61,848 nt of DNA from Phormidium tenue FACHB-1050. GTDB taxonomy: Bacteria; Cyanobacteriota; Cyanobacteriia; Pseudanabaenales; Pseudanabaenaceae. The stretch's first letter is position 1, and each line of letters begins with the position of its first letter. The stretch spans positions 1 through 61,848 of the forward strand of contig NZ_JACJQY010000034.1 in NCBI RefSeq assembly GCF_014696925.1. The letters run 5' to 3'. The notes beneath the pieces were generated by a model that saw nothing but the letters and a program-made list of their open reading frames with translations, was not told where the DNA came from and did not search any database. The translations under genes were made by a program, and so were the position numbers. Of this stretch, positions 1-61,848 are shown in pieces.

Positions 1-165
1 TCTGACAGCCAAGGTCGTGTTGTACCTAGCTGGGCAGACGTAATCAACCGCGCAAACTTGGGTATGGAAGTAATGCACGAGCGCAACGCTCACAACTTCC
101 CACTCGATTTGGCAGCAGTTGATGTAGCTCCTGTAGCAATGGCTGCTCCTGCTATCAATGGTTAA
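1..165 (+). CDS. psbA: Photosystem II D1 protein, C-terminal part (gene starts before the window)
   Basis: The reading frame is open from base 1 and stops with TAA at 163-165, giving the last 54 residues of D1. It contains the lumenal helix around [20 protein letters not shown], whose His, Glu and Asp side chains ligate the manganese cluster in D1. The mature protein ends at the Ala of the DLA motif. The 16 residues after it (from [10 protein letters not shown] to the end) are the extension removed by the CtpA protease before water oxidation can start. A factor-independent terminator follows at 191. The paralogue type cannot be told from the C-terminus alone. Identification is certain by sequence. 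Confidence 0.97.
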
Positions 166-190
166 TCGACTAATCTAGTCTTCTCGAAAT

Positions 191-225
191 AAAAAAGCCT
201 CTCCGCAAGGAGGGGCTTTTTTATT
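191..225 (+). terminator. Rho-independent terminator of psbA
   Basis: A GC-rich stem (AGCCTCTCC / GGAGGGGCT) with a short CGCAA-type loop is flanked by an A run and followed by TTTTTTATTT. It lies 26 bp after the psbA stop codon, and the convergent vapC stop lies just beyond it, so it may serve both strands. Confidence 0.85.
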
Positions 226-235
226 TGTGCAGAAT

Positions 236-625
236 TTACATCAAATAATTTTTTAGCTCAGGATATTTAGAAAATAAGTTGTCAACACTTGCAAGTTTTG
301 CGCCATATTCTAATGCGGTAGCGATGATTAGGCGATCAAAGGGATCTTTGTGAATGGGCGATAGATTTACGGCTCTGACTGTAATCTCTGGAGTCAGTGG
401 CAATAGATCGATTCCTGCGGGAGCTAACGAATCAGTAAGCCAATCTTGAACGCGTATATGTATCGCTAATCTGCCTTTGTTATAGGCTAGAGCAACTTCG
501 TAGCAAGACATTGCTGACACTGCAACTATTTCTGATTGCCGAATTTGCTCTAGCCATTGTGTAGGAATTTGATCGAAGTTTTCGTTGACATACCAAATCC
601 AGATGTGGGTATCGAGAATTATCAT
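236..625 (-). CDS. vapC: PIN-domain ribonuclease toxin of a VapBC pair
   Basis: A PIN-fold protein of about 129 residues. The acidic metal-binding residues of the family are visible: Asp in ILDTHIW near the N-terminus, Glu in CYEVAL, Asp in the DPFDRLIIATA block and Asp in ASVDNLF. VapC toxins cleave tRNA or rRNA when the antitoxin is degraded. I chose the ATG at 625 because it makes a 4-bp ATGA overlap with the stop of the upstream antitoxin gene. A start 9 bp further upstream (634) is also open. The small two-gene unit lies convergent to psbA. The family call is secure; the RNA target is unknown. Confidence 0.88.
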   Translation of the reverse strand: MIILDTHIWIWYVNENFDQIPTQWLEQIRQSEIVAVSAMSCYEVALAYNKGRLAIHIRVQDWLTDSLAPAGIDLLPLTPEITVRAVNLSPIHKDPFDRLIIATALEYGAKLASVDNLFSKYPELKNYLM

Positions 626-930
626 TTCAGGCATTCCCAGTCCTCTTCATCTACGATTGGGCTAACAATATCACCTAAAATTTCGATTTTTCCAGCTAGA
701 TGGGTTGGGGTTGTGCGCTTTGGCTTTTTGTTAGGACCTTCTTGATCGGGATTAACGTCTTTTTGCTCTGATTTTGCATTAGCTTCTTTAGAGACTATTT
801 GCTGTGGGATAGAGATAGATTTTAAATATAGACTGACGATCGCCTGTAATGCTTGACGATGTTCTGGGGTTGCATTTTGGTATGCGTCAGCGATGGGGGA
901 TTCGACTTCTAGGGTAATTTGTTTGATCAT
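622..930 (-). CDS. Probable VapB-type antitoxin
   Basis: A 102-residue protein encoded directly upstream of the PIN toxin and overlapping it by ATGA. The N-terminal half (ITLEVESPIADAYQ...) looks like a short DNA-binding or dimerisation region. The middle is charged and probably disordered. The C-terminus (HLAGKIEILGDIV ... DEEDW) resembles the toxin-wrapping tails of cyanobacterial VapB/DUF2281-like antitoxins. The frame is open further upstream to 1029, but that part is read out of frame through a remnant of a dynamin gene, so ATG 930 is the likelier start. The role is inferred from position and tail; no specific DNA-binding family is certain. Confidence 0.72.
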   Translation of the reverse strand: MIKQITLEVESPIADAYQNATPEHRQALQAIVSLYLKSISIPQQIVSKEANAKSEQKDVNPDQEGPNKKPKRTTPTHLAGKIEILGDIVSPIVDEEDWECLK

Positions 931-934
931 AGTT

Positions 935-1047
935 TTATGAGGATTCGAGAGTATTTTCAAATTCTTGTTTTTTGCTAGAGATGAGAGAACGTAGGCGATC
1001 GCCTTCTGACCGTTGTTTTTTCTCCTCAAGTTCTAAGCGATTACATC
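935..1047 (-). pseudogene. 3' remnant of a second dynamin-like gene
   Basis: Read on the minus strand, this encodes a peptide beginning CNRLELEEKKQ and containing RLRSLISSKKQEFE, closed by TAA at 935-937. The intact dynamin gene at 2357-4879 ends with nearly the same peptide (NRLELEDRKQ... RLRSLISSKKQEFE). About 35 codons of the C-terminus remain. Upstream, homology stops at the 3' end of the hydrolase gene. The remnant ends 4 bp before the antitoxin ATG. Differences from the intact gene include conservative amino-acid changes, so it looks like the tail of a diverged paralogue rather than a fresh duplication. Confidence 0.8.
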
Positions 1048-1050
1048 TAA

Positions 1051-2001
1051 TCAAGAATTTTTAGGTAAATCTTCTCTGTAACTGATCCAACCTGTATGTA
1101 CTTTTTGAGTGGCTAAGGTAGTTAAGTCTCCGCTGATGAGGGAAGCCACTAAGTCCGCAGCAATATTATTGTTCCAATAAGAGCAGTGAGCATCTGCCAT
1201 ACCTAAAGCCATGCCAGCATGAACTTGAGCAAGTCTTAATGCGCCTGATTCTGCGCCATTGGCATTCATCCAGAGATACTGATCAGTAAAGAAAAAATTT
1301 TTAGCTCTGTCGTGTTTAATGGCGTTACCTAGAGGATAGGCGATTAAGTCTGAAGAGTGAATGATATTCAGCCAAGTGAGCGCGTTGTAGCTGGTGGCAA
1401 CAAAATCATCAACTGTGGAAAAGTCTATATTTTGCTTGAGTCGCATGAATAGCAGTGGTGATCCCATTGTCACAATTCCGCGTAATTTGTACTTAGAATC
1501 GCTTGAGTTGAATAATTTGCGAAATTCGTAAGCAGGATCATTTTCGGGTAAGTCTTTGGTGAACAGGAGATCCCAGAGAACTAATGTGCCGAGCGAATGG
1601 GAGGCGATCACAATTTCTTGGTCTTCGGGATGGTTATCCACAAAGTCTTGGAATTGATGCAAGATTTGTTTGCGGATAGATGCGCCTTTGTCCTGATTGA
1701 GATATACCAAAAAGTCTCCAAAGAACTTGGCAATAAAGTCTTCGCGCTGTTCTTGGTAGCGATAGATATCATATTCACTGCCGCGTAGTGCTTTGCATTT
1801 TTCAGATAATTCTTTAATATCTGAGTGGACCCAGTTAAAGAGTTGATCGGTTTTATTTTTAAAGGCATGTCCCCAAAAGCTAGAGTAAAAGATCGGTGAT
1901 TGGGCATTTTTCTTACTCAAAATTTCTTTGATTTTTTTCTTAAATTGATCGCCGTAACCTGCATCTTGCGTGGCGACCCCATGAATGAGGAAAATTAGCA
2001 T
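1051..2001 (-). CDS. Alpha/beta-hydrolase (lipase/esterase-like) protein
   Basis: A 316-residue protein with the features of a cytoplasmic serine hydrolase. It has an N-terminal strand and oxyanion-type motif LIFLIHGV at residues 2-9. The nucleophile elbow ASHSLGT falls near residue 135, where Ser sits in an S-H-S-L-G version of GxSxG. A late His in the VHAGMALGMADAHCSYW segment is a possible third catalytic residue. There is no signal peptide or membrane helix. The substrate cannot be predicted. It lies between the dynamin-tail remnant and the orphan antitoxin gene in an accessory block, so a role in membrane or lipid attack during stress or defence is possible but only inferred. Confidence 0.75.
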   Translation of the reverse strand: MLIFLIHGVATQDAGYGDQFKKKIKEILSKKNAQSPIFYSSFWGHAFKNKTDQLFNWVHSDIKELSEKCKALRGSEYDIYRYQEQREDFIAKFFGDFLVYLNQDKGASIRKQILHQFQDFVDNHPEDQEIVIASHSLGTLVLWDLLFTKDLPENDPAYEFRKLFNSSDSKYKLRGIVTMGSPLLFMRLKQNIDFSTVDDFVATSYNALTWLNIIHSSDLIAYPLGNAIKHDRAKNFFFTDQYLWMNANGAESGALRLAQVHAGMALGMADAHCSYWNNNIAADLVASLISGDLTTLATQKVHTGWISYREDLPKNS

Positions 2002-2083
2002 AAGTTCATTTTTTAGATATATTGTATATAACTGATGTATTTATGGATAAACTATTACTGTGTCTCGTGACATTTCAATAATT

Positions 2084-2311
2084 TCATACAAGAAACTTGT
2101 GAATGCTCTTTACTTGGCTAAGTTTTGTGGCATAGGCTAGGACTGCAAAAATATCATCTCGCTCTAGATCGTCATAGTCTTCTAAAATTTCTTCGGTAGT
2201 CATGCCTGAACTGAGAAGTTCTAAGATCATCTCGACAGGATAGCGCAAACCTCTGATGCAGGGTTTTCCATGACAGATATTCCAATCTATTGTGATACGT
2301 TGTAATAGCAT
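2084..2311 (-). CDS. DUF433 antitoxin-like protein (orphan)
   Basis: A 75-residue protein matching the DUF433 pattern: ITIDWNICHGKPCIRGLRYPV at the N-terminus, then MILELLSSGMTTEEIL and a DYDDLERDDI stretch. It is a small winged-helix-like fold used as the antitoxin in many cyanobacterial pairs. The usual partner, a DUF5615/PIN-like toxin gene immediately downstream, is absent; the next gene is the hydrolase 83 bp away. It starts 45 bp after the stop of the dynamin gene on the same strand and may be co-transcribed with it. It could be a relic antitoxin or a regulator of its neighbours. Confidence 0.82.
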   Translation of the reverse strand: MLLQRITIDWNICHGKPCIRGLRYPVEMILELLSSGMTTEEILEDYDDLERDDIFAVLAYATKLSQVKSIHKFLV

Positions 2312-2356
2312 ATTTACATAGTCCTTGTTGAATGGATTGAGATGATTTTACTCTGA

Positions 2357-4879
2357 TTAAATCGAAAGAGATTTTTCAAATTCTTGTTTTTTGCTAGAGA
2401 TTAAAGAACGTAGCCGATTGCCTTCTTCCTGTTGTTTCCGATCCTCAAGTTCTAACCGATTTTCACATTCAGAAATAACTTGCTTGATTAGTGCATCAAC
2501 TGACTGAATACGGTTATCAAATAAAGTAGCAATGAACTCACCAATTTTTTCTTTGATACTATCTTCTGATTTCTCAAACTCTTTAAATCCAGAATCACAG
2601 ACCTGTTTAGCAATCTGATAGTAAGCATCTGACATTGAAGCAAATAAACCGCCTCCTCCCAATAGAGCAGCCGCAGCAATGCCGATAATAATTGCAGGTC
2701 CTAATGCTAAAGCTGGAATCATAAAGAAAGCTGCTGCTGCACCTGCACCACCTGCAACAACACCACCAGCAGTCAACGCAGCTACATAACTCGCATCAAA
2801 ATTATTAAAAGCTGGGCTGAAATTATCGTCAAAATTTGTGCCAATTTTTCTGTCAAGTCCAGAAAAACTAGAATTAAGCGCTGTCAATTCTTCTTTGATT
2901 CCTCTATCCAGTAGATTTAGTTTAGGGGCAATAATCTCATTGTTTAAGTGGAGTTGTACCCATAAGTTGATTTCATCTTGAAGTGATTTACTAAATTGCC
3001 CTACATAATCTTGGATTAGTGAGTCACGACTAAAAAGCGGGTTATGGTCAGTTTTCCACTCTTTGCTTCTTTGCTCAATCTTTGCTTGAAATTTAGCGCT
3101 GTTTTCCTGCCAAGAGACTAGAGCTAAATCAGTGGTCTGTTTTCTAAGAAAATCAACCATTTTACGGATGGTTATAAATCTTCCGCTTGCTTCACCAATA
3201 CGTTCTAAGATTTCCTCTTTATAGGAAGCTGCTAAGTTTGTGTTAATGCTGTCAGTCGCATTATTTAGCTCATTGACGCAATCTTGGGTAAGCTCATTAA
3301 GCTTTTGCGTAGCAGATTGCAAAATTACAGATCCGCGTTCATCAGTGAGAAAAGCTTCTAAAGTACCAGTGAAGTTTTGAAAACTGACTAGATACTCATT
3401 CGATGTATTGCTGAGAGTAGCTTTTAAAGCAGACTTAGCAGAAACAAAATGGATTCTCTCTTTGCCTGTAATAGAGCCATCCTTGATGATGCTGTTAGCG
3501 GCAATTTGCACATCTTCGCGATCTTCATCACTATCCAAATTGTCCATAAAATTAACAACTAGAAATAGATTTTCTAAGGGGCGATCGCCTTCACGTTCCT
3601 TGATTCTGGTGATGATATCCCTTTCACCCTGAGTTAATAATTTATTCGCATTGGTCATAAATAAAATTGCATCAGTTTCTTTCAGCAACTCCTCAGTAAC
3701 CCTAGTACGATCTGGATGTTCATTTAGCCCAGGGGAATCCACAATTTCTACACCGTTATGACATAGCAACAGATTGGGATGCTCAAAAACAATCTCGGCA
3801 ATATTGGATTTAAGCAGTTCTTCACTACGATTATTTAGAGCCGCTTCCTTAGAAATAGCCGTTTTTTTCTGATAATCTTCAACCGCAATTTCTTGTTCAC
3901 TGCCATCACGATAACGACAAACTACCCGCTTGCGATCGCCATATTTCAAAACCGACAAAGTACCACTACAAGGAATTGCCCTCACAGGCTGAATCTCTTC
4001 ACCTAGCAAAGCATTGAGCAAAGTCGATTTACCTTGACTAAAATCACCAATCACCGCCACCCGAAAACGCTGAGACTCTAATTTGTCTTTAATAGCTTGA
4101 ATCTCATCCTGAAAAGTAACAGGTAAAAAGCTCTCCTTAATACCGCCATCAATAAGTTCAGATAAATGATTAATCCGCTTGAGCAAAGATTGTTTCTGTA
4201 GTTGAAAACCTTGCAGCTTTTGATATTCACCACTTACTGAATTTGTCGGACTGGCTACAGGCTGAGCTTCCTTAATCTCAATTTTAACAAGCTGATTTAA
4301 CGCAGTGAGCAAATCATCTGCTGCATTCACAAACACAGTTCCCAAATCATGAAAACGAGCAGGATCGACTAGATCGCATACCTCTTGAAAATCTTGATTG
4401 TTGTAAGACTTACCAGCAAAACTAGATTCCAAAATGTCAAGATAACGTGATTCTAGTTCTAATCGTTTGCCTAAATCCCTTAAATATTTACTCTCACTCT
4501 CATCTAAACTAGAGTCTGCCATTGTCATTCTGTACCCTAAGCCAAATAAAAGCAGTTTTTCTGCTTCACTTAGTGGAACAAGCAAAATCAGAAAATCATC
4601 TATTTCAGAATGTAGTTTATATTTTTGAATACCTGAATACAAAAGCTTTGACAACTCAAATGTCTGTTTATTGCCCACATTGAGTTTGCTAAGTGTCGCC
4701 CTGAATTGAGAAACCTCATCTTCGCTAACTTTCGCATCCGCATGAATTACCCCTTTCAACAACGCGATCACGTTAGCCATAAACACCACTTGCGGCGTAA
4801 TGTCGTGTACCGTCAAGTCTTGACCAGTCAACTTTGACAAGAGTTTGACCGCTTGGCTACCAATAAGTTGAGTATTCAT
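2357..4879 (-). CDS. TerB-like/dynamin-family GTPase
   Basis: An 840-residue bacterial dynamin-like protein. Residues 1-160 form a helical TerB-like domain with two acidic motifs (HADAKVSEDE and MADSSLDESE). The GTPase domain follows: P-loop GDFSQGKST near residue 278, switch-region Thr in the PCSGTLSVLKYG segment, DSPG near 382, and NFMD as the base-recognition motif. Long helices typical of the dynamin stalk come next. A glycine/alanine-rich hydrophobic hairpin (about residues 690-745) probably dips into a membrane. The C-terminus is a charged coiled coil. Such proteins remodel membranes; some protect against phage or envelope damage. It is divergent from the 413-residue gene. Its C-terminal sequence recurs as a remnant at 935-1047. 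Confidence 0.9.
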   Translation of the reverse strand: MNTQLIGSQAVKLLSKLTGQDLTVHDITPQVVFMANVIALLKGVIHADAKVSEDEVSQFRATLSKLNVGNKQTFELSKLLYSGIQKYKLHSEIDDFLILLVPLSEAEKLLLFGLGYRMTMADSSLDESESKYLRDLGKRLELESRYLDILESSFAGKSYNNQDFQEVCDLVDPARFHDLGTVFVNAADDLLTALNQLVKIEIKEAQPVASPTNSVSGEYQKLQGFQLQKQSLLKRINHLSELIDGGIKESFLPVTFQDEIQAIKDKLESQRFRVAVIGDFSQGKSTLLNALLGEEIQPVRAIPCSGTLSVLKYGDRKRVVCRYRDGSEQEIAVEDYQKKTAISKEAALNNRSEELLKSNIAEIVFEHPNLLLCHNGVEIVDSPGLNEHPDRTRVTEELLKETDAILFMTNANKLLTQGERDIITRIKEREGDRPLENLFLVVNFMDNLDSDEDREDVQIAANSIIKDGSITGKERIHFVSAKSALKATLSNTSNEYLVSFQNFTGTLEAFLTDERGSVILQSATQKLNELTQDCVNELNNATDSINTNLAASYKEEILERIGEASGRFITIRKMVDFLRKQTTDLALVSWQENSAKFQAKIEQRSKEWKTDHNPLFSRDSLIQDYVGQFSKSLQDEINLWVQLHLNNEIIAPKLNLLDRGIKEELTALNSSFSGLDRKIGTNFDDNFSPAFNNFDASYVAALTAGGVVAGGAGAAAAFFMIPALALGPAIIIGIAAAALLGGGGLFASMSDAYYQIAKQVCDSGFKEFEKSEDSIKEKIGEFIATLFDNRIQSVDALIKQVISECENRLELEDRKQQEEGNRLRSLISSKKQEFEKSLSI

Positions 4880-5009
4880 GCTTGGGTTAAAAATCTAGTT
4901 ATCTAGAATTTATCAGAAATACAGCCCAAAAAAATCATTTACACAATAAAATCTGATAATATTTAATCAAATAAAGCTTTTAAAGAGCTTTTTCTATGAT
5001 TTATGTACT
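4880..5009. promoter_or_regulatory. Divergent promoter region between the dynamin gene and the 413-residue gene
   Basis: This 130-bp gap is strongly AT-rich and separates two genes pointing away from each other. It contains a small inverted repeat CTAGTTATCTAG near 4893 and TATTTAATCAAATAAA near 4960. Both transcripts must start here or inside the genes. I cannot assign -35/-10 pairs with confidence. Confidence 0.4.
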
Positions 5010-6251
5010 ATGGATTACATCTTTTCTGGCGCAAGTCAAGCATTGCTAAATTCTGGTCAATTGGTACAGGTAATATCAAAAGCAGGTCAACTGTTACCAA
5101 TAGTAAGAGATCCGATTACAGGTAGATTTATAGAAATGGCGATTGGAGTCAGTTCATCTTGTTGTAATCCTTTAGCGATTCCAGTACAGGTTGCTATGGG
5201 TGGTTTGCAAATGTACCAAACTCATAAAGGATTTACTGCGGTATTAGGTGGAATCACACAGATTCAGCAAACTTTAGGAGTATTACAAGCCACAACAGCA
5301 TTAATCGGGGTGGGAACGATCGCAAATGTAGCAATTTCCGCAGCAAGCTTACATCAAATCCTGAAACTACGCGAAGACGTTCGCCAAATGCGCGTTGAGA
5401 TTAAAGATGGCTTTATTGACCTCAAAAAAGCACTTAAAGATCAAGGTACTGAAATCTTAAATCACATTGATGAAGTCGCCACAGACATCAAATTTGAACA
5501 GCATCGAGTCGTTCTCATTCGTGCCTATGGTCAGTTTTTGCAAGCCATTGAGCTAATTAAATCCGCCTTAGCTTGTGACGACATTAAAATTAAAGATCAC
5601 GATTTAGCCAATGCCCGACAAATGCTTTCTATAGCCCTTGGAGACTATCGCAATCCTCAACTACTTTCCGATCTTTCAGCAATCGGGCAACTCAGAAGAA
5701 AGGAATGTGCTTGGGCGATCGAGCAGATGATCATCATGACCTACCAAATCCAAAAGCAATCAGGAGCAGTTACCCACAGACTCCAAAATCTACAAAACAG
5801 TATTTGTCAAGATATTTTGAATGTGAGCGAGGCTGTAGAGTACCAAGAAGAAATAGACCTACTCTATCCAGAAATTAACCGTATTTGCACCCAAGATCTC
5901 GCAGTTCTGTCATCTTGGCAAGAACAATCAGAATGGATTCAATCTTTACCCGCTTCTGACTTGAAATTACTAGAAAGCTCTGAACTAAGCCCAGTTCCTC
6001 AAGAAATGACCTCTGCACTTAGCAGCTTTGAAGTTCCCGAACAAAAAATCTATGACGAGTTAAAACCAAAATCTCATTTTGAATCTCTTCGTGATCAACT
6101 TAAGTTAATGGCTTCACCAGACTTACGCTCAAAATATGAGTATGAAGTAGTCGAAAAAGCTCAAGCTTCGGGACATAAAGCTTTAAAAGCAGATGTAGTT
6201 AAACAATCGTCTGATATGGCGATCGCTAATCTATACTACTACTTCCAATAA
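5010..6251 (+). CDS. Unknown protein with hydrophobic glycine-rich segment, divergent partner of the dynamin
   Basis: A 413-residue protein I do not recognise. Residues 1-65 are amphipathic. Residues 65-115 are hydrophobic and rich in Gly, Ala and Ile (AVLGGITQIQQTLGVLQATT, then GVGTIANVAISAAS), enough for a membrane hairpin. Residues 115-165 read as a charged coiled coil (REDVRQMRVEIKDGFIDLKK). The rest is helical and hydrophilic. There is no signal peptide. A helical protein with one buried hydrophobic hairpin next to a dynamin recalls alpha-helical pore formers, but this is only analogy. A 72-bp relative of its 3' end recurs at 7036-7107. The ATG at 5010 has no clear ribosome-binding site. 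Confidence 0.75.
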   Translation: MDYIFSGASQALLNSGQLVQVISKAGQLLPIVRDPITGRFIEMAIGVSSSCCNPLAIPVQVAMGGLQMYQTHKGFTAVLGGITQIQQTLGVLQATTALIGVGTIANVAISAASLHQILKLREDVRQMRVEIKDGFIDLKKALKDQGTEILNHIDEVATDIKFEQHRVVLIRAYGQFLQAIELIKSALACDDIKIKDHDLANARQMLSIALGDYRNPQLLSDLSAIGQLRRKECAWAIEQMIIMTYQIQKQSGAVTHRLQNLQNSICQDILNVSEAVEYQEEIDLLYPEINRICTQDLAVLSSWQEQSEWIQSLPASDLKLLESSELSPVPQEMTSALSSFEVPEQKIYDELKPKSHFESLRDQLKLMASPDLRSKYEYEVVEKAQASGHKALKADVVKQSSDMAIANLYYYFQ

Positions 6252-6266
6252 GCCAAATAAAGTAAC

Positions 6267-6596
6267 TTATCTACTCACAACCTGAGTACGAGCCTGAGAA
6301 CGAGATTTAGGCTTATCTTTCACAACAATCTCTACATCTCGACCTAGAGAATTTAAAAATCTAAATAACCTCACAGTCGAGAAGCCTGATAACTTGCCAT
6401 TGATCAAAGCCGACATCTTAGGCTGATCGATTCCCAATAGTTTAGCCGCTTCAACTTGAGTTATTTCTAACTTAGTAATGATACTGCTAATTTTGTAAGC
6501 AAGTTCTGCTTTAACCAGCAACTCATCAGAATTCTCTAATTCCAAATCAGCAAACACATTGCCACTACTTCTTTGCACCTTAATCTCTTCAGTCAT
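6267..6596 (-). CDS. higA: HigA-like XRE-family antitoxin
   Basis: A 109-residue protein with an XRE helix-turn-helix at about residues 35-90. TQVEAAKLLGIDQPKMSALI is the HTH core, and LSGFSTVRLFRFLNSLGRDVEI is the usual continuation in HigA/NTHI1718-type antitoxins. It follows the toxin gene by 13 bp, so the order is toxin first, as in higBA loci. It neutralises the toxin and probably represses the operon by binding the palindrome at 6989-7008. Its stop lies 15 bp from the convergent end of the 413-residue gene. Family assignment is strong. Confidence 0.87.
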   Translation of the reverse strand: MTEEIKVQRSSGNVFADLELENSDELLVKAELAYKISSIITKLEITQVEAAKLLGIDQPKMSALINGKLSGFSTVRLFRFLNSLGRDVEIVVKDKPKSRSQARTQVVSR

Positions 6597-6609
6597 TTAA
6601 CACCTCCAT

Positions 6610-6981
6610 TTATTTCTTGTTGTAATGCTCAGCATAGTGTTCTTTAGCCCGTTTTAGTCTTGCCTCAATCAAATCCATATCTTGCTTTGGAGTAGCAATA
6701 CCCTGTTTCGATTTCTTTTGAAAGGAATGCAAAACATAAACAACATCAGAAAATTTGATCGTATAAACTGCCCGATAAGTATCTCCATCAAAGTCATCTA
6801 CCACTTCCACAACCCCAGCACCTTTAAACCCTTTAAGTGGCTTAGCAACAGGATGCTTGTCTCCACATTGAGCTATATACAAGGCATAACCCACAACTTG
6901 CTGAACCTCGTTTGGGAAATCTTTTAAATCATCTAGAGAACTTCCAATCCATTCAACAGGCTTCAAAAATAAACTACTCAC
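6610..6981 (-). CDS. higB: HigB/phage Gp49-like RelE-superfamily toxin
   Basis: A 123-residue protein with the Gp49-like HigB pattern: an N-terminal helix (LDDLKDFPNEVQQVVGYAL), then KPLKGFKGAGVVEVVDDFDG, then YRAVYTIKFSDVVYVLHSFQKKSKQG with the conserved C-terminal Arg/Tyr, Phe and Lys residues. HigB-type toxins cut mRNA at the ribosome. The start codon is GTG at 6981; no in-frame ATG fits. A perfect palindrome begins 7 bp upstream of the start codon. It forms an operon with the XRE antitoxin downstream. Confidence 0.87.
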   Translation of the reverse strand: MSSLFLKPVEWIGSSLDDLKDFPNEVQQVVGYALYIAQCGDKHPVAKPLKGFKGAGVVEVVDDFDGDTYRAVYTIKFSDVVYVLHSFQKKSKQGIATPKQDMDLIEARLKRAKEHYAEHYNKK

Positions 6982-6988
6982 ATTACAA

Positions 6989-7008
6989 ATATGCTAAGAC
7001 TAGCATAT
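6989..7008. promoter_or_regulatory. Palindromic operator upstream of higBA
   Basis: ATATGCTA-AGAC-TAGCATAT is a perfect inverted repeat with 8-bp arms and a 4-bp spacer. It ends close to the GTG start of the toxin gene. Position and symmetry fit an autoregulatory site for the dimeric XRE antitoxin. Confidence 0.7.
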
Positions 7009-7035
7009 CATATAAAATTAATATTGTGGCTTACG

Positions 7036-7107
7036 GCTTTAAAAGCAGATGTAGTTAAACGATCACCTGATATGGCGATCGCTAATTTGTATCATTACTT
7101 TCAGTAA
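7036..7107 (+). pseudogene. 3' remnant of a paralogue of the 413-residue gene
   Basis: This 72-bp stretch matches the last 72 bp of the 5010-6251 gene (6180-6251) at 62 positions. It encodes ALKADVVKRSPDMAIANLYHYFQ and a TAA stop. Most differences are at synonymous positions (for example Leu CTA/TTG, Phe TTC/TTT, Gln CAA/CAG), so it came from a diverged functional copy rather than a recent duplication. It overlaps the 3' end of the convergent parE gene, whose last codons are read from its complement. Confidence 0.8.
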
Positions 7108-7390
7108 ACAAAGAATCTAAATCTCTATATCCACTTACCACTCGGACAATCTCTATGGAGTTCTCATTCACTCGATAGAAGATGATATAGCCACTCAAAG
7201 GAATACCACGCAAAGAAGTATCTATCTCAGTATAGGCACGACCAATACTAGGAAAAGCGACTAAGTTACGACATTTCTTATTGAAGTCATCAACAAATCT
7301 CTCGCCAGCATCAACACTAAACTCTGCAAAATAGTCAAATATATCATCCAAATCTCGACTTGCTAATGGAGAAATAATGTAGCTTGTCAT
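7082..7390 (-). CDS. parE: ParE/RelE-family toxin
   Basis: A 102-residue RelE/ParE-fold toxin. The pattern is N-terminal ISPLASRDLDDIFDYFAEFS, then RFVDDFNKKCRNLVAFPSIGRA, then the SLRGIPLSGYIIFYRVNENSIEIVRVVSG core. These are the family's helical hairpin and beta-sheet motifs. ParE members poison gyrase, while RelE members cut mRNA; sequence alone does not decide. The start overlaps the upstream antitoxin stop by 4 bp (7387-7390). The last eight codons lie in DNA derived from the 413-gene tail remnant, so the original C-terminus may have been altered at this junction. Confidence 0.88.
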   Translation of the reverse strand: MTSYIISPLASRDLDDIFDYFAEFSVDAGERFVDDFNKKCRNLVAFPSIGRAYTEIDTSLRGIPLSGYIIFYRVNENSIEIVRVVSGYRDLDSLFTESNDTN

Positions 7391-7653
7391 TGATGGCTCT
7401 CACGAGCATTACGAACCCGTTCCTTCAATCTTGCCATCACAGTTTCACTATCCAATCCTTCACCCCGATCTAGTTGAGCTATACCTTCAGCTACCTTTTG
7501 GCGAGTATCTTGCAGCCATTGCTCGTAATGCTGATCTCTTTCCTCAAGTAACCGAAATGCCTCAAAAATCACCTCATCAGCAGAGCCATACTTACCACTA
7601 TTGAGCTTTTTTTGAATAAACTGCTCTTGCTCAATTTTTAAGGCAATACTCAT
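7387..7653 (-). CDS. parD: ParD-like ribbon-helix-helix antitoxin
   Basis: An 88-residue protein. Residues 1-45 fit a CopG/ParD ribbon-helix-helix (ALKIEQEQFIQKKLNSGKYG, then SADEVIFEAFRLLEERD). The tail is charged and helical and would wrap the toxin. It precedes parE with a 4-bp overlap. An AGGATG ribosome-binding site lies about 8 bp upstream, and a TATAAT box (complement of 7686-7691) lies 32 bp further out. It neutralises ParE and probably represses its own promoter. Confidence 0.86.
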   Translation of the reverse strand: MSIALKIEQEQFIQKKLNSGKYGSADEVIFEAFRLLEERDQHYEQWLQDTRQKVAEGIAQLDRGEGLDSETVMARLKERVRNARESHQ

Positions 7654-7685
7654 GATTTACATCCTAAGCCGTTTGATTATCAGTA

Positions 7686-7691
7686 ATTATA
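7686..7691 (-). promoter_or_regulatory. -10 box for parDE
   Basis: On the minus strand this reads TATAAT, 32 bp upstream of the parD ATG. No good -35 element was seen at 16-18 bp, which fits an activator-independent but tightly repressed addiction promoter only loosely. Confidence 0.4.
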
Positions 7692-7764
7692 CCAAAAGCT
7701 TTCAAGATGGAGATACTTGAATGATCGCCTGATAAGCGCGATCGCTATCATGCTTACGGACAAA

Positions 7765-7790
7765 TTGTCTATTTTGTCTATAATATAAGA
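7765..7790 (+). promoter_or_regulatory. Promoter and operator-like repeat upstream of phd
   Basis: TTGTCTATTTTGTCTATAAT contains a perfect TATAAT (7779-7784), 21 bp before the phd ATG. It is built on a 9-bp-spaced direct repeat TTGTCTAT. Direct or inverted half-sites over the -10 box are typical of antitoxin autoregulation. The -35 match is weak. Confidence 0.5.
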
Positions 7791-7805
7791 AAAAGAGCTA
7801 AAGCT

Positions 7806-8057
7806 ATGCAAATTGCTTCAGCAACAGAAGCCAAACAATCCTTTGGTGCAATCATCGACAAAGCCCAGCTTGAACCTGTAATGATCCGCAAACAGAATCG
7901 TGATGTCGCTGTAATTATGTCTATTGAAGACTATCAACGCATTACTCGTATTAATATTCAAGAATTTCAACAATTCAGATCTAGCATTGCAAAAAAAGCA
8001 CAAAAACGTGGCTTAACGGAAGAAAAGTTAAATGAACTGTTGAGTGACGACCAATAG
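7806..8057 (+). CDS. Phd/YefM-family antitoxin
   Basis: An 83-residue protein with the Phd/YefM fold: SATEAKQSFGAIIDKAQLEP, then VMIRKQNRDVAVIMSIEDYQRI at residues 24-45, followed by a toxin-binding helix. Members bind their promoter as dimers and cap a cognate toxin. The cognate reading frame immediately downstream is an internally shortened PIN domain, so this antitoxin may now lack an active target. The start is well placed 21 bp after a TATAAT box. Confidence 0.88.
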   Translation: MQIASATEAKQSFGAIIDKAQLEPVMIRKQNRDVAVIMSIEDYQRITRINIQEFQQFRSSIAKKAQKRGLTEEKLNELLSDDQ

Positions 8058-8061
8058 TTCT

Positions 8062-8325
8062 ATGCGTTTAGTTCTCGATACAATTGATCATGACGATATT
8101 GATGGATTATCTATCCGCATCAAAACTGTATGGTTGTTTGTCGAGATTTTGAATCAAGTTCAATTATGTCGAGATCCGAAAGATGATAAATTTATAGACT
8201 TAGCGCTAAATGGTGAGGCTTCTCATCTGATTACTGGAGACAGTGACTTGCTTGTATTGAACCCAATTCAAAATACTTCAGTCATCAAGCCACGTACTTT
8301 TTGGGATGAGATCATAAAGCTTTGA
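8062..8325 (+). pseudogene. PIN-domain toxin with internal deletion
   Basis: The 87-residue frame begins MRLVLDT, as in COG1569 PIN toxins, and ends with the normal second half (CRDPKDDKFIDLALNGEAS, then HLITGDSDLLVLN and a TFWDEI tail). About 50 residues normally found between the first Asp motif and the RDPKDDKF motif, including the conserved Glu, are missing. They are replaced by a short stretch that begins IDHDDIDG. The frame is still open, so a protein could be made, but the nuclease centre is incomplete. A GTG at 8044 gives an alternative start overlapping phd. Most likely an inactivated toxin. Confidence 0.7.
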
Positions 8326-8510
8326 ATTGTGAAGCTCTTAAACGATCGCCTAATAAGCGAGATCGCTAATCTATAACATTACTTTCAAATTGATATGTTC
8401 TAGAGCGATCGCCATTCTTTAGGGCAAATAAATGAATTTAATCTCGACTTGCCAAGTTAACATTAAGCTATAACGCATACCTAAAAAAACAGCCGATTAA
8501 CAAGATTCCT

Positions 8511-9899
8511 ATGACTAGAACCGAACGCGACTCCATGGGGGAAATGTCCCTGCCCGATGATGTTTACTATGGTATTCAAACTGTAAGGGCGATCGATAAC
8601 TTTAAAATTAGTGGACTTAAGCCCCTACCCACCTTTGTGGATGCTTGTTTGCTGATCAAAAAAGCTACAGCATTAGTTAATGCCGAACTCGGTTGTATTC
8701 CTGTCGGGATGGGCATGGCGATCGCGGCGGCGACAGATGAAATATTAGATGGACAGTTACGGGATCAGTTTGTTGTTGATGTTTATCAGGCGGGGGCTGG
8801 TACATCGCATCATATGAACATCAATGAAGTATTAGCCAATCGCGCCCTTGAGATTTTGGGTGACATTAAGGGGAATTACCAAAATGTAAACCCTAACGAT
8901 CATGTGAATTACGGACAGTCTACTAACGATGTAATTCCCACAGCGATTCGGATTGGAGCATTATTAGCCCTTGATCACGTTCTATTTCCTGCCTTAGCAA
9001 ATCTCAGTGAACAGTTACGGATTAAGGCGATCGCCTTTGCAGGAATCGTCAAATCTGGACGTACCCATTTACAGGATGCTGTCCCCGTCAGACTTGGTGA
9101 TGAATTTCAAGCCTATGCCCAAATTATTAGCGATCACATTAAACGCATTCACCTAGCAGCCAATGATTTAAAAACCTTGGGTTTAGGCGGGAGTGCGTCA
9201 GGTACAGGACTAAATACGCATCCCCAATATTGCGATCGCGTTGCTGAAAAATTGAGCGAGATTACTGGCTTTGAACTGAAGCCCGCTAGTAACTTGATGG
9301 CTGCGATGCAAAGTATGGCTCCCTTTGTGAATGTATCGGGTGCAATCCGCAACCTTGCCCAAGATACTTGCAAAATTGCCAATGACTTGCGCTTGATGGA
9401 TTCAGGCCCCAAAACTGGTTTGCGCGAGATTCAATTGCCACCAGTACAACCAGGCTCTTCCATCATGCCAGGCAAGTATAATCCTGTAATAGCTGAGATG
9501 ACAAATATGGTTTGCTATCAAGTTATCGGCTACGACACAGCGATCGCTTTTGCGGCGCAAGCAGGTCAATTGGAACTGAATGTGATGATGCCTTTGATTG
9601 CCTACGATTTGATTCAGAGTATTGAGATTTTGGGTCATGCGATCGATACCCTTGCAACAAAATGCATTAGAGGAATCGTGGCAGTTGAGGATCGCTGTGT
9701 AGCCTATGCCGAAGGTAGCCTTTCACTGGTGACTGCCTTAAATACCCACATCGGTTATCTCAATGCTGCTGATGTCGCCAAGGAATCCCTAGCAACAGGC
9801 AAATCTCTACGTCAAGTGGTTTTGGATAAGGGATTGATGACAGAGGAGAAGCTAGCCGAAGTTCTTGATCTTGAGCAAATGAGCCGTCCCAATGGATAG
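8511..9899 (+). CDS. aspA: Aspartate ammonia-lyase
   Basis: A 462-residue member of the fumarase/aspartase superfamily. It catalyses reversible deamination of aspartate to fumarate and ammonia. It begins TERDSMGEMSLPDDVYYG, the aspartase-type N-terminus. It contains GRTHLQDAVPVRLGDEF around residue 185 and the signature loop GSSIMPGKYNPV around 320, which carries the catalytic Ser. Length fits the family (about 465). Residues AGTSHHMNINEVLANRA support aspartase over class II fumarase, though the two are hard to separate by eye. It is a single gene with no obvious operon partner. Confidence 0.88.
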   Translation: MTRTERDSMGEMSLPDDVYYGIQTVRAIDNFKISGLKPLPTFVDACLLIKKATALVNAELGCIPVGMGMAIAAATDEILDGQLRDQFVVDVYQAGAGTSHHMNINEVLANRALEILGDIKGNYQNVNPNDHVNYGQSTNDVIPTAIRIGALLALDHVLFPALANLSEQLRIKAIAFAGIVKSGRTHLQDAVPVRLGDEFQAYAQIISDHIKRIHLAANDLKTLGLGGSASGTGLNTHPQYCDRVAEKLSEITGFELKPASNLMAAMQSMAPFVNVSGAIRNLAQDTCKIANDLRLMDSGPKTGLREIQLPPVQPGSSIMPGKYNPVIAEMTNMVCYQVIGYDTAIAFAAQAGQLELNVMMPLIAYDLIQSIEILGHAIDTLATKCIRGIVAVEDRCVAYAEGSLSLVTALNTHIGYLNAADVAKESLATGKSLRQVVLDKGLMTEEKLAEVLDLEQMSRPNG

Positions 9900-9925
9900 C
9901 ACTCATGATTTTTCTATGTCATTTT

Positions 9926-9998
9926 AAAAGAAGATTTGGAGATCAAATCCCTACATATTTTTGTAAAGGTAGGGGCTTGGTCTCCAAGCCCCAATAGT
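9926..9998. repeat. Inverted-repeat element between aspA and glmU
   Basis: TTGGAGATCAAATCCCTAC and GTAGGGGCTTGGTCTCCAA form imperfect arms (15 of 19 pair) around a short AT loop. The right part, with GGGGCTTGGTCTCCAAGCCCC, is itself palindromic. Similar short palindromes are common in filamentous cyanobacterial intergenic DNA. Confidence 0.6.
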
Positions 9999-10024
9999 TA
10001 TTATCAATGGAGAATGAGAAAAAT

Positions 10025-11389
10025 ATGTTAGCAGTAGCAGTCTTGGCGGCAGGTAAAGGAACGCGCATGAAGTCCGCGTTACCTAAAGTATTACAGCCAC
10101 TGGGAGGTAAATCATTAGTTGAGCGTGTTCTCAATGCTACAGACTCTCTCAAAGCCGATCGCCGTATTGCGATTATTGGTTATTGTAGCGATCAGGTTCG
10201 GGCTGCGCTCGCAGATTATCCGCAACTAGAATTTGCAGAGCAAACAGAGCAATTAGGAACGGGTCATGCGATCCAGCAACTATTGGAACCTTTAGCAGAT
10301 TTTGCAGGTGAACTAGTTGTACTTACTGGTGACTCACCTTTGATGCGTACAGAAACGATTCAAGCTTTAATTGATAGTCATCGCCAACACAAAGCTTCTG
10401 CAACTGTCCTCACAGCCATTTTGCCAAATCCGACGGGATATGGTCGTGTATTCTGCGATCACGATATGAAGATCGAACGCATCATCGAACATCGTGATTG
10501 TAATCCTGAACAGCTTCTCAATCAGCGTGTTAGTACGGGTGTTTATTGTTTTGATTGGCAAGAATTAGCTCAGGCTCTACCGAAACTGACTACGAATAAT
10601 GCTCAACAGGAGTATTATCTGACTGAAGTTTTTGATTATCTCAAATCGGTTTATGCAAGTGATTTAGAAGATCCTGATGAGAGTTTAGGAATTAACGATC
10701 GCATCCAGCTATCCCATGCCTATGATGTCTTGCAAAAAAGAGCGAGAGAAAAGTGGATGCGTGCTGGTGTCACCATGCTTCTACCTGAAACAATTACCAT
10801 TGATGATGAAGTGGAACTTGCGCCGAATGTAATTATCGAGCCACATTCCCATTTGCGCGGTAATACTAAGGTTGGTTCAGGTACGACGATTGGACCTTCG
10901 AGTATGTTGTCAAATAGCATTATTGGCGAGAACTGTACGGTGCAATTCTCGGTAATTGAAGATAGTCAAATCGCGGATAACTGTCGGATTGGTCCCTTTG
11001 CGCGAATTCGTGGTGAGTCAATAGTGGGAGAAAAATGTCGGATTGGGAACTTTGTGGAATTGAAGAATGCCAAAGTAGGCGATCGCACTAACGCTGCTCA
11101 TCTTAGCTATCTTGGTGATGCGACTCTTGGCAAACAAGTAAACATTGGCGCAGGTACGATTACAGCTAATTATGATGGCTTTAAAAAGCATCAGACTGTA
11201 ATCGGCGATCGCAGTAAGACTGGTTCTAACTCGGTTCTAGTTGCACCAATTCAAATTGGTGAGAACGTCAATATTGCCGCAGGTTCGACAATTGTGGAAA
11301 ATGTGGAAGCTGATGCTTTAGCGATCGCCAGAGCGAAGCAGGTCATTAAGCCTGATTATTATGATCAAGAAGGTCGGAAGAAGAACTAA
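10025..11389 (+). CDS. glmU: Bifunctional UDP-GlcNAc pyrophosphorylase / GlcN-1-P acetyltransferase
   Basis: About 454 residues. The enzyme acetylates glucosamine-1-phosphate and then couples it to UTP, giving UDP-GlcNAc for peptidoglycan and envelope glycans. The N-terminal uridylyltransferase has LAAGKGTRMKS at its start and GTGHAIQQ and LTGDSPLM near residues 75-105. The C-terminal half is a left-handed beta-helix of hexapeptide repeats (IGPFARIRGES, GNFVELKNAKVG) with the acetyltransferase motif GAGTITANYDG. I prefer ATG 10025 because it gives the usual short N-terminus and has GGAGAATGAG upstream. ATG 10007 is in frame too. Confidence 0.95.
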   Translation: MLAVAVLAAGKGTRMKSALPKVLQPLGGKSLVERVLNATDSLKADRRIAIIGYCSDQVRAALADYPQLEFAEQTEQLGTGHAIQQLLEPLADFAGELVVLTGDSPLMRTETIQALIDSHRQHKASATVLTAILPNPTGYGRVFCDHDMKIERIIEHRDCNPEQLLNQRVSTGVYCFDWQELAQALPKLTTNNAQQEYYLTEVFDYLKSVYASDLEDPDESLGINDRIQLSHAYDVLQKRAREKWMRAGVTMLLPETITIDDEVELAPNVIIEPHSHLRGNTKVGSGTTIGPSSMLSNSIIGENCTVQFSVIEDSQIADNCRIGPFARIRGESIVGEKCRIGNFVELKNAKVGDRTNAAHLSYLGDATLGKQVNIGAGTITANYDGFKKHQTVIGDRSKTGSNSVLVAPIQIGENVNIAAGSTIVENVEADALAIARAKQVIKPDYYDQEGRKKN

Positions 11390-11419
11390 AAGTTAGGACT
11401 TACACCGAAGAACGAAATT

Positions 11420-11445
11420 TAGGGGCAATTCATGAATTGCCCCTA
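11420..11445. repeat. Perfect 26-bp palindrome downstream of glmU
   Basis: TAGGGGCAATTCA followed by its exact reverse complement, with no spacer. It overlaps the last codons of the convergent GGDEF gene by 3 bp and may act as a shared transcription barrier. Copies of this type are common in cyanobacteria. Confidence 0.7.
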
Positions 11446-12426
11446 CGATGAAATGACTTCCCTTGTTCGTTTCTCACGTTTTTGTGCGTACATCAGGCGA
11501 TCGCCTTCTACTAACAGATCATTAATTGAATGATGACGACTTGGATCAAACTCAACCATGCCAACGCTGTAAATAATATTGTACCCACGAGATCCCTGTT
11601 GATTATTAAAGTCTTTTAGTATTTGTTCTAAACGATTTAAAATGAGATGCGTTTCAGTCTGATTGGCATTAGTCAATAAAGCCACAAATTCATCTCCGCC
11701 TAGTCTGCCGACTACGTCTGATTCCCGAAAAGCTTCTTTTAAGATTCTACTGAAATTTATTAGGGCCTGATCTCCTTCTGCATGTCCATAGAGATCGTTG
11801 ATTTCTTTAAAAAAGTCTAGATCAAAAAAGAAGAGAGAAGCAGGCTTACCCATACGTTTGCATAGGTTTAGGGCATGGTGTGCTAAAGCACTAAAGCCGC
11901 GCCGATTAGATATTTGGGTCAATTCATCGATTGTTGCTAGCTGTACGGATGATAGTTCTTGAGCTGCCATTTGACCAAGATCACGCAGCAACTCTCGGTC
12001 TTCTTCACTGAGGATGCGAGGTTCTTGATCAATTAAACAGAGCGTACCGACCTTAATTCCGTTAGAGACAACTAGTGGGACTCCTGCATAAAAGCGAATC
12101 TTCGGATCATTTAGAACTAGAGGATTATCGTAAAACCGTTCATCCATTAAGGCATCGGCAATCATGAAAATATCATTGCCTAAGATGGCATGACCACAGA
12201 AGGATATATCGCGTGACATTTCGTTAACTTCTATACCTAGACAGGATTTAAACCATTGACGATTTGTGTCAACTAAGCTAACTAAGGCGATCGGCACTCT
12301 AAATAGTCGCTTGGCGATTCTAGTGAGGCGATCAAAGCGTTCTTCTGATTCCGTATCAAGAATATTTAGCGATCGCAGTGTGGCAAGACGAATGTCTTCA
12401 TTCTCTGGGTAATCTGGGGCTTTCAT
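11443..12426 (-). CDS. GAF-GGDEF diguanylate cyclase
   Basis: A 327-residue soluble signalling protein. Residues 20-160 form a GAF domain (ALVSLVDTNRQWFKS, DISFCGHAILG, FYAGVPLV). Residues 165-325 form a GGDEF domain with the active-site motif GRLGGDEF and the product-inhibition site RESD exactly five residues before it, so it should make cyclic di-GMP under feedback control. The FFFDLDFFKEINDLYGHAEGD motif of the substrate pocket is intact. The GAF lacks an obvious bilin-binding Cys motif, so the input is probably a small ligand or redox cue. It stands alone. Confidence 0.9.
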   Translation of the reverse strand: MKAPDYPENEDIRLATLRSLNILDTESEERFDRLTRIAKRLFRVPIALVSLVDTNRQWFKSCLGIEVNEMSRDISFCGHAILGNDIFMIADALMDERFYDNPLVLNDPKIRFYAGVPLVVSNGIKVGTLCLIDQEPRILSEEDRELLRDLGQMAAQELSSVQLATIDELTQISNRRGFSALAHHALNLCKRMGKPASLFFFDLDFFKEINDLYGHAEGDQALINFSRILKEAFRESDVVGRLGGDEFVALLTNANQTETHLILNRLEQILKDFNNQQGSRGYNIIYSVGMVEFDPSRHHSINDLLVEGDRLMYAQKREKRTREVISS

Positions 12427-12724
12427 AGATATTTGTTATTTAGCATAGGTATTCAAAATAATAGTTTTAAGGATAATTGAGAGTAAAAATCACAAATTAA
12501 ATTAAGTGAATAAGAACAATGATTTTCGTTGAAAGCATTATGAATCAACACGTTCAATGAAAATCTTACAATTTGTTTTGTCTCAAATTGCTGTGAGACT
12601 AATAACAATTGTCAAAACAATTCAATATTATTATAATCAAGAGCAAAAGAAGATTTAGCAAAATCGAAGTGAGTTTATCTCAAAATCTCGTAGAAACAAT
12701 TCACGAACTGTTTCTACGAGATTT
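12427..12724. other. Intergenic region with a long hairpin
   Basis: I see no supported gene here. Apparent plus-strand coding through this region only reads through repeats. The one clear structure is a hairpin at 12682-12725 with arms AAAATCTCGTAGAAACA... that pair over about 20 bp with one mismatch around a 4-base loop. It runs directly into the next repeat element. Confidence 0.6.
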
Positions 12725-12843
12725 TATAGCTATAGCCACCTGTATCAGGACAAATCAAAACCCAAAAGATGAGTGGCGGCGCGAAGCGCCGCCACTCATC
12801 TTTTGGGTTTTATGTCCTAAGCAAAACTTACATTGCTATAGCT
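12725..12843. repeat. TATAGC-bounded nested palindromic element, copy 1
   Basis: The core at 12757-12811 is a perfect hairpin: 26-bp arms, beginning AAAACCCAAAAGATGAGT and closing with GGCGGCGC, around a GAA loop. The core is flanked by AGGACA on the left and TGTCCT on the right. Outside these are TATAGCTATAGCCA and a GCTATAGC stretch. Copies at 23695, 45108, 46242 and 52831 share the flanks but have different inner arms. Confidence 0.8.
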
Positions 12844-12898
12844 TCGCCGCACTAACAAAAATTGCTTATTGTTTAAATCGCAGAATCCTATCTGATGA

Positions 12899-14281
12899 TT
12901 ACTTCCAAATGTTTTCCCAGAAAGGCGTTTCCACAGGAGTAGGAAGACTAGAGATATTCATCTTGCGGCGAATATCGGCGATGTTCCATCCTGTTAAACT
13001 TGCTAGAGTTTGGGCTTCCTTCTCGAAGCGAGGACGTAGCGATCGCTGATATTCTTTTCCTGCTTCGCAATTCATCTCGCCCTTAAAGGCATGTCGCAAC
13101 ACATAGCGTCCTTGGAACAATTCCTGATTGGAAGTTTCCTTAAAGGTTAAGTCCTCTGGGAACTTGTCGCGATTATATCGAATATGTAAGCGTGTGATAA
13201 AGACGCTGCGGCTAGGAGGTCTAGGCATTATGCGCCGACTTGAAGGCTGGCTAGAATCGGGCGCACCAATCCAAAATACACCTGCTTTGCGAAGTTCCTC
13301 TTGCGAGAGCGGTTCCGCAGAACAAGGATCACAGTTTGACATATCCCATGCATATTCCAAAAAGGCTACTTTGCGTCCCTCCTTGTTATAGGAGGTTTGG
13401 AACATTGACTTATAGAAATTGCCAAATTCATTCTTCACATAAACGGGAATATCGGCATCGGAAGGTACTTTGATGGTGCGATAGTTGGCAACTTCTGCTT
13501 GTCCTTTGGGTGAGAGAATATAAACGAGCAAATCTTGATCGCCATTAGCATTGAGCATTCCCAAACGGATGGGCAACATGAATTTTGGTGATTCGTAAGC
13601 CATCATCAGAGGACGCAGTGATTGAGAACCTGTTTTACTTAGTTCAGCAATATTCACCTTAGCCACAAAGAATTTCATGTTTTGGCGAATATAAGGCTGA
13701 AGTAATTCCTTTGCTCCTTGTGGAATTTTGTAATCATTGTCAATGAGCCAAGCTTCCAAACCATCGGATTCCTTGGCGCTAAGAATGAGAATGTCATATT
13801 CTCCAACCGAAAACTTAGCTTCAATTGTAACTTGGTAGTTGTCACGGCGTGCTTTTGATTCTGTTACTGGGGCTGCACTTGCTCTGGTTATGCCCCCAAG
13901 ATTAACCCGATCATAGGCTTCATATCTAGCACAGGGATCGGAGTCAAAGTATTCCACTAAGCGAGGGGCGCTAAAGGAATCAAGGCGATCAATTATCTTC
14001 TGTTCACCAATGCGAACTTGCTTTTCTTTCAGCAATACTGGTACTGGCACAACCAGAGCGAAGTCTTTAACATCGCCTTGGTAGTCATTCGCCATCGTTA
14101 AAACGGTTCGCTTGCCATCACGGGCAATCACCACCTGTGAAGCCTTGTTAAAGAGGCTAGCATCGGCTTGCGATACATAAAATCCACAGAAGGCAAAGAC
14201 AGCAGGTGAATAGGCAAAGACAACTAAACAAGCAAGGGCGGTACTTAAAAGTATACGCATCCAAATCAGAAATTTTTTCAT
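12899..14281 (-). CDS. DUF2330 family secreted or lumenal protein
   Basis: A 460-residue protein. Residues 1-30 form a signal peptide (MKKFLIWMRILLSTALACLV, cleaved near VFA). Then come CGFYVSQADASLFNKASQVVIARDGKRT and MANDYQGDVKDFALVVPVPV, which are the DUF2330 hallmarks. It has Cys pairs (DPCARYEAY; NCDPCSAE) that could form disulfides. The function is unknown. It precedes an RnfD/NqrB-like membrane protein by 63 bp on the same strand, a pairing seen in other cyanobacteria, which suggests an envelope redox role by context only. Confidence 0.85.
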   Translation of the reverse strand: MKKFLIWMRILLSTALACLVVFAYSPAVFAFCGFYVSQADASLFNKASQVVIARDGKRTVLTMANDYQGDVKDFALVVPVPVLLKEKQVRIGEQKIIDRLDSFSAPRLVEYFDSDPCARYEAYDRVNLGGITRASAAPVTESKARRDNYQVTIEAKFSVGEYDILILSAKESDGLEAWLIDNDYKIPQGAKELLQPYIRQNMKFFVAKVNIAELSKTGSQSLRPLMMAYESPKFMLPIRLGMLNANGDQDLLVYILSPKGQAEVANYRTIKVPSDADIPVYVKNEFGNFYKSMFQTSYNKEGRKVAFLEYAWDMSNCDPCSAEPLSQEELRKAGVFWIGAPDSSQPSSRRIMPRPPSRSVFITRLHIRYNRDKFPEDLTFKETSNQELFQGRYVLRHAFKGEMNCEAGKEYQRSLRPRFEKEAQTLASLTGWNIADIRRKMNISSLPTPVETPFWENIWK

Positions 14282-14344
14282 ATATCTATCCTTGAAAATC
14301 AGTGATATGAGTGAGAGTGCGAAGCGCTCTCATTCATATTGTTT

Positions 14345-15256
14345 TTAGTTGGAAAGGAAAGTGCTATAGCGTTTGGGCAACCATTGGAATCGTGGAGCAT
14401 TCCAGAGCCGATCGCATAAAACTGTAAGTGGTGAAATTAGAAATAATGCATAAAACATCGCATCAGAGTTAAAGAAAACATTGCGGAAGATAAAGGCTAA
14501 AACCGCGATCGCCACAGCCCATATTAATCGCGCCACTTTAGCATTCGGAATGGAACGCGGATCGGTAATCATAAATAGCGCAAACAGCAACAAAGAGCCA
14601 CTCGTTAGGCGATGGGCTAAGACATCCCAAGTCCAACCCAGCCAAAGGTTTCGTAATCCTTCTAAAAGAGAATAGGCAACTAAAAACATGACGCTCGTAT
14701 CCCAACGCCCTACTTTTTTGAGAACGATGCCACCTAAACCGAGAAACACTAGAGCGTATAAACTATCTTCACCCCATTGTCCGTTAGAAACCCATGCGTG
14801 ATTATTCCAAACAAAACTATCGAGCAGCAAAACCACGACGATCCCGAAGTTAGCAGGATTGAACCAATGTTTGCCGTTGGTGCGGAAGATAAATTTGCTA
14901 GCGATCGCCAAAAATGAGGCACAGGCGATCGCCCCGTAACTATCAGAACGTAATAATAAACTTAAGCCCAATGCCGTGATTGTCGCGCTTTTAAGGGATA
15001 GCCAACGTTCATTTTTTTGTGGTGTTGCTGGAGGAAATATCGATATCATGCATATTTGCGTCAACCAACAAGTCACAAATGTTAGCGCGATCGCGATCGG
15101 TTTTAGTGACCAATCACGGGTGCTAACCCCTAACAACAAAAAAACTGATAGAAATAGAATTTGATAATCACGGGCATCTCGGAAAGGAGCGAGACCAAAA
15201 CTGAAAAATCTGAAAAGCGATCGCGGTATCGCGAAAGGCAACTTTAATGACTGCAT
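14345..15256 (-). CDS. RnfD/NqrB-like membrane protein
   Basis: A 303-residue polytopic protein with eight to nine hydrophobic helices. The segment HWFNPANFGIVVVLLL and the motif FALFMITDPRSIPN are typical of the NqrB/RnfD/RnfE superfamily, which in other bacteria carries FMN in sodium- or proton-pumping oxidoreductases. The covalent-flavin motif SGAT is not intact: the corresponding place reads LTSGSLLL. Flavinylation is therefore doubtful. None of the other rnf genes is nearby. It is expressed with the DUF2330 gene downstream. The role is probably envelope electron transfer or a transport relic. Confidence 0.8.
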   Translation of the reverse strand: MQSLKLPFAIPRSLFRFFSFGLAPFRDARDYQILFLSVFLLLGVSTRDWSLKPIAIALTFVTCWLTQICMISIFPPATPQKNERWLSLKSATITALGLSLLLRSDSYGAIACASFLAIASKFIFRTNGKHWFNPANFGIVVVLLLDSFVWNNHAWVSNGQWGEDSLYALVFLGLGGIVLKKVGRWDTSVMFLVAYSLLEGLRNLWLGWTWDVLAHRLTSGSLLLFALFMITDPRSIPNAKVARLIWAVAIAVLAFIFRNVFFNSDAMFYALFLISPLTVLCDRLWNAPRFQWLPKRYSTFLSN

Positions 15257-15373
15257 AGCTTTCTGATTAACCTAAAGTTTGGATCAGTATAACTGCCTAA
15301 ATTTTAGGAATGCCGTCTGTTGCGCTTTTTGTAACGATCACTTGCTTATATAGCGTGTCTAGCGAGGTACAAA

Positions 15374-15475
15374 GGTTTGATTCCCCGCCGAAGGCGGGGA
15401 ATCAAACCCTTTTAATTAATAAAGAAGCAAATCTTTGTGGCGCGGCTTCGCTGCGCCACAAAGATTTGCTTCTTT
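15374..15475. repeat. Two adjacent hairpins between divergent and convergent genes
   Basis: The first is GGTTTGATTCCCCGCC-GAA-GGCGGGGAATCAAACC (15374-15408), a perfect 16-bp stem with a 3-base loop. The second (15421-15475) has perfect 23-bp arms beginning AAAGAAGCAAATCTTTG around a 9-base loop. It covers the stop codon of the SPFH gene and can act as its terminator. Confidence 0.8.
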
Positions 15476-16496
15476 AATTAGTACTAGGATCACCTTTCTC
15501 ACTATCTCGTGGTGCGTTGAATGGTTTAATCTCAGGTAAATTGCGTAATGTGGGTGAAATATTTGTACTTTCCCCAAAAGGCTTCTTGGCGATCGCCTCC
15601 GTCGTTTTTTCAGGGAGATTGCGATTGCTCATTGCCAATAATGATTGCAGCGCCGCAGGGATAGAATCTGGGTCCATAAATAAAACTTTGCTGCTGGGAC
15701 TTTCACCGATCGCCTGTCCCATTTCTAGATACTTTTGGGCTAACAAATATTGCACTGCTTCCTTGCCATTGGGATGCTTAGCGATCGCATTAGCAATCCG
15801 CTCAATCGATAAAGCCATCGCTTCAGTTTGTTCTAACTGCACTTGACGTTCTGATTCAGCTAATACGCGATTAGAGCGAGCTTCGGCTTCAGCCTTGGTA
15901 ATTTCTGAAGTCTTCACACCTTCAGATAGCGAAATCATTGCTCTTTTCTCGATCTCGGCTGCCTTTTGTTTTTCCATCGACTGAAGTACAGAAGTAGGAA
16001 TCGTGATTTCGCCTAGTCTGACGCGCAGGACATTAATTCCCCAGTCTTGGGTATCACCAGAAATGCCAGTTAAAATTTCAGCGTTAATCCGCTCTTGCCC
16101 GCCAATAATGGTGTCTAGCTCACAGCGTCCAATTTGAGTTTGAATTTGGGTTGAAAGAGAGATTTGTAAAGATTGATCGACATTTTCAATGTTATAGCGA
16201 GCTTTTTGGAGATCAGCAATTTGCCAGTACATTGCACCACTGACATTGACACTAACATTATCGGAGGTCATGCAAGGTTGAGGAGGAAGCTCTAACACCT
16301 GCTCACGAGAGCTTTTAATTAAAGAGACACGGTCTATAAATGGTAGAACAATGTTGATCCCTGGTTCCATTGTTTTTTGATACCTCCCAAACCTTTCAAC
16401 CAGTGCGATCTGACCTTCTTCCATGATCTGAAAGGAACGATAGATATAAGTACCACTCAAGAGTGCAAAGACAATGCCGAAGATTGTTGCTTCCAT
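15474..16496 (-). CDS. SPFH/Band-7 (stomatin-like) membrane protein
   Basis: A 340-residue protein anchored by one N-terminal helix (residues 3-20). It is followed by QIMEEGQIALVERFGRYQKT and the SPFH core with EQVLELPPQPCMTSDNVSV. A long charged coiled coil (KQKAAEIEKRAMISLSEGVK, then AEARSNRVLAESERQVQLEQ) at about 190-240 drives oligomer formation, as in stomatin and QmcA. Such proteins organise membrane microdomains and restrain proteases. The C-terminal 60 residues are Pro-rich and variable. No NfeD partner gene is next to it. The family is certain; the client is unknown. Confidence 0.9.
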   Translation of the reverse strand: MEATIFGIVFALLSGTYIYRSFQIMEEGQIALVERFGRYQKTMEPGINIVLPFIDRVSLIKSSREQVLELPPQPCMTSDNVSVNVSGAMYWQIADLQKARYNIENVDQSLQISLSTQIQTQIGRCELDTIIGGQERINAEILTGISGDTQDWGINVLRVRLGEITIPTSVLQSMEKQKAAEIEKRAMISLSEGVKTSEITKAEAEARSNRVLAESERQVQLEQTEAMALSIERIANAIAKHPNGKEAVQYLLAQKYLEMGQAIGESPSSKVLFMDPDSIPAALQSLLAMSNRNLPEKTTEAIAKKPFGESTNISPTLRNLPEIKPFNAPRDSEKGDPSTN

Positions 16497-16526
16497 ATAT
16501 GTAAACCAATGGTAGCGATTTATTCA

Positions 16527-16583
16527 GATTTTAAGAATTTACAAAAGGCTTGCTTAGCAAGCCTTTTGTAAATTCTTAAAATC
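16527..16583. repeat. Perfect 57-bp palindrome with 3-base loop
   Basis: Arms of 27 bp beginning GATTTTAAGAATTTACAAAA pair without mismatch around TTA. The right arm ends one base before the ftrV stop codon. It can serve as the ftrV terminator and also lies in the leader of the SPFH gene. Confidence 0.85.
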
Positions 16584-16808
16584 TTAACTAATTGATTCTA
16601 TTTCGTGATCGCCTAGATGAGTTACAAATTTAGGTGTAAATCTCACCTCATAGGGATAGTTAGGACTGATCGGGCGACCATTCCACTCCGTATGCACACG
16701 GACAATTTCGCCTTCCATTCCTACGATATCAAAGGATTTACCTTTGTGTTCAGGATGATGGAAAACATTTAAACCTGTTTTAACACGAACGCGATCGCCA
16801 ACCTTCAT
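16584..16808 (-). CDS. ftrV: Ferredoxin-thioredoxin reductase, variable chain
   Basis: A 74-residue SH3-like beta-barrel protein. The pattern MKVGDRVRVKTGLNVFHHPEH, then FDIVGMEGEIVRV and YPYEVRF, is diagnostic of the variable (alpha) subunit. With the catalytic FtrC subunit it passes electrons from ferredoxin to thioredoxin, linking light to enzyme regulation. The partner gene ftrC is elsewhere, as is usual. The start ATG at 16808 gives the normal length. Confidence 0.95.
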   Translation of the reverse strand: MKVGDRVRVKTGLNVFHHPEHKGKSFDIVGMEGEIVRVHTEWNGRPISPNYPYEVRFTPKFVTHLGDHEIESIS

Positions 16809-16913
16809 AAAATTCTAATATATCCAAATGTAAACGAGATTTGTCAATTATCGCTTGTCTGACGTGTTAATTAACATCAAAAACAAAAAGTAGAGTGACA
16901 GCAATTCTCATTA

Positions 16914-17007
16914 TAAAAATCAGTTTTTTGAAAGTCCACCAACGGCGGGCTTTCAAAAAACTGATTTTGGTGTTTCCTGCGCCAAAGGCGTAGGAAACAC
17001 CAAAATC
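16914..17007. repeat. Two overlapping hairpins downstream of rsfS
   Basis: AAAATCAGTTTTTTGAAAG pairs with CTTTCAAAAAACTGATTTT, and the shared GATTTT starts a second stem, GATTTTGGTGTTTCCTGCGCC-AAA (16963-17007, 21-bp arms, one G-T pair). Together they could form alternative structures because they share a strand. No gene is supported in this gap. Confidence 0.75.
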
Positions 17008-17044
17008 GGTTTCATAATAACAAAAACCAGTAAGGATTTTGTTA

Positions 17045-17479
17045 TTATGCTGATTGCTCTGGTTCAGGCACTGGTAAAAATACTTCAAGCTTTGGCGCAT
17101 GACCCCAAAATGCTTCTAGGTCATAATATTCACGCTCTTGAGCCATCATTGCATGGACGATCACATCGCCATAATCTAGCAAAATCCATGAACCATCTTG
17201 CTCTCCTGCAATATTTCTAGGCTTACGTCCAAATTTTTCCAAGATGGATTCTTCAGCCATACCTGCGATCGCCCGTACTTGCGCCTTAGAAAATCCCGAC
17301 GCAATGACAAAATACTCCGCCAAACTCGACACTTCACCGATCGCGAGCAAAACGATATTTTCTCCCTTGCGATCATCCGCTGCGATCGCGGCTGCTTGTG
17401 CTATCTGATAGCTTTGGTCTTGCTCTCTCTCATTGAGATTGAGATCCGTGGGGGTAGCGATATCGGTTGCGATGGTCAT
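17045..17479 (-). CDS. rsfS: Ribosome silencing factor RsfS
   Basis: A 144-residue RsfS/Iojap protein that binds uL14 on the large subunit and blocks 70S joining when nutrients are short. The core is NIVLLAIGEVSSLAEYFVIA, then SKAQVRAIAGMAEE, and DGSWILLDYGDVIVHAM followed by EREYYDLEAFWG at residues 105-130, all diagnostic. The first 40 residues are a variable extension rich in Gln and Ala. Transcribed away from ftrV's promoter side, with repeats on both sides. Confidence 0.93.
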   Translation of the reverse strand: MTIATDIATPTDLNLNEREQDQSYQIAQAAAIAADDRKGENIVLLAIGEVSSLAEYFVIASGFSKAQVRAIAGMAEESILEKFGRKPRNIAGEQDGSWILLDYGDVIVHAMMAQEREYYDLEAFWGHAPKLEVFLPVPEPEQSA

Positions 17480-17596
17480 AGTTGGCAGATGTACTCCTGA
17501 TAAATTATTTCAGCACATCAATATTGTAACTTGATCTCCAAGTTAGGTCTTAAGTTTGGCATTGCCTAAACATGTGAAACTGCCATTCTCATTATC

Positions 17597-17722
17597 AAAC
17601 CGATTTTAGTGTTTCTAGCACCGAAGGCGCTAGAAACACTAAAATCGGTTTTTATAGCCTTAGTCAGGCTAAAACCAGAAGATGAGTGGCGGCGCTTCGC
17701 GCCGCCGCTCATCTGGTTTGGA
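17597..17722. repeat. Two hairpins between rsfS and the GNAT gene
   Basis: At 17597-17651, 26-bp arms beginning AAACCGATTTTAGTGTTTC pair with a single mismatch around GAA. At about 17672-17722 there is a GGCGGCGC-TTC-GCGCCGCC core with less perfect outer arms (AAACCAGAAGATGAGT / GCTCATCTGGTTT), a decayed relative of the TATAGC-bounded element core. Confidence 0.75.
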
Positions 17723-17737
17723 TTTCGCTGTAAATGT

Positions 17738-18328
17738 TTAGAACCTTTTGTGCAGTAAAAATCTTCTTGGTTGTCCCATTAGCCAATACTTGACAGTACC
17801 TTCTTGGCTATGTAGTCGATAGCCAATGCGATTATACAGACTCCGCGCTGGCTGATTGTTCTCAAGTACATGCATGTACAGGCGCGAAAAGCCCCATTGT
17901 TTTACGGTTTGCTCTGCTGCTAGTAATAGTTGCTTGGCTACGCCGCGCCTCCGCCATTGTGGATGTACAGCCAAGTTAAACACATATGGATATTGCTGCA
18001 TTTCGCGACCTAACCAAAATTCTCGGTAGTTTTTGACAGGCACGTAACGCATACAAATTTCTAAGGAGGCGATCGCTTGAAATTTATTAACAGGATGGGT
18101 AGCCACAAGACAAGCATAGCAAGGTGTTTTATCGCCAAAGCGACTACTGAGATCAAGCATGATGCCATAGCGCAAAAGTGGATATACCAGATCCGTAAAG
18201 CATCGCTGTAGAAAGTTAACTGGGTGATCGGTATTTCGATAAAAACTCTCCGTCAAGATATCGGATACATGCCCAACATCTCTAGAGCTAGCGTGACGAA
18301 TAGTAAACGAAGGAGATGGGCTTGGCAC
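17738..18328 (-). CDS. GNAT-family N-acetyltransferase
   Basis: A 196-residue acetyl-CoA-dependent transferase. The N-terminus (FTIRHASSRDVGHVSDILTE) starts the fold. The acetyl-CoA loop is LAVHPQWRRRGVAKQLLLAA at about residues 120-140, matching Q/RxxGxG/A with the central Gly kept. The tail LYMHVLENNQPARSLYNRIGY is the usual motif B. It resembles RimI-like and ribosomal-protein acetyltransferases of cyanobacteria, but the substrate cannot be read. It is divergent from rsmA with a hairpin between them. Confidence 0.88.
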   Translation of the reverse strand: MPSPSPSFTIRHASSRDVGHVSDILTESFYRNTDHPVNFLQRCFTDLVYPLLRYGIMLDLSSRFGDKTPCYACLVATHPVNKFQAIASLEICMRYVPVKNYREFWLGREMQQYPYVFNLAVHPQWRRRGVAKQLLLAAEQTVKQWGFSRLYMHVLENNQPARSLYNRIGYRLHSQEGTVKYWLMGQPRRFLLHKRF

Positions 18329-18393
18329 ATTCAGCGCTAACGGCTTAGCGAAAATAATTTAACGATCTCAGTTATTATCACTAATAAATTACC

Positions 18394-18442
18394 CCAAATT
18401 TGCAAGGTTGCGCCCCAAAGGGGCGTAACCTTGCAAATTTGG
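18394..18442. repeat. Palindrome in the rsmA leader
   Basis: Arms of 23 bp (CCAAATTTGCAAGGTTGCGC...) pair around AAA with one G-T wobble. The structure ends 19 bp before the rsmA ATG, so it lies in the leader of rsmA if transcription begins upstream. Confidence 0.8.
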
Positions 18443-18461
18443 ATCTACTTGTGCGATCGCA

Positions 18462-19289
18462 ATGACCAATTCCGACAAACCCATCTATGTCCCTAGTAAA
18501 ACTATTCGCCCTCGTAAACAATTTGGACAGCATTGGTTACGAAGCGATGATGTGCTGAATAAAATTTTGCGGGCGGGGCAATTGCAACCAAGCGATCGCA
18601 TTTTAGAAATTGGGCCAGGGACTGGTAACCTTACTCGGTTACTGTTGCCATTTGTTGAGTCGCTTACCGCCGTGGAAATTGATCGTGATCTTTGCGAAAA
18701 GCTTCGCAAGACCATGACGCAAAAGAATTTTCAATTGATCGAAGGGAGCATTCTCGATATTCCTCTTCCTGCTCATACCAACAAAGTAATCGCCAATATT
18801 CCTTACAACATTACAGGCGAAATTCTCAAAAAGCTATTGGGAACTCTCTCTGAACCCGTGCAGCAGTTTGATCAAATTGTTCTATTGGTTCAAAAAGAAA
18901 TTGGCGATCGCTTAGCGGCAAAAGCGGGACATAAAGCCTACAATGCTCTCAGCGTTAAGATTCAATATCTTGCAGAATGTCAGTTTATTTGCGATGTTCC
19001 TGCGACTGCCTTCTATCCACCACCCAAAGTTAACTCGGCAGTTGTTCGTATCATTCCGCGTCCACCAGTTACTACTGCAAGTGATCCTAAATTTTTAGAG
19101 CGACTGCTCACACTTGGTTTTGCAACTAAACGCAAGATGCTGCGAAATAATTTAATTTCAGAAATAGATCGCGATCAATTAGTTCTCATTTTGGAATCAA
19201 TGGGAATTAATGGACAGGTGAGAGCCGAGGATCTAGATGTTGCTCAGTGGGTTGCTTTGAGTGAAGAGGTACTCAAGTCGAAACTATAG
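18462..19289 (+). CDS. rsmA: 16S rRNA (A1518/A1519) dimethyltransferase
   Basis: A 275-residue KsgA-family enzyme that dimethylates two adjacent adenines in helix 45 of 16S rRNA during small-subunit maturation. Motifs in order: KQFGQHWLRSDDVLNKI at 20-36, the SAM site ILEIGPGTGNLTRLL at 48-62, the acidic VEIDRDL, and the catalytic NIPYNITGEILKKL near 113. The C-terminal helical domain has the KRKMLRNNL motif. Length is normal. Confidence 0.96.
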   Translation: MTNSDKPIYVPSKTIRPRKQFGQHWLRSDDVLNKILRAGQLQPSDRILEIGPGTGNLTRLLLPFVESLTAVEIDRDLCEKLRKTMTQKNFQLIEGSILDIPLPAHTNKVIANIPYNITGEILKKLLGTLSEPVQQFDQIVLLVQKEIGDRLAAKAGHKAYNALSVKIQYLAECQFICDVPATAFYPPPKVNSAVVRIIPRPPVTTASDPKFLERLLTLGFATKRKMLRNNLISEIDRDQLVLILESMGINGQVRAEDLDVAQWVALSEEVLKSKL

Positions 19290-19304
19290 CAATATCTTTA
19301 GAAG

Positions 19305-20135
19305 TTAAGATTTAGGCGATCGCTTAGTTTTTAATGGCTTTGGCATTGGAGATTGTTTAGCGGAAAGCTTTTGTAATTTTTGGACTTGTTTGAGAGTCAG
19401 TCCTGTAAATTGGGCAACTAAATCTGTAGAGACGTTGGAACGCAACATGTTTAGAGCTATTTGACGAGTAGTTTCAGCCTTGCCTTCAGCCTTACCTTCA
19501 GCCTTGCCTTCTAGTAAAATATCCTGATAAATCACTGATTCTTTCATGATTTCACTCCTTAGTAGTCTTTGGATGATTTCTTTATCTAAGGCTATACCCG
19601 ATATTATAGCGGTAGAAGTTGCCACGTTACTTTGTACTCGTTTATCGGCAATATTATTAATTTGTCTAGCCACTTCTCTTAGAGTTTCTTCAGGATTGTT
19701 TGTTTTGGTTAAGACAGCCAAAGGCAACAGCCCAAGATATTGCTGAAAGATATCAGTAGGTTGTTCCCAGAGACGAATGACATTAAATTCATGGTTTAGT
19801 TGCTGAGATTTAAAGCTGTTTTGGTAGACGAGAGGTGATTTTGTAGGCTTTAAATAGATGACAGTTTGATGAATTGCTTTGGTGGGATATTTACCGTAAA
19901 GTCTCAACCAATAGTTCGCCATCCGATATGCCATTGTGTCATCGATTTTGGTCTGAAATTCTAAATGGACAACTATTTCCGATGACTCTAGAAAGATGAC
20001 CGAATCTGCGCGAATAGGCTCGGCGGAGAGTTCCGATGGCTCAAGTTTTGTTAGGGGAATGGATTTTCCCAAGAGCCAACTGGCAAAGTCTTCGGGGAAG
20101 TTCTCGGCTAGGAATTTGCAGGTATTGTCATACAT
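19305..20135 (-). CDS. Rpn-family PD-(D/E)XK nuclease/transposase-like protein
   Basis: A 276-residue member of the Rpn/YhgA-like group. The nuclease core shows Asp in IRADSVIFLE and the variant E-x-Q in VHLEFQTKIDDTMAYRM, typical of this family. The helical tail carries a short repeat (EGKAEGKAEGKAE) that can change in number, followed by a helix-turn-helix-like end. Such proteins promote RecA-independent recombination in E. coli, and many copies exist in cyanobacteria. Convergent with rsmA, separated by 15 bp. Confidence 0.85.
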   Translation of the reverse strand: MYDNTCKFLAENFPEDFASWLLGKSIPLTKLEPSELSAEPIRADSVIFLESSEIVVHLEFQTKIDDTMAYRMANYWLRLYGKYPTKAIHQTVIYLKPTKSPLVYQNSFKSQQLNHEFNVIRLWEQPTDIFQQYLGLLPLAVLTKTNNPEETLREVARQINNIADKRVQSNVATSTAIISGIALDKEIIQRLLRSEIMKESVIYQDILLEGKAEGKAEGKAETTRQIALNMLRSNVSTDLVAQFTGLTLKQVQKLQKLSAKQSPMPKPLKTKRSPKS

Positions 20136-20180
20136 CGCGAAATTTTATCATTTCAAAGTCAGCTAATGTAAATAGGCAAA

Positions 20181-20318
20181 TTAAGTAACAAACCTGTTAA
20201 GGTTGCACCCCGCAGGGGTGCAACCTTAACAGGTTTGTTACTTAATGGCAGATCAATTCTATTCAAAACCCAAATAAACAAAGGCGGCGCATTGCGCCGC
20301 CTTTGTTTATTTGGGTTT
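20181..20318. repeat. Two perfect palindromes with 3-base loops
   Basis: At 20181-20245, 31-bp arms beginning TTAAGTAACAAACCTG pair perfectly around GCA. At 20266-20318, 25-bp arms beginning AAACCCAAATAAACAAAGG and ending GGCGGCGC pair perfectly around ATT. The second shares the AAACCC and GGCGGCGC parts with the TATAGC-bounded element cores. Confidence 0.85.
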
Positions 20319-20462
20319 GCAAAACTTGCATTGCTATAAAAAATTTGCTGCATCAGGATTTTTTGCAAGTGGGGGAATTTTCGTGTATTTTGATTGGCAC
20401 AAACACACAATTAATTGTGTGTTTGTGTAATTTTTTGTCCGTTGGTTAAGAGGATTTCCTGT

Positions 20463-22283
20463 ATGCGGTGCAAGCTTAGTTTCTTCAGCGCGATCGCTAT
20501 AAGCATCACGGTTTTGGCGATCGCCCCACCAATGTTAGCGCATCCTGCCCTATCAATAACACAGGCGCAAACATGGAAAACTAGCCAATTACCGCAGACA
20601 GCCTCACTGATTTATGTTGCTCCGCGTGCTAATCCTAACGGTAATGGTTCACCCAATAGTCCCTATCCCTCGATCGCGGCTGCTCTTGCTACTAAACCCG
20701 TTGCGGGGACAGTGATTCAATTACAGGAAGGACTTTACAGTACTGATACAGGGGAGTCTTTTCCGATTAAACTTCCCGCAGGTGTGACATTACGCGGCGC
20801 ACCCACGGCTAGGGGTTTGAATACGGTGATTCGCGGTGGAGGTAGATTTATTAGTACCAGCTTTGCTAGCCAAAATATTACGATGCTTGCCGATAATGAT
20901 GCGCGGATTGAAGGGGTTACCGTTACTAATCCTAATACGAGGGGTACTGCGGTGTGGGTTGAGTCAGGTAAGCGCGTGGCGATCACCAATAATACTTTTA
21001 TCAATAGCGATCGCGAAGGATTATTTTTGACGGGTACTGCTGATGCGATCGTCAGTGATAATGTCTTTAAAAAGAATGGCGCAAATGGACTCTCGGCAGT
21101 GGGCAGCAGTACAGGCGAGATTCGGAATAATACTTTTGAAAGTACAGGGTTTGGATTAGCGATCGGGCAGAACTCGCGAGTGAATGTCAGCAATAACAAT
21201 ATTCTTAATAATACTGATGGAATTATTGTTTCTAATCTTTCGGCTCCGACTTTGCGAAATAATTTAATTTCTGATAATAAGCGTGATGGAATTGTCATCC
21301 TCAAAGATCGTAAAGGTTATCCCACTCCAGATTTGGGGACTTCCACAAATCTTGGCAAAAACATATTCCGTAACAATCTAGGTAAAGATATTAACAATAA
21401 TTCTGGTGTTACCCAAGTTGCCGTTGGCAATCAACTTGACCCCAAAAAGATTGCAGGAAATATTGCCTTTGTCGGAGAATCTCCAACTGCCCCAGCACCG
21501 CAGATCCCCAGCACTCCATTACCTGCGGCTACAGCAACTTTGGCTCCTGCTCGGAATACTGCTAATCCCAGCAATATTGATACTGTCGAAATCACACGAC
21601 CCCAAACCAGTTTTATTCCTCCTGCTACGTCACCAAATGCTTTAGCGCCTTCCAATAACAGCATCTTGATTGAGCCATTGCCCGATGTCCCCCAACCAGT
21701 TATGACCGCTAAACCAAGCACTCCTCTAATTCCTCCAACTACGTCTCCCGTAACTACGTCTCCCGTAACTACGTCTAGACCAGTGGCTCCATCCGTTAAT
21801 CTCGCTCAAAGTCCCACCGAAGTTCTCATTGATCGAGATCCTATTCCTGTCGTCCCACCAAGGCAAGTTACCCCGCCGCGATCAATATTTGTCCCCAGTA
21901 ATCCACCACCTACCACAACTACTACTCCACCCGCAAAAAATCCTCTTCCAACAACTACTCCCCCAACAACTTCTATCCCCCCAACAGCTACACCGCCACC
22001 AGCACAGACAGCCACAATCCCCTACAATCCTCAAATTGCAGCACTAGTACCACCCCCAGCAAGGGATACTACCCCTTATTTAGTTGTAATTCCATCTTCA
22101 GATGCTGAAGCTCTCAATCGAGTTCGTAGTGTTGTCCCCAGTGGTAAAGTAATTCCTTCTCGATTTGGCAATATTATTTTGGTACAAGGCTACCCCGATC
22201 GTGATCGCGCTGAAGTCTTAAAAGTAATTATGCGATCGGCTATTGGGCTTGATGCTCGCGTAATACATCAAAATAGTTTATAG
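20463..22283 (+). CDS. Secreted right-handed beta-helix (DUF1565-like) protein with Pro/Thr-rich linker
   Basis: About 606 residues. ATG 20463 is chosen because GAGGA lies about 10 bp upstream and a signal peptide follows (CKLSFFSAIAISITVLAIAP, cleaved near LAHPA). Residues 50-330 show YVAPRANPNGNGSPNSPYPS and repeated N-N-T/I-F-x-N rungs (ITNNTFINSDREG, IVSDNVFKKNG, IRNNTFEST), a parallel beta-helix. Residues 340-545 are a Pro/Thr-rich spacer with a threefold ACTACGTCTCCCGTA-type repeat in the DNA. The last 65 residues look SPOR-like (YLVVIPSSDAEALNRVR). Probably outer-envelope carbohydrate binding; substrate unknown. Confidence 0.83.
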   Translation: MRCKLSFFSAIAISITVLAIAPPMLAHPALSITQAQTWKTSQLPQTASLIYVAPRANPNGNGSPNSPYPSIAAALATKPVAGTVIQLQEGLYSTDTGESFPIKLPAGVTLRGAPTARGLNTVIRGGGRFISTSFASQNITMLADNDARIEGVTVTNPNTRGTAVWVESGKRVAITNNTFINSDREGLFLTGTADAIVSDNVFKKNGANGLSAVGSSTGEIRNNTFESTGFGLAIGQNSRVNVSNNNILNNTDGIIVSNLSAPTLRNNLISDNKRDGIVILKDRKGYPTPDLGTSTNLGKNIFRNNLGKDINNNSGVTQVAVGNQLDPKKIAGNIAFVGESPTAPAPQIPSTPLPAATATLAPARNTANPSNIDTVEITRPQTSFIPPATSPNALAPSNNSILIEPLPDVPQPVMTAKPSTPLIPPTTSPVTTSPVTTSRPVAPSVNLAQSPTEVLIDRDPIPVVPPRQVTPPRSIFVPSNPPPTTTTTPPAKNPLPTTTPPTTSIPPTATPPPAQTATIPYNPQIAALVPPPARDTTPYLVVIPSSDAEALNRVRSVVPSGKVIPSRFGNIILVQGYPDRDRAEVLKVIMRSAIGLDARVIHQNSL

Positions 22284-22372
22284 AGAACAGAATTTGCAGA
22301 GCAAATTTTGTTCTCATTCTTCATATAGCAATCCTAAATAGGTTGTGTGCGCCCCTTCGGGGCGCACACAAC
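22283..22372. repeat. Two small hairpins after the beta-helix gene
   Basis: GAGAACAGAATTTGC-AGA-GCAAATTTTGTTCTC (22283-22315, one mismatch) begins at the stop codon. GTTGTGTGCGCCCC-TTC-GGGGCGCACACAAC (22342-22372) is perfect. Both have 3-base loops. The second is a plausible terminator stem but lacks a T run. Confidence 0.75.
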
Positions 22373-22430
22373 ACTCAAAATCTTACAACTCATTTAGGAG
22401 CGCTATAATTAGCAAAACTACTCAATCATC

Positions 22431-23198
22431 ATGCAAGAACAAATAGCCTCAAATCCATCTATGACTGAGCCGATGATTGTTGCCCAAGACGTGCATAAGT
22501 GGTATGGCAGCTTTCATGTGCTTAAAGGTGTCAGCTTGACCGTAAACCGTGGTGAAGTAGTGGTAATTATGGGACCATCTGGTTCAGGAAAATCGACTTT
22601 CGCTAGAACTTTCAATGCTTTAGAGGAATATCAAAAGGGCAAAATTGTCATTGATGGGTTTGAGCTTTCACCCGAAAATCATCGGAATATCGATGCGATC
22701 CGTCGCGAAGTGGGTATGGTATTTCAGCAATTCAATCTTTTCCCTCATCTCACGGTTTTCCAAAATATTACCCTCGCACCGTCATGGGTTCGCAAATGGT
22801 CAAAGGCTAAGGCTTCAGAAGTTGCGACACAGTTATTAGAACGGGTCGGTATTTCTCAACAGGCGCATAAGTATCCATTACAGCTATCTGGTGGTCAGCA
22901 ACAACGGGTAGCGATCGCTAGAGCTTTAGCGATGCAACCGAAAGTGATGCTCTTTGATGAGCCGACTTCATCGCTTGATCCTGAGATGGTGCGTGAAGTA
23001 TTAGATGTTATGCGATCGCTAGCGGATTCAGGAATGACGATGGTGGTAGTGACGCATGAGGTTGGCTTTGCGCGTGAAGTCGCCGATCGCATTGTGTTTA
23101 TGGATGGCGGTATAATCGTTGAGGAGGCAGATCCTGAAGAGTTCTTCCTAAATCCTAAAGAAGAACGCACGAAGAAGTTTCTATCTCAAATTTTATAG
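22431..23198 (+). CDS. Polar amino-acid ABC transporter ATP-binding protein
   Basis: A 255-residue ABC ATPase of the GlnQ/HisP type. It has Walker [10 protein letters not shown] near residue 48, Q-loop [13 protein letters not shown], signature [16 protein letters not shown] near 145, Walker [15 protein letters not shown] and the switch His in [10 protein letters not shown]. It energises uptake of glutamine, arginine or related amino acids together with a permease. No permease or binding-protein gene is adjacent, so it is an orphan here. The HIP1-rich codon context matches the backbone. The family is certain; the substrate is not. Confidence 0.92.
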
Positions 23199-23234
23199 CG
23201 ATCGGCTCAGATTAAAAAAAGCACTGTATAGGGT

Positions 23235-23645
23235 TTAAGAGAGATAAAACTTGTAGCTAACTCCGCCATCTTCTGTAACTTCAAAATCGGCATTCAATTC
23301 GGTGGCTTTTTTGTCTAAATATTGCTTTGACTCTTCTAGAGATAGCTGATTAGCGATCGCAAAACTAATCGGCGTAATAATGCCATTGTTAGCTTGCAAA
23401 GTTGTTAAAAAGTTAAATTCAAGTTGACGCTGACGTACTTCGATCAAATCATCCTGTTTTTGTTTCTTTTTCTCTTTCCAGACGAGCCAAGTTCCAGCCG
23501 CTATGGCAGGAACACCAATCATAATTCCTCCAGCCGCCGCACTACGATCTTCAGGAGTAGGATTTTTGATGGCTAGCGATGAGACGGTTACAGTCAGAAA
23601 GATAAATCCTATGGAAAAGAGAAACCCTGCAAATATGTTCTGCAT
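23235..23645 (-). CDS. Small membrane protein of unknown function
   Basis: A 136-residue protein with two N-terminal hydrophobic helices (residues 5-25 and 38-56) and a charged linker (WKEKKKQKQDDLIEVRQRQL). The C-terminal soluble part (ANNGIITPISFAIANQLSLEE, then KATELNADFEVTEDGGVSYKF) resembles a small winged-helix-like module seen in other cyanobacterial membrane proteins. I do not recognise the family. It is convergent to the ABC gene with a 36-bp gap. Confidence 0.65.
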   Translation of the reverse strand: MQNIFAGFLFSIGFIFLTVTVSSLAIKNPTPEDRSAAAGGIMIGVPAIAAGTWLVWKEKKKQKQDDLIEVRQRQLEFNFLTTLQANNGIITPISFAIANQLSLEESKQYLDKKATELNADFEVTEDGGVSYKFYLS

Positions 23646-23694
23646 AGATCACAACCATAAATCGTAATTACCATCATAACGCTGTCATCCCTTT

Positions 23695-23810
23695 TATAGC
23701 TATAGCCACCTGTATCAGGACAAATCAAAAGCCAAATAGTGTGAGGCGGCGCTTCGCGCCGCCTCACACTATTTGGCTTTTATGTCCTAACAAGAATGGC
23801 GACAGCTATA
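23695..23810. repeat. TATAGC-bounded nested palindromic element, copy 2
   Basis: The core at 23727-23781 has 26-bp perfect arms starting AAAAGCCAAATAGTGTGA, ending GGCGGCGC, with loop TTC. Outside are AGGACA/TGTCCT and TATAGCTATAGCCA / GGCGACAGCTATA. Its outer left part is nearly identical to copy 1, whereas the inner arms differ on both sides in a compensating way. A further weaker hairpin lies at 23840-23888. Confidence 0.85.
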
Positions 23811-23921
23811 TTACAACGCTTTGCAATTAAATCTAACCTAAGAAAATTTTTGAAAACTTTGCATTGCAGAGCTTTCAAAAATTTTCTTGTAAATGAATGG
23901 CGGTGCTTTTCGCTAATATTC

Positions 23922-24581
23922 CTACAATAAACCGCGATAGCGGATAAAAGCTAATACGACTGCCCACGACCCTAGCGCCACCTTAATCGCAACTAGAATA
24001 TTCAGAATCGGGATGATGCCGCCACTAATTAGTTCTCCTAACTGACCATGGGGCAATTCTATCCCTGATAGGGTGATCACCGATAAAACAATAAAAATCA
24101 GTACTGATATCTTTTCCCAAGTTGCGGCGTGCCAGCGTTTATAGAGCTTTTGCAGTCGCTCTGGAGGAGAAGTTATCGCAATCAAACCGATCGCAGTTCC
24201 GCCAGCCACACCTGCCGCAAATCCTCCCCCTGGGGTGAGATGTCCACGAATTGCCAACTCGATCGCTACTAAAGCAGCAACAGTTGCGCCCAACTGAGCA
24301 AGGACAATTGAAGTTTGATCGGTAAATTGGTAAATTCGCGTAAATGGTTTCTCATTGGCAAGCAAGAAATTAGCGCCCATGATTGCGATTGTGAAGACGA
24401 TTACTTCAAAAATGGTGTCATAGAGGCGATTGCGAAAAATGATGCCTGATACCACATTACTAACCCCACTGTCTTGGGCGATCGCCTCGACAATCGAGAA
24501 AGGCAAACTAGGGGCAGGGTTTGGCAAAAATAGCATTTTCACAACAAAAGCAATGCCAGCAACTATATAAATCCATTTCAT
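23922..24581 (-). CDS. mrpB: Mrp Na+/H+ antiporter subunit B-like
   Basis: A 219-residue membrane protein. The C-terminal half is the MnhB/MrpB domain (LAIRGHLTPGGGFAAGVAGG, then LSGIELPHGQLGELISGGII with several helices). An N-terminal part with VVSGIIFRNRLYDTIFEVIV corresponds to the MbhE/MrpA tail that often precedes it. It is the last gene of a split Mrp cluster running from 28450 down to 23922. The Mrp complex exchanges sodium for protons and is related to complex I membrane subunits. Confidence 0.88.
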   Translation of the reverse strand: MKWIYIVAGIAFVVKMLFLPNPAPSLPFSIVEAIAQDSGVSNVVSGIIFRNRLYDTIFEVIVFTIAIMGANFLLANEKPFTRIYQFTDQTSIVLAQLGATVAALVAIELAIRGHLTPGGGFAAGVAGGTAIGLIAITSPPERLQKLYKRWHAATWEKISVLIFIVLSVITLSGIELPHGQLGELISGGIIPILNILVAIKVALGSWAVVLAFIRYRGLL

Positions 24582-24710
24582 AATCTATTTCAAAGGTGTT
24601 TTTTATGGTTGAATCACAAATAAATTTTTAAAGGTGCTGCTTGGCAAGGCTTATAAAAGTTTATTTAAAAATTTGTTTGACTTGAGTGCAAAGGGTTCTG
24701 CGATTTAATC

Positions 24711-24764
24711 AAGAACCCAATTTTTGGTGGCGCGGCGAAGCCTCGCCACCAAAAATTGGTTCTT
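24711..24764. repeat. Hairpin between the DUF4040 gene and mrpB
   Basis: AAGAACCCAATTTTTGGTGGCG pairs with CGCCACCAAAAATTGGTTCTT apart from small mismatches, with an inner CGGCGAAGC loop region. The rest of this 207-bp gap shows nothing coding. Confidence 0.7.
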
Positions 24765-24788
24765 TTTTCCTGCATAGTGCAAAGCCAT

Positions 24789-25505
24789 CTAGGAAATGGC
24801 AACGCCATTTGCTGCATTGGTATAAAGCAACTGAACGTTTGCTAAAACTGGATTTGTTAGCATGATCTCATAGAGACGATGCAGACGGATTTTGATTTGG
24901 TAAAAGTTGGATTGCACACCTTCTTGATATTCCGCAGCATCTTGATGTTCTGAATTGTGTAAGGTTGCATGGACGATTTTATCAGTTAGTGCTTGTTCTA
25001 GTTCTGCTTCGCTTTGATAGGGAACTAGCTCAACCCGCATATAGTGCTTACTGAAAGTACTTTTGAGAACATCGATCAGTTTTTTTAAATCAGAGCTAGG
25101 AACTGGATCGCGATTCTGCTCAGATTGATCCAATTGTTGATCCATTTGCTGGTTTAGCTGGTTTAACTGTTGATTTAGCTGTTCAAAGGGAAGATTAAAC
25201 TTATTTAGTGCTTCTTCTTCTAAATTGTGGGCGATCGCAATTGATTCAACTACACCTAGGCGCAAAACTAAAGAAGAGCGCACGGCAACTGCGTAGAGCA
25301 TTGTCGCTAAAAAAGCACCCACTAGCGCCTCAGTCAGCGCCACATCCGCCGCTCCCAAGATCGTATAGACCAATGCCGATAATGTCCCCAAAATGCCGCG
25401 TATGACTAGGGCATTGTAGGGATTACTTTGAGAAACCAACATTCCTGCTGATATGGGTAACAGTACGGCGATCGCATAGACATAACCATCATAATTACTG
25501 TTCAT
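24789..25505 (-). CDS. DUF4040 (MbhD / MrpA C-terminal-like) protein with Gln-rich insert
   Basis: A 238-residue protein. Residues 1-85 are the DUF4040 helices (NPYNALVIRGILGTLSALVY, LGAADVALTEALVGAFLATM), the module that sits near the C-terminus of full MrpA or stands alone as MbhD. Residues 100-130 are a run of Gln, Asn, Leu and Asp (EQLNQQLNQLNQQMDQ...), then a charged soluble domain of about 100 residues that I cannot assign. In this cluster no ND5-like MrpA exists, so this may supply the only MrpA-derived part. Located between mrpG and mrpB. Confidence 0.82.
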   Translation of the reverse strand: MNSNYDGYVYAIAVLLPISAGMLVSQSNPYNALVIRGILGTLSALVYTILGAADVALTEALVGAFLATMLYAVAVRSSLVLRLGVVESIAIAHNLEEEALNKFNLPFEQLNQQLNQLNQQMDQQLDQSEQNRDPVPSSDLKKLIDVLKSTFSKHYMRVELVPYQSEAELEQALTDKIVHATLHNSEHQDAAEYQEGVQSNFYQIKIRLHRLYEIMLTNPVLANVQLLYTNAANGVAIS

Positions 25506-25598
25506 TTACCTCTTTACCTCTTTTATTTGCTTATACTTGCTTATTGAATTTTTAAGAAACCATTTAAGAATTACTTTCTACGCTCAGAGACTCTAAGA

Positions 25599-25684
25599 GA
25601 TCCTCCTCAATCCCCCTTAAAAAAGGGGAAGAAGATAATTTAATTGATTCTCCCCCCTTTCGTAAGGGGGGCTGGGGAGGATCT
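25599..25684. repeat. Large inverted repeat upstream of the DUF4040 gene
   Basis: GATCCTCCTCAATCCCCCTTA on the left faces TAAGGGGGGCTGGGGAGGATC on the right, with a 40-bp middle that holds smaller C/G runs. This GGATC-bounded type is widespread in cyanobacterial genomes. Confidence 0.7.
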
Positions 25685-25697
25685 AGATAATCAATCG

Positions 25698-25985
25698 CTA
25701 TTTATTACTTCTTGTACTGCTAGAGCAGTAAGCCATCACGTAGCACAGCATCGTATTCCATAAAGCCAAGGAAATAACCGCAAGAATCAGTAATGGTAAC
25801 TCCCTAGGACGGAGTAATATCAAGCCGAACACGATCGAGATCGAGCCGATGGTGTCGGATACCGATAGACTATGGAGCTTAAAAAGAACCGATCGCTTTG
25901 TCAGTAGAGCCACAGTTCCCCAAAACCAGAACACTAATCCACCGAAAATACAGATGTAGCTGAGAATATTTATGAAGATTGCCAC
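25698..25985 (-). CDS. mrpG: Mrp antiporter subunit G
   Basis: A 95-residue, three-helix membrane protein. FGGLVFWFWGTVALLTKRSVLFKLHSLSV and DTIGSISIVFGLILLR match the MnhG/PhaG family. It begins 2 bp after the mrpF stop, so it is translationally coupled. Confidence 0.92.
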   Translation of the reverse strand: MAIFINILSYICIFGGLVFWFWGTVALLTKRSVLFKLHSLSVSDTIGSISIVFGLILLRPRELPLLILAVISLALWNTMLCYVMAYCSSSTRSNK

Positions 25986-25987
25986 GG

Positions 25988-26272
25988 TTATACTTCTCCT
26001 GCGCGTCTAATGATATGGGCTAGGAGCATAAAGCCAGCGTTGCCGACACTCAAGATAATTACACCAGCTACGCCAATCATCCAATCATCTCGCAAGATCG
26101 CGATCGCCAAAATCATCACTGCGGATTTGGCAGCAATACTGGAAAAGGCGAGCATAATTTCCCAGATATTGTCGTTGTGTTTCCAAGCCTGATATAGCGG
26201 AATTAGCATGGAGACTACCATCGCGCTAACAGCAAAATTCAAAACAGCCTTAGTTGATAAATCAATGTTCAT
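25988..26272 (-). CDS. mrpF: Mrp antiporter subunit F
   Basis: A 94-residue, three-helix protein of the MnhF/PhaF family (MVVSMLIPLYQAWKHNDNIW, MILAIAILRDDWMIGVAGVII). The frame is open to 26320, but ATG 26272 forms an ATGA overlap with mrpE and gives the normal length, so I use it. Confidence 0.9.
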   Translation of the reverse strand: MNIDLSTKAVLNFAVSAMVVSMLIPLYQAWKHNDNIWEIMLAFSSIAAKSAVMILAIAILRDDWMIGVAGVIILSVGNAGFMLLAHIIRRAGEV

Positions 26273-26661
26273 GGGTTTGACCTCTTTTGGCGTTTGATCA
26301 CATGATGCACCACATACCAACCTTCTTCGTGATGTCTAAGCACAATGGTTTTGGGAGTAAATGTAATTAGGAAAATGTCCAAGAAAACTAATGCCGCCGA
26401 TCGCTGATACTTGGCTTTTTCCATCAATACTTCTTCGTGGTTATGAGGTTGCCAGATCATCTCGAATGATTCGATATAGGTTTGCGGAACTGCCTTAATA
26501 ATTCTGCCGATGCCTTGTAGAACATCTTTAAAGCGCACGTTTTCCGATCGGTAATAGGGTATTAGCAGGCAAATACTCACGCCAATGATGATATTTGTAA
26601 TACTGAAATTGGCGGTTAGCAAAAACCAGATCACAATTCGCAAAATAAATTGTCCAATCAT
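26269..26661 (-). CDS. mrpE: Mrp antiporter subunit E
   Basis: A 130-residue MnhE/PhaE protein. Two N-terminal helices (VIWFLLTANFSITNIIIGVS) are followed by a cytoplasmic part with KAVPQTYIESFEMIWQP and LITFTPKTIVLRHHEEGWYV. It overlaps mrpD and mrpF by 4 bp each. Confidence 0.92.
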   Translation of the reverse strand: MIGQFILRIVIWFLLTANFSITNIIIGVSICLLIPYYRSENVRFKDVLQGIGRIIKAVPQTYIESFEMIWQPHNHEEVLMEKAKYQRSAALVFLDIFLITFTPKTIVLRHHEEGWYVVHHVIKRQKRSNP

Positions 26662-28103
26662 GCCATCACCATCCAGAACAGTAGAATTAACGTCAGGCTC
26701 ATAACACCAATCAGATTCTCAAAATCCTCAAATAACTTGGAAAATTTGACCGTAGCGTGTTTAAAAATTAGCCAATATGCTATCCAACCGATCGCGATTG
26801 TTGCCAAAGGTTTGACGGAATTTTCCAGAGTATAGGCTTCATAGTAAACGACATTTGCCACAAACAAGCCGCCCAATAAAATGGCGATCGCTACCCAAAA
26901 CTCAGCCCGCAAAGGCGCTTTAAGCACTGATGGATCTTGATGATTGTGGGGTAAGAAAATGAACTTAGCAAAGGAGATCGCAGTGCCTAAAGCCGCAATG
27001 TTCATGCCGATCACCTGCCAAGGCTGGAGATTTTCCATGGTTAATACTTTTGCCCCAAATCCAGATAGTAAGGGAAACCCAGAAATGGAAAAGCTAGCAA
27101 TCACCAAAGGTATCCAGAGTTGATTAGGAATAGGCTGGTGCTGCAATTCCTTCAGGTTGCGGCTAGGTAAATTTCCCACGATTAGAAACAGAGACGATTT
27201 GACTAAGCCATGGGTAAGCGCATAGAAGCCGCCAACCTCTGGAGCTGCGAGGATAAAACCTAACTGCGAAATGGTATGAAAGGCTAACATCCGTTTGGCA
27301 TCTTTCTCAAACACAGCAAAAAAAACGCCAAGTAGGGCGGTTACAACCCCAAATATACGTACGATTGGGTCAAGTTCTTCGATCAATAATGCACAACGCA
27401 CTAATGGCAAAACGCCTGCTTTGACCACCACACCCGACATTAGCGCCGAGACAGGCGACTCAGATTCGGCATGGGTCAATGGCAGCCATAGTCCTGATAC
27501 AAAGATGCCGCCCTTGGCTAACAGCCCTAAAAAGATCAAGGCGATCGCTTCGGGAGGTGAGACTCGCAGTCCGCTAAAAGTAAAGGAATGGGTGGCTTTA
27601 TATACCAACACTGCGCCAATTAAATAAAACAACATGGCAACATTGCTGACAAATAAATAGCGCAAACCAATCCAAATGGAGCGATCGCTACGGGGATAGG
27701 CAATCAATAAAAAGCTGGCAATGCTAATTACTTCTAGAGCCACATATAAACTGATGAAGTCGGAGCAGGCAAAAGCCGCATTGATACTGCCATGCAGCAA
27801 TATGACTTGAGCATAAAAAAAGGCACTGCGATCGCTATTCCAGCAGTAAATAATCACAGCCGCCGTGACCAGAGCATTGGTCAAGATAAAAAATCCTGCC
27901 AAGGGATCAAGAACCAAGGTCACACCAAAGTTATCGAGCAGTTGTAGGTTGATCGGCGTTTGTTGAACAAACAACGGAATTACATACAACGCTGAGGCAA
28001 CTGCCCCCATTAACGCCAAATAGCGATCGCCCTTTGGGAGCAGATAAATAATGAATCCCACCAAAAATGGCAAGACAATCCAGATCAAAGTTAAGACGGT
28101 CAT
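26658..28103 (-). CDS. mrpD: Mrp antiporter subunit D (proton-antiporter-like)
   Basis: A 481-residue polytopic protein related to NuoM/NuoN. There are about 14 helices, with YVALEVISIASFLLIAYPRS near residue 115 carrying the essential Glu of helix 5, and GLLAKGGIFVSGLWLPLTHAESESPVSALMSG-type Lys and His residues around 210. It is the proton-channel subunit. Only one D-type subunit is present here and no MrpA of about 600-800 residues. It overlaps mrpC and mrpE by 4 bp. Confidence 0.92.
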   Translation of the reverse strand: MTVLTLIWIVLPFLVGFIIYLLPKGDRYLALMGAVASALYVIPLFVQQTPINLQLLDNFGVTLVLDPLAGFFILTNALVTAAVIIYCWNSDRSAFFYAQVILLHGSINAAFACSDFISLYVALEVISIASFLLIAYPRSDRSIWIGLRYLFVSNVAMLFYLIGAVLVYKATHSFTFSGLRVSPPEAIALIFLGLLAKGGIFVSGLWLPLTHAESESPVSALMSGVVVKAGVLPLVRCALLIEELDPIVRIFGVVTALLGVFFAVFEKDAKRMLAFHTISQLGFILAAPEVGGFYALTHGLVKSSLFLIVGNLPSRNLKELQHQPIPNQLWIPLVIASFSISGFPLLSGFGAKVLTMENLQPWQVIGMNIAALGTAISFAKFIFLPHNHQDPSVLKAPLRAEFWVAIAILLGGLFVANVVYYEAYTLENSVKPLATIAIGWIAYWLIFKHATVKFSKLFEDFENLIGVMSLTLILLFWMVMA

Positions 28104-28450
28104 GATAGGTCGCCCTTCTCGATCTCATTAATTTCTAAGGTAGGATTATTCCGCGCTAGTTTGATTGTTCCGACTAACATCAACGCCTGAATTGAAAAGC
28201 CAATCACGATCGCCGTCAGGATTACCGCCTGTGGTACTGGGTCAGCATAATCAGTTCTTGGCGTATTGCCAAGAATCGGTGTGAATACGCCTCTACGGGA
28301 CGCAATCACCACAAAATAAGCGATTACACCCGAACTCATCACATCCATCGAAAGGATTTTCATGATTAGATTTTTCTTGAGAATAATCCCTAAAAAACCA
28401 CAAAGTATCGACGCAAGCACAAAGGCTTCTAACAAATTAATTGACATCAA
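28100..28450 (-). CDS. mrpC: Mrp antiporter subunit C
   Basis: A 116-residue, three-helix NuoK-like protein of the MnhC family (ILCGFLGIILKKNLIMKILS, DPVPQAVILTAIVIGFSIQA). It opens the tightly packed mrpCDEFG run. It is the first gene of the unit, so the promoter should lie upstream of 28450 in the repeat-containing gap. Confidence 0.93.
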   Translation of the reverse strand: MMSINLLEAFVLASILCGFLGIILKKNLIMKILSMDVMSSGVIAYFVVIASRRGVFTPILGNTPRTDYADPVPQAVILTAIVIGFSIQALMLVGTIKLARNNPTLEINEIEKGDLS

Positions 28451-28572
28451 TTGGTGCTGATAGCATCACTACTAAAATTTACTTTATGCTTTCATGACAC
28501 GTTTATCCCGCCAGCTAACCCAGAAAATTCTCTATGGGTAGCAATGCAAAAGATAGGTAGGTTCCAAATCAA

Positions 28573-28693
28573 AAAACCCAAGAAAAGAATGGCGGCGCGA
28601 AGCGCCGCCATTCTCTTCTTGGGTTTTGCTTTTGTCCTAACACAATCGACGGTAGCTATAATTCATGAAAGTGTTGCCACACTTTCGTGAATT
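28573..28693. repeat. AAAACCC-core hairpin plus a second hairpin
   Basis: At 28573-28627, 26-bp arms beginning AAAACCCAAGAAAAGAATGG and closing with GGCGGCGC-GAA-GCGCCGCC pair with one mismatch, followed by TTTTGTCCTAACACAATCGAC and AGCTATA as in copy 46242. At 28660-28693, AATTCATGAAAGTGT pairs with ACACTTTCGTGAATT around TGCC. This second stem resembles one near 34487. Confidence 0.8.
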
Positions 28694-28697
28694 GGTA

Positions 28698-29870
28698 TTA
28701 TGAGCGTCGGGAGAAAGCCCATTTGAGTAAATGGGCTAGCCAGCCTTGTTCTTGGGGTAGAGGGGTTTTCTTAATAGCTGAGGAAATTATTTTGCGATCG
28801 CCTTTACTACTGTTTGCATTTTTTGCGTGATTTTGGTCAGCATTGGAGTCGGTTAATTCTAGAAGATGCTTGAGAGCTAGAGCTTCTTGAGGATTGAGAT
28901 AAAGCGATCGCTTGAAGCTCGCTTTTGCCATTTGGGGTTGATTCATATTGGTGTAAACCACACCTAACAAAGCAAGACATTTGCTATTGTTTTCATCGGT
29001 TCTCAAGATGTCTCGCAGGTCTTGGAGAGCCGCTTTCCAATTATTCTGCAATATATAGATTTCACATACCTTGATGCGATTGTTAATCATCTGCATGTCA
29101 TTGCTCGCAAAGCCAGTCTGAAGGATTGTCTCATCAGATTTAGCTCGTAGATGACTAGCATTCTGGAAATCGTAGTCTGTTACTCTCGGCTGAATGATTG
29201 TCTCATCAGGGTTGGCTGGCAGATTACTAGCCTGTTGATCGGTGGCATACTGGAGGTTATAGGTATAGCTAGGTTTGGAGGGTGGTGGAAGAAAGTTTGT
29301 GGTAAGCGCTTTGGTGCTTTTGGGTGTCAACTTTGGCGCAAGTACTGGTGGCATATTAACTGCCCCATGTCGATAACCCTCTTTATAAAGGATGTAAACC
29401 AGATTTAACTCACTGATTTCTGCCGTATGCTCCAGAATTTGGGTGAGTGATTGGTATTGTACTTTGGCGATTTCTGTAACTAAGCGCTCGTAAACCTCAT
29501 CACTAGGATTCATGACTAACTCACAGGCACTCTCCGAATGAATCTGGATATTCCGAGATCTTTGCATTAAACGTTTGGAAAGCAACTTAAATATCCCTTG
29601 ATAGGCTGTGCGATCTTGGTCTCTCATTAGCCCGTTATAGGCTGGGTTGACTAGTTTTGCGAGATATTGGGTGGCAATTTCTTTTTCTTCTGCCGAAAAG
29701 CCATATACATCAGGATGCAAGATGCGGGCAATCCGCAAATACACATTGCGAATGTAAGTAGAATTGCTAATGATTGGTAAACCCAAAGCAGCGTAGTAGT
29801 CGTGATTGTACTGACTAATACCTCGATCAAAGCGAATAAACTGAAGCTTAGTCTGCTTGGGCTGATTCAT
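28698..29870 (-). CDS. J-domain protein with TPR tail
   Basis: A 390-residue protein. Residues 20-90 form a DnaJ domain with the HPD tripeptide in RIARILHPDVYGFS, so it can stimulate an Hsp70 ATPase. Residues 90-260 are a variable linker. Residues 270-350 form about two tetratricopeptide repeats (NNWKAALQDLRDILRTDENN, KCLALLGVVYTNMNQPQMAK, RSLYLNPQEALALKHLLELT). There is no Zn or C-terminal DnaJ substrate domain, so it is a specialised type III J-protein, probably a docking adaptor. The DnaK partner is not in this window. Confidence 0.87.
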   Translation of the reverse strand: MNQPKQTKLQFIRFDRGISQYNHDYYAALGLPIISNSTYIRNVYLRIARILHPDVYGFSAEEKEIATQYLAKLVNPAYNGLMRDQDRTAYQGIFKLLSKRLMQRSRNIQIHSESACELVMNPSDEVYERLVTEIAKVQYQSLTQILEHTAEISELNLVYILYKEGYRHGAVNMPPVLAPKLTPKSTKALTTNFLPPPSKPSYTYNLQYATDQQASNLPANPDETIIQPRVTDYDFQNASHLRAKSDETILQTGFASNDMQMINNRIKVCEIYILQNNWKAALQDLRDILRTDENNSKCLALLGVVYTNMNQPQMAKASFKRSLYLNPQEALALKHLLELTDSNADQNHAKNANSSKGDRKIISSAIKKTPLPQEQGWLAHLLKWAFSRRS

Positions 29871-30312
29871 GTTTTCTTGCTTTGCCCATGATTTAAATAA
29901 TGGTAGCGATTCTGAATCTTAAGTAGCTCGATATGGATAAAATCAAAACCCAAGTCTTTAATGCTTTTTGTTCTTGTGTTCAAGGATTGCGGATTCAATA
30001 TTTTATGGCTATCTACTTAATCAAAGACATTTATACCAATATCAAGCCCAAAAAAATATAGAGCAATTGTCTTAATACTGATCTGTCGCAGTCGCCCTAA
30101 TTTCACTACAGGGAATTACTTATGCATAATTAATTACAAAGCAAAACCCGTAAAGTTTTGCCCCTGCGGGGCAAAACTTTACGGGTTTTCTTAACTACTA
30201 ATCCCAAAACACAAAATGGCGTAGCCATTTTGTGTTTTGGGATTAGTAGTTAAGATCTATATTTAAGGAAATACACTTTATAAAAAATCAACAGATAGGC
30301 GATCGCCTAGCC
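29871..30312. repeat. Non-coding stretch with two perfect palindromes
   Basis: No gene is supported over these 440 bp. At 30143-30189, 22-bp arms beginning AAAACCCGTAAAGTTTTG pair perfectly around TGC. At 30190-30254, 31-bp arms beginning CTTAACTACTAATCCCAAAA pair perfectly around GTA. The first stem is closely related in its outer part (AAAACCCGTAAAGTT) to the one at 53940-53986. Confidence 0.75.
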
Positions 30313-30570
30313 TCACATAATTTCTTCAGCCAAAAGCTTACCCTTGACACGTTCATAATCATCTTCAAGAAATCAATCTTGGGCTGCTTGATAGTTTGAA
30401 TGAGAAACTACTAGTCTGTAATCTGATGCAGGATTAAAAATATTACATCTACCATCATGATCGCCGACAAGCATCAAAATTTTAGGTGGGAAAGGGATGG
30501 GATCAACCCAAAGTTCGATAAATTGCCAAGTTTTAGCCTGTTTTTCGAGGGCTGGTACGAGGGATGGCAT
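30313..30570 (-). pseudogene. Small unknown gene interrupted by an in-frame TGA
   Basis: ATG 30570 has AGGTGAG a few bases upstream. The frame encodes MPSLVPALEKQAKTWQFIEL and so on to NYQAAQD, meets TGA at 30373-30375, and continues in the same frame FLEDDYERVKGKLLAEEIM to TGA at 30313. The continuation is protein-like and of the same charge type. The simplest view is one 85-codon gene whose Trp or similar codon mutated to TGA. I do not recognise the family. A 65-residue truncated product is still possible. The neighbouring gene at 30776-31045 also has an EDDYERY motif near its end, so the two may be distantly related. Confidence 0.6.
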
Positions 30571-30669
30571 GATACTCACCTGTGGCTTTTAGGACTTTGA
30601 TCTCACCGTAATAAATAGGCGTTTGGCTACCATCTACTCTAATTAACCTCAGTTCGGGTTAATTTCAAA

Positions 30670-30757
30670 TTGGCTCCTAGAAATGGTTCGCACCGCGAAC
30701 CGTTTCTAGGAGCCAAAACAGTAAAAGCCTCGCGAAGCGAGGCTTTTACTGTTTTGG
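30670..30757. repeat. Two abutting palindromes
   Basis: At 30670-30716, 22-bp arms TTGGCTCCTAGAAATGGTTC... pair around ACC with one mismatch. At 30713-30757, 21-bp arms CCAAAACAGTAAAAGCCTCG... pair perfectly around GAA. They share four bases. Confidence 0.8.
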
Positions 30758-30775
30758 CTTTTAAAATTATGTAGC

Positions 30776-31045
30776 TTATCCCGAACTCACGTTAATTATG
30801 TAACCAATTGTCTCGGCAAAATACAACCCATACCTTTCATAGTCATCTTCTTCATTATCGATGCCAGTGCGTTCTCCACCTAAGATGATAGGCTGTATAA
30901 CTTTTTCTAGAGTTTCGCGATCGCTAAAAATATTTGCTCTGCCTTCCCTCCTCAGCAATCGTTGAACTTGAAGCGTATTCGGCAAATGTTTATCAATCAA
31001 ACTTGATCTAGGGGCGGGAGTAATACGTCGTTTGATTCCTGCCAT
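30776..31045 (-). CDS. Small protein of unknown function
   Basis: About 89 residues if started at the ATG at 31045 (MAGIKRRITPAPRSSLIDKH...); the frame is open to 31078. The middle (LPNTLQVQRLLRREGRANIF, then SDRETLEKVIQPIILG) has the spacing of a helical His/Arg-containing domain seen at the ends of some polymorphic toxins, but this is weak. The C-terminus is acidic and aromatic (DDYERYGLYFAETIGYI). It lies beside the TGA-interrupted gene in a poorly coding stretch, so it may itself be decaying. Confidence 0.5.
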   Translation of the reverse strand: MAGIKRRITPAPRSSLIDKHLPNTLQVQRLLRREGRANIFSDRETLEKVIQPIILGGERTGIDNEEDDYERYGLYFAETIGYIINVSSG

Positions 31046-31078
31046 GAATATTGAGTAACTAAAGTGCTTTACTGTCAA

Positions 31079-31453
31079 CGTAATTTATCTCTCAGTAAAA
31101 GCCTCAAGTTTTATATGGATTTACTACAATTGTTAAGTAATAGTTTTTTGTTTAAGCATAGATTTTTATCTATGTAATTGACAAGATAAATTATGGCGAA
31201 AATCATAGACTTACTACTTTTTAACACATATTCCCGCCTCAACATGGCGATATACTGATAACCATCAAGGTATATCTACTTAAACAACATAACTAATAGA
31301 GTCATTTGCTAAAGCAATAGCTCAAACAGTGACTTAAAATAACAAAGATTTGGGATTTGTCGCGCTTAGCACAACAGATCCTAAATAACTAGCAAAAACT
31401 AGCACTACTTAACCAGAGCAACAGTTTACAGAGTAAAGAGGCGATCGCAAATC
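31079..31453 (+). promoter_or_regulatory. Long leader and promoter region upstream of ndhH
   Basis: These 375 bp hold no supported gene. A possible promoter is TTGACA at 31178-31183 followed after 17 bp by AATCAT (31201-31206, 4 of 6 matches to the consensus). That would give a leader of about 240 nt for ndhH. The assignment is weak. Confidence 0.35.
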
Positions 31454-32635
31454 ATGGTGATGATTGAAACCAAAGCCGAACGCATGGTCATAAATATGGG
31501 ACCTCACCACCCATCCATGCACGGCGTTCTCAGACTTATCGTCACGCTAGACGGCGAAAATGTAGTTGATTGTGAGCCTGTTTTAGGCTACTTACATCGC
31601 TCAATGGAAAAAATCGCCGAAAATCGCACGATTATCCAATATTTGCCCTACGTGACCCGATGGGATTACCTCGCAACCATGTTCACCGAGGCAATCACCG
31701 TTAATGCACCCGAAAAACTAGCTAATGTACCAGTGCCTCGTCGCGCCAGTTACATCCGCATGATTATGCTAGAACTTAGCCGCATCGCCTCTCACTTGCT
31801 GTGGCTTGGCACATTCGTCGCAGACATCGGTGCACAAACACCATTTTTCTACGTCTTCCGCGAACGGGAAATGATCTATGACCTGTTCGAGGCTGCAACA
31901 GGGATGCGGATGATGCACAACTATTTCCGCATCGGGGGAGTTGCCGCCGACCTACCCTATGGCTGGATCGAGAAATGTGAAGACTTTTGCAACTACTTCA
32001 CTCCCGTCATTGACGAATACGAAAAATTAATCACCAATAACCCGATCTTCCGTAAACGGATTGAAGGACTTGGCACAATTACCCGCGATGAGGCAATTAA
32101 CTGGGGTTTATCAGGTCCAATGTTGCGTGGTTCAGGAGTAAAACTCGATCTGCGTAAAGTCGATCACTATGAACTCTACGACGAGCTTGACTGGGATGTA
32201 CAGTGGGACAATGGCGGCGACTGTTTAGCCCGTTACTTGGTGCGCGTCCGTGAAATGCGCGAATCCACCAAAATGATCCTGCAAGCCCTCAAGCAAATTC
32301 CTGGTGGCTCCTACGAAAACCTCGAAGCGCAAAGAGTGCTTGCTGGTCCTAAGAGCGAATGGAACTCTATGGACTATCAGTTTATTAGCAAAAAACCATC
32401 CCCTACCTTCAAAGTTGCTTCAGGCGAACATTATGTTCGTGTCGAAGCACCAAAGGGTGAACTGGGTGTCTATATCATTGGTGAAGATAGTGTCTTCCCT
32501 TGGCGTTTTAAGATTCGTCCACCAGGATTTATTAATTTACAGATCTTGCCAGACCTAGTGCGGGGTATGAAGCTCGCAGACATCATGGCAATTTTAGGAA
32601 GTGTGGACATTATTATGGGTGAGGTCGATCGCTAA
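31454..32635 (+). CDS. ndhH: NAD(P)H-quinone oxidoreductase subunit H
   Basis: A 393-residue homologue of NuoD, part of the connecting arm of photosynthetic NDH-1. This complex accepts electrons from ferredoxin and reduces plastoquinone for cyclic flow, respiration and CO2 uptake. Diagnostic segments: [20 protein letters not shown] near the start, [20 protein letters not shown], the quinone-site [11 protein letters not shown], and the terminal region with [11 protein letters not shown] and [12 protein letters not shown]. Its last base overlaps the first base of ndhA (TAATG). Length is standard. Confidence 0.97.
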
Positions 32636-33753
32636 TGTACGGTGGAATTGATTTACAAAGATCTTTAATTGAAATCCTGACAGGGCTGGGCTTACCCGCC
32701 GATGTCGCTAAAGTAATTTGGATGTTATTGCCCATGGCAGTAATGGTTTTAGGCGTAACCGTGGGCGCACTGGTCTGCACATGGTTAGAGCGGAAAATTT
32801 CTGCTGCGGCTCAACAACGGATTGGTCCTGAATATGCAGGGCCCTTTGGTTTACTGATTCCCCTTGCCGATGTTGGCAAACTCTTGATCAAGCAAGGTAC
32901 GATTCCTGCCAAAGCCGATCCATTGCTCTACACGATTGGACCTGCGTTGGTATTTACCTCTGTCTTCCTGTGCTATCTAGTTATCCCCTTCGGTCAAAAC
33001 CTGATCATTTCTGATATTGGTACGGGTGTATTTTTTATCATTGCTATTTCCAGTATTGCTCCCATCGGCTTACTGATGGCAGGTTACTCTTCTAACAATA
33101 AATACTCGCTCTTAGGTGGTTTACGTGCCGCTGCACAGTCAATTAGCTACGAAATTCCTCTAGCTTTGGCAGTGCTTGCTGTAGCCCTAATGACCAATGG
33201 ACTTAGCACCATTGATATTGTCAATCAACAAGCTGAATATGGCATCCTCTCTTGGAATATTTGGCGACAACCGATTGGTTTTGTAATTTTTATCATCGCG
33301 GCTCTTGCTGAATGCGAACGCTTACCCTTTGACTTGCCAGAAGCAGAAGAAGAACTTGTTGCTGGTTATCAAACTGAATATTCAGGGATTAGGTTTGCCT
33401 TTTTCTATGGTGGTTCCTACGCTAACCTCTTGCTAGCTGGTCTACTTGCCTCCATTTTGTATCTCGGCGGCTGGGAGTTACCATTCCCCATCGACAAAGT
33501 TAGCGAAGCTATTGGTATTGAAGCAAATACAGCTTGGTGGCAAGTTATTGCTGCTTTCATTGGACTAACGGCAACCCTAGTCAAAACCTATGCCTTTATT
33601 TTCTTTGCGATCCTCTTACGTTGGACAGTTCCCCGTGTTCGGATCGACCAACTGCTCGATCTAGGCTGGAAATTTTTATTACCAATTGGACTTGCTAATT
33701 TGTTGATTACCGCCGCTTTGAAGTTGGCTTTCCCCTTTGCTTTTGGCGGATAA
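32635..33753 (+). CDS. ndhA: NAD(P)H-quinone oxidoreductase subunit 1
   Basis: A 372-residue NuoH homologue with eight helices. It forms the proton channel base and quinone entry of NDH-1. Motifs: [27 protein letters not shown], and the conserved acidic loop [20 protein letters not shown] (residues 225-245) that faces the quinone. It overlaps ndhH by one base and is followed by ndhI after 78 bp. Confidence 0.97.
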
Positions 33754-33760
33754 GCCCTCA

Positions 33761-33783
33761 CCCCTCTCCCTCTGGGAGAGGGG
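33761..33783. repeat. Short hairpin between ndhA and ndhI
   Basis: CCCCTCTCCC-TCT-GGGAGAGGGG is a perfect 10-bp stem with a 3-base loop, preceded by CCCTCA. It is the common cyanobacterial CCCCTCTCCC repeat placed inside the operon. Confidence 0.7.
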
Positions 33784-33831
33784 AACAAGATTTTTGAATT
33801 TAAAGCAGAAACTTAAACCCCTATTACCAAA

Positions 33832-34422
33832 ATGCTGAAATTTCTTAATAAAGTTGGTGAATACACCAAAGAAGCTGTACAGGCAGCTAAGTATATCGGA
33901 CAAGGCATGTCGGTAACCTTTGACCATATGCGTCGTCGTCCGATTACGGTGCAGTACCCTTACGAAAAGCTGATCCCTTCTGAACGTTTTCGTGGACGCA
34001 TTCACTTTGAATTTGATAAGTGTATTTCCTGTGAAGTCTGTGTGCGGGTATGTCCGATTAACTTGCCTGTAGTTGACTGGACATTCAACACAGAAATGAA
34101 GAAAAAGGAACTGAAGAGTTACAGCATTGACTTTGGCGTATGTATTTTTTGTGGTAACTGTGTAGAATACTGCCCCACTAATGCCTTGTCTATGACTGAG
34201 GAATACGACCTGTCAACCTTCGATCGCCATGAATTAAACTTTGATAGCGTCGCTCTCGGACGGATGCCTACCAAAGTTACTGAAGATCCTTTGGTCACGC
34301 CAATTCGTGAGCTTGGCTATTTGCCGAAGGGTGTAATGGAGGGGCATGAAACACCTCACACAGCTAAGCGTGCGGGGCTACGTCCTGAAGAAATTGCCGA
34401 AGCTACTTCTGAGAACAAATAA
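33832..34422 (+). CDS. ndhI: NAD(P)H-quinone oxidoreductase subunit I (two 4Fe-4S)
   Basis: A 196-residue NuoI homologue. Two full 4Fe-4S motifs are present: [12 protein letters not shown] near residue 64 and [12 protein letters not shown] near 104. These clusters pass electrons toward the quinone. The N-terminus has the usual amphipathic membrane-contact helix ([20 protein letters not shown]). The C-terminal 60 residues are the cyanobacterial extension. Confidence 0.97.
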
Positions 34423-34426
34423 TACC

Positions 34427-34525
34427 AAAACACAAAATGGCTATGCCATTTTGTGTTTTTAAAACCCTTGCTGGGTTTGGCTTTTAATTTCCAAAAGTGT
34501 AGCCACAATTTCGGAAATTGGTATA
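34427..34525. repeat. Hairpins between ndhI and ndhG
   Basis: AAAACACAAAATGGC-TAT-GCCATTTTGTGTTTT (34427-34459) is perfect. A second, imperfect stem near 34489-34522 (AATTTCC...GGAAATT) resembles the one at 28660-28693. Both lie inside what should be one operon, so they may trim or attenuate the transcript. Confidence 0.7.
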
Positions 34526-34553
34526 ACAGACAAGATTACTGAAGGAGATTTTA

Positions 34554-35162
34554 ATGAGTAATATCGGTCTAGGTGATGGTTCACAAACCGTATCTTTGGT
34601 CGTTTTAGCTGCAATGCTGACGGCTTCGGCAATGGGTGTGGTGCTGTTACAAAATGTCGTCTATGCGGCTTTTCTGCTCGGCGCGTCTTTTATCAGTGTG
34701 GCGGGTTTGTATTTGCTACTCAATGCTGATTTTGTGGCGGCGGCTCAAGTCCTAATTTATGTTGGAGCTGTCAATATTTTGATCCTGTTTGCGATCATGT
34801 TGGTCAACAAGCGTCAAGACTACCAAGATGTCAAATATGGAGCTTTACGCAGTGTTGTTACTGGTGTTGTTTGTTTAGGTTTATTTGGATTGTTAGGAGC
34901 CACTGTCATTTCGACAGACTGGGCTGTTACTGCGACGATCGCTAAGTTGCCTTCGACAATGGTGGTGATTGGTCAGCACTTCTTCAGCGACTACTTACTG
35001 CCCTTTGAATTAGCATCAGTTTTGCTGTTGGTGGCTCTGATTGGGGCGATCGTATTGGCTCGTCGTGAGCTTGTCCCTGACGCTGTGAAGGTTGGGCAAG
35101 TTGATGAAGACTCACTGGAGTTATTAGAAAAGCCCAAAGAGCAACTTGTTGCTTCTAAATAA
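34554..35162 (+). CDS. ndhG: NAD(P)H-quinone oxidoreductase subunit 6
   Basis: A 202-residue NuoJ homologue with five helices (VVLLQNVVYAAFLLGASFIS, AAQVLIYVGAVNILILFAIM). The second segment is the pi-bulge helix typical of ND6. An AGGAGA ribosome site lies 10 bp upstream of the ATG. The C-terminal 35 residues are charged and cyanobacteria-specific. Confidence 0.96.
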   Translation: MSNIGLGDGSQTVSLVVLAAMLTASAMGVVLLQNVVYAAFLLGASFISVAGLYLLLNADFVAAAQVLIYVGAVNILILFAIMLVNKRQDYQDVKYGALRSVVTGVVCLGLFGLLGATVISTDWAVTATIAKLPSTMVVIGQHFFSDYLLPFELASVLLLVALIGAIVLARRELVPDAVKVGQVDEDSLELLEKPKEQLVASK

Positions 35163-35197
35163 ATAAGTAACAAAGTCTTTTGAGGATTCGTATACAA

Positions 35198-35241
35198 GAA
35201 ATTTTTTAAAAGCTGGCTAAGCTAGCCTTTTAAAAAATTTC
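35198..35241. repeat. Hairpin between ndhG and ndhE
   Basis: GAAATTTTTTAAAAG pairs with CTTTTAAAAAATTTC, with a partly paired inner CTGGCTAAGCTAGC region. It sits inside the operon. Confidence 0.7.
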
Positions 35242-35295
35242 GCAGGTTTTAAGAAAGCGCAAAGCGCTGTAAATTTCAATTAATAGTAAACAGAT

Positions 35296-35601
35296 ATGTC
35301 TTTAGAACCTTTTTTGATTATTGCTGCTGCGCTCTTTTGTATTGGCATCTATGGATTAATTACCAGTCGTAATGCTGTGCGCGTATTAATGTCCGTGGAG
35401 CTAATGTTAAATGCCGTTAATTTGAATCTGATGGCTTTTTCTAACTTCTTGGATTCAGCGAGTATTCGTGGTCAAGTATTTACCATTTTTGTCATCTCGA
35501 TCGCTGCTGCCGAAGCCGCCGTTGGTCTGGCGATCGTGCTATCGATTTATAGGAGTCGTGACACAGTGGACATGGAGCAATTTAACTTGCTCCGTTGGTA
35601 A
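35296..35601 (+). CDS. ndhE: NAD(P)H-quinone oxidoreductase subunit 4L
   Basis: A 101-residue NuoK homologue with three helices. [20 protein letters not shown] carries the conserved membrane Glu near residue 33, and [20 protein letters not shown] carries the second. It closes the ndhH-A-I-G-E cluster. Confidence 0.97.
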
Positions 35602-35660
35602 GTTCTCTAGAATTTATATTTAGGGTAGCTCCTACAGCCTATTGAGGCTTTGAGTAGTAC

Positions 35661-35709
35661 AGAAAGATTTTTGAAAGCGTTGCTTTGCGACGCTTTCAAA
35701 AATCTTTCT
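35661..35709. repeat. Palindrome downstream of ndhE
   Basis: Arms of 23 bp beginning AGAAAGATTTTTGAAAGCG pair with one mismatch around TTT. It is placed 60 bp after the ndhE stop and could end the operon transcript. Confidence 0.78.
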
Positions 35710-35776
35710 AGTTTTTAAACCAGCGCAAAGCGCCGTATAGATAAAACATTTTGGAAATCATAAAACCAATGAACTG

Positions 35777-36628
35777 ATGTTTCTAGCGATCGCAATTTGT
35801 ATGTTTTTCTTGATCGGTTCATACTTTGGCAGATATTTTGCTCAAAAAGGGCTAACTGCTGACAATGCATTACGCCATTATCAAAAGCAAGTTTACTGGA
35901 TTGGTTCCATCACATTCGGAATCATTATATTGATCATCATCCTGATGAATTCTGGCAAAAATAGTCCTTGGGTTCCTGCTTGGATTTTACTTTATGTAGG
36001 AGCTTACGCATGGCAAGGTGTTTTGCTCATTTGTAGCTTTTGTATAGGGCTGATGCTTTTATTAGAAATATCTGCTTGGAAAGATTGGCAATGCCTACAG
36101 CAACTAATTCTTTTTCTACTCATTAGCATTTCATCAGTTTTTTTGTTGTTTTATCAAAATTTGCCGATAACAGATTTACTTGAATCTCCTCGAATCCTCA
36201 AAGGAGTCGTCTTGCAGACAACGCCCTACAGTTGTGCCGCCGCCACCATTGCTACACTTTCACGGCGGGTCAATCCATTAGCACAGACTACAGAGTTGGA
36301 TGTCGTTAAGCTCGCAGGCACGAGTCGGCAAGGGACAAATATTCTCTCAGAAATACAAGCAATGGAGCAATTAGGACTTGCTCCTTAGTATGAACGCAAT
36401 CTCACGATCTCAGATTTGGTGAAGCGCAGACAAATGGCAGTTTTGCATGTGATGGAGCCAGTATCAGGGACAAGAATCCAACATGCGATCGCTTTATTAG
36501 CGATTGACCCTCTAAAGGAAAAAATAACTGTAGCAAATCCTTTATCTGGAATCCAAGAGAAAAGATTCGATGAGATGAAAGACTATTGGCTCGAAGATGC
36601 GATCTTTGTCACTGCGTCACAGAAATGA
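35777..36628 (+). pseudogene. C39-peptidase-like membrane protein interrupted by an amber codon
   Basis: One continuous frame of 284 codons is broken only by TAG at 36386-36388. Before it are four hydrophobic helices (residues 1-140), then QTTPYSCAAATIATLSRRV, a C39-type Cys motif with the preceding oxyanion Gln. After it are YERNLTISDLVKRRQMAVLH and TRIQHAIALLAIDP, which supply the catalytic His. The two halves therefore belong to one papain-like bacteriocin-leader peptidase fold, and the stop falls between its catalytic residues. The final 12 bp overlap the convergent phytol-kinase-like gene. No ABC exporter is nearby. Probably an inactive allele, unless the stop is suppressed. Confidence 0.75.
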
Positions 36629-37306
36629 TTGGAGTACATAGCTTAAAGCTGCACTAGATAAAGGAACTGATAGATTATCAGTTCCCCCTGGAGAATAGGC
36701 TTCAAGTAAGGCGGCGATCGCGGCTACAGGTATGGCAACTCCAAGGTCACGGGGCTGAATACCGTGGGTAATTCCAAAAATACCAAGCATCACGATCAAG
36801 CTGGTGGCAAACATGGCAAAGGAGCCTTCAAAACTGCGTTTATTTCCGAGATGCACAAAGGTATGCTGACCAAAGCGTTTGCCAATTAGGGCAGCCATGC
36901 CATCCCCCCAAGACATCACCATCACACCAATAACCGCATATTGGGGATGCTGATCCCAAAAAAGAGCAACTAAAATCGTGATGCTGAGCGCATAGTAAAA
37001 CACCCCGTAGGTTTTGCGACCCACATCATGGATCATTGGCAAAATATTTGTATAGTGCGAGGCTAAGGCGATCGCGGTAAAAGTTACGCCTGCGGTCACA
37101 CATAGCCACGTCGGGATCTGCAACCACCAAGCAATCAGCAAGACATTACCAGTGCCAATATGTACAACCTTACGCACGAGTTCGGGATCTTGTTTGAAGC
37201 GACGTAGGATTGCTGAAGTTAGAAATACAAATCCAAGCCAAATAGCCACTGCAATAATTTGAAGCGTTAGGGTGGCGATCGGAGAGATATCACTAGTTAT
37301 GGGCAT
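36617..37306 (-). CDS. Phytol/dolichol kinase-like CTP-dependent membrane kinase
   Basis: About 229 residues with seven helices. ATG 37306 is preferred; the frame is open to a TTG at 37330. Family signatures are VRKVVHIGTGNVLLIAWWL near residue 43 and MSWGDGMAALIGKRFGQH followed by KRSFEGSFAMF around 130-165, where the Asp and Lys/Arg residues bind the nucleotide. The cyanobacterial and plant homologues (VTE5 group) phosphorylate phytol or geranylgeraniol released from chlorophyll, for tocopherol and chlorophyll salvage. The exact alcohol is inferred. Confidence 0.86.
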   Translation of the reverse strand: MPITSDISPIATLTLQIIAVAIWLGFVFLTSAILRRFKQDPELVRKVVHIGTGNVLLIAWWLQIPTWLCVTAGVTFTAIALASHYTNILPMIHDVGRKTYGVFYYALSITILVALFWDQHPQYAVIGVMVMSWGDGMAALIGKRFGQHTFVHLGNKRSFEGSFAMFATSLIVMLGIFGITHGIQPRDLGVAIPVAAIAALLEAYSPGGTDNLSVPLSSAALSYVLQSFL

Positions 37307-37336
37307 AGGGCAAGCTTTAGAGGCGGACAAAAATGC

Positions 37337-40300
37337 TTATAAGCCATTACCAATAATGATAAATGGTGACCAATAGTAAGGATGACTAAAGTTACTATTT
37401 TTACCAGTATTAATCAGCACTCGTTGGGATTTGGCTAATACTTCAGCTTTGGTTAGCTTTGTATCTTGGAGTATGCCATAAAAAGCATCCATTAAAGCTT
37501 GTGTGCCACCATCGGAAACTTGCCAGAGAGATGCGATCGCAGCCTTTGCTCCTGCGTACTCCATTTGATAGCCAAAGCCCATTATTTCTGTCCCATTACC
37601 AAGTGTGCCGCCTAGCCCTGTCTCACAAGCACTGAGAATTACGAGATCGACATTTTGTAATGACCATGTGGACACATCTCTGAGGGACGCTCGACTGCCA
37701 TCTCCAAAAAGTACAAAGGAGTCTTCAGGTTTCCCAATCACAAAGGCGGCATGGGTAGCCAGATGAATGATGTTGTATTGTTTAAATTTAGCGACAGTAG
37801 ACTTAACATTAAAATCCCGATCTATCAATTTCGTGGAATTAGGCAACTTGGCAATCAGGTTGTCAACTTCTATACCCGCAAAAGGTAATCCAGAAAAGTT
37901 AAAAGTTTGACCATTCACATCGAAGATAAATTTGCCAGAGGTAAAAGCACCTGCAAGTACGAGGGGCTGACTATTGCGGCGGCGATCGCTTAAATTCGTG
38001 AGACTCGCGGCAGTAATCGTATTAATCGCATAGCGTTCCACTAACCATTGCTTGCCATCATAGAGCGCAGCGATCGGCAGATAGCGTAACTGCCCGTCAG
38101 GGGCATAGATAATTGTTTGTACACCAGCTTTTTGTAAGTCAGCCGCGATCGGTGCGATCAGCCAAGTATATATGCGTTGCGATGAGTCCAAGATATCAAG
38201 GGAACTTGGATCGCGGACATCAGAACGGAAATCCACGATCGCACTATTGAGATCTTCTTGCTTAATCGCAACGGTGCGCCGAATCGGATCGCCATTAGCT
38301 GTTACAAGAATTAGTTCTAAGCGATCTTCTAAAATTAGTGGATAGAAAATGGCAGTTTTTTGCGACATTTTTTGGAGGGTCTTTTGTAGAGCCGTGAATT
38401 GCTCCAGATTTAACGCATTTGAGCGATCACCGCCTTGATTGATTTGGTTCAAAATCGTTGCCACGGCGGGACTCTGCACATAGGTATTCAGTTGTTGAGA
38501 TGATTGTGATTGGACATCAAGCAACTCCCGCAGTCGCTGAATTTGCTGTGACGATCGGTTTGCTTGAGTAATCTTCAAAATATCAAGTTGTTCTTTCCCC
38601 GCTTGAATAGCCCGATTTTGAATCGCACTATAATCGGTTAAAAATCTTTGTTCAGGAGCTAGAAGTTCAATCCCCTTCGCTGTTTCCACATTACCGCGCA
38701 CGTTTTGGAGATAGTCGTCCAGTTCTTGTACCTTCAATAAGTCAAGTACCTGTTGAGCTTCTAAAATGCGATTTTGTTTGAGCAGTAAGTTTGCTAAATC
38801 ACGGTAGGTTCTTTCGACTGTCCCTGTAAAAGTTTTTTGATCGGCTACTGATAGCGATCGCAGTTCTTTGCGAATGGATTCGCGGATATTTACCGATTGT
38901 TTATAAAAGAGAATTGCTAAATCTGGTTGCTGCCAACTAGCAAATAAATTTCCTAAATTACTAAGGTCAATGCTTTCACCTCGGCGTTCTCCCAACTGGC
39001 GATGGATGGCGGCAGCCTGTTGATACGCATCAAGAGCTTCGGGATAGCGTTTGAGATCGGCATATACTAGCCCCAAATTACTCAAAGATGTTGCTTCAGC
39101 AGAGCGATCGCCGATCTCCCGTAAAATTTTTAAGGACTTCTGATAATTACTAATTGCTAGGTCATTCTGTTTTGAAAGTCGATATATTTCACCAATATTG
39201 TTGTATGTGATGCCCTGAGCAGGAATATCATTGAGTTCTTTATGGATCGCAAGGGCTTTTTCATAATAACTTAATGCTTGTTTGAGATTCCCTTTGTCAT
39301 CATAAATGGAACCAATATTACTCAGAAAAATACTCTCTGCTTGCCGATCGCCAAGTTTTTGAATTTTTTGTAATGCTAATTCTTGAAAACGTAAGGCGTT
39401 ATCTAGTTGTCCTAATTCCTTATAGACAACTCCAATATTACTGAGAGTGGTTGCCGCCTGACTAGTTAAGTTAAGTTGCTGAGACACTTCCAGTGAAGCT
39501 TGGTAAGCTTCTAAAGCTTGTAAATATTTTCCCTGACTGCGGTATACCCCTGCGATGTTATTGAGAATGCTAGTTTCGATTTTGCGCTCACCTGTGACCT
39601 GCACGATCTTGAGAGATTGCTGATAGAAGTTTAGGGCTTTCTCAAATTGTCCTAATCGTCGATAGGCAAAACCAATATTGAGTAGGACTCCTGCCGAACT
39701 TTTTTGATTATTCGTGGATTCATAAATAGCCAGAGCTTGCTGTAATCGTTCTAGCCCCTGACTAAATTGTCCAATCTCCACATAGATATTGCCAATATTA
39801 TTAAGAATCGTCAGTTCTCGTTCTTGGGCTTTAATGGCTCTCGCTTTTACCAATGCTTGCTCATAGGTGGCGATCGCTTGCCGCCAATTATTAGCCCGAT
39901 TCAAAGCAAAGCCTAGATTTTGCAAAATCTGGACTTCATCTAATCTGACTTGCAAATTTTCCTTAACATTTTGTAACTGAAGATCACTAACAATCTTAAA
40001 AGCTCCTTGATAGGAGGCGATCGCCCGATCAAATTGCTGTAAATTCAGATAAACATTACCAATAAAATTCTGAGTTCTTGCTTCCGAAAAGCGATCCCCT
40101 TCTTTTTGGAAAATGGCGATCGCCTGCTGAAATAGTTGAATTGCTTCTTGAGCCTCTCCACGCTGCAACCGAGTTCGACCATCAATCACTAACTGAAAAC
40201 CGCGATCTAGATTGCTTTGTTCAGGTTTTGGAGCTTGACTTTGAGCCAGTTTATGTTGAGAAGTTAAAGGCTGCAAAAGCATTTTGGCGTTTGCTGAATT

Positions 40301-40360
40301 TGCTAAAAAAGTCGAAGCATTCAAAATCAACAAGGTAGATAGGATTGAGCGATATAGCAT
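37337..40360 (-). CDS. Secreted TPR-CHAT protein
   Basis: A 1007-residue protein. Residues 1-25 form a signal peptide (YRSILSTLLILNASTFLANS). Residues 50-490 hold about eleven tetratricopeptide repeats of 40 residues (for example ALNFYQQSLKIVQVTGERK, ALSYYEKALAIHKELND). Residues 690-1005 form a CHAT caspase-like peptidase with catalytic His in IIHLATHAAF and Cys in LVILSACETGLGG, both intact. CHAT-TPR proteins of cyanobacteria are candidates for programmed responses. The substrate is unknown. Its internal TPR units are not unusually similar at DNA level. Confidence 0.92.
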   Translation of the reverse strand: MLYRSILSTLLILNASTFLANSANAKMLLQPLTSQHKLAQSQAPKPEQSNLDRGFQLVIDGRTRLQRGEAQEAIQLFQQAIAIFQKEGDRFSEARTQNFIGNVYLNLQQFDRAIASYQGAFKIVSDLQLQNVKENLQVRLDEVQILQNLGFALNRANNWRQAIATYEQALVKARAIKAQERELTILNNIGNIYVEIGQFSQGLERLQQALAIYESTNNQKSSAGVLLNIGFAYRRLGQFEKALNFYQQSLKIVQVTGERKIETSILNNIAGVYRSQGKYLQALEAYQASLEVSQQLNLTSQAATTLSNIGVVYKELGQLDNALRFQELALQKIQKLGDRQAESIFLSNIGSIYDDKGNLKQALSYYEKALAIHKELNDIPAQGITYNNIGEIYRLSKQNDLAISNYQKSLKILREIGDRSAEATSLSNLGLVYADLKRYPEALDAYQQAAAIHRQLGERRGESIDLSNLGNLFASWQQPDLAILFYKQSVNIRESIRKELRSLSVADQKTFTGTVERTYRDLANLLLKQNRILEAQQVLDLLKVQELDDYLQNVRGNVETAKGIELLAPEQRFLTDYSAIQNRAIQAGKEQLDILKITQANRSSQQIQRLRELLDVQSQSSQQLNTYVQSPAVATILNQINQGGDRSNALNLEQFTALQKTLQKMSQKTAIFYPLILEDRLELILVTANGDPIRRTVAIKQEDLNSAIVDFRSDVRDPSSLDILDSSQRIYTWLIAPIAADLQKAGVQTIIYAPDGQLRYLPIAALYDGKQWLVERYAINTITAASLTNLSDRRRNSQPLVLAGAFTSGKFIFDVNGQTFNFSGLPFAGIEVDNLIAKLPNSTKLIDRDFNVKSTVAKFKQYNIIHLATHAAFVIGKPEDSFVLFGDGSRASLRDVSTWSLQNVDLVILSACETGLGGTLGNGTEIMGFGYQMEYAGAKAAIASLWQVSDGGTQALMDAFYGILQDTKLTKAEVLAKSQRVLINTGKNSNFSHPYYWSPFIIIGNGL

Positions 40361-40442
40361 GATGACCTTCTCGAAACTAATTTTTGGTAGTAATTTGACA
40401 CTTGTGATCGCTAATCGTTGATCTCGCTATCGTAGAAAGTGG

Positions 40443-40448
40443 TACAAT
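40443..40448 (+). promoter_or_regulatory. Possible -10 box upstream of the Psb34-like gene
   Basis: TACAAT lies 44 bp before the ATG at 40492. TTGATC lies 19 bp upstream of it, which is a weak -35. A GAGGAA ribosome site precedes the start codon. Confidence 0.35.
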
Positions 40449-40491
40449 TACAGAATGAAGAGATAAAACTATTCATTGAGGAATCACCGAT

Positions 40492-40806
40492 ATGTATACC
40501 ATCGATCGCAACGAAATGAAGGTAGCAGATAGTCGTAGTGATAGCAATGAGCTACCCTCTGTAGAAGTTCCAGAAGCAGTTCAAGAAACCACTTTTGAAA
40601 CCAGTTCTGTGTCAGGTATGCCTCTCTCAAGAGGTTATACCGTAGATGATCAAGGACTGCTCAATAACTATGCAATTCTAACTCCGATGTATATGGAAGA
40701 GCCTACTCTTCTAACTGATAAAGATCGACTTCACTCTAAATATAAAATTCTACTTGCTATCTTAGTCACAGCAATGGCAATACTTATTGCACTCATTGTA
40801 AGTTAA
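40492..40806 (+). CDS. Psb34-like photosystem II assembly protein
   Basis: A 104-residue protein with one C-terminal membrane helix (ILLAILVTAMAILIALIVS). Before it is GYTVDDQGLLNNYAILTPMY, which fits the LNNxAxxPxMY pattern I associate with Psb34 (Ssl1498 type), a single-helix protein that binds CP47 during photosystem II assembly. Typical members are about 55-60 residues, so the first 45 residues here, rich in Ser, Glu and Val, are an extra N-terminal arm. The identification rests on memory of the motif and is moderate. A monocistronic unit with a candidate promoter just upstream. Confidence 0.6.
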   Translation: MYTIDRNEMKVADSRSDSNELPSVEVPEAVQETTFETSSVSGMPLSRGYTVDDQGLLNNYAILTPMYMEEPTLLTDKDRLHSKYKILLAILVTAMAILIALIVS

Positions 40807-40830
40807 GGTATCGCAGTAAAATGAAGAACT

Positions 40831-40865
40831 ATTTTTTGTGGCGCGTTTGCCGCGCCACAAAAAAT
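40831..40865. terminator. Hairpin after the Psb34-like gene
   Basis: ATTTTTTGTGGCGCG-TTTGC-CGCGCCACAAAAAAT is a perfect 15-bp stem with A and T runs on either side, so it can terminate transcription in both directions. Confidence 0.7.
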
Positions 40866-40948
40866 AAGGTTCTTTGAGACTTATATCTCTTAAACTCTTC
40901 AAATAAATGCTTCAAAGTATTCCCTTACCTCAGTCTCTTTGTCCTATC

Positions 40949-41536
40949 TTAAGGATCTAGTTCTCCAATTACAATTACTTCGCCTGCGGAGTTAGCTTGT
41001 ACCACTACAGCAGATCCTGATCGCGGCACTATCCCTGTTAAAGCTGTAATATTTACCTGATGCGTCACCATAATCACTACGCCCTCCTGTTGGCGATTTT
41101 CTGTGATCAGTCGGCGGGTTTGAGCGGTTTGGATATCCTCTGTACTGCGATCGCGAAAAAAGGAATTGAGGGCAGGTTCTGGCTTCACCTCTCCTAAGTT
41201 CAAAAGCTTGGCAGTTTCTAAACAACGACACCATTGACTAGATAAAACCTGTTTAACAGGAATCTGTCGCCTCCGAAACTCATTCCCTGCTTGGCGAGCT
41301 TGCTCTCGTCCCGTTTCTGACAAATTACGCTGAGTGCTACAATCTCCCAGTTGAAATCCACTCGGATCTCCTGTGCCGGGGGCAAGCGCATGGCGCATTA
41401 GTACGACTTTGCCTGTGCCTTTGAGAGCAGTCCATTCGTCACTGGCAGGGGATTGGGCAACAGATTGAAAACTAGTTGCTGCGGACATCATCATCACACT
41501 AGCGATCGCCACAATACTCTGGGTCATAATTCTCAA
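40949..41536 (-). CDS. Secreted histidine phosphatase family protein
   Basis: A 195-residue protein. Residues 1-27 form a signal peptide (SIVAIASVMMMSAATSFQSV). The phosphatase motif VVLMRHALAPGTGDP near residue 45 matches RHG with the third residue changed to Ala, a common variant. Then come LSETGREQARQAG, SSQWCRCLETAKLL and the second catalytic His in VIMVTHQVNITALTG. Small periplasmic members act on sugar or nucleotide phosphates. Substrate unknown. The start may be the ATG three codons in. Confidence 0.87.
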   Translation of the reverse strand: MRIMTQSIVAIASVMMMSAATSFQSVAQSPASDEWTALKGTGKVVLMRHALAPGTGDPSGFQLGDCSTQRNLSETGREQARQAGNEFRRRQIPVKQVLSSQWCRCLETAKLLNLGEVKPEPALNSFFRDRSTEDIQTAQTRRLITENRQQEGVVIMVTHQVNITALTGIVPRSGSAVVVQANSAGEVIVIGELDP

Positions 41537-41801
41537 TAGTATAGTTTCTGTATTTTACCGTAGTGACCATTGCTGCTAACATTAAGCCCAGTCCACATCT
41601 CAATACTTCACCTTAGAGAGGCTCAATCCTGAAACTGCTGCGCGGGCTTTTATGGATACTGACATGACTGATTTACATGATTTATTTTGTACAAGTACTT
41701 ATTCATTTGAAAGCCGCTATAGTTGAAGAGATAGAAAAGAGACTTTCTTGTTTTGTCCTTGGTGGGTAATCCACCTTGATATCTAAGCTTAGGATAATGG
41801 C

Positions 41802-44549
41802 ATGGAAAAAGTTTTAGTGAATCAAATATGTGTAGGTGATCCTGCCCATGATATTTGGAAAGGACAGCGCCATCCCCTTGATTGTATTTTTCATCCTCGC
41901 TCTGTTGCAGTCATTGGTGCAAGTGAAAGAGAGGGAAGTGTCGGCAGAACATTGTTATGGAACTTAATTCGTAGTCCTTTTGGAGGGACTGTTTTTCCCG
42001 TTAATCCTCAGCGCCATAGTGTATTAGGAATTAAGTCCTATCCTGATATCGCTAGCGTCCCTGAAGTCGTGGATTTAGTCGTAATTGCCACACCTGCGGC
42101 AACAGTGCCACAGGTGATTCGGGAATGTGTAGCAGTGGGGGTGAAGGGTGCAATTATTGTTTCGGCGGGGTTTAAAGAAATTGGTGAAGCAGGCGAAGCT
42201 TTAGAACAACAAGTTCTCGCCGAAGCAAGACGGGGTGGGATGCGAATTATTGGTCCAAATTGTTTAGGGCTGATGAATCCTCTCGCAGGGCTAAATGCTA
42301 CTTTTGCAGGAACGATCGCCCGTGCAGGCAATGTCGCTTTCATTAGTCAAAGTGGAGCGCTCTGTACTTCGATTTTAGACTGGAGCCTCGGCGAAAATGT
42401 GGGATTTAGTGCCTTCGTTTCCATTGGTTCGATGTTGGATGTTGGTTGGGGGGATTTGATTGAATATCTGGGCGATGATCCCCATACCCACAGCATTGTG
42501 TTGTATATGGAATCGATTGGTGATGCCCATGCTTTTCTTTCCGCAGCTCGTGAAGTTGCCATGGACAAACCGATTATTGTGTTGAAAGTCGGTCATACAG
42601 AAGCGGCGGCAAAGGCGGCGGCTTCGCATACAGGTGCATTGACAGGCAGTGACGAAGTGCTGAATGCCGCATTCCGACGCTGTGGAGTATTGCGGGTGCA
42701 TACGATTTCCGACCTATTTGATATGGCTGAGATTCTCTCTAAACAACCGAGACCAAAAGGAAATCGTCTCTCGATTGTCACTAATGCGGGAGGGCCTGGG
42801 GCGATCGCTACCGATGCCCTGATCAGTGGCGGTGGTGAATTGTCAGAACTAGCAGCAGAAACAGTACAGCAACTTAATCAATTTTTGCCGCCTCAATGGA
42901 GCCATCACAATCCCGTTGATATTTTGGGGGATGCCAGTAGCGATCGCTATGCCAAGACCTTAGAAGTTGTGGCGAACGATCCCAATAGCGATGGATTACT
43001 CGTCATCTTGACTCCCCAAGCAATGACTAATCCTACACAGACGGCTGAAAAGCTCAAGGCTTACAGTCAATTAGGCAAGCCTGTAATCACCAGTTGGATG
43101 GGTGGTGCAGAAATTGCCGCAGCAACCCAAATTCTCAATCAGGCAAATATTCCCACCTATCCCTATCCCGATACGGCCGTTAGATTGTTTAACTATATGT
43201 GGCGGTATACCTACAATTTGCGAGGGATCTATGAAACACCTTCCTTGCCTACGGATTCAGATCAACATGCACCCGATCGCCTTCTTGCTGAAAAAATCTT
43301 AGCGCCAGCTATTAGCAGCGATCGCCGTCTATTAACTGAATATGAGTCCAAGAATTTACTTGCTGCCTATGGTATTCCCACTGTACCGACCGAAATTGCC
43401 ACTAGTGATCTCGAAGCTGTCGAAATTGCCGATCGCTTTGGTTATCCCGTCGTTCTCAAACTTCATTCGGAAACTATTACTCACAAAACTGATGTGGGTG
43501 GTGTGCGTTTAAATCTATCTGATGCCGCAGCCGTTACTCGTGCTTTTATGGCGATCGCTTCTAAAGTGCGTGCTATTGATCCCCAAGCTTTCTTGGGGGT
43601 CACTGTGCAGCCTATGGTAAAGATGGAAGGCTACGAACTGATTTTAGGAAGCAGTCTCGATCCCCAGTTTGGTGCAGTGATGCTTTTCGGGATGGGGGGG
43701 CAATTAGTAGAAATCTTTCAAGATCGCGCTTTAGGATTACCGCCATTAAATACTACCCTTGCGCGGCGAATGATGGAACAAACGCGCATCTATCAAGCTT
43801 TACAAGGAGTCAGGGGTCGAAAGGCGATCGATCTCGTTAAACTTGAACAATTATTGGTTAACCTTAGCCAGCTAATCGTTGAGCAGCCTCAAATTCGGGA
43901 AATTGATATTAATCCTCTGACGGTCTCTCCTGAGGGGATGATTGCTCTAGATGCGCGAGTGGTTCTTCATACAACCGCCGATATTGACAAGCGTCCCGTT
44001 CCAGCGATTCGCCCCTATCCCACTAAGTATGTGCAGCTATGGGAATCGTTGAAAGGAGATCTCCTCAAGATTCGCCCGATTCGCCCTGAAGATGAACCGC
44101 TCATGGTGCAGTTTCACCAAAGTCTTTCAGAAGAGAGCGTCTATTTGCGGTATGCCCACATGGTCAAACTCAAGCAACGCATTTCCCATGAGCGACTCAC
44201 TCGGATTTGCTTCATTGATTACGATCGCGAAATCGTTTTAGCTGCTGACTACAAAAATCCCCAAACATTAGAGCATGAGATTCTGGGAGTAGCAAGGCTC
44301 AGTAAGTTACATGGCACAAACGAAGCAGAATTTGCACTCATCGTTAGCGATCGCTACCAGCATCAAGGGCTAGGCACTGAGTTATTACGCCAACTGTTGG
44401 AAGTTGGTAAGGAGGAAAAACTTGAGGCGATCGTTGGTTATATCCTCAATAGCAACGACAAAATGCAAAGCCTCTGTCGCAAACTAGGCTTTCAATTACA
44501 CCAAGATGCTGAGGCAGGAATGTTGAAGGCTGTTTTTAGACCAGTTTAG
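41802..44549 (+). CDS. Acyl-CoA synthetase (NDP-forming)-like protein with C-terminal GNAT domain
   Basis: A 915-residue fusion of the Pat/YfiQ type. Residues 25-160 are a CoA-binding Rossmann domain ([20 protein letters not shown]). Residues 165-480 are succinyl-CoA-ligase-like ([38 protein letters not shown]; the latter includes the His of the phosphorylation site). Residues 500-720 are an ATP-grasp domain ([20 protein letters not shown]-like). Residues 750-910 are a GNAT acetyltransferase ([20 protein letters not shown]). Fusions of this order acetylate protein lysines, for example acetyl-CoA synthetase, and may sense acyl-CoA. It stands alone. Family certain, specific client inferred. Confidence 0.92.
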
Positions 44550-44568
44550 TTGTCTCCCCAGAATATTC

Positions 44569-44617
44569 AAACCCAGAAAACTACGGTAGGCTAAGCCTGC
44601 TGTAGTTTTCTGGGTTT
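44569..44617. repeat. Palindrome downstream of the Pat-like gene
   Basis: Arms of 23 bp beginning AAACCCAGAAAACTACGG pair with two mismatches around TAA. It lies 20 bp after the stop codon. Confidence 0.75.
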
Positions 44618-44705
44618 GGTTTTCAATTCGAGCTTGGCGCTATAAAACTTAGATTTATTCTATTCACAAAGCTAAACGTACTTATTTTTAAAAGGCGATC
44701 GCAAA

Positions 44706-45092
44706 ATGACCAATATTCTCGACATTATTAAGGCGGATTATGCAAAATTCCCTGAAGCGCAAACCTATAGCATCTATAGCGAAGATGTCTATTTTAAAGA
44801 TCCTGTCTATAACTTTCGTGGCATCAAGCAATATCAGAAGATGATTGGCTTCATTACCTTTTGGTTTAAAAATCTCAAGCTAGAGCTTCACGATATCACC
44901 CGCACCGATAATCTTGTCAAGGCTCGCTGGACAATGAGTTGGGATGCACCATTACCTTGGAAACCAAGAATTAGTGTGACGGGCTGGAGTGACCTCACTC
45001 TAGATATGGCGGGAGAACTAATTATTTCTCACATTGACTATTGGGAATGTACTAAATTTGATGTCATTAAGCAGCATTTTGTCTTTTCCTAA
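44706..45092 (+). CDS. DUF2358 family protein
   Basis: A 128-residue SnoaL/NTF2-like protein. The pattern is ILDIIKADYAKFPE, SIYSEDVYFKDPVYNFRG, then WTMSWDAPLPWKPRISVTGW and ISHIDYWE, as in the DUF2358 family of cyanobacteria and plastids. It is cytoplasmic, with no signal sequence. Function is unknown; NTF2-like folds often bind small ligands. Confidence 0.87.
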   Translation: MTNILDIIKADYAKFPEAQTYSIYSEDVYFKDPVYNFRGIKQYQKMIGFITFWFKNLKLELHDITRTDNLVKARWTMSWDAPLPWKPRISVTGWSDLTLDMAGELIISHIDYWECTKFDVIKQHFVFS

Positions 45093-45107
45093 GTAGCTCA
45101 GCATAGT

Positions 45108-45274
45108 TATAGCTGTCGCCATTCTTGTTAGGACAAATCAAAACCTAAAAAGTGTGAGGCGGCGCTTCGCGCCGCCTCACACTTTTTGTGTCCTAAATGG
45201 CGATAGCTATATAAAACAAACCCAAATTGTTGGGCTGCCCGCTTAGCGGGCAGCCCAACAATTTGGGTTTGTTT
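45108..45274. repeat. TATAGC-bounded element (copy 3) and adjacent perfect palindrome
   Basis: 45108-45211 is bounded by TATAGCTGTCGCCATT and its complement AATGGCGATAGCTATA, with AGGACA/TGTCCT inside and a 19-bp-arm core (loop TTC, 45147-45187). It lacks the right-hand TTTGGGTTTT block. 45214-45274 is a separate palindrome with perfect 29-bp arms (AAACAAACCCAAATTG...) around TTA. This copy shows the outer inverted repeat most clearly. Confidence 0.85.
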
Positions 45275-45353
45275 ATATATTTTTTACTTTGCATAAGTTT
45301 TGTACACTGAAGCTAGCGATAAGTGATCCAAACCTAAAATAGCGAGAAAATCA

Positions 45354-46157
45354 ATGTTTGCAGAAACGCGAGAATTTTCGGCTACGCAGTTTGCTAAAAC
45401 CAGATGTTCCACTAATGGCACACCATCTTTTTTGGCTTGGAGTGGTTATTTATATTCCTTTATGCCTAACGAGCCAAAGCGTAAGTTGTTCCAAATCGTC
45501 GGGATGAATGTGGCACGATGTATAGACAAGGGTGATGGCTCATGGGACTTCACCTCTCGCGAAGTGATTCTATATCTTGATCCTGAGACTAGAGAGATAA
45601 TTCGCCATTGGCAAAATCCTTGGACAGGGGAAATGTTATCTGTGGTACATGTCGCCCATAGTCCGATTCAAGGTACATTTCGCCACAATATTCCTGCCGA
45701 GGTGGAAGGCGACACTGCAACTTTCATTTTCGATTTATTTGCTCAGTATCCTAATCCCCTTGCTGACGATCCTAAATTTGCTGAATATTGCGATCGCCCG
45801 ATATACAATGCCGTCGAGTTATTTAAACTCTCTGTTCCCATCGCCGATCTCGAAGATCCCACAACCACAACGGTCTCCAAATTAGTCTTGTCTTGGAATC
45901 GGGTGGGTCCATGGCTACCTTGGATGAAAATGGGACGGCGTGAAGGGAATCTGATTTATAGCGCCTCTGGTAAAAAAGTTAAAGATTTTAACGAGCTACC
46001 ACTGATTCTCAAAAAAGAAATTGAAACCCGTGTACCTCTGTTTAGAGATGCACCATCTGAAAAAACTGAAGGGGAAGAAATGACATCATGGCAATATTTC
46101 AAACAGCATTTTGACGCTTATCTGCAAGGTGTTACTTTCCCGATTCCTACGGTCTAA
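45354..46157 (+). CDS. DUF1838 family protein
   Basis: A 267-residue protein. PSFLAWSGYLYSFMPNEPKRK, then FQIVGMNVARCIDKGDGSWDFTSREVILYLDPETREIIRHWQNPWTG, and FKLSVPIADLEDP match DUF1838. Members are all-beta, calycin-like proteins of unknown function, found in cyanobacteria and proteobacteria. No signal peptide is visible. It may share a transcript with the DUF2358 gene, although 261 bp with palindromes separate them. Confidence 0.86.
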   Translation: MFAETREFSATQFAKTRCSTNGTPSFLAWSGYLYSFMPNEPKRKLFQIVGMNVARCIDKGDGSWDFTSREVILYLDPETREIIRHWQNPWTGEMLSVVHVAHSPIQGTFRHNIPAEVEGDTATFIFDLFAQYPNPLADDPKFAEYCDRPIYNAVELFKLSVPIADLEDPTTTTVSKLVLSWNRVGPWLPWMKMGRREGNLIYSASGKKVKDFNELPLILKKEIETRVPLFRDAPSEKTEGEEMTSWQYFKQHFDAYLQGVTFPIPTV

Positions 46158-46160
46158 ACC

Positions 46161-46358
46161 AAAACACAAAGCGGCTAGCCGTTTTGTGTTTGTCCAGCAA
46201 TAAAGAAAGGCAGCCCTAATGGCTGCCTTTCTTTATTCTTATATAGCTGTCGCTAAGTGTATGAGGACATAAAACCCAAGAAGAGAATAGCGGCGCGAAG
46301 CGCCGCTATTCTCTTCTTGGGTTTTGCTTTTGTCCTAACACAATCGACGGCAGCTATA
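46161..46358. repeat. Two small hairpins and TATAGC-bounded element copy 4
   Basis: A stem near 46161-46190 (AAACACAAA / TTTTGTGTTT) is followed by AATAAAGAAAGGCAGCC-CTAAT-GGCTGCCTTTCTTTATT at about 46200-46238. Then comes the element 46242-46358, whose core (46271-46325) has perfect 26-bp arms AAAACCCAAGAAGAGAATAG... around GAA. It ends 4 bp before the stop codon of the next, convergent gene. Confidence 0.82.
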
Positions 46359-46361
46359 AAT

Positions 46362-47273
46362 TTAGGCTTCTGGGGGAATTTCAGAGGTTGCTGTAGATAT
46401 TTGAGGGACAAGGAGCGATCGCTGAGATTCTGAGACCAATCCTGTCAAGATATCTTTAAATTCATTTTGTTTCTTCGCATTGGTGGAGACATAGCTAACT
46501 GTAATTACAGAATCGCTAAAAGGAACACCAGCACAGGATTGGGAATAAATATCAATGCGAGGAGTCGGTACATCAGTCTGACTAGACAATAAAGCAGAAG
46601 CTCCTGCCATATCATCCATATTCAAGAGACGTATGAGTTCATCCCTAGATTCCTCTGTTGCACTGCCTACCCATTGTTTCTCTCCATACCATTCATTAGC
46701 TTCTTCGTTGAATGGTTCGTTTGCAGATTTAAAAGGAATGGAAGCTGCTAAGAATCCAACAACTCCCAACTCGATCAACCAGAGTAAATAAGCAAAATTA
46801 TCCTTGATCTCGAAGGAACTACTTCTTCTACTAATGGTAATTCCTTCTTTGGCTGACATTTTTAAAAAGCCAACAAATCCTGAAGAACCAGTTTCCTGTT
46901 GCAAAAAGCTATTGATTTGCTCTTTTGCCTGATTCTTGTCGGTGACATTATATTCACGCTCCATGATTTTTTCGGTTTCCTGCTGAAAATTGATGTACTG
47001 TCCGTACATCAGCGAGCCGTAGGTAACCAGTCCACCTAAAATACCTAATCCAAGAGCAGTAAGTGGATTCCGAATTTTGCCTTTTTTGACTGCAAACCCC
47101 ATTGCAGCACCAGTTGCAAATCCCATTCCTAGAGGGAATAAAACAATAAAGTAAATAAATTTACTGATAAATGCGGTTGCTCCGCCGATCGCCACACCTG
47201 AGACTAAAGAAGAGATAGCTAATATCGCGACTCCTTGAGAGGGAGCGATATTACTGGGCTGATAGGTTCTCAT
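46362..47273 (-). CDS. Multi-spanning membrane protein of unknown function
   Basis: A 303-residue protein. Residues 14-95 contain three hydrophobic segments rich in Gly (VSGVAIGGATAFISKFIYFI, FATGAAMGFAVKKG, ALGLGILGGLVTYGSLMYG). A soluble helical loop spans 95-160. Another helix at 165-182 (FAYLLWLIELGVVGFLAAS) leads to a soluble C-terminal half (residues 185-303) with ESRDELIRLLNMDDMAGASA and a beta-rich end. I do not recognise the family. It is 75 bp upstream of nothing obvious and convergent with the DUF1838 gene. Confidence 0.7.
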   Translation of the reverse strand: MRTYQPSNIAPSQGVAILAISSLVSGVAIGGATAFISKFIYFIVLFPLGMGFATGAAMGFAVKKGKIRNPLTALGLGILGGLVTYGSLMYGQYINFQQETEKIMEREYNVTDKNQAKEQINSFLQQETGSSGFVGFLKMSAKEGITISRRSSSFEIKDNFAYLLWLIELGVVGFLAASIPFKSANEPFNEEANEWYGEKQWVGSATEESRDELIRLLNMDDMAGASALLSSQTDVPTPRIDIYSQSCAGVPFSDSVITVSYVSTNAKKQNEFKDILTGLVSESQRSLLVPQISTATSEIPPEA

Positions 47274-47348
47274 GTCTGTAAGCTATAGGTTACATAGATT
47301 TAATTCTATTATTTTGCCGCAATTTACGAGATTGAAATAATAAGAAAT

Positions 47349-48146
47349 TTAATTGCCATGAGCCATTGACAAAATCTCCTCAAAACTAGGCGTAACTATT
47401 TCTGAAGACTGCTCACTTAGCCATAGCCAATATTCGTAATTACCAGTCCGACCTTGAATTGGTGAAGGCGTTAAACCTTGAAATTGCCAACCCAAACCTT
47501 GAGCAGTTGCTAAAACATTAGCGATCGCCTCAGCTCTAACTTTTGGTTCGCGAACAATCCCATTTTTGCCTACTTGTCCCTTACCCGCTTCAAATTGCGG
47601 CTTGACGAGCAGTAATGTCTCGCGCGGCGATCGCAATAAATTCCATAGTGAAGGCAAAATTTTAGTAAGCGAAATAAACGATAAATCCAACACCGCAAAG
47701 TCAGGAACAATATCTTCAGGCGCATATAAATCTTCAGGAGTAAGATGTCTGAGATTAGTCCGCTCTCGCAACACCACTCGCTGATCACTGCGAATTTCCC
47801 AAGCTACCTGACCATAGCCCACATCAATCCCATAGACCTTCTCAGCCCCCTGCTTCAGCATACAGTCCGTAAATCCACCCGTCGAGATCCCCCCATCAAA
47901 ACAAGTGCGATCGCCCAAATTCACCGCAAATTTAGCAAGCGCTCCTGCCAATTTCTCACCACCACGGGACACAAAAGGCGATCGTTGCTTCACCAAAATC
48001 ACTGCGTCATCTTTGACCTCAGTACCAACCTTATCAATCACCTGCTGATTGACCTGCACCCAGCCAGCTCGAATAAACTTTTGAGCCTGCTCCCGCGATG
48101 GTGCTAGCTCTAAGTCAACCAATAAGACATCTAAACGCTTTTTCAA
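47349..48146 (-). CDS. tlyA: TlyA-family rRNA 2'-O-methyltransferase
   Basis: A 265-residue protein. It has an N-terminal S4 RNA-binding domain (KRLDVLLVDLELAPSREQAQ, then FIRAGWVQVN) and an FtsJ-like SAM domain with SRGGEKLAGAL, CFDGGISTGGFTDCML and VYGIDVGYGQ. Catalytic Lys and Asp residues of the K-D-K-E set are in place (DFAVLDLSFISL; LLVKPQFEAGKGQVG). TlyA methylates ribose in 16S and 23S rRNA. The SAM motif here has Gly where Val or Leu-Asp-Val is usual (FDGG), a mild variant. Confidence 0.9.
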   Translation of the reverse strand: MKKRLDVLLVDLELAPSREQAQKFIRAGWVQVNQQVIDKVGTEVKDDAVILVKQRSPFVSRGGEKLAGALAKFAVNLGDRTCFDGGISTGGFTDCMLKQGAEKVYGIDVGYGQVAWEIRSDQRVVLRERTNLRHLTPEDLYAPEDIVPDFAVLDLSFISLTKILPSLWNLLRSPRETLLLVKPQFEAGKGQVGKNGIVREPKVRAEAIANVLATAQGLGWQFQGLTPSPIQGRTGNYEYWLWLSEQSSEIVTPSFEEILSMAHGN

Positions 48147-48205
48147 ACTCTATATAACCTTTAACCACATCAAAAATATAGCTTCGCCAAGTGTATCAGG
48201 ACATA

Positions 48206-48258
48206 AAAAACTAAAAGAGAGTTGCGGCGCTTTGCGCCGCAACTCTCTTTTAGTTTTT
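48206..48258. repeat. Perfect palindrome after rpsA
   Basis: Arms of 25 bp beginning AAAAACTAAAAGAGAGTTG, closing with CGGCGC, pair perfectly around TTT. TATAGCTTCGCCAAGTGTATCAGGACA on the left is a relic of the TATAGC-bounded element, but the right outer arm is missing. It can terminate rpsA, whose stop lies 13 bp away on the minus strand. Confidence 0.82.
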
Positions 48259-48270
48259 GGTTAGTCTTGA

Positions 48271-49305
48271 CTAAGCTTCAGCTACAGTTTCTTCTACTGC
48301 TTCAGCTACAACTTCTTCAGGAATTTCAGGCTCTTCCATTGCATCAGGAACTTCATACTCTTCCTCTTCAACTGCGGCTACAGGAATTTCCATTACCGCA
48401 GGAGGTGCGTTTAGTTGCTCACGATATTTTGCAGCCATTTCTTCGGCTTTAGCGTAAACCAGTTGAGGGTCTTTGACCATATCACCAGGTTCTGCTTCGA
48501 GTTGCTTGGTGGAAAGCGAAATACGTCCACGTTCGGCATCAAGGTCGATGATCATTACCTTCACTTCGTCATTTACATTGAAGACGTTGTGAGGAGTTTC
48601 GATATGCTCGTGGGAGATTTCGGAAATGTGCAACAAGCCACTGACACCACCGATATCGATAAATGCACCGTAGGGCTTGATACCACGGACGACACCGATC
48701 ACGACTTCGCCAACTTCGAGCTTGTTCATCTTGCGCTCAACAAGGGCGCGACGATGACTGAGAACAAGACGGTTGCGGTCTTCGTCTACTTCCAAGAACT
48801 TAAGTGGCAATTCTTCGCCAACTAGTTCTTCCTTAGGCTTGCGAGTGCTGATGTGTGAACCAGGGATAAATCCGCGTAGTCCTTCAATTCTGACTAGTGC
48901 GCCACCACGGTTGGTAGCAAAAATAAGAGATCGCACGGTTGCGTCTTCTGCTTGCAACTGGCGTACACGTTCCCATGCTCTCATGTACTCAATGCGACGA
49001 ATCGAAAGGGTTAGTTGTCCTTCTTCGTTTTCGTCAGCGAGAATGAAAAACTCACGGGTTTCATTGTTTTGTAATACTTCTTCAGGTTGATCAACACGAT
49101 TGATCGACATTTCCTGAATCGGGATATAGGCTGCTGTCTTTGCGCCAATGTCAATAAGTGCGCCCCTAGGCTCAATGCTAAATACTGTACCCGCAACAAT
49201 GTCGCCAGGGCTGAAGTGATAATCGTATTTATCTAAAAGCTTCGCGAAATCTTCATGTGTGAAGCCGACATTGGTGGTTGTGGCAGTTTTGGCCCGATTG
49301 ATCAT
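48271..49305 (-). CDS. rpsA: 30S ribosomal protein S1
   Basis: A 344-residue cyanobacterial-type S1 with three S1/OB domains, starting near residues 35 (GDIVAGTVFSIEPRGALIDI), 120 (IFATNRGGALVRIEGLRGFI) and 200 (GEVVIGVVRGIKPYGAFIDI, with GVSGLLHISEIS after it). It helps load mRNA on the 30S subunit. The last 45 residues are Glu-, Val- and Ala-rich (for example EEEEYEVPDAMEEPEIPE). A 235-bp leader with no gene separates it from rsmB. Its length matches other cyanobacteria rather than the six-domain E. coli protein. Confidence 0.95.
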   Translation of the reverse strand: MINRAKTATTTNVGFTHEDFAKLLDKYDYHFSPGDIVAGTVFSIEPRGALIDIGAKTAAYIPIQEMSINRVDQPEEVLQNNETREFFILADENEEGQLTLSIRRIEYMRAWERVRQLQAEDATVRSLIFATNRGGALVRIEGLRGFIPGSHISTRKPKEELVGEELPLKFLEVDEDRNRLVLSHRRALVERKMNKLEVGEVVIGVVRGIKPYGAFIDIGGVSGLLHISEISHEHIETPHNVFNVNDEVKVMIIDLDAERGRISLSTKQLEAEPGDMVKDPQLVYAKAEEMAAKYREQLNAPPAVMEIPVAAVEEEEYEVPDAMEEPEIPEEVVAEAVEETVAEA

Positions 49306-49540
49306 AACTAAATTTTTCCTTGTTCCTGTTTTGAATTTATCTGGTTTCCTCCCAGAAATGTAAGAGCAGTAGCCGTTACAGCTTGTTGCGGTTTACATCC
49401 TACGCCTATTTGTGTTGTTAATATTTTTAGTAAAACCTATAGGCATAGGTTTGCAATTATAGCGTACTTAAGCTAGATATAGAAAGTGTTAGCAAATATT
49501 TTTTATACGAGAGTTTACGAAGCCTACTATCGTATAACTC

Positions 49541-50902
49541 TTATGTTTTTTGGAGTTTAACCATAAAAAAGCCATCCATATCATGTTTATGGGGCAGGAC
49601 TTTTACCCAGCCGCGATCGCTGGCAAAATGAGCGGCAGGATTATCACCACTCGGCGGCACAATTTGCCAATCGGGATGATTGATTAAAAACTGGGTAATT
49701 ACTTGTTCGTTCTCAGCAGGATGTAGGGTGCAAGTGCCATAAACGATTACACCTTCAGACTTTACCCATTGGATAGCGCGTTCCAGAATTTCGGCTTGGG
49801 TTTTGGCTAGTTTATAGGGTTCTTCGGGAGTTTGTCGCCAACGCGCATCGGCGTGACGGTGTAATGTTCCTAAGCCAGAGCAAGGCACATCTAATAAGAC
49901 TCGATCGCATTTTGACTCTAATACTTTGTCCGCATCAAATTCACGGGCATCGATTTCAACGGTTTGCACATTCGTGATCCCCAGACGCGCCGTATTTTGT
50001 TCAACTTTTTTAAGACGATTAGCAAGGCGATCCAAGGCATAGACTTTGCCCGTGTTTTTCAGGCGATCGCTGATATGTGTCGTCTTACCACCGGGGGCAG
50101 CACAGGCATCAATAATGATCTCATTAGGTTGTGGATCTAATAAGTAAGTAACTAACTGTGCGCTTGCATCCTGCACTGACCACCAACCCTCTTTAAACTT
50201 GGGTAATTGGCTCACATCCCCTGATCCCTGCGCCACACGTATACCATCGGGCAAATAGGGAATCGGCTCAGCTTTGATTTCAGATTCAGCAAAAGCAGCT
50301 AGGACTTGATCCCTTGTCGCATATAAAAGATTTACCCGTAAATCAAGATGGGGCGTTTGGTTAAACCAATTACAAATATTTGCGATCGCTTCTTGACCAA
50401 ATTCTTTTTGCCATAATTCGATCAACCATTCAGGATAGCTATAAAAACTAGCGGGATCGGTAATATTAGCAAGAATATCTTCCTTCTCTTTAGCTCTGAG
50501 TATGGATCTCATTACCCCATTTGTAAATCCTGACAAGCCCTTTAAATTATTTTCTTTGACCAATTCCACCGTGGTATGAACGATCGCAGATGGCTTGATG
50601 CGATCGAGAAAACATAGTTGGTAGATACCAATGTGTAAGATTATTAATAAGTCGGGTGGTAATTTTGTGGTTGGTTTTTGTGAGAAGTTTTGCAAAACCG
50701 CTTGCAGGGTTTTTTGGCGGCGCGTACATCCATACACTAACTCCGTGATCAGACGGCGATCGCTTTCTGGGAGATTAATGTTATCCTGACGCGCCCGCGA
50801 CAGCGTACAGTCAAGCGCTACATCCGCATAGGCATTGCGTCTTTGAATCAAACGTAGTGCTTCTAAAGCAATTTGTCGAGAATTCTTACTCGTCATCGGC
50901 AA
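49541..50902 (-). CDS. rsmB: 16S rRNA (C967-m5) methyltransferase
   Basis: A 453-residue RsmB. Residues 1-150 are a NusB-like RNA-binding domain (ALEALRLIQRRNAYADVALD, LITELVYGCTRRQKTLQ). The Rossmann methyltransferase has the SAM motif IIDACAAPGGKTTHISD near 268 and the two cysteine motifs VLLDVPCSGLGTLHRHADARW and VYGTCTLHPAENEQ, the latter supplying the catalytic Cys. It modifies cytosine 967 in the decoding region of 16S rRNA. Divergent from mraY. Confidence 0.95.
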   Translation of the reverse strand: MPMTSKNSRQIALEALRLIQRRNAYADVALDCTLSRARQDNINLPESDRRLITELVYGCTRRQKTLQAVLQNFSQKPTTKLPPDLLIILHIGIYQLCFLDRIKPSAIVHTTVELVKENNLKGLSGFTNGVMRSILRAKEKEDILANITDPASFYSYPEWLIELWQKEFGQEAIANICNWFNQTPHLDLRVNLLYATRDQVLAAFAESEIKAEPIPYLPDGIRVAQGSGDVSQLPKFKEGWWSVQDASAQLVTYLLDPQPNEIIIDACAAPGGKTTHISDRLKNTGKVYALDRLANRLKKVEQNTARLGITNVQTVEIDAREFDADKVLESKCDRVLLDVPCSGLGTLHRHADARWRQTPEEPYKLAKTQAEILERAIQWVKSEGVIVYGTCTLHPAENEQVITQFLINHPDWQIVPPSGDNPAAHFASDRGWVKVLPHKHDMDGFFMVKLQKT

Positions 50903-51129
50903 TTTAATAAACTTAAAATTAAAGGGCTATTTACAAAAATTGAGTTCAAGGATTCAATAATTATCAAAATTCAATGGTTGCACTGTAGACAAATGCGGTC
51001 ATTATTTGGTATCTAAGAGCGTATATTCAGGTGATATTTAATCATCTGTTACAAAGCCGTAAAAAAGCTGCTGATCTAAAGTTCGATCTAAAAAAAGTGT
51101 GATGGTTACTGTGGGTGTGAGGAGCGGCA

Positions 51130-52233
51130 ATGGTTGATACTGGTGTGAGAGTTAGGAAAGCAAAATTTCCGACAGGAAGTAGCCTAGCACTTGGTTTAGC
51201 AATCGGTTTAATAAGTTTAATTGTTGGTGTCGATCTTTTCTTGAATCCTAATATAAGTTCAAGTTTGCTGTTACCATTCACATTTGGGGGGGCTGGTGTA
51301 GCTGCATTGGGGACTTTTGCTGTACCCGCGTTGCGTCGCCTCAAGGCTGGTCAAATCATCCGTGAAGATGGTCCACAGGCTCACCTCAAAAAACAAGGTA
51401 CGCCGACGATGGGGGGGATATTCATTATACCTGTCGGAATTTTATTGTCGTTGGTATGGTCTGGCTTTAATGACAAAGTCATAGCTTGTAGCTTGCTCAC
51501 GCTTTCCTTTGCATTTATCGGTTGGCTAGATGATTGGAAAATTTTGCGTCGTCACTCCAATAAAGGCTTGTCTCCACGAGCCAAACTTTTACTCCAAGCA
51601 TTTTTCGCGGCTTGTTTTTGTACTTGGCTAGGTTTAACCCAAAACTGGCAGGCGATCGCCACGATTAATTTGCCTCTGAAATTTGTGATTCCTCTGGGCT
51701 TACTGTTTTTCCCTCTGGCTCTGTTTGTATTCCTTGGCAGTAGCAACGCGACCAACCTCACCGATGGCTTAGATGGCTTAGCTGGTGGTACTGGTGCGAT
51801 CGCCTTATTTGGTATGGGGCTACTACTGTTTCCTCAGAACAAAGAACTCGCCATTTTTTGCATGTGCCTCAGCGGTAGCTATTTAGGATTTCTCTGGCAC
51901 AATCGCTATCCAGCCCGTGTATTTATGGGTGACACGGGATCGCTGGCTTTAGGTGGTGCACTTGCTTCGACTGCTATCCTTGGTAACTTGCTATGGGCAT
52001 TTTTAATTGTCGGAGCAATTTTTATCTGGGAATCAATTTCAGTAATTGCTCAGGTTTCTTATTACAAGGCAACCAAAGATGAAACTGGAATGGGTAAGCG
52101 TCTTTTCAAAATGGCTCCTTTTCACCATCACTTAGAGTTGAGCGGCTGGCATGAGTTACATGTGGTCAAATTCTTTTATCTCACAGGTGGGCTTTTAGTA
52201 GCGATCGCACTTTTGGTTAGCAAACTTCCATAG
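51130..52233 (+). CDS. mraY: Phospho-MurNAc-pentapeptide translocase
   Basis: A 367-residue polytopic enzyme that moves phospho-MurNAc-pentapeptide to undecaprenyl phosphate, giving lipid I of peptidoglycan synthesis. Catalytic motifs in order: GTPTMGGIFIIPVG near 95, the Asp pair in IGWLDDWKILRR near 138, NLTDGLDGLAGG near 212, FMGDTGSLALGG near 272, and PFHHHLELSGW near 333. GAGGAG lies 8 bp before the ATG. It is not inside a dcw cluster, as is usual for cyanobacteria. Confidence 0.96.
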   Translation: MVDTGVRVRKAKFPTGSSLALGLAIGLISLIVGVDLFLNPNISSSLLLPFTFGGAGVAALGTFAVPALRRLKAGQIIREDGPQAHLKKQGTPTMGGIFIIPVGILLSLVWSGFNDKVIACSLLTLSFAFIGWLDDWKILRRHSNKGLSPRAKLLLQAFFAACFCTWLGLTQNWQAIATINLPLKFVIPLGLLFFPLALFVFLGSSNATNLTDGLDGLAGGTGAIALFGMGLLLFPQNKELAIFCMCLSGSYLGFLWHNRYPARVFMGDTGSLALGGALASTAILGNLLWAFLIVGAIFIWESISVIAQVSYYKATKDETGMGKRLFKMAPFHHHLELSGWHELHVVKFFYLTGGLLVAIALLVSKLP

Positions 52234-52259
52234 ACAAGCTAATCACGAAATACACTTTT

Positions 52260-52287
52260 AAAAAGCCGCCCAATTGGGCGGCTTTTT
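52260..52287. terminator. Bidirectional terminator between mraY and the pentapeptide gene
   Basis: AAAAAGCCGCCC-AATT-GGGCGGCTTTTT, a perfect 12-bp stem with A and T tracts. It lies 27 bp after mraY and touches the convergent stop. Confidence 0.88.
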
Positions 52288-52789
52288 AGTTGCACTCTAA
52301 AGATTCTCTGGTATCAATACCAGTTTTCGAGTTTGTGCCTTTCGCTTTGGTGCATAGCCATTTGCGTTGTCCACCATCCATGATCGCATCCGTGAAATCT
52401 GCCCCATCAATATTCACAAAATCAAAGGTGCTGCGTAATAAGATTGTCTCGACTAGCAACGCATCACTGAGATCGGCTTTAGCAAAATCTGCTTGATCGA
52501 GTAATCCGCCTGAAAAATTTGCCCCTTTGAGGTTTGCTCTTCTTAAAATGGAGGCGCTAAATACGGCTCCGCGCACATCGGCATTTTCAAAGTTGGCTCC
52601 TTCCATGTTGGCATTGGCAAAGCCTGAACCGACCAGATCTCTCCCTGAAAAGTCTCTGTTTTTTAACTGGGCATGGCTAAATGAGAGTGTTTCTGCTTGG
52701 ACCTTGATAGGCGATGTTAGTAAACAGGCGCTCGCAAGTACTAGAGCGATCGCTAAGCGCAAAAATGAAGACGGTTTTAAAAATTGCAT
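52286..52789 (-). CDS. Exported pentapeptide-repeat protein
   Basis: A 167-residue protein. Residues 1-32 form a signal peptide (LRLAIALVLASACLLTSPI). Residues 45-135 contain about eighteen A(N/D)LxX units (LVGSGFANANMEGANFENAD, RRANLKGANFSGG), a right-handed quadrilateral helix. The C-terminus with WLCTKAKGTNSKTG-type Cys residues follows. Similar lumenal or periplasmic proteins are common in cyanobacteria; biochemical role unknown. Confidence 0.88.
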   Translation of the reverse strand: MQFLKPSSFLRLAIALVLASACLLTSPIKVQAETLSFSHAQLKNRDFSGRDLVGSGFANANMEGANFENADVRGAVFSASILRRANLKGANFSGGLLDQADFAKADLSDALLVETILLRSTFDFVNIDGADFTDAIMDGGQRKWLCTKAKGTNSKTGIDTRESLECN

Positions 52790-52830
52790 AGAAATAAAAC
52801 TAAAGATAATGGCTTTATCTTAGCGTCTGG

Positions 52831-52996
52831 TATAGCTATAGCCATCTGTATCAGGACAAATCAAAACCCAAATAGTGTGAGGCGGCGCTTCGCGCCGCCT
52901 CACACTATTTGGGTTTTATGTCCTAACAAGAATGGCGACAGCTATAAAAACAGGAAAGGCGATCGCTACATTGTAGCGATCGCCTTTCCTGTTTTT
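52831..52996. repeat. TATAGC-bounded element (copy 5) and a HIP1-containing palindrome
   Basis: 52831-52946 has the same outer arms as copies 1 and 2. Its core (52863-52917) has perfect 26-bp arms AAAACCCAAATAGTGTGA... around TTC. The flanking part is almost identical to copy 2, apart from ACCC versus AGCC on both arms. Directly after it, 52946-52996 is a perfect 24-bp-arm palindrome (AAAAACAGGAAAGGCGATCG...) with loop ATT that contains two HIP1 octamers. Confidence 0.87.
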
Positions 52997-53081
52997 GAGA
53001 ATGTGATAAAAAAATACGAAGAGCGAGTTTAAAGATATTGAAAATTAAGACTACAAAGAGCCTGTTTTCCAATTTTGTAAA

Positions 53082-53192
53082 TTAGTTCTCAATGTAGTTG
53101 AGAAGTAGTCCCATGGTGGCGATCGGGAGGATTACACCAATAAGTGGTACGAAGATGAAAGAGACGTAGTAATGTGCGTAGTATCCAGTCAT
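53082..53192 (-). CDS. psaI: Photosystem I reaction-centre subunit VIII
   Basis: A 36-residue peptide, MTGYYAHYYVSFIFVPLIG followed by VILPIATMGLLLNYIEN. A single membrane helix with the Pro and MGLL...YIE features of PsaI. It lies 100 bp downstream of psaL on the same strand, the usual psaL/psaI partnership: both subunits sit at the trimer interface of photosystem I. Too short for ordinary gene finding but supported by motif and context. The TAA stop is at 53082-53084. Confidence 0.93.
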   Translation of the reverse strand: MTGYYAHYYVSFIFVPLIGVILPIATMGLLLNYIEN

Positions 53193-53292
53193 GGTCGTGG
53201 GTTTCCTTGAATTAAGATATAAATTTTTGAGGATCTGATTTAGATTAAATTAATATGATTTGGAGCTGAAGTTAACAACACCAAAAATAAAT

Positions 53293-53766
53293 CTAATTCC
53301 AAAGCAGACCAAGGAATTTTTGCATTGGCTCTAGGTAGTTGAGGAAGTATGCAAATGCAGCGCCACCAGCACCACCAAGCAAGAAGCTACTAGCAAATTC
53401 GCTCCAACCAGCAGGAGTACCTAATTCGGCAGGGGCTTCTAAGGCTGAGCTAGACTGCAACTTAGTTACAGTTTGACCATATAAGGACAAGCCGACGGTC
53501 AACAGCACAACAGATGCGAGCGTTGCCAACAGACCAGCAAGGCTGGCTAATTCTGTATTTCTCAGAGGTCCCAATAATGCAAATGGCCCGTAAATGAAGT
53601 AGCCATGAGCCATGCCGATTTCTAGACCACGACGGCTAGGAGACAAGCCTGCGCGGTAAGCGGGAAGGTTGCCGATAAAAGCCTTAACGATCGCAGAATC
53701 GCTAACGGGTGTAGACAAATTCCCTAGTTGGGGATCGTTCTTGAAGGGTTTTACAAAATCTGTCAT
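53293..53766 (-). CDS. psaL: Photosystem I reaction-centre subunit XI
   Basis: A 157-residue PsaL, needed for photosystem I trimers. It contains DPQLGNLSTPVSDSAIVKAF and NLPAYRAGLSPSRRGLEIGMAHGYF near residues 33-57, with Glu and His that ligate chlorophyll, then three helices with GPLRNTELASLAGLLATL and a C-terminal FASSFLLGGAGGAAFAYF. Standard length. Operon with psaI. Confidence 0.97.
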   Translation of the reverse strand: MTDFVKPFKNDPQLGNLSTPVSDSAIVKAFIGNLPAYRAGLSPSRRGLEIGMAHGYFIYGPFALLGPLRNTELASLAGLLATLASVVLLTVGLSLYGQTVTKLQSSSALEAPAELGTPAGWSEFASSFLLGGAGGAAFAYFLNYLEPMQKFLGLLWN

Positions 53767-53879
53767 AAGTCTTTATTAAGTTAAAGATTGCAGGGAGAAT
53801 TTTGTCTTCATTTTAGGGAATAAGCGCTGATGTCTCTGCATAAAGAGGGCGTATCTTTAGAAAACTTCACAACCACTAG

Positions 53880-53986
53880 TAAAAACTTGGCAAAGCCAAG
53901 TTTTTATTTTGAGTAGCTAGACATAAATAATTACAAACCAAAACCCGTAAAGTTGCGCCCCGCAGGGGCGCAACTTTACGGGTTTT
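53880..53986. repeat. Small hairpin and perfect palindrome overlapping the nth stop
   Basis: TAAAAACTTGGC-AAA-GCCAAGTTTTTA lies at 53880-53906. At 53940-53986, 22-bp arms AAAACCCGTAAAGTTGCG... pair perfectly around GCA. The right arm includes the stop and the last codons of nth, so the palindrome arrived at or in the end of that gene. Related to 30143-30189 in its AAAACCCGTAAAGTT part. Confidence 0.83.
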
Positions 53987-54638
53987 GATAATTTGCTGAT
54001 GGACATAAATCGGCTAGCTCACAGCGATCGCAAGCAGGTTTACGGGCATTACATACAGCACGTCCGTGATAAATAATCCTAATTGACCAATTTTCCCAGT
54101 CCCGTTGGGGCAGCATTCCCATCAGATCCCGCTCGACTTTTATTGGTTCTTCAAATTTGGTTAATCCCAGTCTTTTAGTAAGCCGCTTTACATGGGTGTC
54201 AACGGTCACGCCTGCATTGATCCCATAGGCATGGGCTAAGACCACATTGGCAGTTTTACGAGCCACTCCTGCAAGCTTGAGCAGTTTTTCCATTGTATTT
54301 GGTACTTTCCCATCAAAGTCACGCACGATCATTTCACAGGCACTTCTAATATTTTTAGCTTTGTTGCGATAAAAGCCTGTGGAGTGGACTAACTCCATGA
54401 GTTCATCGAGATCGGCATTAGCTAAGGCGATCGCATCGGGATATCGTGCAAATAGTTTGGGTGTGACCATATTCACGCGCTCATCGGTGCATTGAGCCGA
54501 GAGGATGACTGCTACCAATAACTGCACAGGTGTCTCGTAATCAAGCGAACAGGTTGCGTCGGGATAAAGCCGTTTGAGACGAATTAGGATTTCGTTAGCC
54601 CGAACTTTTTTAGATGAACGTTTGGTAATAATTCCCAT
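53976..54638 (-). CDS. nth: Endonuclease III
   Basis: A 220-residue DNA glycosylase/AP-lyase that removes oxidised pyrimidines. Helix-hairpin-helix: KLLKLAGVARKTANVVLAHA near 115, which carries the catalytic Lys. The catalytic Asp lies in VTVDTHVKRLTKRLGL near 140. The 4Fe-4S loop CNARKPACDRCELADLC has C-x6-C-x2-C-x5-C spacing. The Gly in the hairpin's usual LPGVG is changed to LAGVA, a tolerated variation. The final residues are encoded within a palindrome. Confidence 0.95.
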   Translation of the reverse strand: MGIITKRSSKKVRANEILIRLKRLYPDATCSLDYETPVQLLVAVILSAQCTDERVNMVTPKLFARYPDAIALANADLDELMELVHSTGFYRNKAKNIRSACEMIVRDFDGKVPNTMEKLLKLAGVARKTANVVLAHAYGINAGVTVDTHVKRLTKRLGLTKFEEPIKVERDLMGMLPQRDWENWSIRIIYHGRAVCNARKPACDRCELADLCPSANYQNP

Positions 54639-54667
54639 GAGTAGCGCGATACACCGATGATTTGTAG

Positions 54668-54719
54668 TTTAGCATTGTTTAAAAAAGCTCCTTCAGGTGC
54701 TTTTTTAAACAATGCTAAA
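54668..54719. repeat. Palindrome upstream of nth
   Basis: TTTAGCATTGTTTAAAAAAG and its complement form 24-bp arms with one mismatch around TTCA. It lies between the nth start and the CHAT-AAA gene start (54815), which point in opposite directions. It is the last long palindrome before the 3' accessory block. Confidence 0.78.
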
Positions 54720-54814
54720 TAATTCGGGCGGCACTCATTTAAAATTGAGTAGTGAGGCTTCGCCGCACCAAAACACATTGCTTCCAACTTAAATAGCCTC
54801 CCCCAAGCTCGCAA

Positions 54815-56423
54815 ATGGATAAGAAAAAAGTATTATTGCTATCGGCGAATCCTGCGAATACCGATCGCTTGCGGGTTGAGGCGGAATTTCGGGAAATTGA
54901 GGAATGTTGTCAGAAGTCGAGCTTGCGCGATCGCTTTGCCATTGTGACTAAAGGCGCAGTCCGAATCGATGACTTGCAACCAATTTTGCTTCAGGAAGTA
55001 CCGCGTGTGGTGCATTTCTCAGGGCATGGGGCGGCGGAAAATGGGTTGGTGTTAGAACATGATGATGGCACTTGGCAACTCGCACCCACTGAGGCTCTAG
55101 CAGATTTGTTTCGGATTCTCCAAAATGGCATCGATTGCGTGGTGCTGAATGCTTGTTTCTCAAAGGTGCAAGCGGAGGCGATCGCCCGTTATGTGCCTTA
55201 CGTTTTAGGGATGAATCAGGCGATCGGTGATGTGGCGGCGATCGAGTTTGCCAAGGGATTTTATGGGGCTTTATTTGAGGGGAAATCAGTTAAAGATGCT
55301 TTTGAGTTGGGAAAAAATCTGATTGCTCTCAAAAATATTCCTGAAACGCAAACGCCTGTGTTGTTAGAACGCCGTTATGAAAGTCAGGTTTTACCGAAGG
55401 TAAATATAGCGATCGAAGAACCTGAAGGCGCGGTGCGGATTGGTTCCGAGTTTTATATTCCGCGATCGCCTCAACAGGAACAATGCTTTAAAGCGATCGC
55501 CATGCCCCATGCCCTACTGCGTTTAAAATCACCTGACCGCATGGGTAAGTCTTCGCTATTGGTGCGTGTCTTGGAAGAAGCGCGGCGGTTGGATAGTCGC
55601 ACCACATGGTTAGATTTGCAAAAATGCGATCGCAAGTTCTTTGAAAATATGGATCGCTTCTTGCAGTGGTTTTGTGCGGTGATTGGGCGTGATTTGGGAG
55701 TGAAGGCAAAACCAACTGATGATTGGGATGAAATGTTTGGCGCAAACAGCAACTGTGAGGAATTTTTTGAAAGATATTTGTTAAATAACGACGACGATCG
55801 CCCGTTAGTGATTGCGATTGAAAACTTGGATCGGATATTTCTACACGAAGCGATCGAGGTGGATTTTTGCGGTTTATTGCGCGGTTGGCATGAGCAGGGC
55901 AAACATGACAAAAGATGGGGCAAGTTGCGCCTAGTGCTTGCCTATTCGATGGAATCTTTTACAACGAAGGATATTAACCAATCACCGTTTAATGTGGGCA
56001 CGCCCATTAGATTTGGATGAATTTACCTTTGCTCAAGTGCAGGAACTTGCCGCAATGCATGGATTCTCCTCTACACAAATCGAACCAATATCAGAATTAA
56101 TCGGTGGACATCCCTATCTAGTACGACTAGCTTTTTATAATTTAGCTAGTGGCGCAAATTCTCTTGAGCAGTTCATCCAAACTGCGGCGACGGAAGTGGG
56201 GCTTTTTGGCAAACATCTCACCACTCGTTTAGCCAAGGTCGAAAAAGATGCTCATCTTACGGAAGTTTTGCGATCGCTGGTTAATTCACCGCAACCCATA
56301 CGTTTTGATCTTGCCACTACAGCAAAGCTAGATGGAATGGGTTTAATATTACGCACAGAGACTGGTGTAAAGATCCGCAATGAGCTATATAGGCGCTATT
56401 TCCAAAACCGTTTAGGAGTGTAA
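54815..56423 (+). pseudogene. CHAT protease-AAA-like ATPase gene with a one-base frameshift
   Basis: The first frame (54815-56020) encodes a CHAT caspase-like domain with His in VVHFSGHGAAENG (near 70) and Cys in CVVLNACFSKVQAEA (near 112). An AAA_35-type ATPase begins RIGSEFYIPRSPQQEQ, with P-loop DRMGKSSLLVRVLEE and the acidic VIAIENLDRIF. It stops just after NVGTPIRFG. One base is extra in the TTT at 56012-56014: deleting one T gives GTPIRLDEFTFAQVQELAAM and an open frame to 56423 that completes the domain (HPYLVRLAFYNLAS). Related bacterial genes couple CHAT proteolysis to ATPase sensing in defence. Could be a sequencing error. Confidence 0.82.
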
Positions 56424-56426
56424 CCA

Positions 56427-57047
56427 ATGCCTAAAACTTTACAAGCATCAGAAATTGATTTGGCAAAGCTAGAGGAACTTTTTGCGATCGCGCAATCGAG
56501 TGATACCGATTTCTTTGATGAGTGGCGCGGTAATTTGCCTAAGCTCAACGACACTGAACAGTTAAGCCTTGACGATCTCAAAGAAGATTATCTACACCTG
56601 TCGAAACATTCTCTATTGGAACCGCTTGTAAAAATGGTGGTGCTATCGCCGATTCTGAAACTAGCAGGTTTCTATCGCAATCCTTTCTATCTCAAAGCCG
56701 AGCAGGTGGTGAATATTCTCTCCCAAGATCAAGATATTCTTGTTCAAGGACGAATTGATGTTTTGGTATTTAAACCGCCTTTTTGGGTAGTCGTGATTGA
56801 GGCAAAGAGAGCGGCTTATTCTGTAGAAGTTGGCATTCCCCAAGCCTTAACTTACATGATGGCAAATCCCCACCCTGATCGCCCTGTTTTTGGACTGGTT
56901 ACGAATGGCAGTGAGTTTATCTTTCTAAAACTTCAGCTTCAAGACAGCCTAAAATATGCCGAATCAGATCTATTCTCAATCAAGCGTGGCAATGATTTAT
57001 ATACAGTTGTCAGTATTTTGAAACATCTTGCTCAATTAGCCATATGA
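56427..57047 (+). CDS. PD-(D/E)XK nuclease-fold protein (restriction-like)
   Basis: A 206-residue protein. The nuclease core is VQGRIDVLVFKPPFWVVVIEAKR at about residues 110-132, giving D(x)n ExK with the final A-K-R, as in HsdR N-terminal domains. It continues with VGIPQALTYMMANPHPDRP and FGLVTNGSEFIFLKL. It begins 3 bp after the stop of the CHAT-AAA gene, so the two were co-translated. It may act as the effector nuclease of that system or as an orphan type I restriction fragment. It is intact. Confidence 0.85.
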   Translation: MPKTLQASEIDLAKLEELFAIAQSSDTDFFDEWRGNLPKLNDTEQLSLDDLKEDYLHLSKHSLLEPLVKMVVLSPILKLAGFYRNPFYLKAEQVVNILSQDQDILVQGRIDVLVFKPPFWVVVIEAKRAAYSVEVGIPQALTYMMANPHPDRPVFGLVTNGSEFIFLKLQLQDSLKYAESDLFSIKRGNDLYTVVSILKHLAQLAI

Positions 57048-57102
57048 AGTCGTCTTTGTCGTAACGGATATATTAGGGTAAAAATAGGTATAAAAATTAA
57101 TT

Positions 57103-57804
57103 ATGGTAATTTCAGCACCTGCGATTAAACCAGTCAACCCACCCGAATATCCCTCTAGTGATGGTGAGCCTGTGGCAGAAACCTACGACCATTTTTATGC
57201 GATCGCCATACTCTTAGAAATGCTGCGGCAATATCTAACGGGTCGACAAGCGACGGTTTTGGGCAATCAGTTTCTTTACTATGCCCAAGGATTCCCCAGA
57301 ATGCGTGTGGCTCCCGATGTGATGGTAATTTTTGATGTGGCGGCTGGCGGTCGGGACAATTATAAAATTTGGGAAGAGGGACAAGTACCTGCGGTGATTT
57401 TTGAAATCACCTCCAAAAGTACTCAGATTACTGATATTGGCTTTAAGCGCGATCTCTATGCTCAGATGGGTGTGCAGGAATATTGGCTATTTGACCCGAA
57501 AAATGAATGGTTAGAGCAGCAATTGCAAGGTTATCGCCTCAAGGGTGAAGAATATGAGCCGATTATCGACGGACAGAGTTTAGTTTTATGGTTGCAGCTA
57601 TCGATTGAGGACAAAAAAATTGCCTTGCATCGTTTGGACAATGGCGAAAAGTTACCTTTTCCCTCTGAGCTTGCTGAACAAGTAAATCAAGAGCGGCAAG
57701 CTAAATTAGATGCTGAACAAGCAAAACTGCAAGCTGAACAGGCAAAACAGGAGCTTGAGGTACTATTGCAACGCTACCGCGATCGCTATGGAGACTTAGA
57801 ATAA
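57103..57804 (+). CDS. Uma2-family PD-(D/E)XK protein
   Basis: A 233-residue Uma2 protein. Typical blocks: YPSSDGEPVAETYDHFYAIA at the start, the Asp in MRVAPDVMVIFDVAAGGRDN, the E-x-S-x-S/K motif in VPAVIFEITSKSTQITDIGFKRDLYAQMGVQEYWLFDP, and a C-terminal coiled coil (QAKLDAEQAKLQAEQAKQEL) of heptad KQAE-type repeats. Uma2 genes occur in many copies in cyanobacteria; the function is unresolved and a nuclease is inferred from the fold. Confidence 0.9.
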   Translation: MVISAPAIKPVNPPEYPSSDGEPVAETYDHFYAIAILLEMLRQYLTGRQATVLGNQFLYYAQGFPRMRVAPDVMVIFDVAAGGRDNYKIWEEGQVPAVIFEITSKSTQITDIGFKRDLYAQMGVQEYWLFDPKNEWLEQQLQGYRLKGEEYEPIIDGQSLVLWLQLSIEDKKIALHRLDNGEKLPFPSELAEQVNQERQAKLDAEQAKLQAEQAKQELEVLLQRYRDRYGDLE

Positions 57805-57816
57805 CTAATTAAAATT

Positions 57817-58215
57817 ATGAGTCAAATTACCGTTCAAACTCAACTTCCCTTTGAGCAGCTTATTCAAACTGTAGAACAGCTAGATTCGTCTGAGCTAGAA
57901 CAATTGATTGCCAAAGCAATCCGAGTTCAGACTAAGCGCAAAACTCTTAGCTTGCCAAAGGATCAATCTTTGCTATTGCAACAAATTACTCAATGTATTC
58001 CCAATCAACTACAAGAGCGCTATGACTTGCTTATTGGTAAGCGTCAAGATAACGCCCTTACGGATGAAGAATACCAAGAGTTAATCAACCTAGGAGAACA
58101 TATTGAAGCAATTGATGTTAAAAGGTTAGAAAATTTAACTAAACTTGCGAAACTTCGACAAATATCTTTGAATGAGCTAATCCAAGAGTTTCAGTTACAA
58201 CCACAGGCTTTATGA
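57817..58215 (+). CDS. Small helical protein paired with an HNH nuclease
   Basis: A 132-residue protein that I do not recognise by family. FEQLIQTVEQLDSSELEQLI is followed by a Lys-rich linker and YDLLIGKRQDNALTDEEYQELINLGEHIE, then KLAKLRQISLNELIQEFQL. It reads as all-helical and resembles small proteins that precede HNH genes in other cyanobacteria. The stop overlaps the HNH ATG by 4 bp (ATGA at 58212), indicating coupled translation. A possible antitoxin-like or adaptor role is inferred from that arrangement. Confidence 0.65.
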   Translation: MSQITVQTQLPFEQLIQTVEQLDSSELEQLIAKAIRVQTKRKTLSLPKDQSLLLQQITQCIPNQLQERYDLLIGKRQDNALTDEEYQELINLGEHIEAIDVKRLENLTKLAKLRQISLNELIQEFQLQPQAL

Positions 58216-58637
58216 CGGCTAAATCAATCAGCGAAAAGCTTCGTCAAATAGTCACGGAAAGAGCAAAAGGTTGTTGTGAATATTGTCTTAGCCAAGAGAC
58301 TTACTCTACACAGAGGCTTTCGGTTGAGCATATTATTCCAATTTGGAAAAATGGTGAAACTACAGTTGATAATCTTGCTCTCGCTTGTCAAGGCTGCAAC
58401 AATTACAAACACACTAAAACTCAAGCAATTGACCCCATAACTTCACAAGTAACAGATCTCTATCATCCTAGACAACAGCAATGGAATGAGCATTTTACTT
58501 GGAATGATGATTACAGTGAAATCATTGGTTTAACGCCCACAGGACGAGTAACTGTAGAATTGCTTAAACTCAATCGTCAAGGAGTTGTCAATCTGCGTCG
58601 TATTCTCTATACAACAGGAAATCACCCGCCATTATGA
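58212..58637 (+). CDS. HNH endonuclease
   Basis: A 141-residue HNH nuclease. A zinc knuckle is formed by CCEYCLSQ near residue 22 and CQGCNNYKHTKT near 60. The catalytic segment is SVEHIIPIWKNGETTVDNLALACQGCN, with the central His and Asn of the beta-beta-alpha-metal motif intact. It overlaps the AAA-WD40 gene start by ATGA (58634-58637) and the gene before by the same, so three genes are tightly coupled. It is a plausible effector for the ATPase downstream. Confidence 0.88.
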   Translation: MTAKSISEKLRQIVTERAKGCCEYCLSQETYSTQRLSVEHIIPIWKNGETTVDNLALACQGCNNYKHTKTQAIDPITSQVTDLYHPRQQQWNEHFTWNDDYSEIIGLTPTGRVTVELLKLNRQGVVNLRRILYTTGNHPPL

Positions 58638-59854
58638 CTAGTGCTAGCTCTTTTAATTATCAAGTTGGTGGTAGTCTCCCTGCGGATGCGCCTAGTTATG
58701 TGGAGCGCCAATGCGATCGCGACTATTACGAGTTGCTTAAGGAGCGTAAGTATTGCTATGTGTTTAACTGTCGGCAGATGGGGAAGTCGAGTTTGCGGGT
58801 GCGGGTGACGCATAAGTTGCAAGCGGAGAGGATTGTGTGCGCGACGATCGATCCGCAGAAGATTGGGGTGGAGGTGACTTGCGAGCAGTGGTATGCCAGC
58901 GCGATTCGGAGTTTGGTGGGGGATTTGGATTTAAAAAATAAGTTTGATTTGCGGAGTTGGATTAGGGAACGGGAATTGCTGTCGCCTGTGCAGCGATTTG
59001 CGGAGTTTATTGAAATAGTCGTGTTGCAAGAGATTGATGCGCCGATTGTGATTTTTGTGGAGGAAATAGATCGCCTTTTGAGTCTCAAGTTTGGCATGGA
59101 TGATTTCTTTGGTTTGGTGCGATCGTTTTTTGAAGATCGTCCGACTAAGCCCGAATATAATCGTCTCACTTTTTCCTTTTTGGGTGTGGCGACACCGACG
59201 GATTTGATTCAGAGTCATAATACTTCGGCGTTTAATATTGGCTATGCGGTGGAGATGGCGGGGTTTACGCTGACGGAGGCTTTGCCATTGATGCAGGGTT
59301 TGGCGAGTAAGGTGGCGAATCCGCAGGATTATCTAGCCGAGGCGGTGAAGTGGACGGGTGGACAGCCTTTTCTGATTCAACGGTTGTTGGGAATGATGGA
59401 GAAGGAGTTAGCAGGAATCGCACCACCTGAGAATATTGCGGGTTGGGTTGAGAATTTAGTACAGGAGCGAATTGTCACGAATTGGGAATCGCAGGATGCG
59501 CCGCCACATTTGACGACGATTAGGGATCGCGTGATTAGTGTAGAAGAGAAGTTACGGGGACGGATGTTGGGTTGCTATCAGCAGGTGTTGGCGGATGGGG
59601 AGTTGGAAGATGATCGCAGTGAGGAGCGATCGAAGTTGCGGTTGACGGGGTTGGTGGTGCGACGGGATGGGCGGTTGATTTCCTATAATCCAATCTATGG
59701 GGCGGTGTTTAATAATGCATGGGTTGAGGGGCAGTTAGCGGATTTGCGTCCAGAGTTTTATGGTTCGGCGTTTCGGGCATGGCGGGATGCGGAGCAGAAG
59801 GATGGTTTTTTGGGTAGTGTTTCACATTTGTTGGGGAGAAAATACCAAGCATAG
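58634..59854 (+). CDS. AAA-like ATPase, N-terminal part, cut short by an inserted element
   Basis: A 406-residue frame of the AAA_35 family. P-loop-like NCRQMGKSSLRVRVTHKLQ is near residue 46, acidic Walker B-like IVIFVEEIDRLLSLK near 140, and FIGVATPTDL-type sensor and helical C-terminal parts follow (GGQPFLIQRLLGMMEKE). The last about 17 codons, after DAEQKDGFL, are read from the inserted element and stop at 59852-59854. The native protein continued DAEQKDGFLLRGEAL (59934 on). Paralogous in domain type to the CHAT-AAA gene. It may still produce a truncated ATPase. Confidence 0.85.
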   Translation: MTSASSFNYQVGGSLPADAPSYVERQCDRDYYELLKERKYCYVFNCRQMGKSSLRVRVTHKLQAERIVCATIDPQKIGVEVTCEQWYASAIRSLVGDLDLKNKFDLRSWIRERELLSPVQRFAEFIEIVVLQEIDAPIVIFVEEIDRLLSLKFGMDDFFGLVRSFFEDRPTKPEYNRLTFSFLGVATPTDLIQSHNTSAFNIGYAVEMAGFTLTEALPLMQGLASKVANPQDYLAEAVKWTGGQPFLIQRLLGMMEKELAGIAPPENIAGWVENLVQERIVTNWESQDAPPHLTTIRDRVISVEEKLRGRMLGCYQQVLADGELEDDRSEERSKLRLTGLVVRRDGRLISYNPIYGAVFNNAWVEGQLADLRPEFYGSAFRAWRDAEQKDGFLGSVSHLLGRKYQA

Positions 59855-59925
59855 GCTATAAAAAATGCTGGTATAGGTTTGCCGTTTTTATCAATTACCT
59901 GGTTCAACAAATGTGACACACTACC
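59813..59925. mobile_element. 113-bp MITE-like element with 8-bp target duplication
   Basis: The terminal inverted repeats are 21 bp with one mismatch: left begins GGTAGTGTTTCACATTTG, right ends CAAATGTGACACACTACC. The element is flanked on both sides by GTTTTTTG (59805-59812 and 59926-59933). It has no open reading frame. Removing the element and one GTTTTTTG restores KDGFLLRGEA without any frame change, which is decisive for a transposition event. Its mobilising transposase is not in this window. The family is not assigned; the 8-bp duplication is compatible with several IS families. Confidence 0.93.
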
Positions 59926-59933
59926 GTTTTTTG

Positions 59934-61848
59934 TTGCGGGGTGAGGCGCTGAAGAATGCGGATGAGTGGGCGCGGGGTAAGCGACTCAGTGATGCGGATG
60001 AGTTTTTTTTGCGGGAGAGTCGGGAGGTTGAGAAGGTTGAGAGTAATCTCAAGCTAGAGGCGGAACGTCAGGCGAGGGAAACTGCGGAACAGGAAAGATT
60101 AATCGCGCTGAGGCAGCAGGAAATCGCTGAGGAGGAGGCGCGGGTTTTAGAGGAAAGGGCGATCATTTTAGATGATGCGAAGCAAAAGGCGGATCGCAGG
60201 GTGAAGATAGGTTCGGCAATTTTGGCGGTGACTTTGGCTTTGGCGACGGGTGCGGGGTTATGGGCGGCGCGATCGGTGAATGAGGCGAATGTGAAGGTTG
60301 CAGATACAAGGAAAGAGGCTGAGACTAAAGTTAAGGATGCCGATCAGAAGGTAGCTTTGGCAAATAAAGATGCTGAACAAATTGGAAAGAATGCAGAAAA
60401 AGAGAAAAGAGATGCAGCGCAGGCAGTGAGAGAGGCTCTAGCAAAAAAAAAAGAAGCGGATGAGAAGGTGACATCGGCGCAAAAGGATTTGGAATCGGCG
60501 AAGACTGAGTTAGCGAATGTGTCACAAGAGTCGGCGGAGAAGGTGGCTGAGGCACAAGCGAAAATTGCGGATGCGGAAGGGAAGGTAAAGGTTGCCTTAG
60601 CGGAACAGGCAAAGGCGGCACTGGCAGTGAAGATTGCAACTGATGATATTCAAATTGCTGATGCAAGGATCAAGAGTCTCGATGCTAAGGGAGACTTTCA
60701 GGGAGATCAGGTATTTGACGCTTTGGTTAAGGCGGTTAGTGCGGGACGGAAACTCAAGGACTTAGATCCTGAAGTTGCCAAGCGAGACAGGGCAAATACG
60801 CAAATGTTGGTGACTGCGAATTTGTCGCGGTTTGTCTATGGAGTCCAAGAAAAAAATCGCTTTGCTCATAGCAATATTGTCGATAGCGTAGCCTTTAGTC
60901 CCGATGGCAAGACTATTGCCACAGGAAGTTGGGACAAGACCGTCAAATTGTGGAATCTGGAAGGAAAAGAAATCCAAACATTCAAAGGGCATAGCGATAT
61001 TGTCCGCAGCGTAGCCTTTAGTCCCGATGGCAAGACCATAGCAACAGGCAGTAATGACTACACCGTCAAATTGTGGAATCTAGAAGGAAAAGAAATCCAA
61101 ACATTCAAAGGGCATAGCGATAGTGTCTTGAGCATAGCCTTTAGTCCCGATGGCAAGACCATTGCCACAGGCAGTTGGGACAAGACCGTCAAATTGTGGA
61201 ATCTGGAAGGAAAAGAAATCCAAACATTCAAAGGGCATAGCGATAGTGTCTTGAGCGTAGCCTTTAGTCCCGATGGCAAGACCATTGCCACAGGCAGTTG
61301 GGACGGCTCCGTCAAATTGTGGAATCTGGAAGGAAAAGAAATCCAAACATTCAAAGGGCATAGCGATAGTGTCTTGAGCGTAGCCTTTAGTCCCGATGGC
61401 AAGACCATTGCCACAGGCAGTTGGGACGGCTCCGTCAAATTGTGGAATCTGGAAGGAAAAGAAATCCAAACATTCAAAGGGCATAGCGATAGTGTCTTGA
61501 GCGTAGCCTTTAGTCCCGATGGCAAGACCATTGCCACAGGCAGTAATGACAAAACCGTCAAATTGTGGAATCTGGAAGGAAAAGAAACCCAAACATTCAA
61601 AGGGCATAGTGATAGTGTCGGTGACGTAGCCTTTAGTCCCGATGGCAAGACCATTGCCACGGGAAGTTCCGACAAAACCGTCAAATTGTGGAATCTGGAA
61701 GGAAAAGAAATCCAAACATTCAAAGGGCATAGTGATAGTGTCGGTGACGTAGCCTTTAGTCCCGATGGCAAGACCATTGCCACGGGAAGTTCCGATAAAA
61801 CCGTCAAATTGTGGAATCTGGAAGGAAAAGAAATCCAAACCTTGACAG
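59934..61848 (+). pseudogene. C-terminal part of the AAA-WD40 gene, after the insertion, running off the window
   Basis: The frame beginning LRGEALKNADEWARGKRLSD stays open to the last base. It contains a charged coiled coil (ESREVEKVESNLKLEAERQA), one membrane helix (KIGSAILAVTLALATGAGLW), a second long coiled coil rich in Ala, Lys and Glu up to about 60800, and then eight WD40 repeats of 41 residues from 60867. AAA-TM-coiled coil-WD40 is a common cyanobacterial layout. The natural start is lost to the insertion; internal starts such as GTG or ATG codons could still allow a separate product. Confidence 0.88.
60867..61848 (+). repeat. Array of eight near-identical WD40-coding units (123 bp each)
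   Basis: Units start at 60867, 60990, 61113, 61236, 61359, 61482, 61605 and 61728; the last is cut by the window end. Each encodes HSxxVxxVAFSPDGKTIATG followed by SxDxTVKLWNLEGKEIQTF. DNA identity between neighbours is very high and mismatches cluster at the same few codons. The array continues beyond the window, so its total number is unknown. Confidence 0.95.

What the first reader, a model, noticed from the sequence alone, without database searches (positions are those of the whole stretch)
60867..61848. WD40 units homogenised except at a few residues, as in recognition domains under diversifying pressure
Eight 41-residue units are almost identical. Variation is limited to three places: after HSxxV (DS, RS, LS, GD), the residue before Asp in GSxD (W, N, S), and the residues after it (KT, YT, GS). 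In WD40 blades these lie near loop or top-face positions that contact ligands. Established knowledge: fungal NWD immune receptors show the same pattern of high internal identity with variable surface codons, maintained by repeat shuffling. Here the repeats sit behind an AAA ATPase and a membrane helix.
Basis: partly seen in the sequence, partly recalled or inferred. Interest (0 to 1): 0.72.

Follow-up and report, generated by a model that had tools for sequence, protein, structure and literature searches.

The report
Broken receptor gene with hypervariable propeller
In a Pseudanabaena cyanobacterium, a bacterial immune-receptor-like gene pair carries a freshly amplified ring of near-identical WD40 blades that differ mainly at a few likely ligand-facing residues; relatives keep the engine but swap the sensor, and in this genome both genes of the pair look broken.

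Summary
The array is real: eight 41-residue WD40 units (mean DNA identity 90%) running into the contig end. Another contig of the genome holds the 3' end (11-12 units seen in all); a single-contig relative has 14. Amino-acid differences concentrate at the four codons diversified in fungal HET-D/E (65% of non-synonymous differences, 10% expected), above a neutral simulation in four separate arrays; in a fixed-sensor paralog these positions are conserved. New is the context. The array is the sensor end of an AAA_35-helix-WD40 protein, split by a 113-bp IS1-type MITE with an 8-bp target duplication. Upstream lies a partner CHAT-AAA_35 gene, frameshifted here, with no break seen in ten congeners. 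Those keep the sensor ATPase 89-97% identical to this one, while the C-terminus ranges from various WD40 arrays to TPR-like or unmatched modules, with leftover WD40 tails in two genomes. Best reading: a WRAP-like two-ATPase recognition system, turned over fast and probably inactive in this strain. Ligand and output are unproven; both lesions come from a draft assembly.

The parts
54815..56020 (+). Partner gene, 5' piece: CHAT protease-like domain + first part of AAA_35 ATPase (401 aa ORF)
   Evidence: Pfam CHAT 1e-8 and AAA_35 5e-68; HFSGHG and NAC motif regions present (their catalytic role is recalled); 92.7-97.5% identical over 398 residues to the relatives seen in full length
55938..56423 (+). 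Partner gene, 3' piece: rest of AAA_35 in another frame (161 aa ORF); frame lost near 56,000-56,020
   Evidence: Pfam AAA_35 positions 195-331; the length differs by one base from 9 of 9 ortholog stretches compared; no break seen in the orthologous ORF of 10 of 10 congeners (G021 only in two overlapping fetches)
56427..57047 (+). 206-aa ORF between the pair (weak HSDR_N similarity, just below the Pfam cut-off): variable cargo
57103..57804 (+). Uma2-family gene between the pair: variable cargo
   Evidence: Pfam Uma2 1e-19; part of the cargo that differs between congeners
57817..58215 (+). 132-aa ORF overlapping the HNH gene: variable cargo
   Evidence: no Pfam or NCBIfam match; start/stop overlap read from the sequence
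58212..58637 (+). HNH nuclease gene whose stop overlaps the sensor-ATPase start
   Evidence: Pfam HNH 4.5e-13; in the 7 of 58 genomes (own included) with a copy at 94% identity or more it abuts this AAA_35 gene in all 7
58634..59812 (+). Sensor gene, 5' part: AAA_35 ATPase domain (393 residues before the insertion; the ORF runs on into the MITE and stops at 59854)
   Evidence: Pfam AAA_35 6e-27; 10 of 25 other genomes of the genus have it at 89-97% identity up to residue 389-393, all 10 open beyond it
59805..59812 (.). Target-site duplication, left copy (8 bp)
   Evidence: single copy at the empty site of G010 and G020
59813..59925 (.). 113-bp MITE with 21-nt terminal inverted repeats, IS1 type
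   Evidence: second copy on contig C32, identical over 101 bp; a terminal 22-nt stretch is found at both ends of an IS1 element on C70; no match in 14 ortholog loci from 10 genomes
59926..59933 (.). Target-site duplication, right copy (8 bp)
   Evidence: sequence
59913..61847 (+). Sensor gene, 3' part: linker, membrane helix, coiled-coil-like region, WD40 array (645 aa, open at the contig end; its first in-frame start is a GTG inside the MITE)
   Evidence: 'coiled-coil-like' is read by eye from the sequence
60201..60269 (+). Predicted membrane helix, positively charged on its N-terminal side
   Evidence: hydropathy scan
60864..61847 (+). Eight WD40 units of 41 residues; most variable codons are unit positions 7, 9, 25, 27
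61848..61848 (.). Contig end inside the array; 3' part with one partial and three more units and the conserved tail is on contig C33:1-516 of the same genome

Best explanation
The array is the sensor end of one half of a two-gene, NLR-like recognition system of Pseudanabaena. Gene 1 is a CHAT protease-like domain fused to an AAA_35 ATPase (proposed effector/switch). Gene 2 is a diverged AAA_35 ATPase followed by one membrane helix, a coiled-coil-like stretch and a recently amplified WD40 sensor of 11-12 or more blades. Proposed mechanism (inferred): a ligand binds the top faces of the propellers through residues 7, 9, 25 and 27 of each blade; the sensor ATPase then engages the partner ATPase and unleashes the CHAT protease. 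Shown: the pair, the domains, the diversified codons, the turnover of the C-terminus between species, and, in the assembly, the two lesions in this genome (MITE in the sensor gene, frameshift in the partner), which most likely leave the system inactive here. Inferred: that it is a recognition system, that the ATPases interact, the ligand, the output, and the side of the membrane on which the sensor lies.
For: Diversification: 65% of non-synonymous differences in four preset codons; above neutral simulation in four separate arrays (0, 10, 0 and 0 of 2000 runs); 9 of 11 units in this gene and 14 of 14 in the single-contig G002 genome have different combinations at those codons. Not merely unconstrained: in the same-family paralog on C34 the four positions are as conserved between species (0.84) as other unit positions (0.79). 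Sensor turnover: over 21 pairs of 7 genomes ATPase identity 0.93 against 0.21 for the rest, versus 0.89 and 0.80 at the paralog locus; leftover WD40 tail after the stop in G018 and a degraded one in G021; the non-WD40 C-termini of G018 and G003 each have one other match in 58 genomes, each lying, by coordinates and frame length, in the C-terminal part of another AAA_35 protein. Pairing: effector-type domain + AAA_35 followed by AAA_35 + C-terminal part at three places in this genome and on 3 of the 5 plasmid loci read. Lesions.
Against: No experiment; no ligand; no isolates of the same species. Counted within the four codons alone, pN/pS is only 0.99 for the eight units and 1.22 for eleven (2.39 in the second gene, 2.90 in G002, no synonymous change in G010); the excess appears when they are compared with synonymous change in the other columns. 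The neutral test ignores recombination between units and rests on few synonymous changes. PADLOC has no model for the ATPase (0 matches for P0001); its models match the neighbouring HNH gene (best 5e-14) and, through WD40, the array. This array is not more homogeneous internally than it is similar to G010. The control used only the 8 units found by a pattern. The ATPase model was poor (pLDDT 58.5), so STAND-type architecture could not be tested. Both lesions sit in a draft assembly, and the one-base frameshift could be a sequencing error.
Confidence: 0.6

Rival explanations
1. Neutral amplification and decay: a single blade was recently amplified, units drift, and the variable sites are simply those with no structural role; the gene is on its way out and was never a useful sensor.
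For: The gene and its partner are broken in the assembly; G022's array is interrupted by a transposase-like ORF; pN/pS within the four codons of this array is about 1; Pereira and Lupas 2022 describe many young propellers that decay (section 18 read).
Against: Amino-acid change at the four codons exceeds the rate calibrated on the other columns in all four separate arrays; the same positions are conserved in the fixed-sensor paralog; G002 keeps an open 1281-aa gene with 14 units and 14 different combinations.
Confidence: 0.22
2. Scaffold: the propeller is an ordinary docking platform for cellular partners, and differences between species reflect different partners rather than an arms race.
For: Hu et al. 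2017 suggest that hotspot diversity adapts highly repetitive WD40 proteins to different interaction partners (passages); the C34 paralog of the same family has a stable sensor.
Against: At this locus the C-terminal part differs almost completely between species while the ATPase stays 93% identical; leftover tails mark replacement.
Confidence: 0.13
3. Assembly artefact: near-identical units were collapsed or shuffled by the assembler, so number, order and some combinations are not real.
For: The contig breaks inside the array and another contig starts inside it; a 2025 Podospora study reports short-read assemblies of such genes to be unreliable (passages of PMC12222747).
Against: The single-contig 4.7-Mb genome G002 shows the same pattern with 14 units; most codon variants at positions 9, 25 and 27 of this array occur in more than one unit (eleven units).
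Confidence: 0.05

Closest known systems
WRAP (Npun_R6612, Nostoc punctiforme; PDB 2YMU) and its paired STAND/TIR operon
   Same: Cyanobacterial ATPase followed by a highly repetitive WD40 array, gene next to a second ATPase with an N-terminal death/immunity-type domain; disruption reported; best Foldseek match of our model by E-value (57% identity). Description of the operon from PMC9218822, section 3 read.
   Different: Partner carries CHAT instead of TIR or caspase; predicted membrane helix before the array; blades here carry synonymous and non-synonymous changes, while WRAP is reported with no synonymous ones (passages of PMC6805158); cargo genes lie between the pair. Homology of the ATPases was not tested.
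Highly repetitive prokaryotic WD40 proteins (Hu et al. 2017, PMC5587647)
   Same: High internal identity with diversity at potential interaction hotspots is stated there for this class (passages only); WD40 proteins enriched in cyanobacteria.
   Different: No statement seen in those passages on sensor replacement at a fixed locus or on the AAA_35 pair.
Fungal NWD/HNWD genes (het-d, het-e; Paoletti et al. 2007, PMC1805685)
   Same: Codons 7, 9, 25, 27 variable around conserved positions 8 and 26 (passages); P-loop ATPase plus WD40; exchange of repeat units reported there.
   Different: NACHT and HET domains not found here; AAA_35, membrane helix and a separate CHAT partner instead; isolate polymorphism could not be tested.
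MoxR-vWA and EACC-type conflict systems (Kaur et al. 2020, PMC7159879; passages)
   Same: AAA_35 domains occur beside parts of such systems: a MoxR ATPase and caspases in Pseudanabaena ABRG5-3 plasmid NZ_AP017561, Trypco1 and Trypsin-TIR-AAA_35 in a Nostoc plasmid (the link of Trypco1 to these systems is recalled).
   Different: None of MoxR, vWA or Trypco1 among the ORFs scanned between 54815 and 61847; the rest of the window was not scanned.

Membership tests
AAA_35 (PF14516) | Match to the curated profile above its gathering score | tested here: met
   94.7 bits against a cut-off of 27 for the sensor ATPase; 230 and 125 bits for the two pieces of the partner
WRAP-type paired system | Near-identical WD40 blades at the C-terminus of an ATPase | tested here: met
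   Array in the window; in relatives G010, G002, G019 and G008 ATPase and WD40 units lie in one ORF, near-identical in G010; in this genome separated by the MITE
WRAP-type paired system | Adjacent second ATPase gene with N-terminal immunity/death domain | tested here: met
   CHAT-AAA_35 upstream; with other ORFs in between in 7 of 7 relatives where both genes were measured
WRAP-type paired system | That domain is TIR (with or without caspase) | tested here: not met
   CHAT, no TIR; hence filed as a variant, not a member
WRAP-type paired system | 14 blades forming two 7-bladed propellers | tested here: inconclusive
   11-12 units seen here (contig ends); 14 in G002
WRAP-type paired system | Common descent of the ATPase with that of Npun_R6612 | not tested
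   Npun_R6612 sequence not fetched
Fungal NWD (HNWD) | NACHT domain | tested here: not met
   Only AAA_35 matched P0001 at E up to 0.001
Fungal NWD (HNWD) | N-terminal HET domain (some members) | tested here: not met
Fungal NWD (HNWD) | Codons 7, 9, 25, 27 most diversified | tested here: met
   alignment of the codon register with the paper is my inference from conserved positions 8 (Val) and 26 (Asp)
Fungal NWD (HNWD) | Repeat-number polymorphism among isolates | not testable with these tools
   One genome per species
STAND ATPase | NACHT/NB-ARC-like fold with C-terminal winged helix (recalled) | tested here: inconclusive
   Model pLDDT 58.5; among solved chains only a short match to RecA around the P-loop, E 0.012 and 0.047
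IS1-derived MITE | Terminal inverted repeats shared with an IS1 element, target duplication | tested here: met
   that a duplication of about 8-9 bp is usual for IS1 is recalled
DGR target | Reverse transcriptase and template repeat close by | tested here: not met
   Four RT matches in the genome, on C67 (two), C48 and C16, none on C28 or C33; template repeat not searched

The most novel reading that the evidence does not exclude
A bacterial counterpart of a sensor/helper NLR pair: a conserved two-ATPase chassis (CHAT-AAA_35 plus AAA_35-helix) at a fixed chromosomal site whose C-terminal sensor is exchanged among AAA_35 genes, leaving orphan tails, while within WD40 sensors four ligand-face codons per blade are rewritten under diversifying selection. 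Selection would act at two levels, module and codon, for phage or kin recognition across the envelope.
Probability: 0.4. Interest if true: 0.72.

Novelty: new variant of a known kind. Interest (0 to 1): 0.5.

Why it matters
Receptors in which a switch stays fixed and the sensor is swapped or rewritten are familiar from plant, animal and fungal immunity. Here one locus in ten related cyanobacteria shows both levels at once, with a same-family fixed-sensor paralog in the same genus as a built-in control. That makes two open questions testable: what do highly repetitive bacterial WD40 propellers recognise, and how do new sensors replace old ones? It also warns that repeat number read from draft genomes is not reliable, and that this particular copy is probably dead.

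Tried and rejected
DGR-driven diversity: no reverse transcriptase on the two contigs that carry the gene; dropped, not excluded in trans. A promoter within the MITE for the 3' part: none found by consensus scan in 59750-60000 (0.3 expected by chance, so little power). Fold of the ATPase: poor model, not used; sequence search of solved structures gave only a short RecA match (E 0.012 and 0.047). Defence-system models: the WD40 part matches 'HEAT-ARM_XIII' through its repeats, and the HNH gene matches PtuB and other models (best 5e-14); not used for naming because the ATPase matched none of them. HNH as the dedicated effector: rejected as main reading, because 4 of the 10 congeners with the sensor gene lack the closely related copy and more distant relatives lie elsewhere. 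Literature on AAA_35: of 242 papers found, 15 were listed and none looked relevant by title. Strict concerted evolution per gene: only partly supported; 32 of 45 units have all their nearest neighbours in their own gene, but this array is as close to G010 as to itself.

Full report
What is in the window. The window is the complete contig C28 of a 5.6-Mb Pseudanabaena genome in 89 contigs (genus from the titles of the nearest relatives). The array is eight in-frame WD40 units of 41 residues, 60864-61847, mean pairwise DNA identity 0.902. It ends because the contig ends. Contig C33 begins inside a WD40 unit and holds three further units and a C-terminal tail. Its next genes, a uvrA-like one (named from the translation) among them, follow the orthologous gene in four relative genomes, G008, G013, G018 and G019 (six overlapping loci); in the other relatives the fetched stretch was too short or rearranged. 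The partial unit on C33 differs by at least two bases from the same half of each C28 unit, so 12 units are seen if it is distinct and 11 if not. The single-contig genome G002 has an open ortholog of 1281 residues with 14 units.

Where the variation lies. In the register of Paoletti et al. 2007, in which codons 7, 9, 25 and 27 are diversified around conserved 8 and 26 (passages; the register is my inference from the conserved Val and Asp), these four columns hold 65% of the non-synonymous differences among the eight units, 42% in a second 1846-residue gene of the same genome, 37% in G002 and 48% in G010 (expected 9.8%; permutation p about 1e-5, 4e-5, 1e-5 and 0.002). A neutral simulation on a tree of the other columns, scaled to their synonymous divergence, reached the observed pN in 0, 10, 0 and 0 of 2000 runs. 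Against this, pN/pS counted inside the four codons alone is 0.99 for the eight units, 1.22 for eleven, 2.39 in the second gene and 2.90 in G002. In the confident model of the eight units (pLDDT 96.4) positions 7, 25 and 27 are loop in 8 of 8 units and position 9 is the second residue of strand a; burial was not computed because no coordinates were given. Tryptophan, asparagine and serine at position 25 are encoded TGG, AAT or AAC, and TCC, two or three bases apart; this fits shuffling of old variants better than single steps (inference).

Is it only lack of constraint? The same family has a paralog on contig C34 whose sensor is stable: over nine genomes the four positions are 0.84 identical between orthologs, other unit positions 0.79 (the 8 units found by pattern). 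So these positions can be held, and at the C34 locus they are.

The gene is split. ATPase (ORF to 59854) and array (ORF from 59913) are in different frames. Between them lies a 113-bp element with 21-nt inverted ends, flanked by an 8-bp direct repeat that is single in the empty sites of G010 and G020. A second copy on C32 is identical over 101 bp, and one end is found on both sides of two ORFs on C70 that match IS1 transposase and InsA. 18 of 26 Pseudanabaena genomes (own included) have a match to it, two of them only to a 21-22-nt end, but it has no match in 14 ortholog loci from ten genomes. Ten of 25 other genomes of the genus have the ATPase at 89-97% identity up to residue 389-393, and all ten are open beyond.

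The partner gene. A profile search of the genome gives eight AAA_35 matches. Seven belong to three pairs: Pkinase-AAA_35 before AAA_35-WD40 on C34, Pkinase-AAA_35 before a 1412-residue AAA_35 protein on C5, and, upstream of our gene, a CHAT-AAA_35 gene (54815-56423) in two frames; the eighth, on C22, was not examined. All nine ortholog stretches compared differ from the window's by one base in length near 56,000-56,020. The ortholog is one open frame of 535-566 residues (stop to stop) in nine of ten congeners, and in G021 it is open in two overlapping fetches. The stretch between partner and sensor is 451 to 2719 bases in the seven congeners measured; in the window it holds a 206-aa ORF, Uma2, a 132-aa ORF and HNH. 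Three of five plasmid loci read show the same layout with other parts: Trypsin-TIR-AAA_35 plus AAA_35-WD40-Amidase_3; CHAT-AAA_35 plus AAA_35-GUN4; and CHAT-TIR-AAA_35 plus an AAA_35 protein without another Pfam domain. The other two are a single protein with AAA_35 and caspase beside MoxR, and an AAA_35-WD40 gene with a TIR-AAA_35 gene on the other strand.

Sensor turnover. Over 21 pairs of seven genomes the ATPase part is 0.93 identical and the rest 0.21; at the C34 control locus 0.89 and 0.80 (G010, G013, G018 not in this count). Mean identity falls from 0.81 to 0.43 between residues 391-420 and 451-480 (nine orthologs against G002). C-termini are WD40 arrays of several types, TPR-like (below the Pfam cut-off) in G021 and unmatched in G003 and G018. 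After the stop in G018 lies a WD40-type tail out of frame, and a degraded tail lies downstream in G021. The C-termini of G018 and G003 have one other match each in 58 genomes, inside AAA_35 genes of G001 and G020 as judged by coordinates and frame length. G022's array is interrupted by a transposase-like ORF (named from the translation, not searched). The hydropathy scan finds a helix in every WD40 ortholog scanned and in G018 and G021, not in G003; G013 was not scanned.

How it probably works, and what is known. Pereira and Lupas 2022 (PMC9218822; introduction and discussion read) describe WRAP, a cyanobacterial ATPase with near-identical blades, next to an ATPase with TIR or caspase, prone to disruption and suspected in innate immunity. 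Hu et al. 2017 (PMC5587647; passages) already state that highly repetitive WD40 proteins are diverse at interaction hotspots. The observation given to me is therefore a case of a described pattern. What I did not see in the listings and passages I looked at is the CHAT-AAA_35/AAA_35-WD40 pair, the replacement of sensors at one locus over an almost unchanged ATPase, or the paralog control; the original WRAP paper (Dunin-Horkawicz 2014) was not read. I propose ligand binding at the propeller faces, engagement of the two ATPases and release of the CHAT protease; this chain is inference. In the present genome both genes are interrupted in the assembly, so the system is most likely off.

Noticed in passing
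window 58212-58637 and 57817-58215: HNH gene and 132-aa ORF overlap each other and the sensor gene by a few bases; closely related HNH copies (94% or more) occur in 7 of 58 genomes, own included, and abut this gene in all 7, while more distant relatives lie elsewhere.
   Followed up: partly
L012:2373-7913 (contig C33): Second WD40-array gene of the same genome (1846 aa, 14 units, other N-terminus) shows the same four diversified codons.
   Followed up: partly
L079 (Pseudanabaena sp. ABRG5-3 plasmid NZ_AP017561, 83081-92196): AAA_35 domain inside a protein with a C-terminal caspase domain, next to a MoxR ATPase and a further caspase gene: a likely conflict system on a plasmid typed as mobilizable.
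   Followed up: partly
L080 (Nostoc sp. ATCC 53789 plasmid pNsp_e, 14454-23602): AAA_35-WD40 protein ending in an Amidase_3 cell-wall hydrolase domain, next to Trypsin-TIR-AAA_35 and Trypco1: suggests that some C-termini carry effectors.
   Followed up: partly
G024 (unnamed Pseudanabaena), several contigs: The MITE family is expanded there: 17 matches, 11 of them 92-95% identical to the window's copy over 111-113 bases.
   Followed up: no
L062 about 4968-6000: Transposase-like ORF interrupting the WD40 array of the orthologous gene in G022: a second, independent break of the same gene.
   Followed up: partly
Contig C67 10953-11585 and 24490-25122: Two reverse transcriptase matches in open frames of equal length (568 aa), 13.5 kb apart in this genome.
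   Followed up: no
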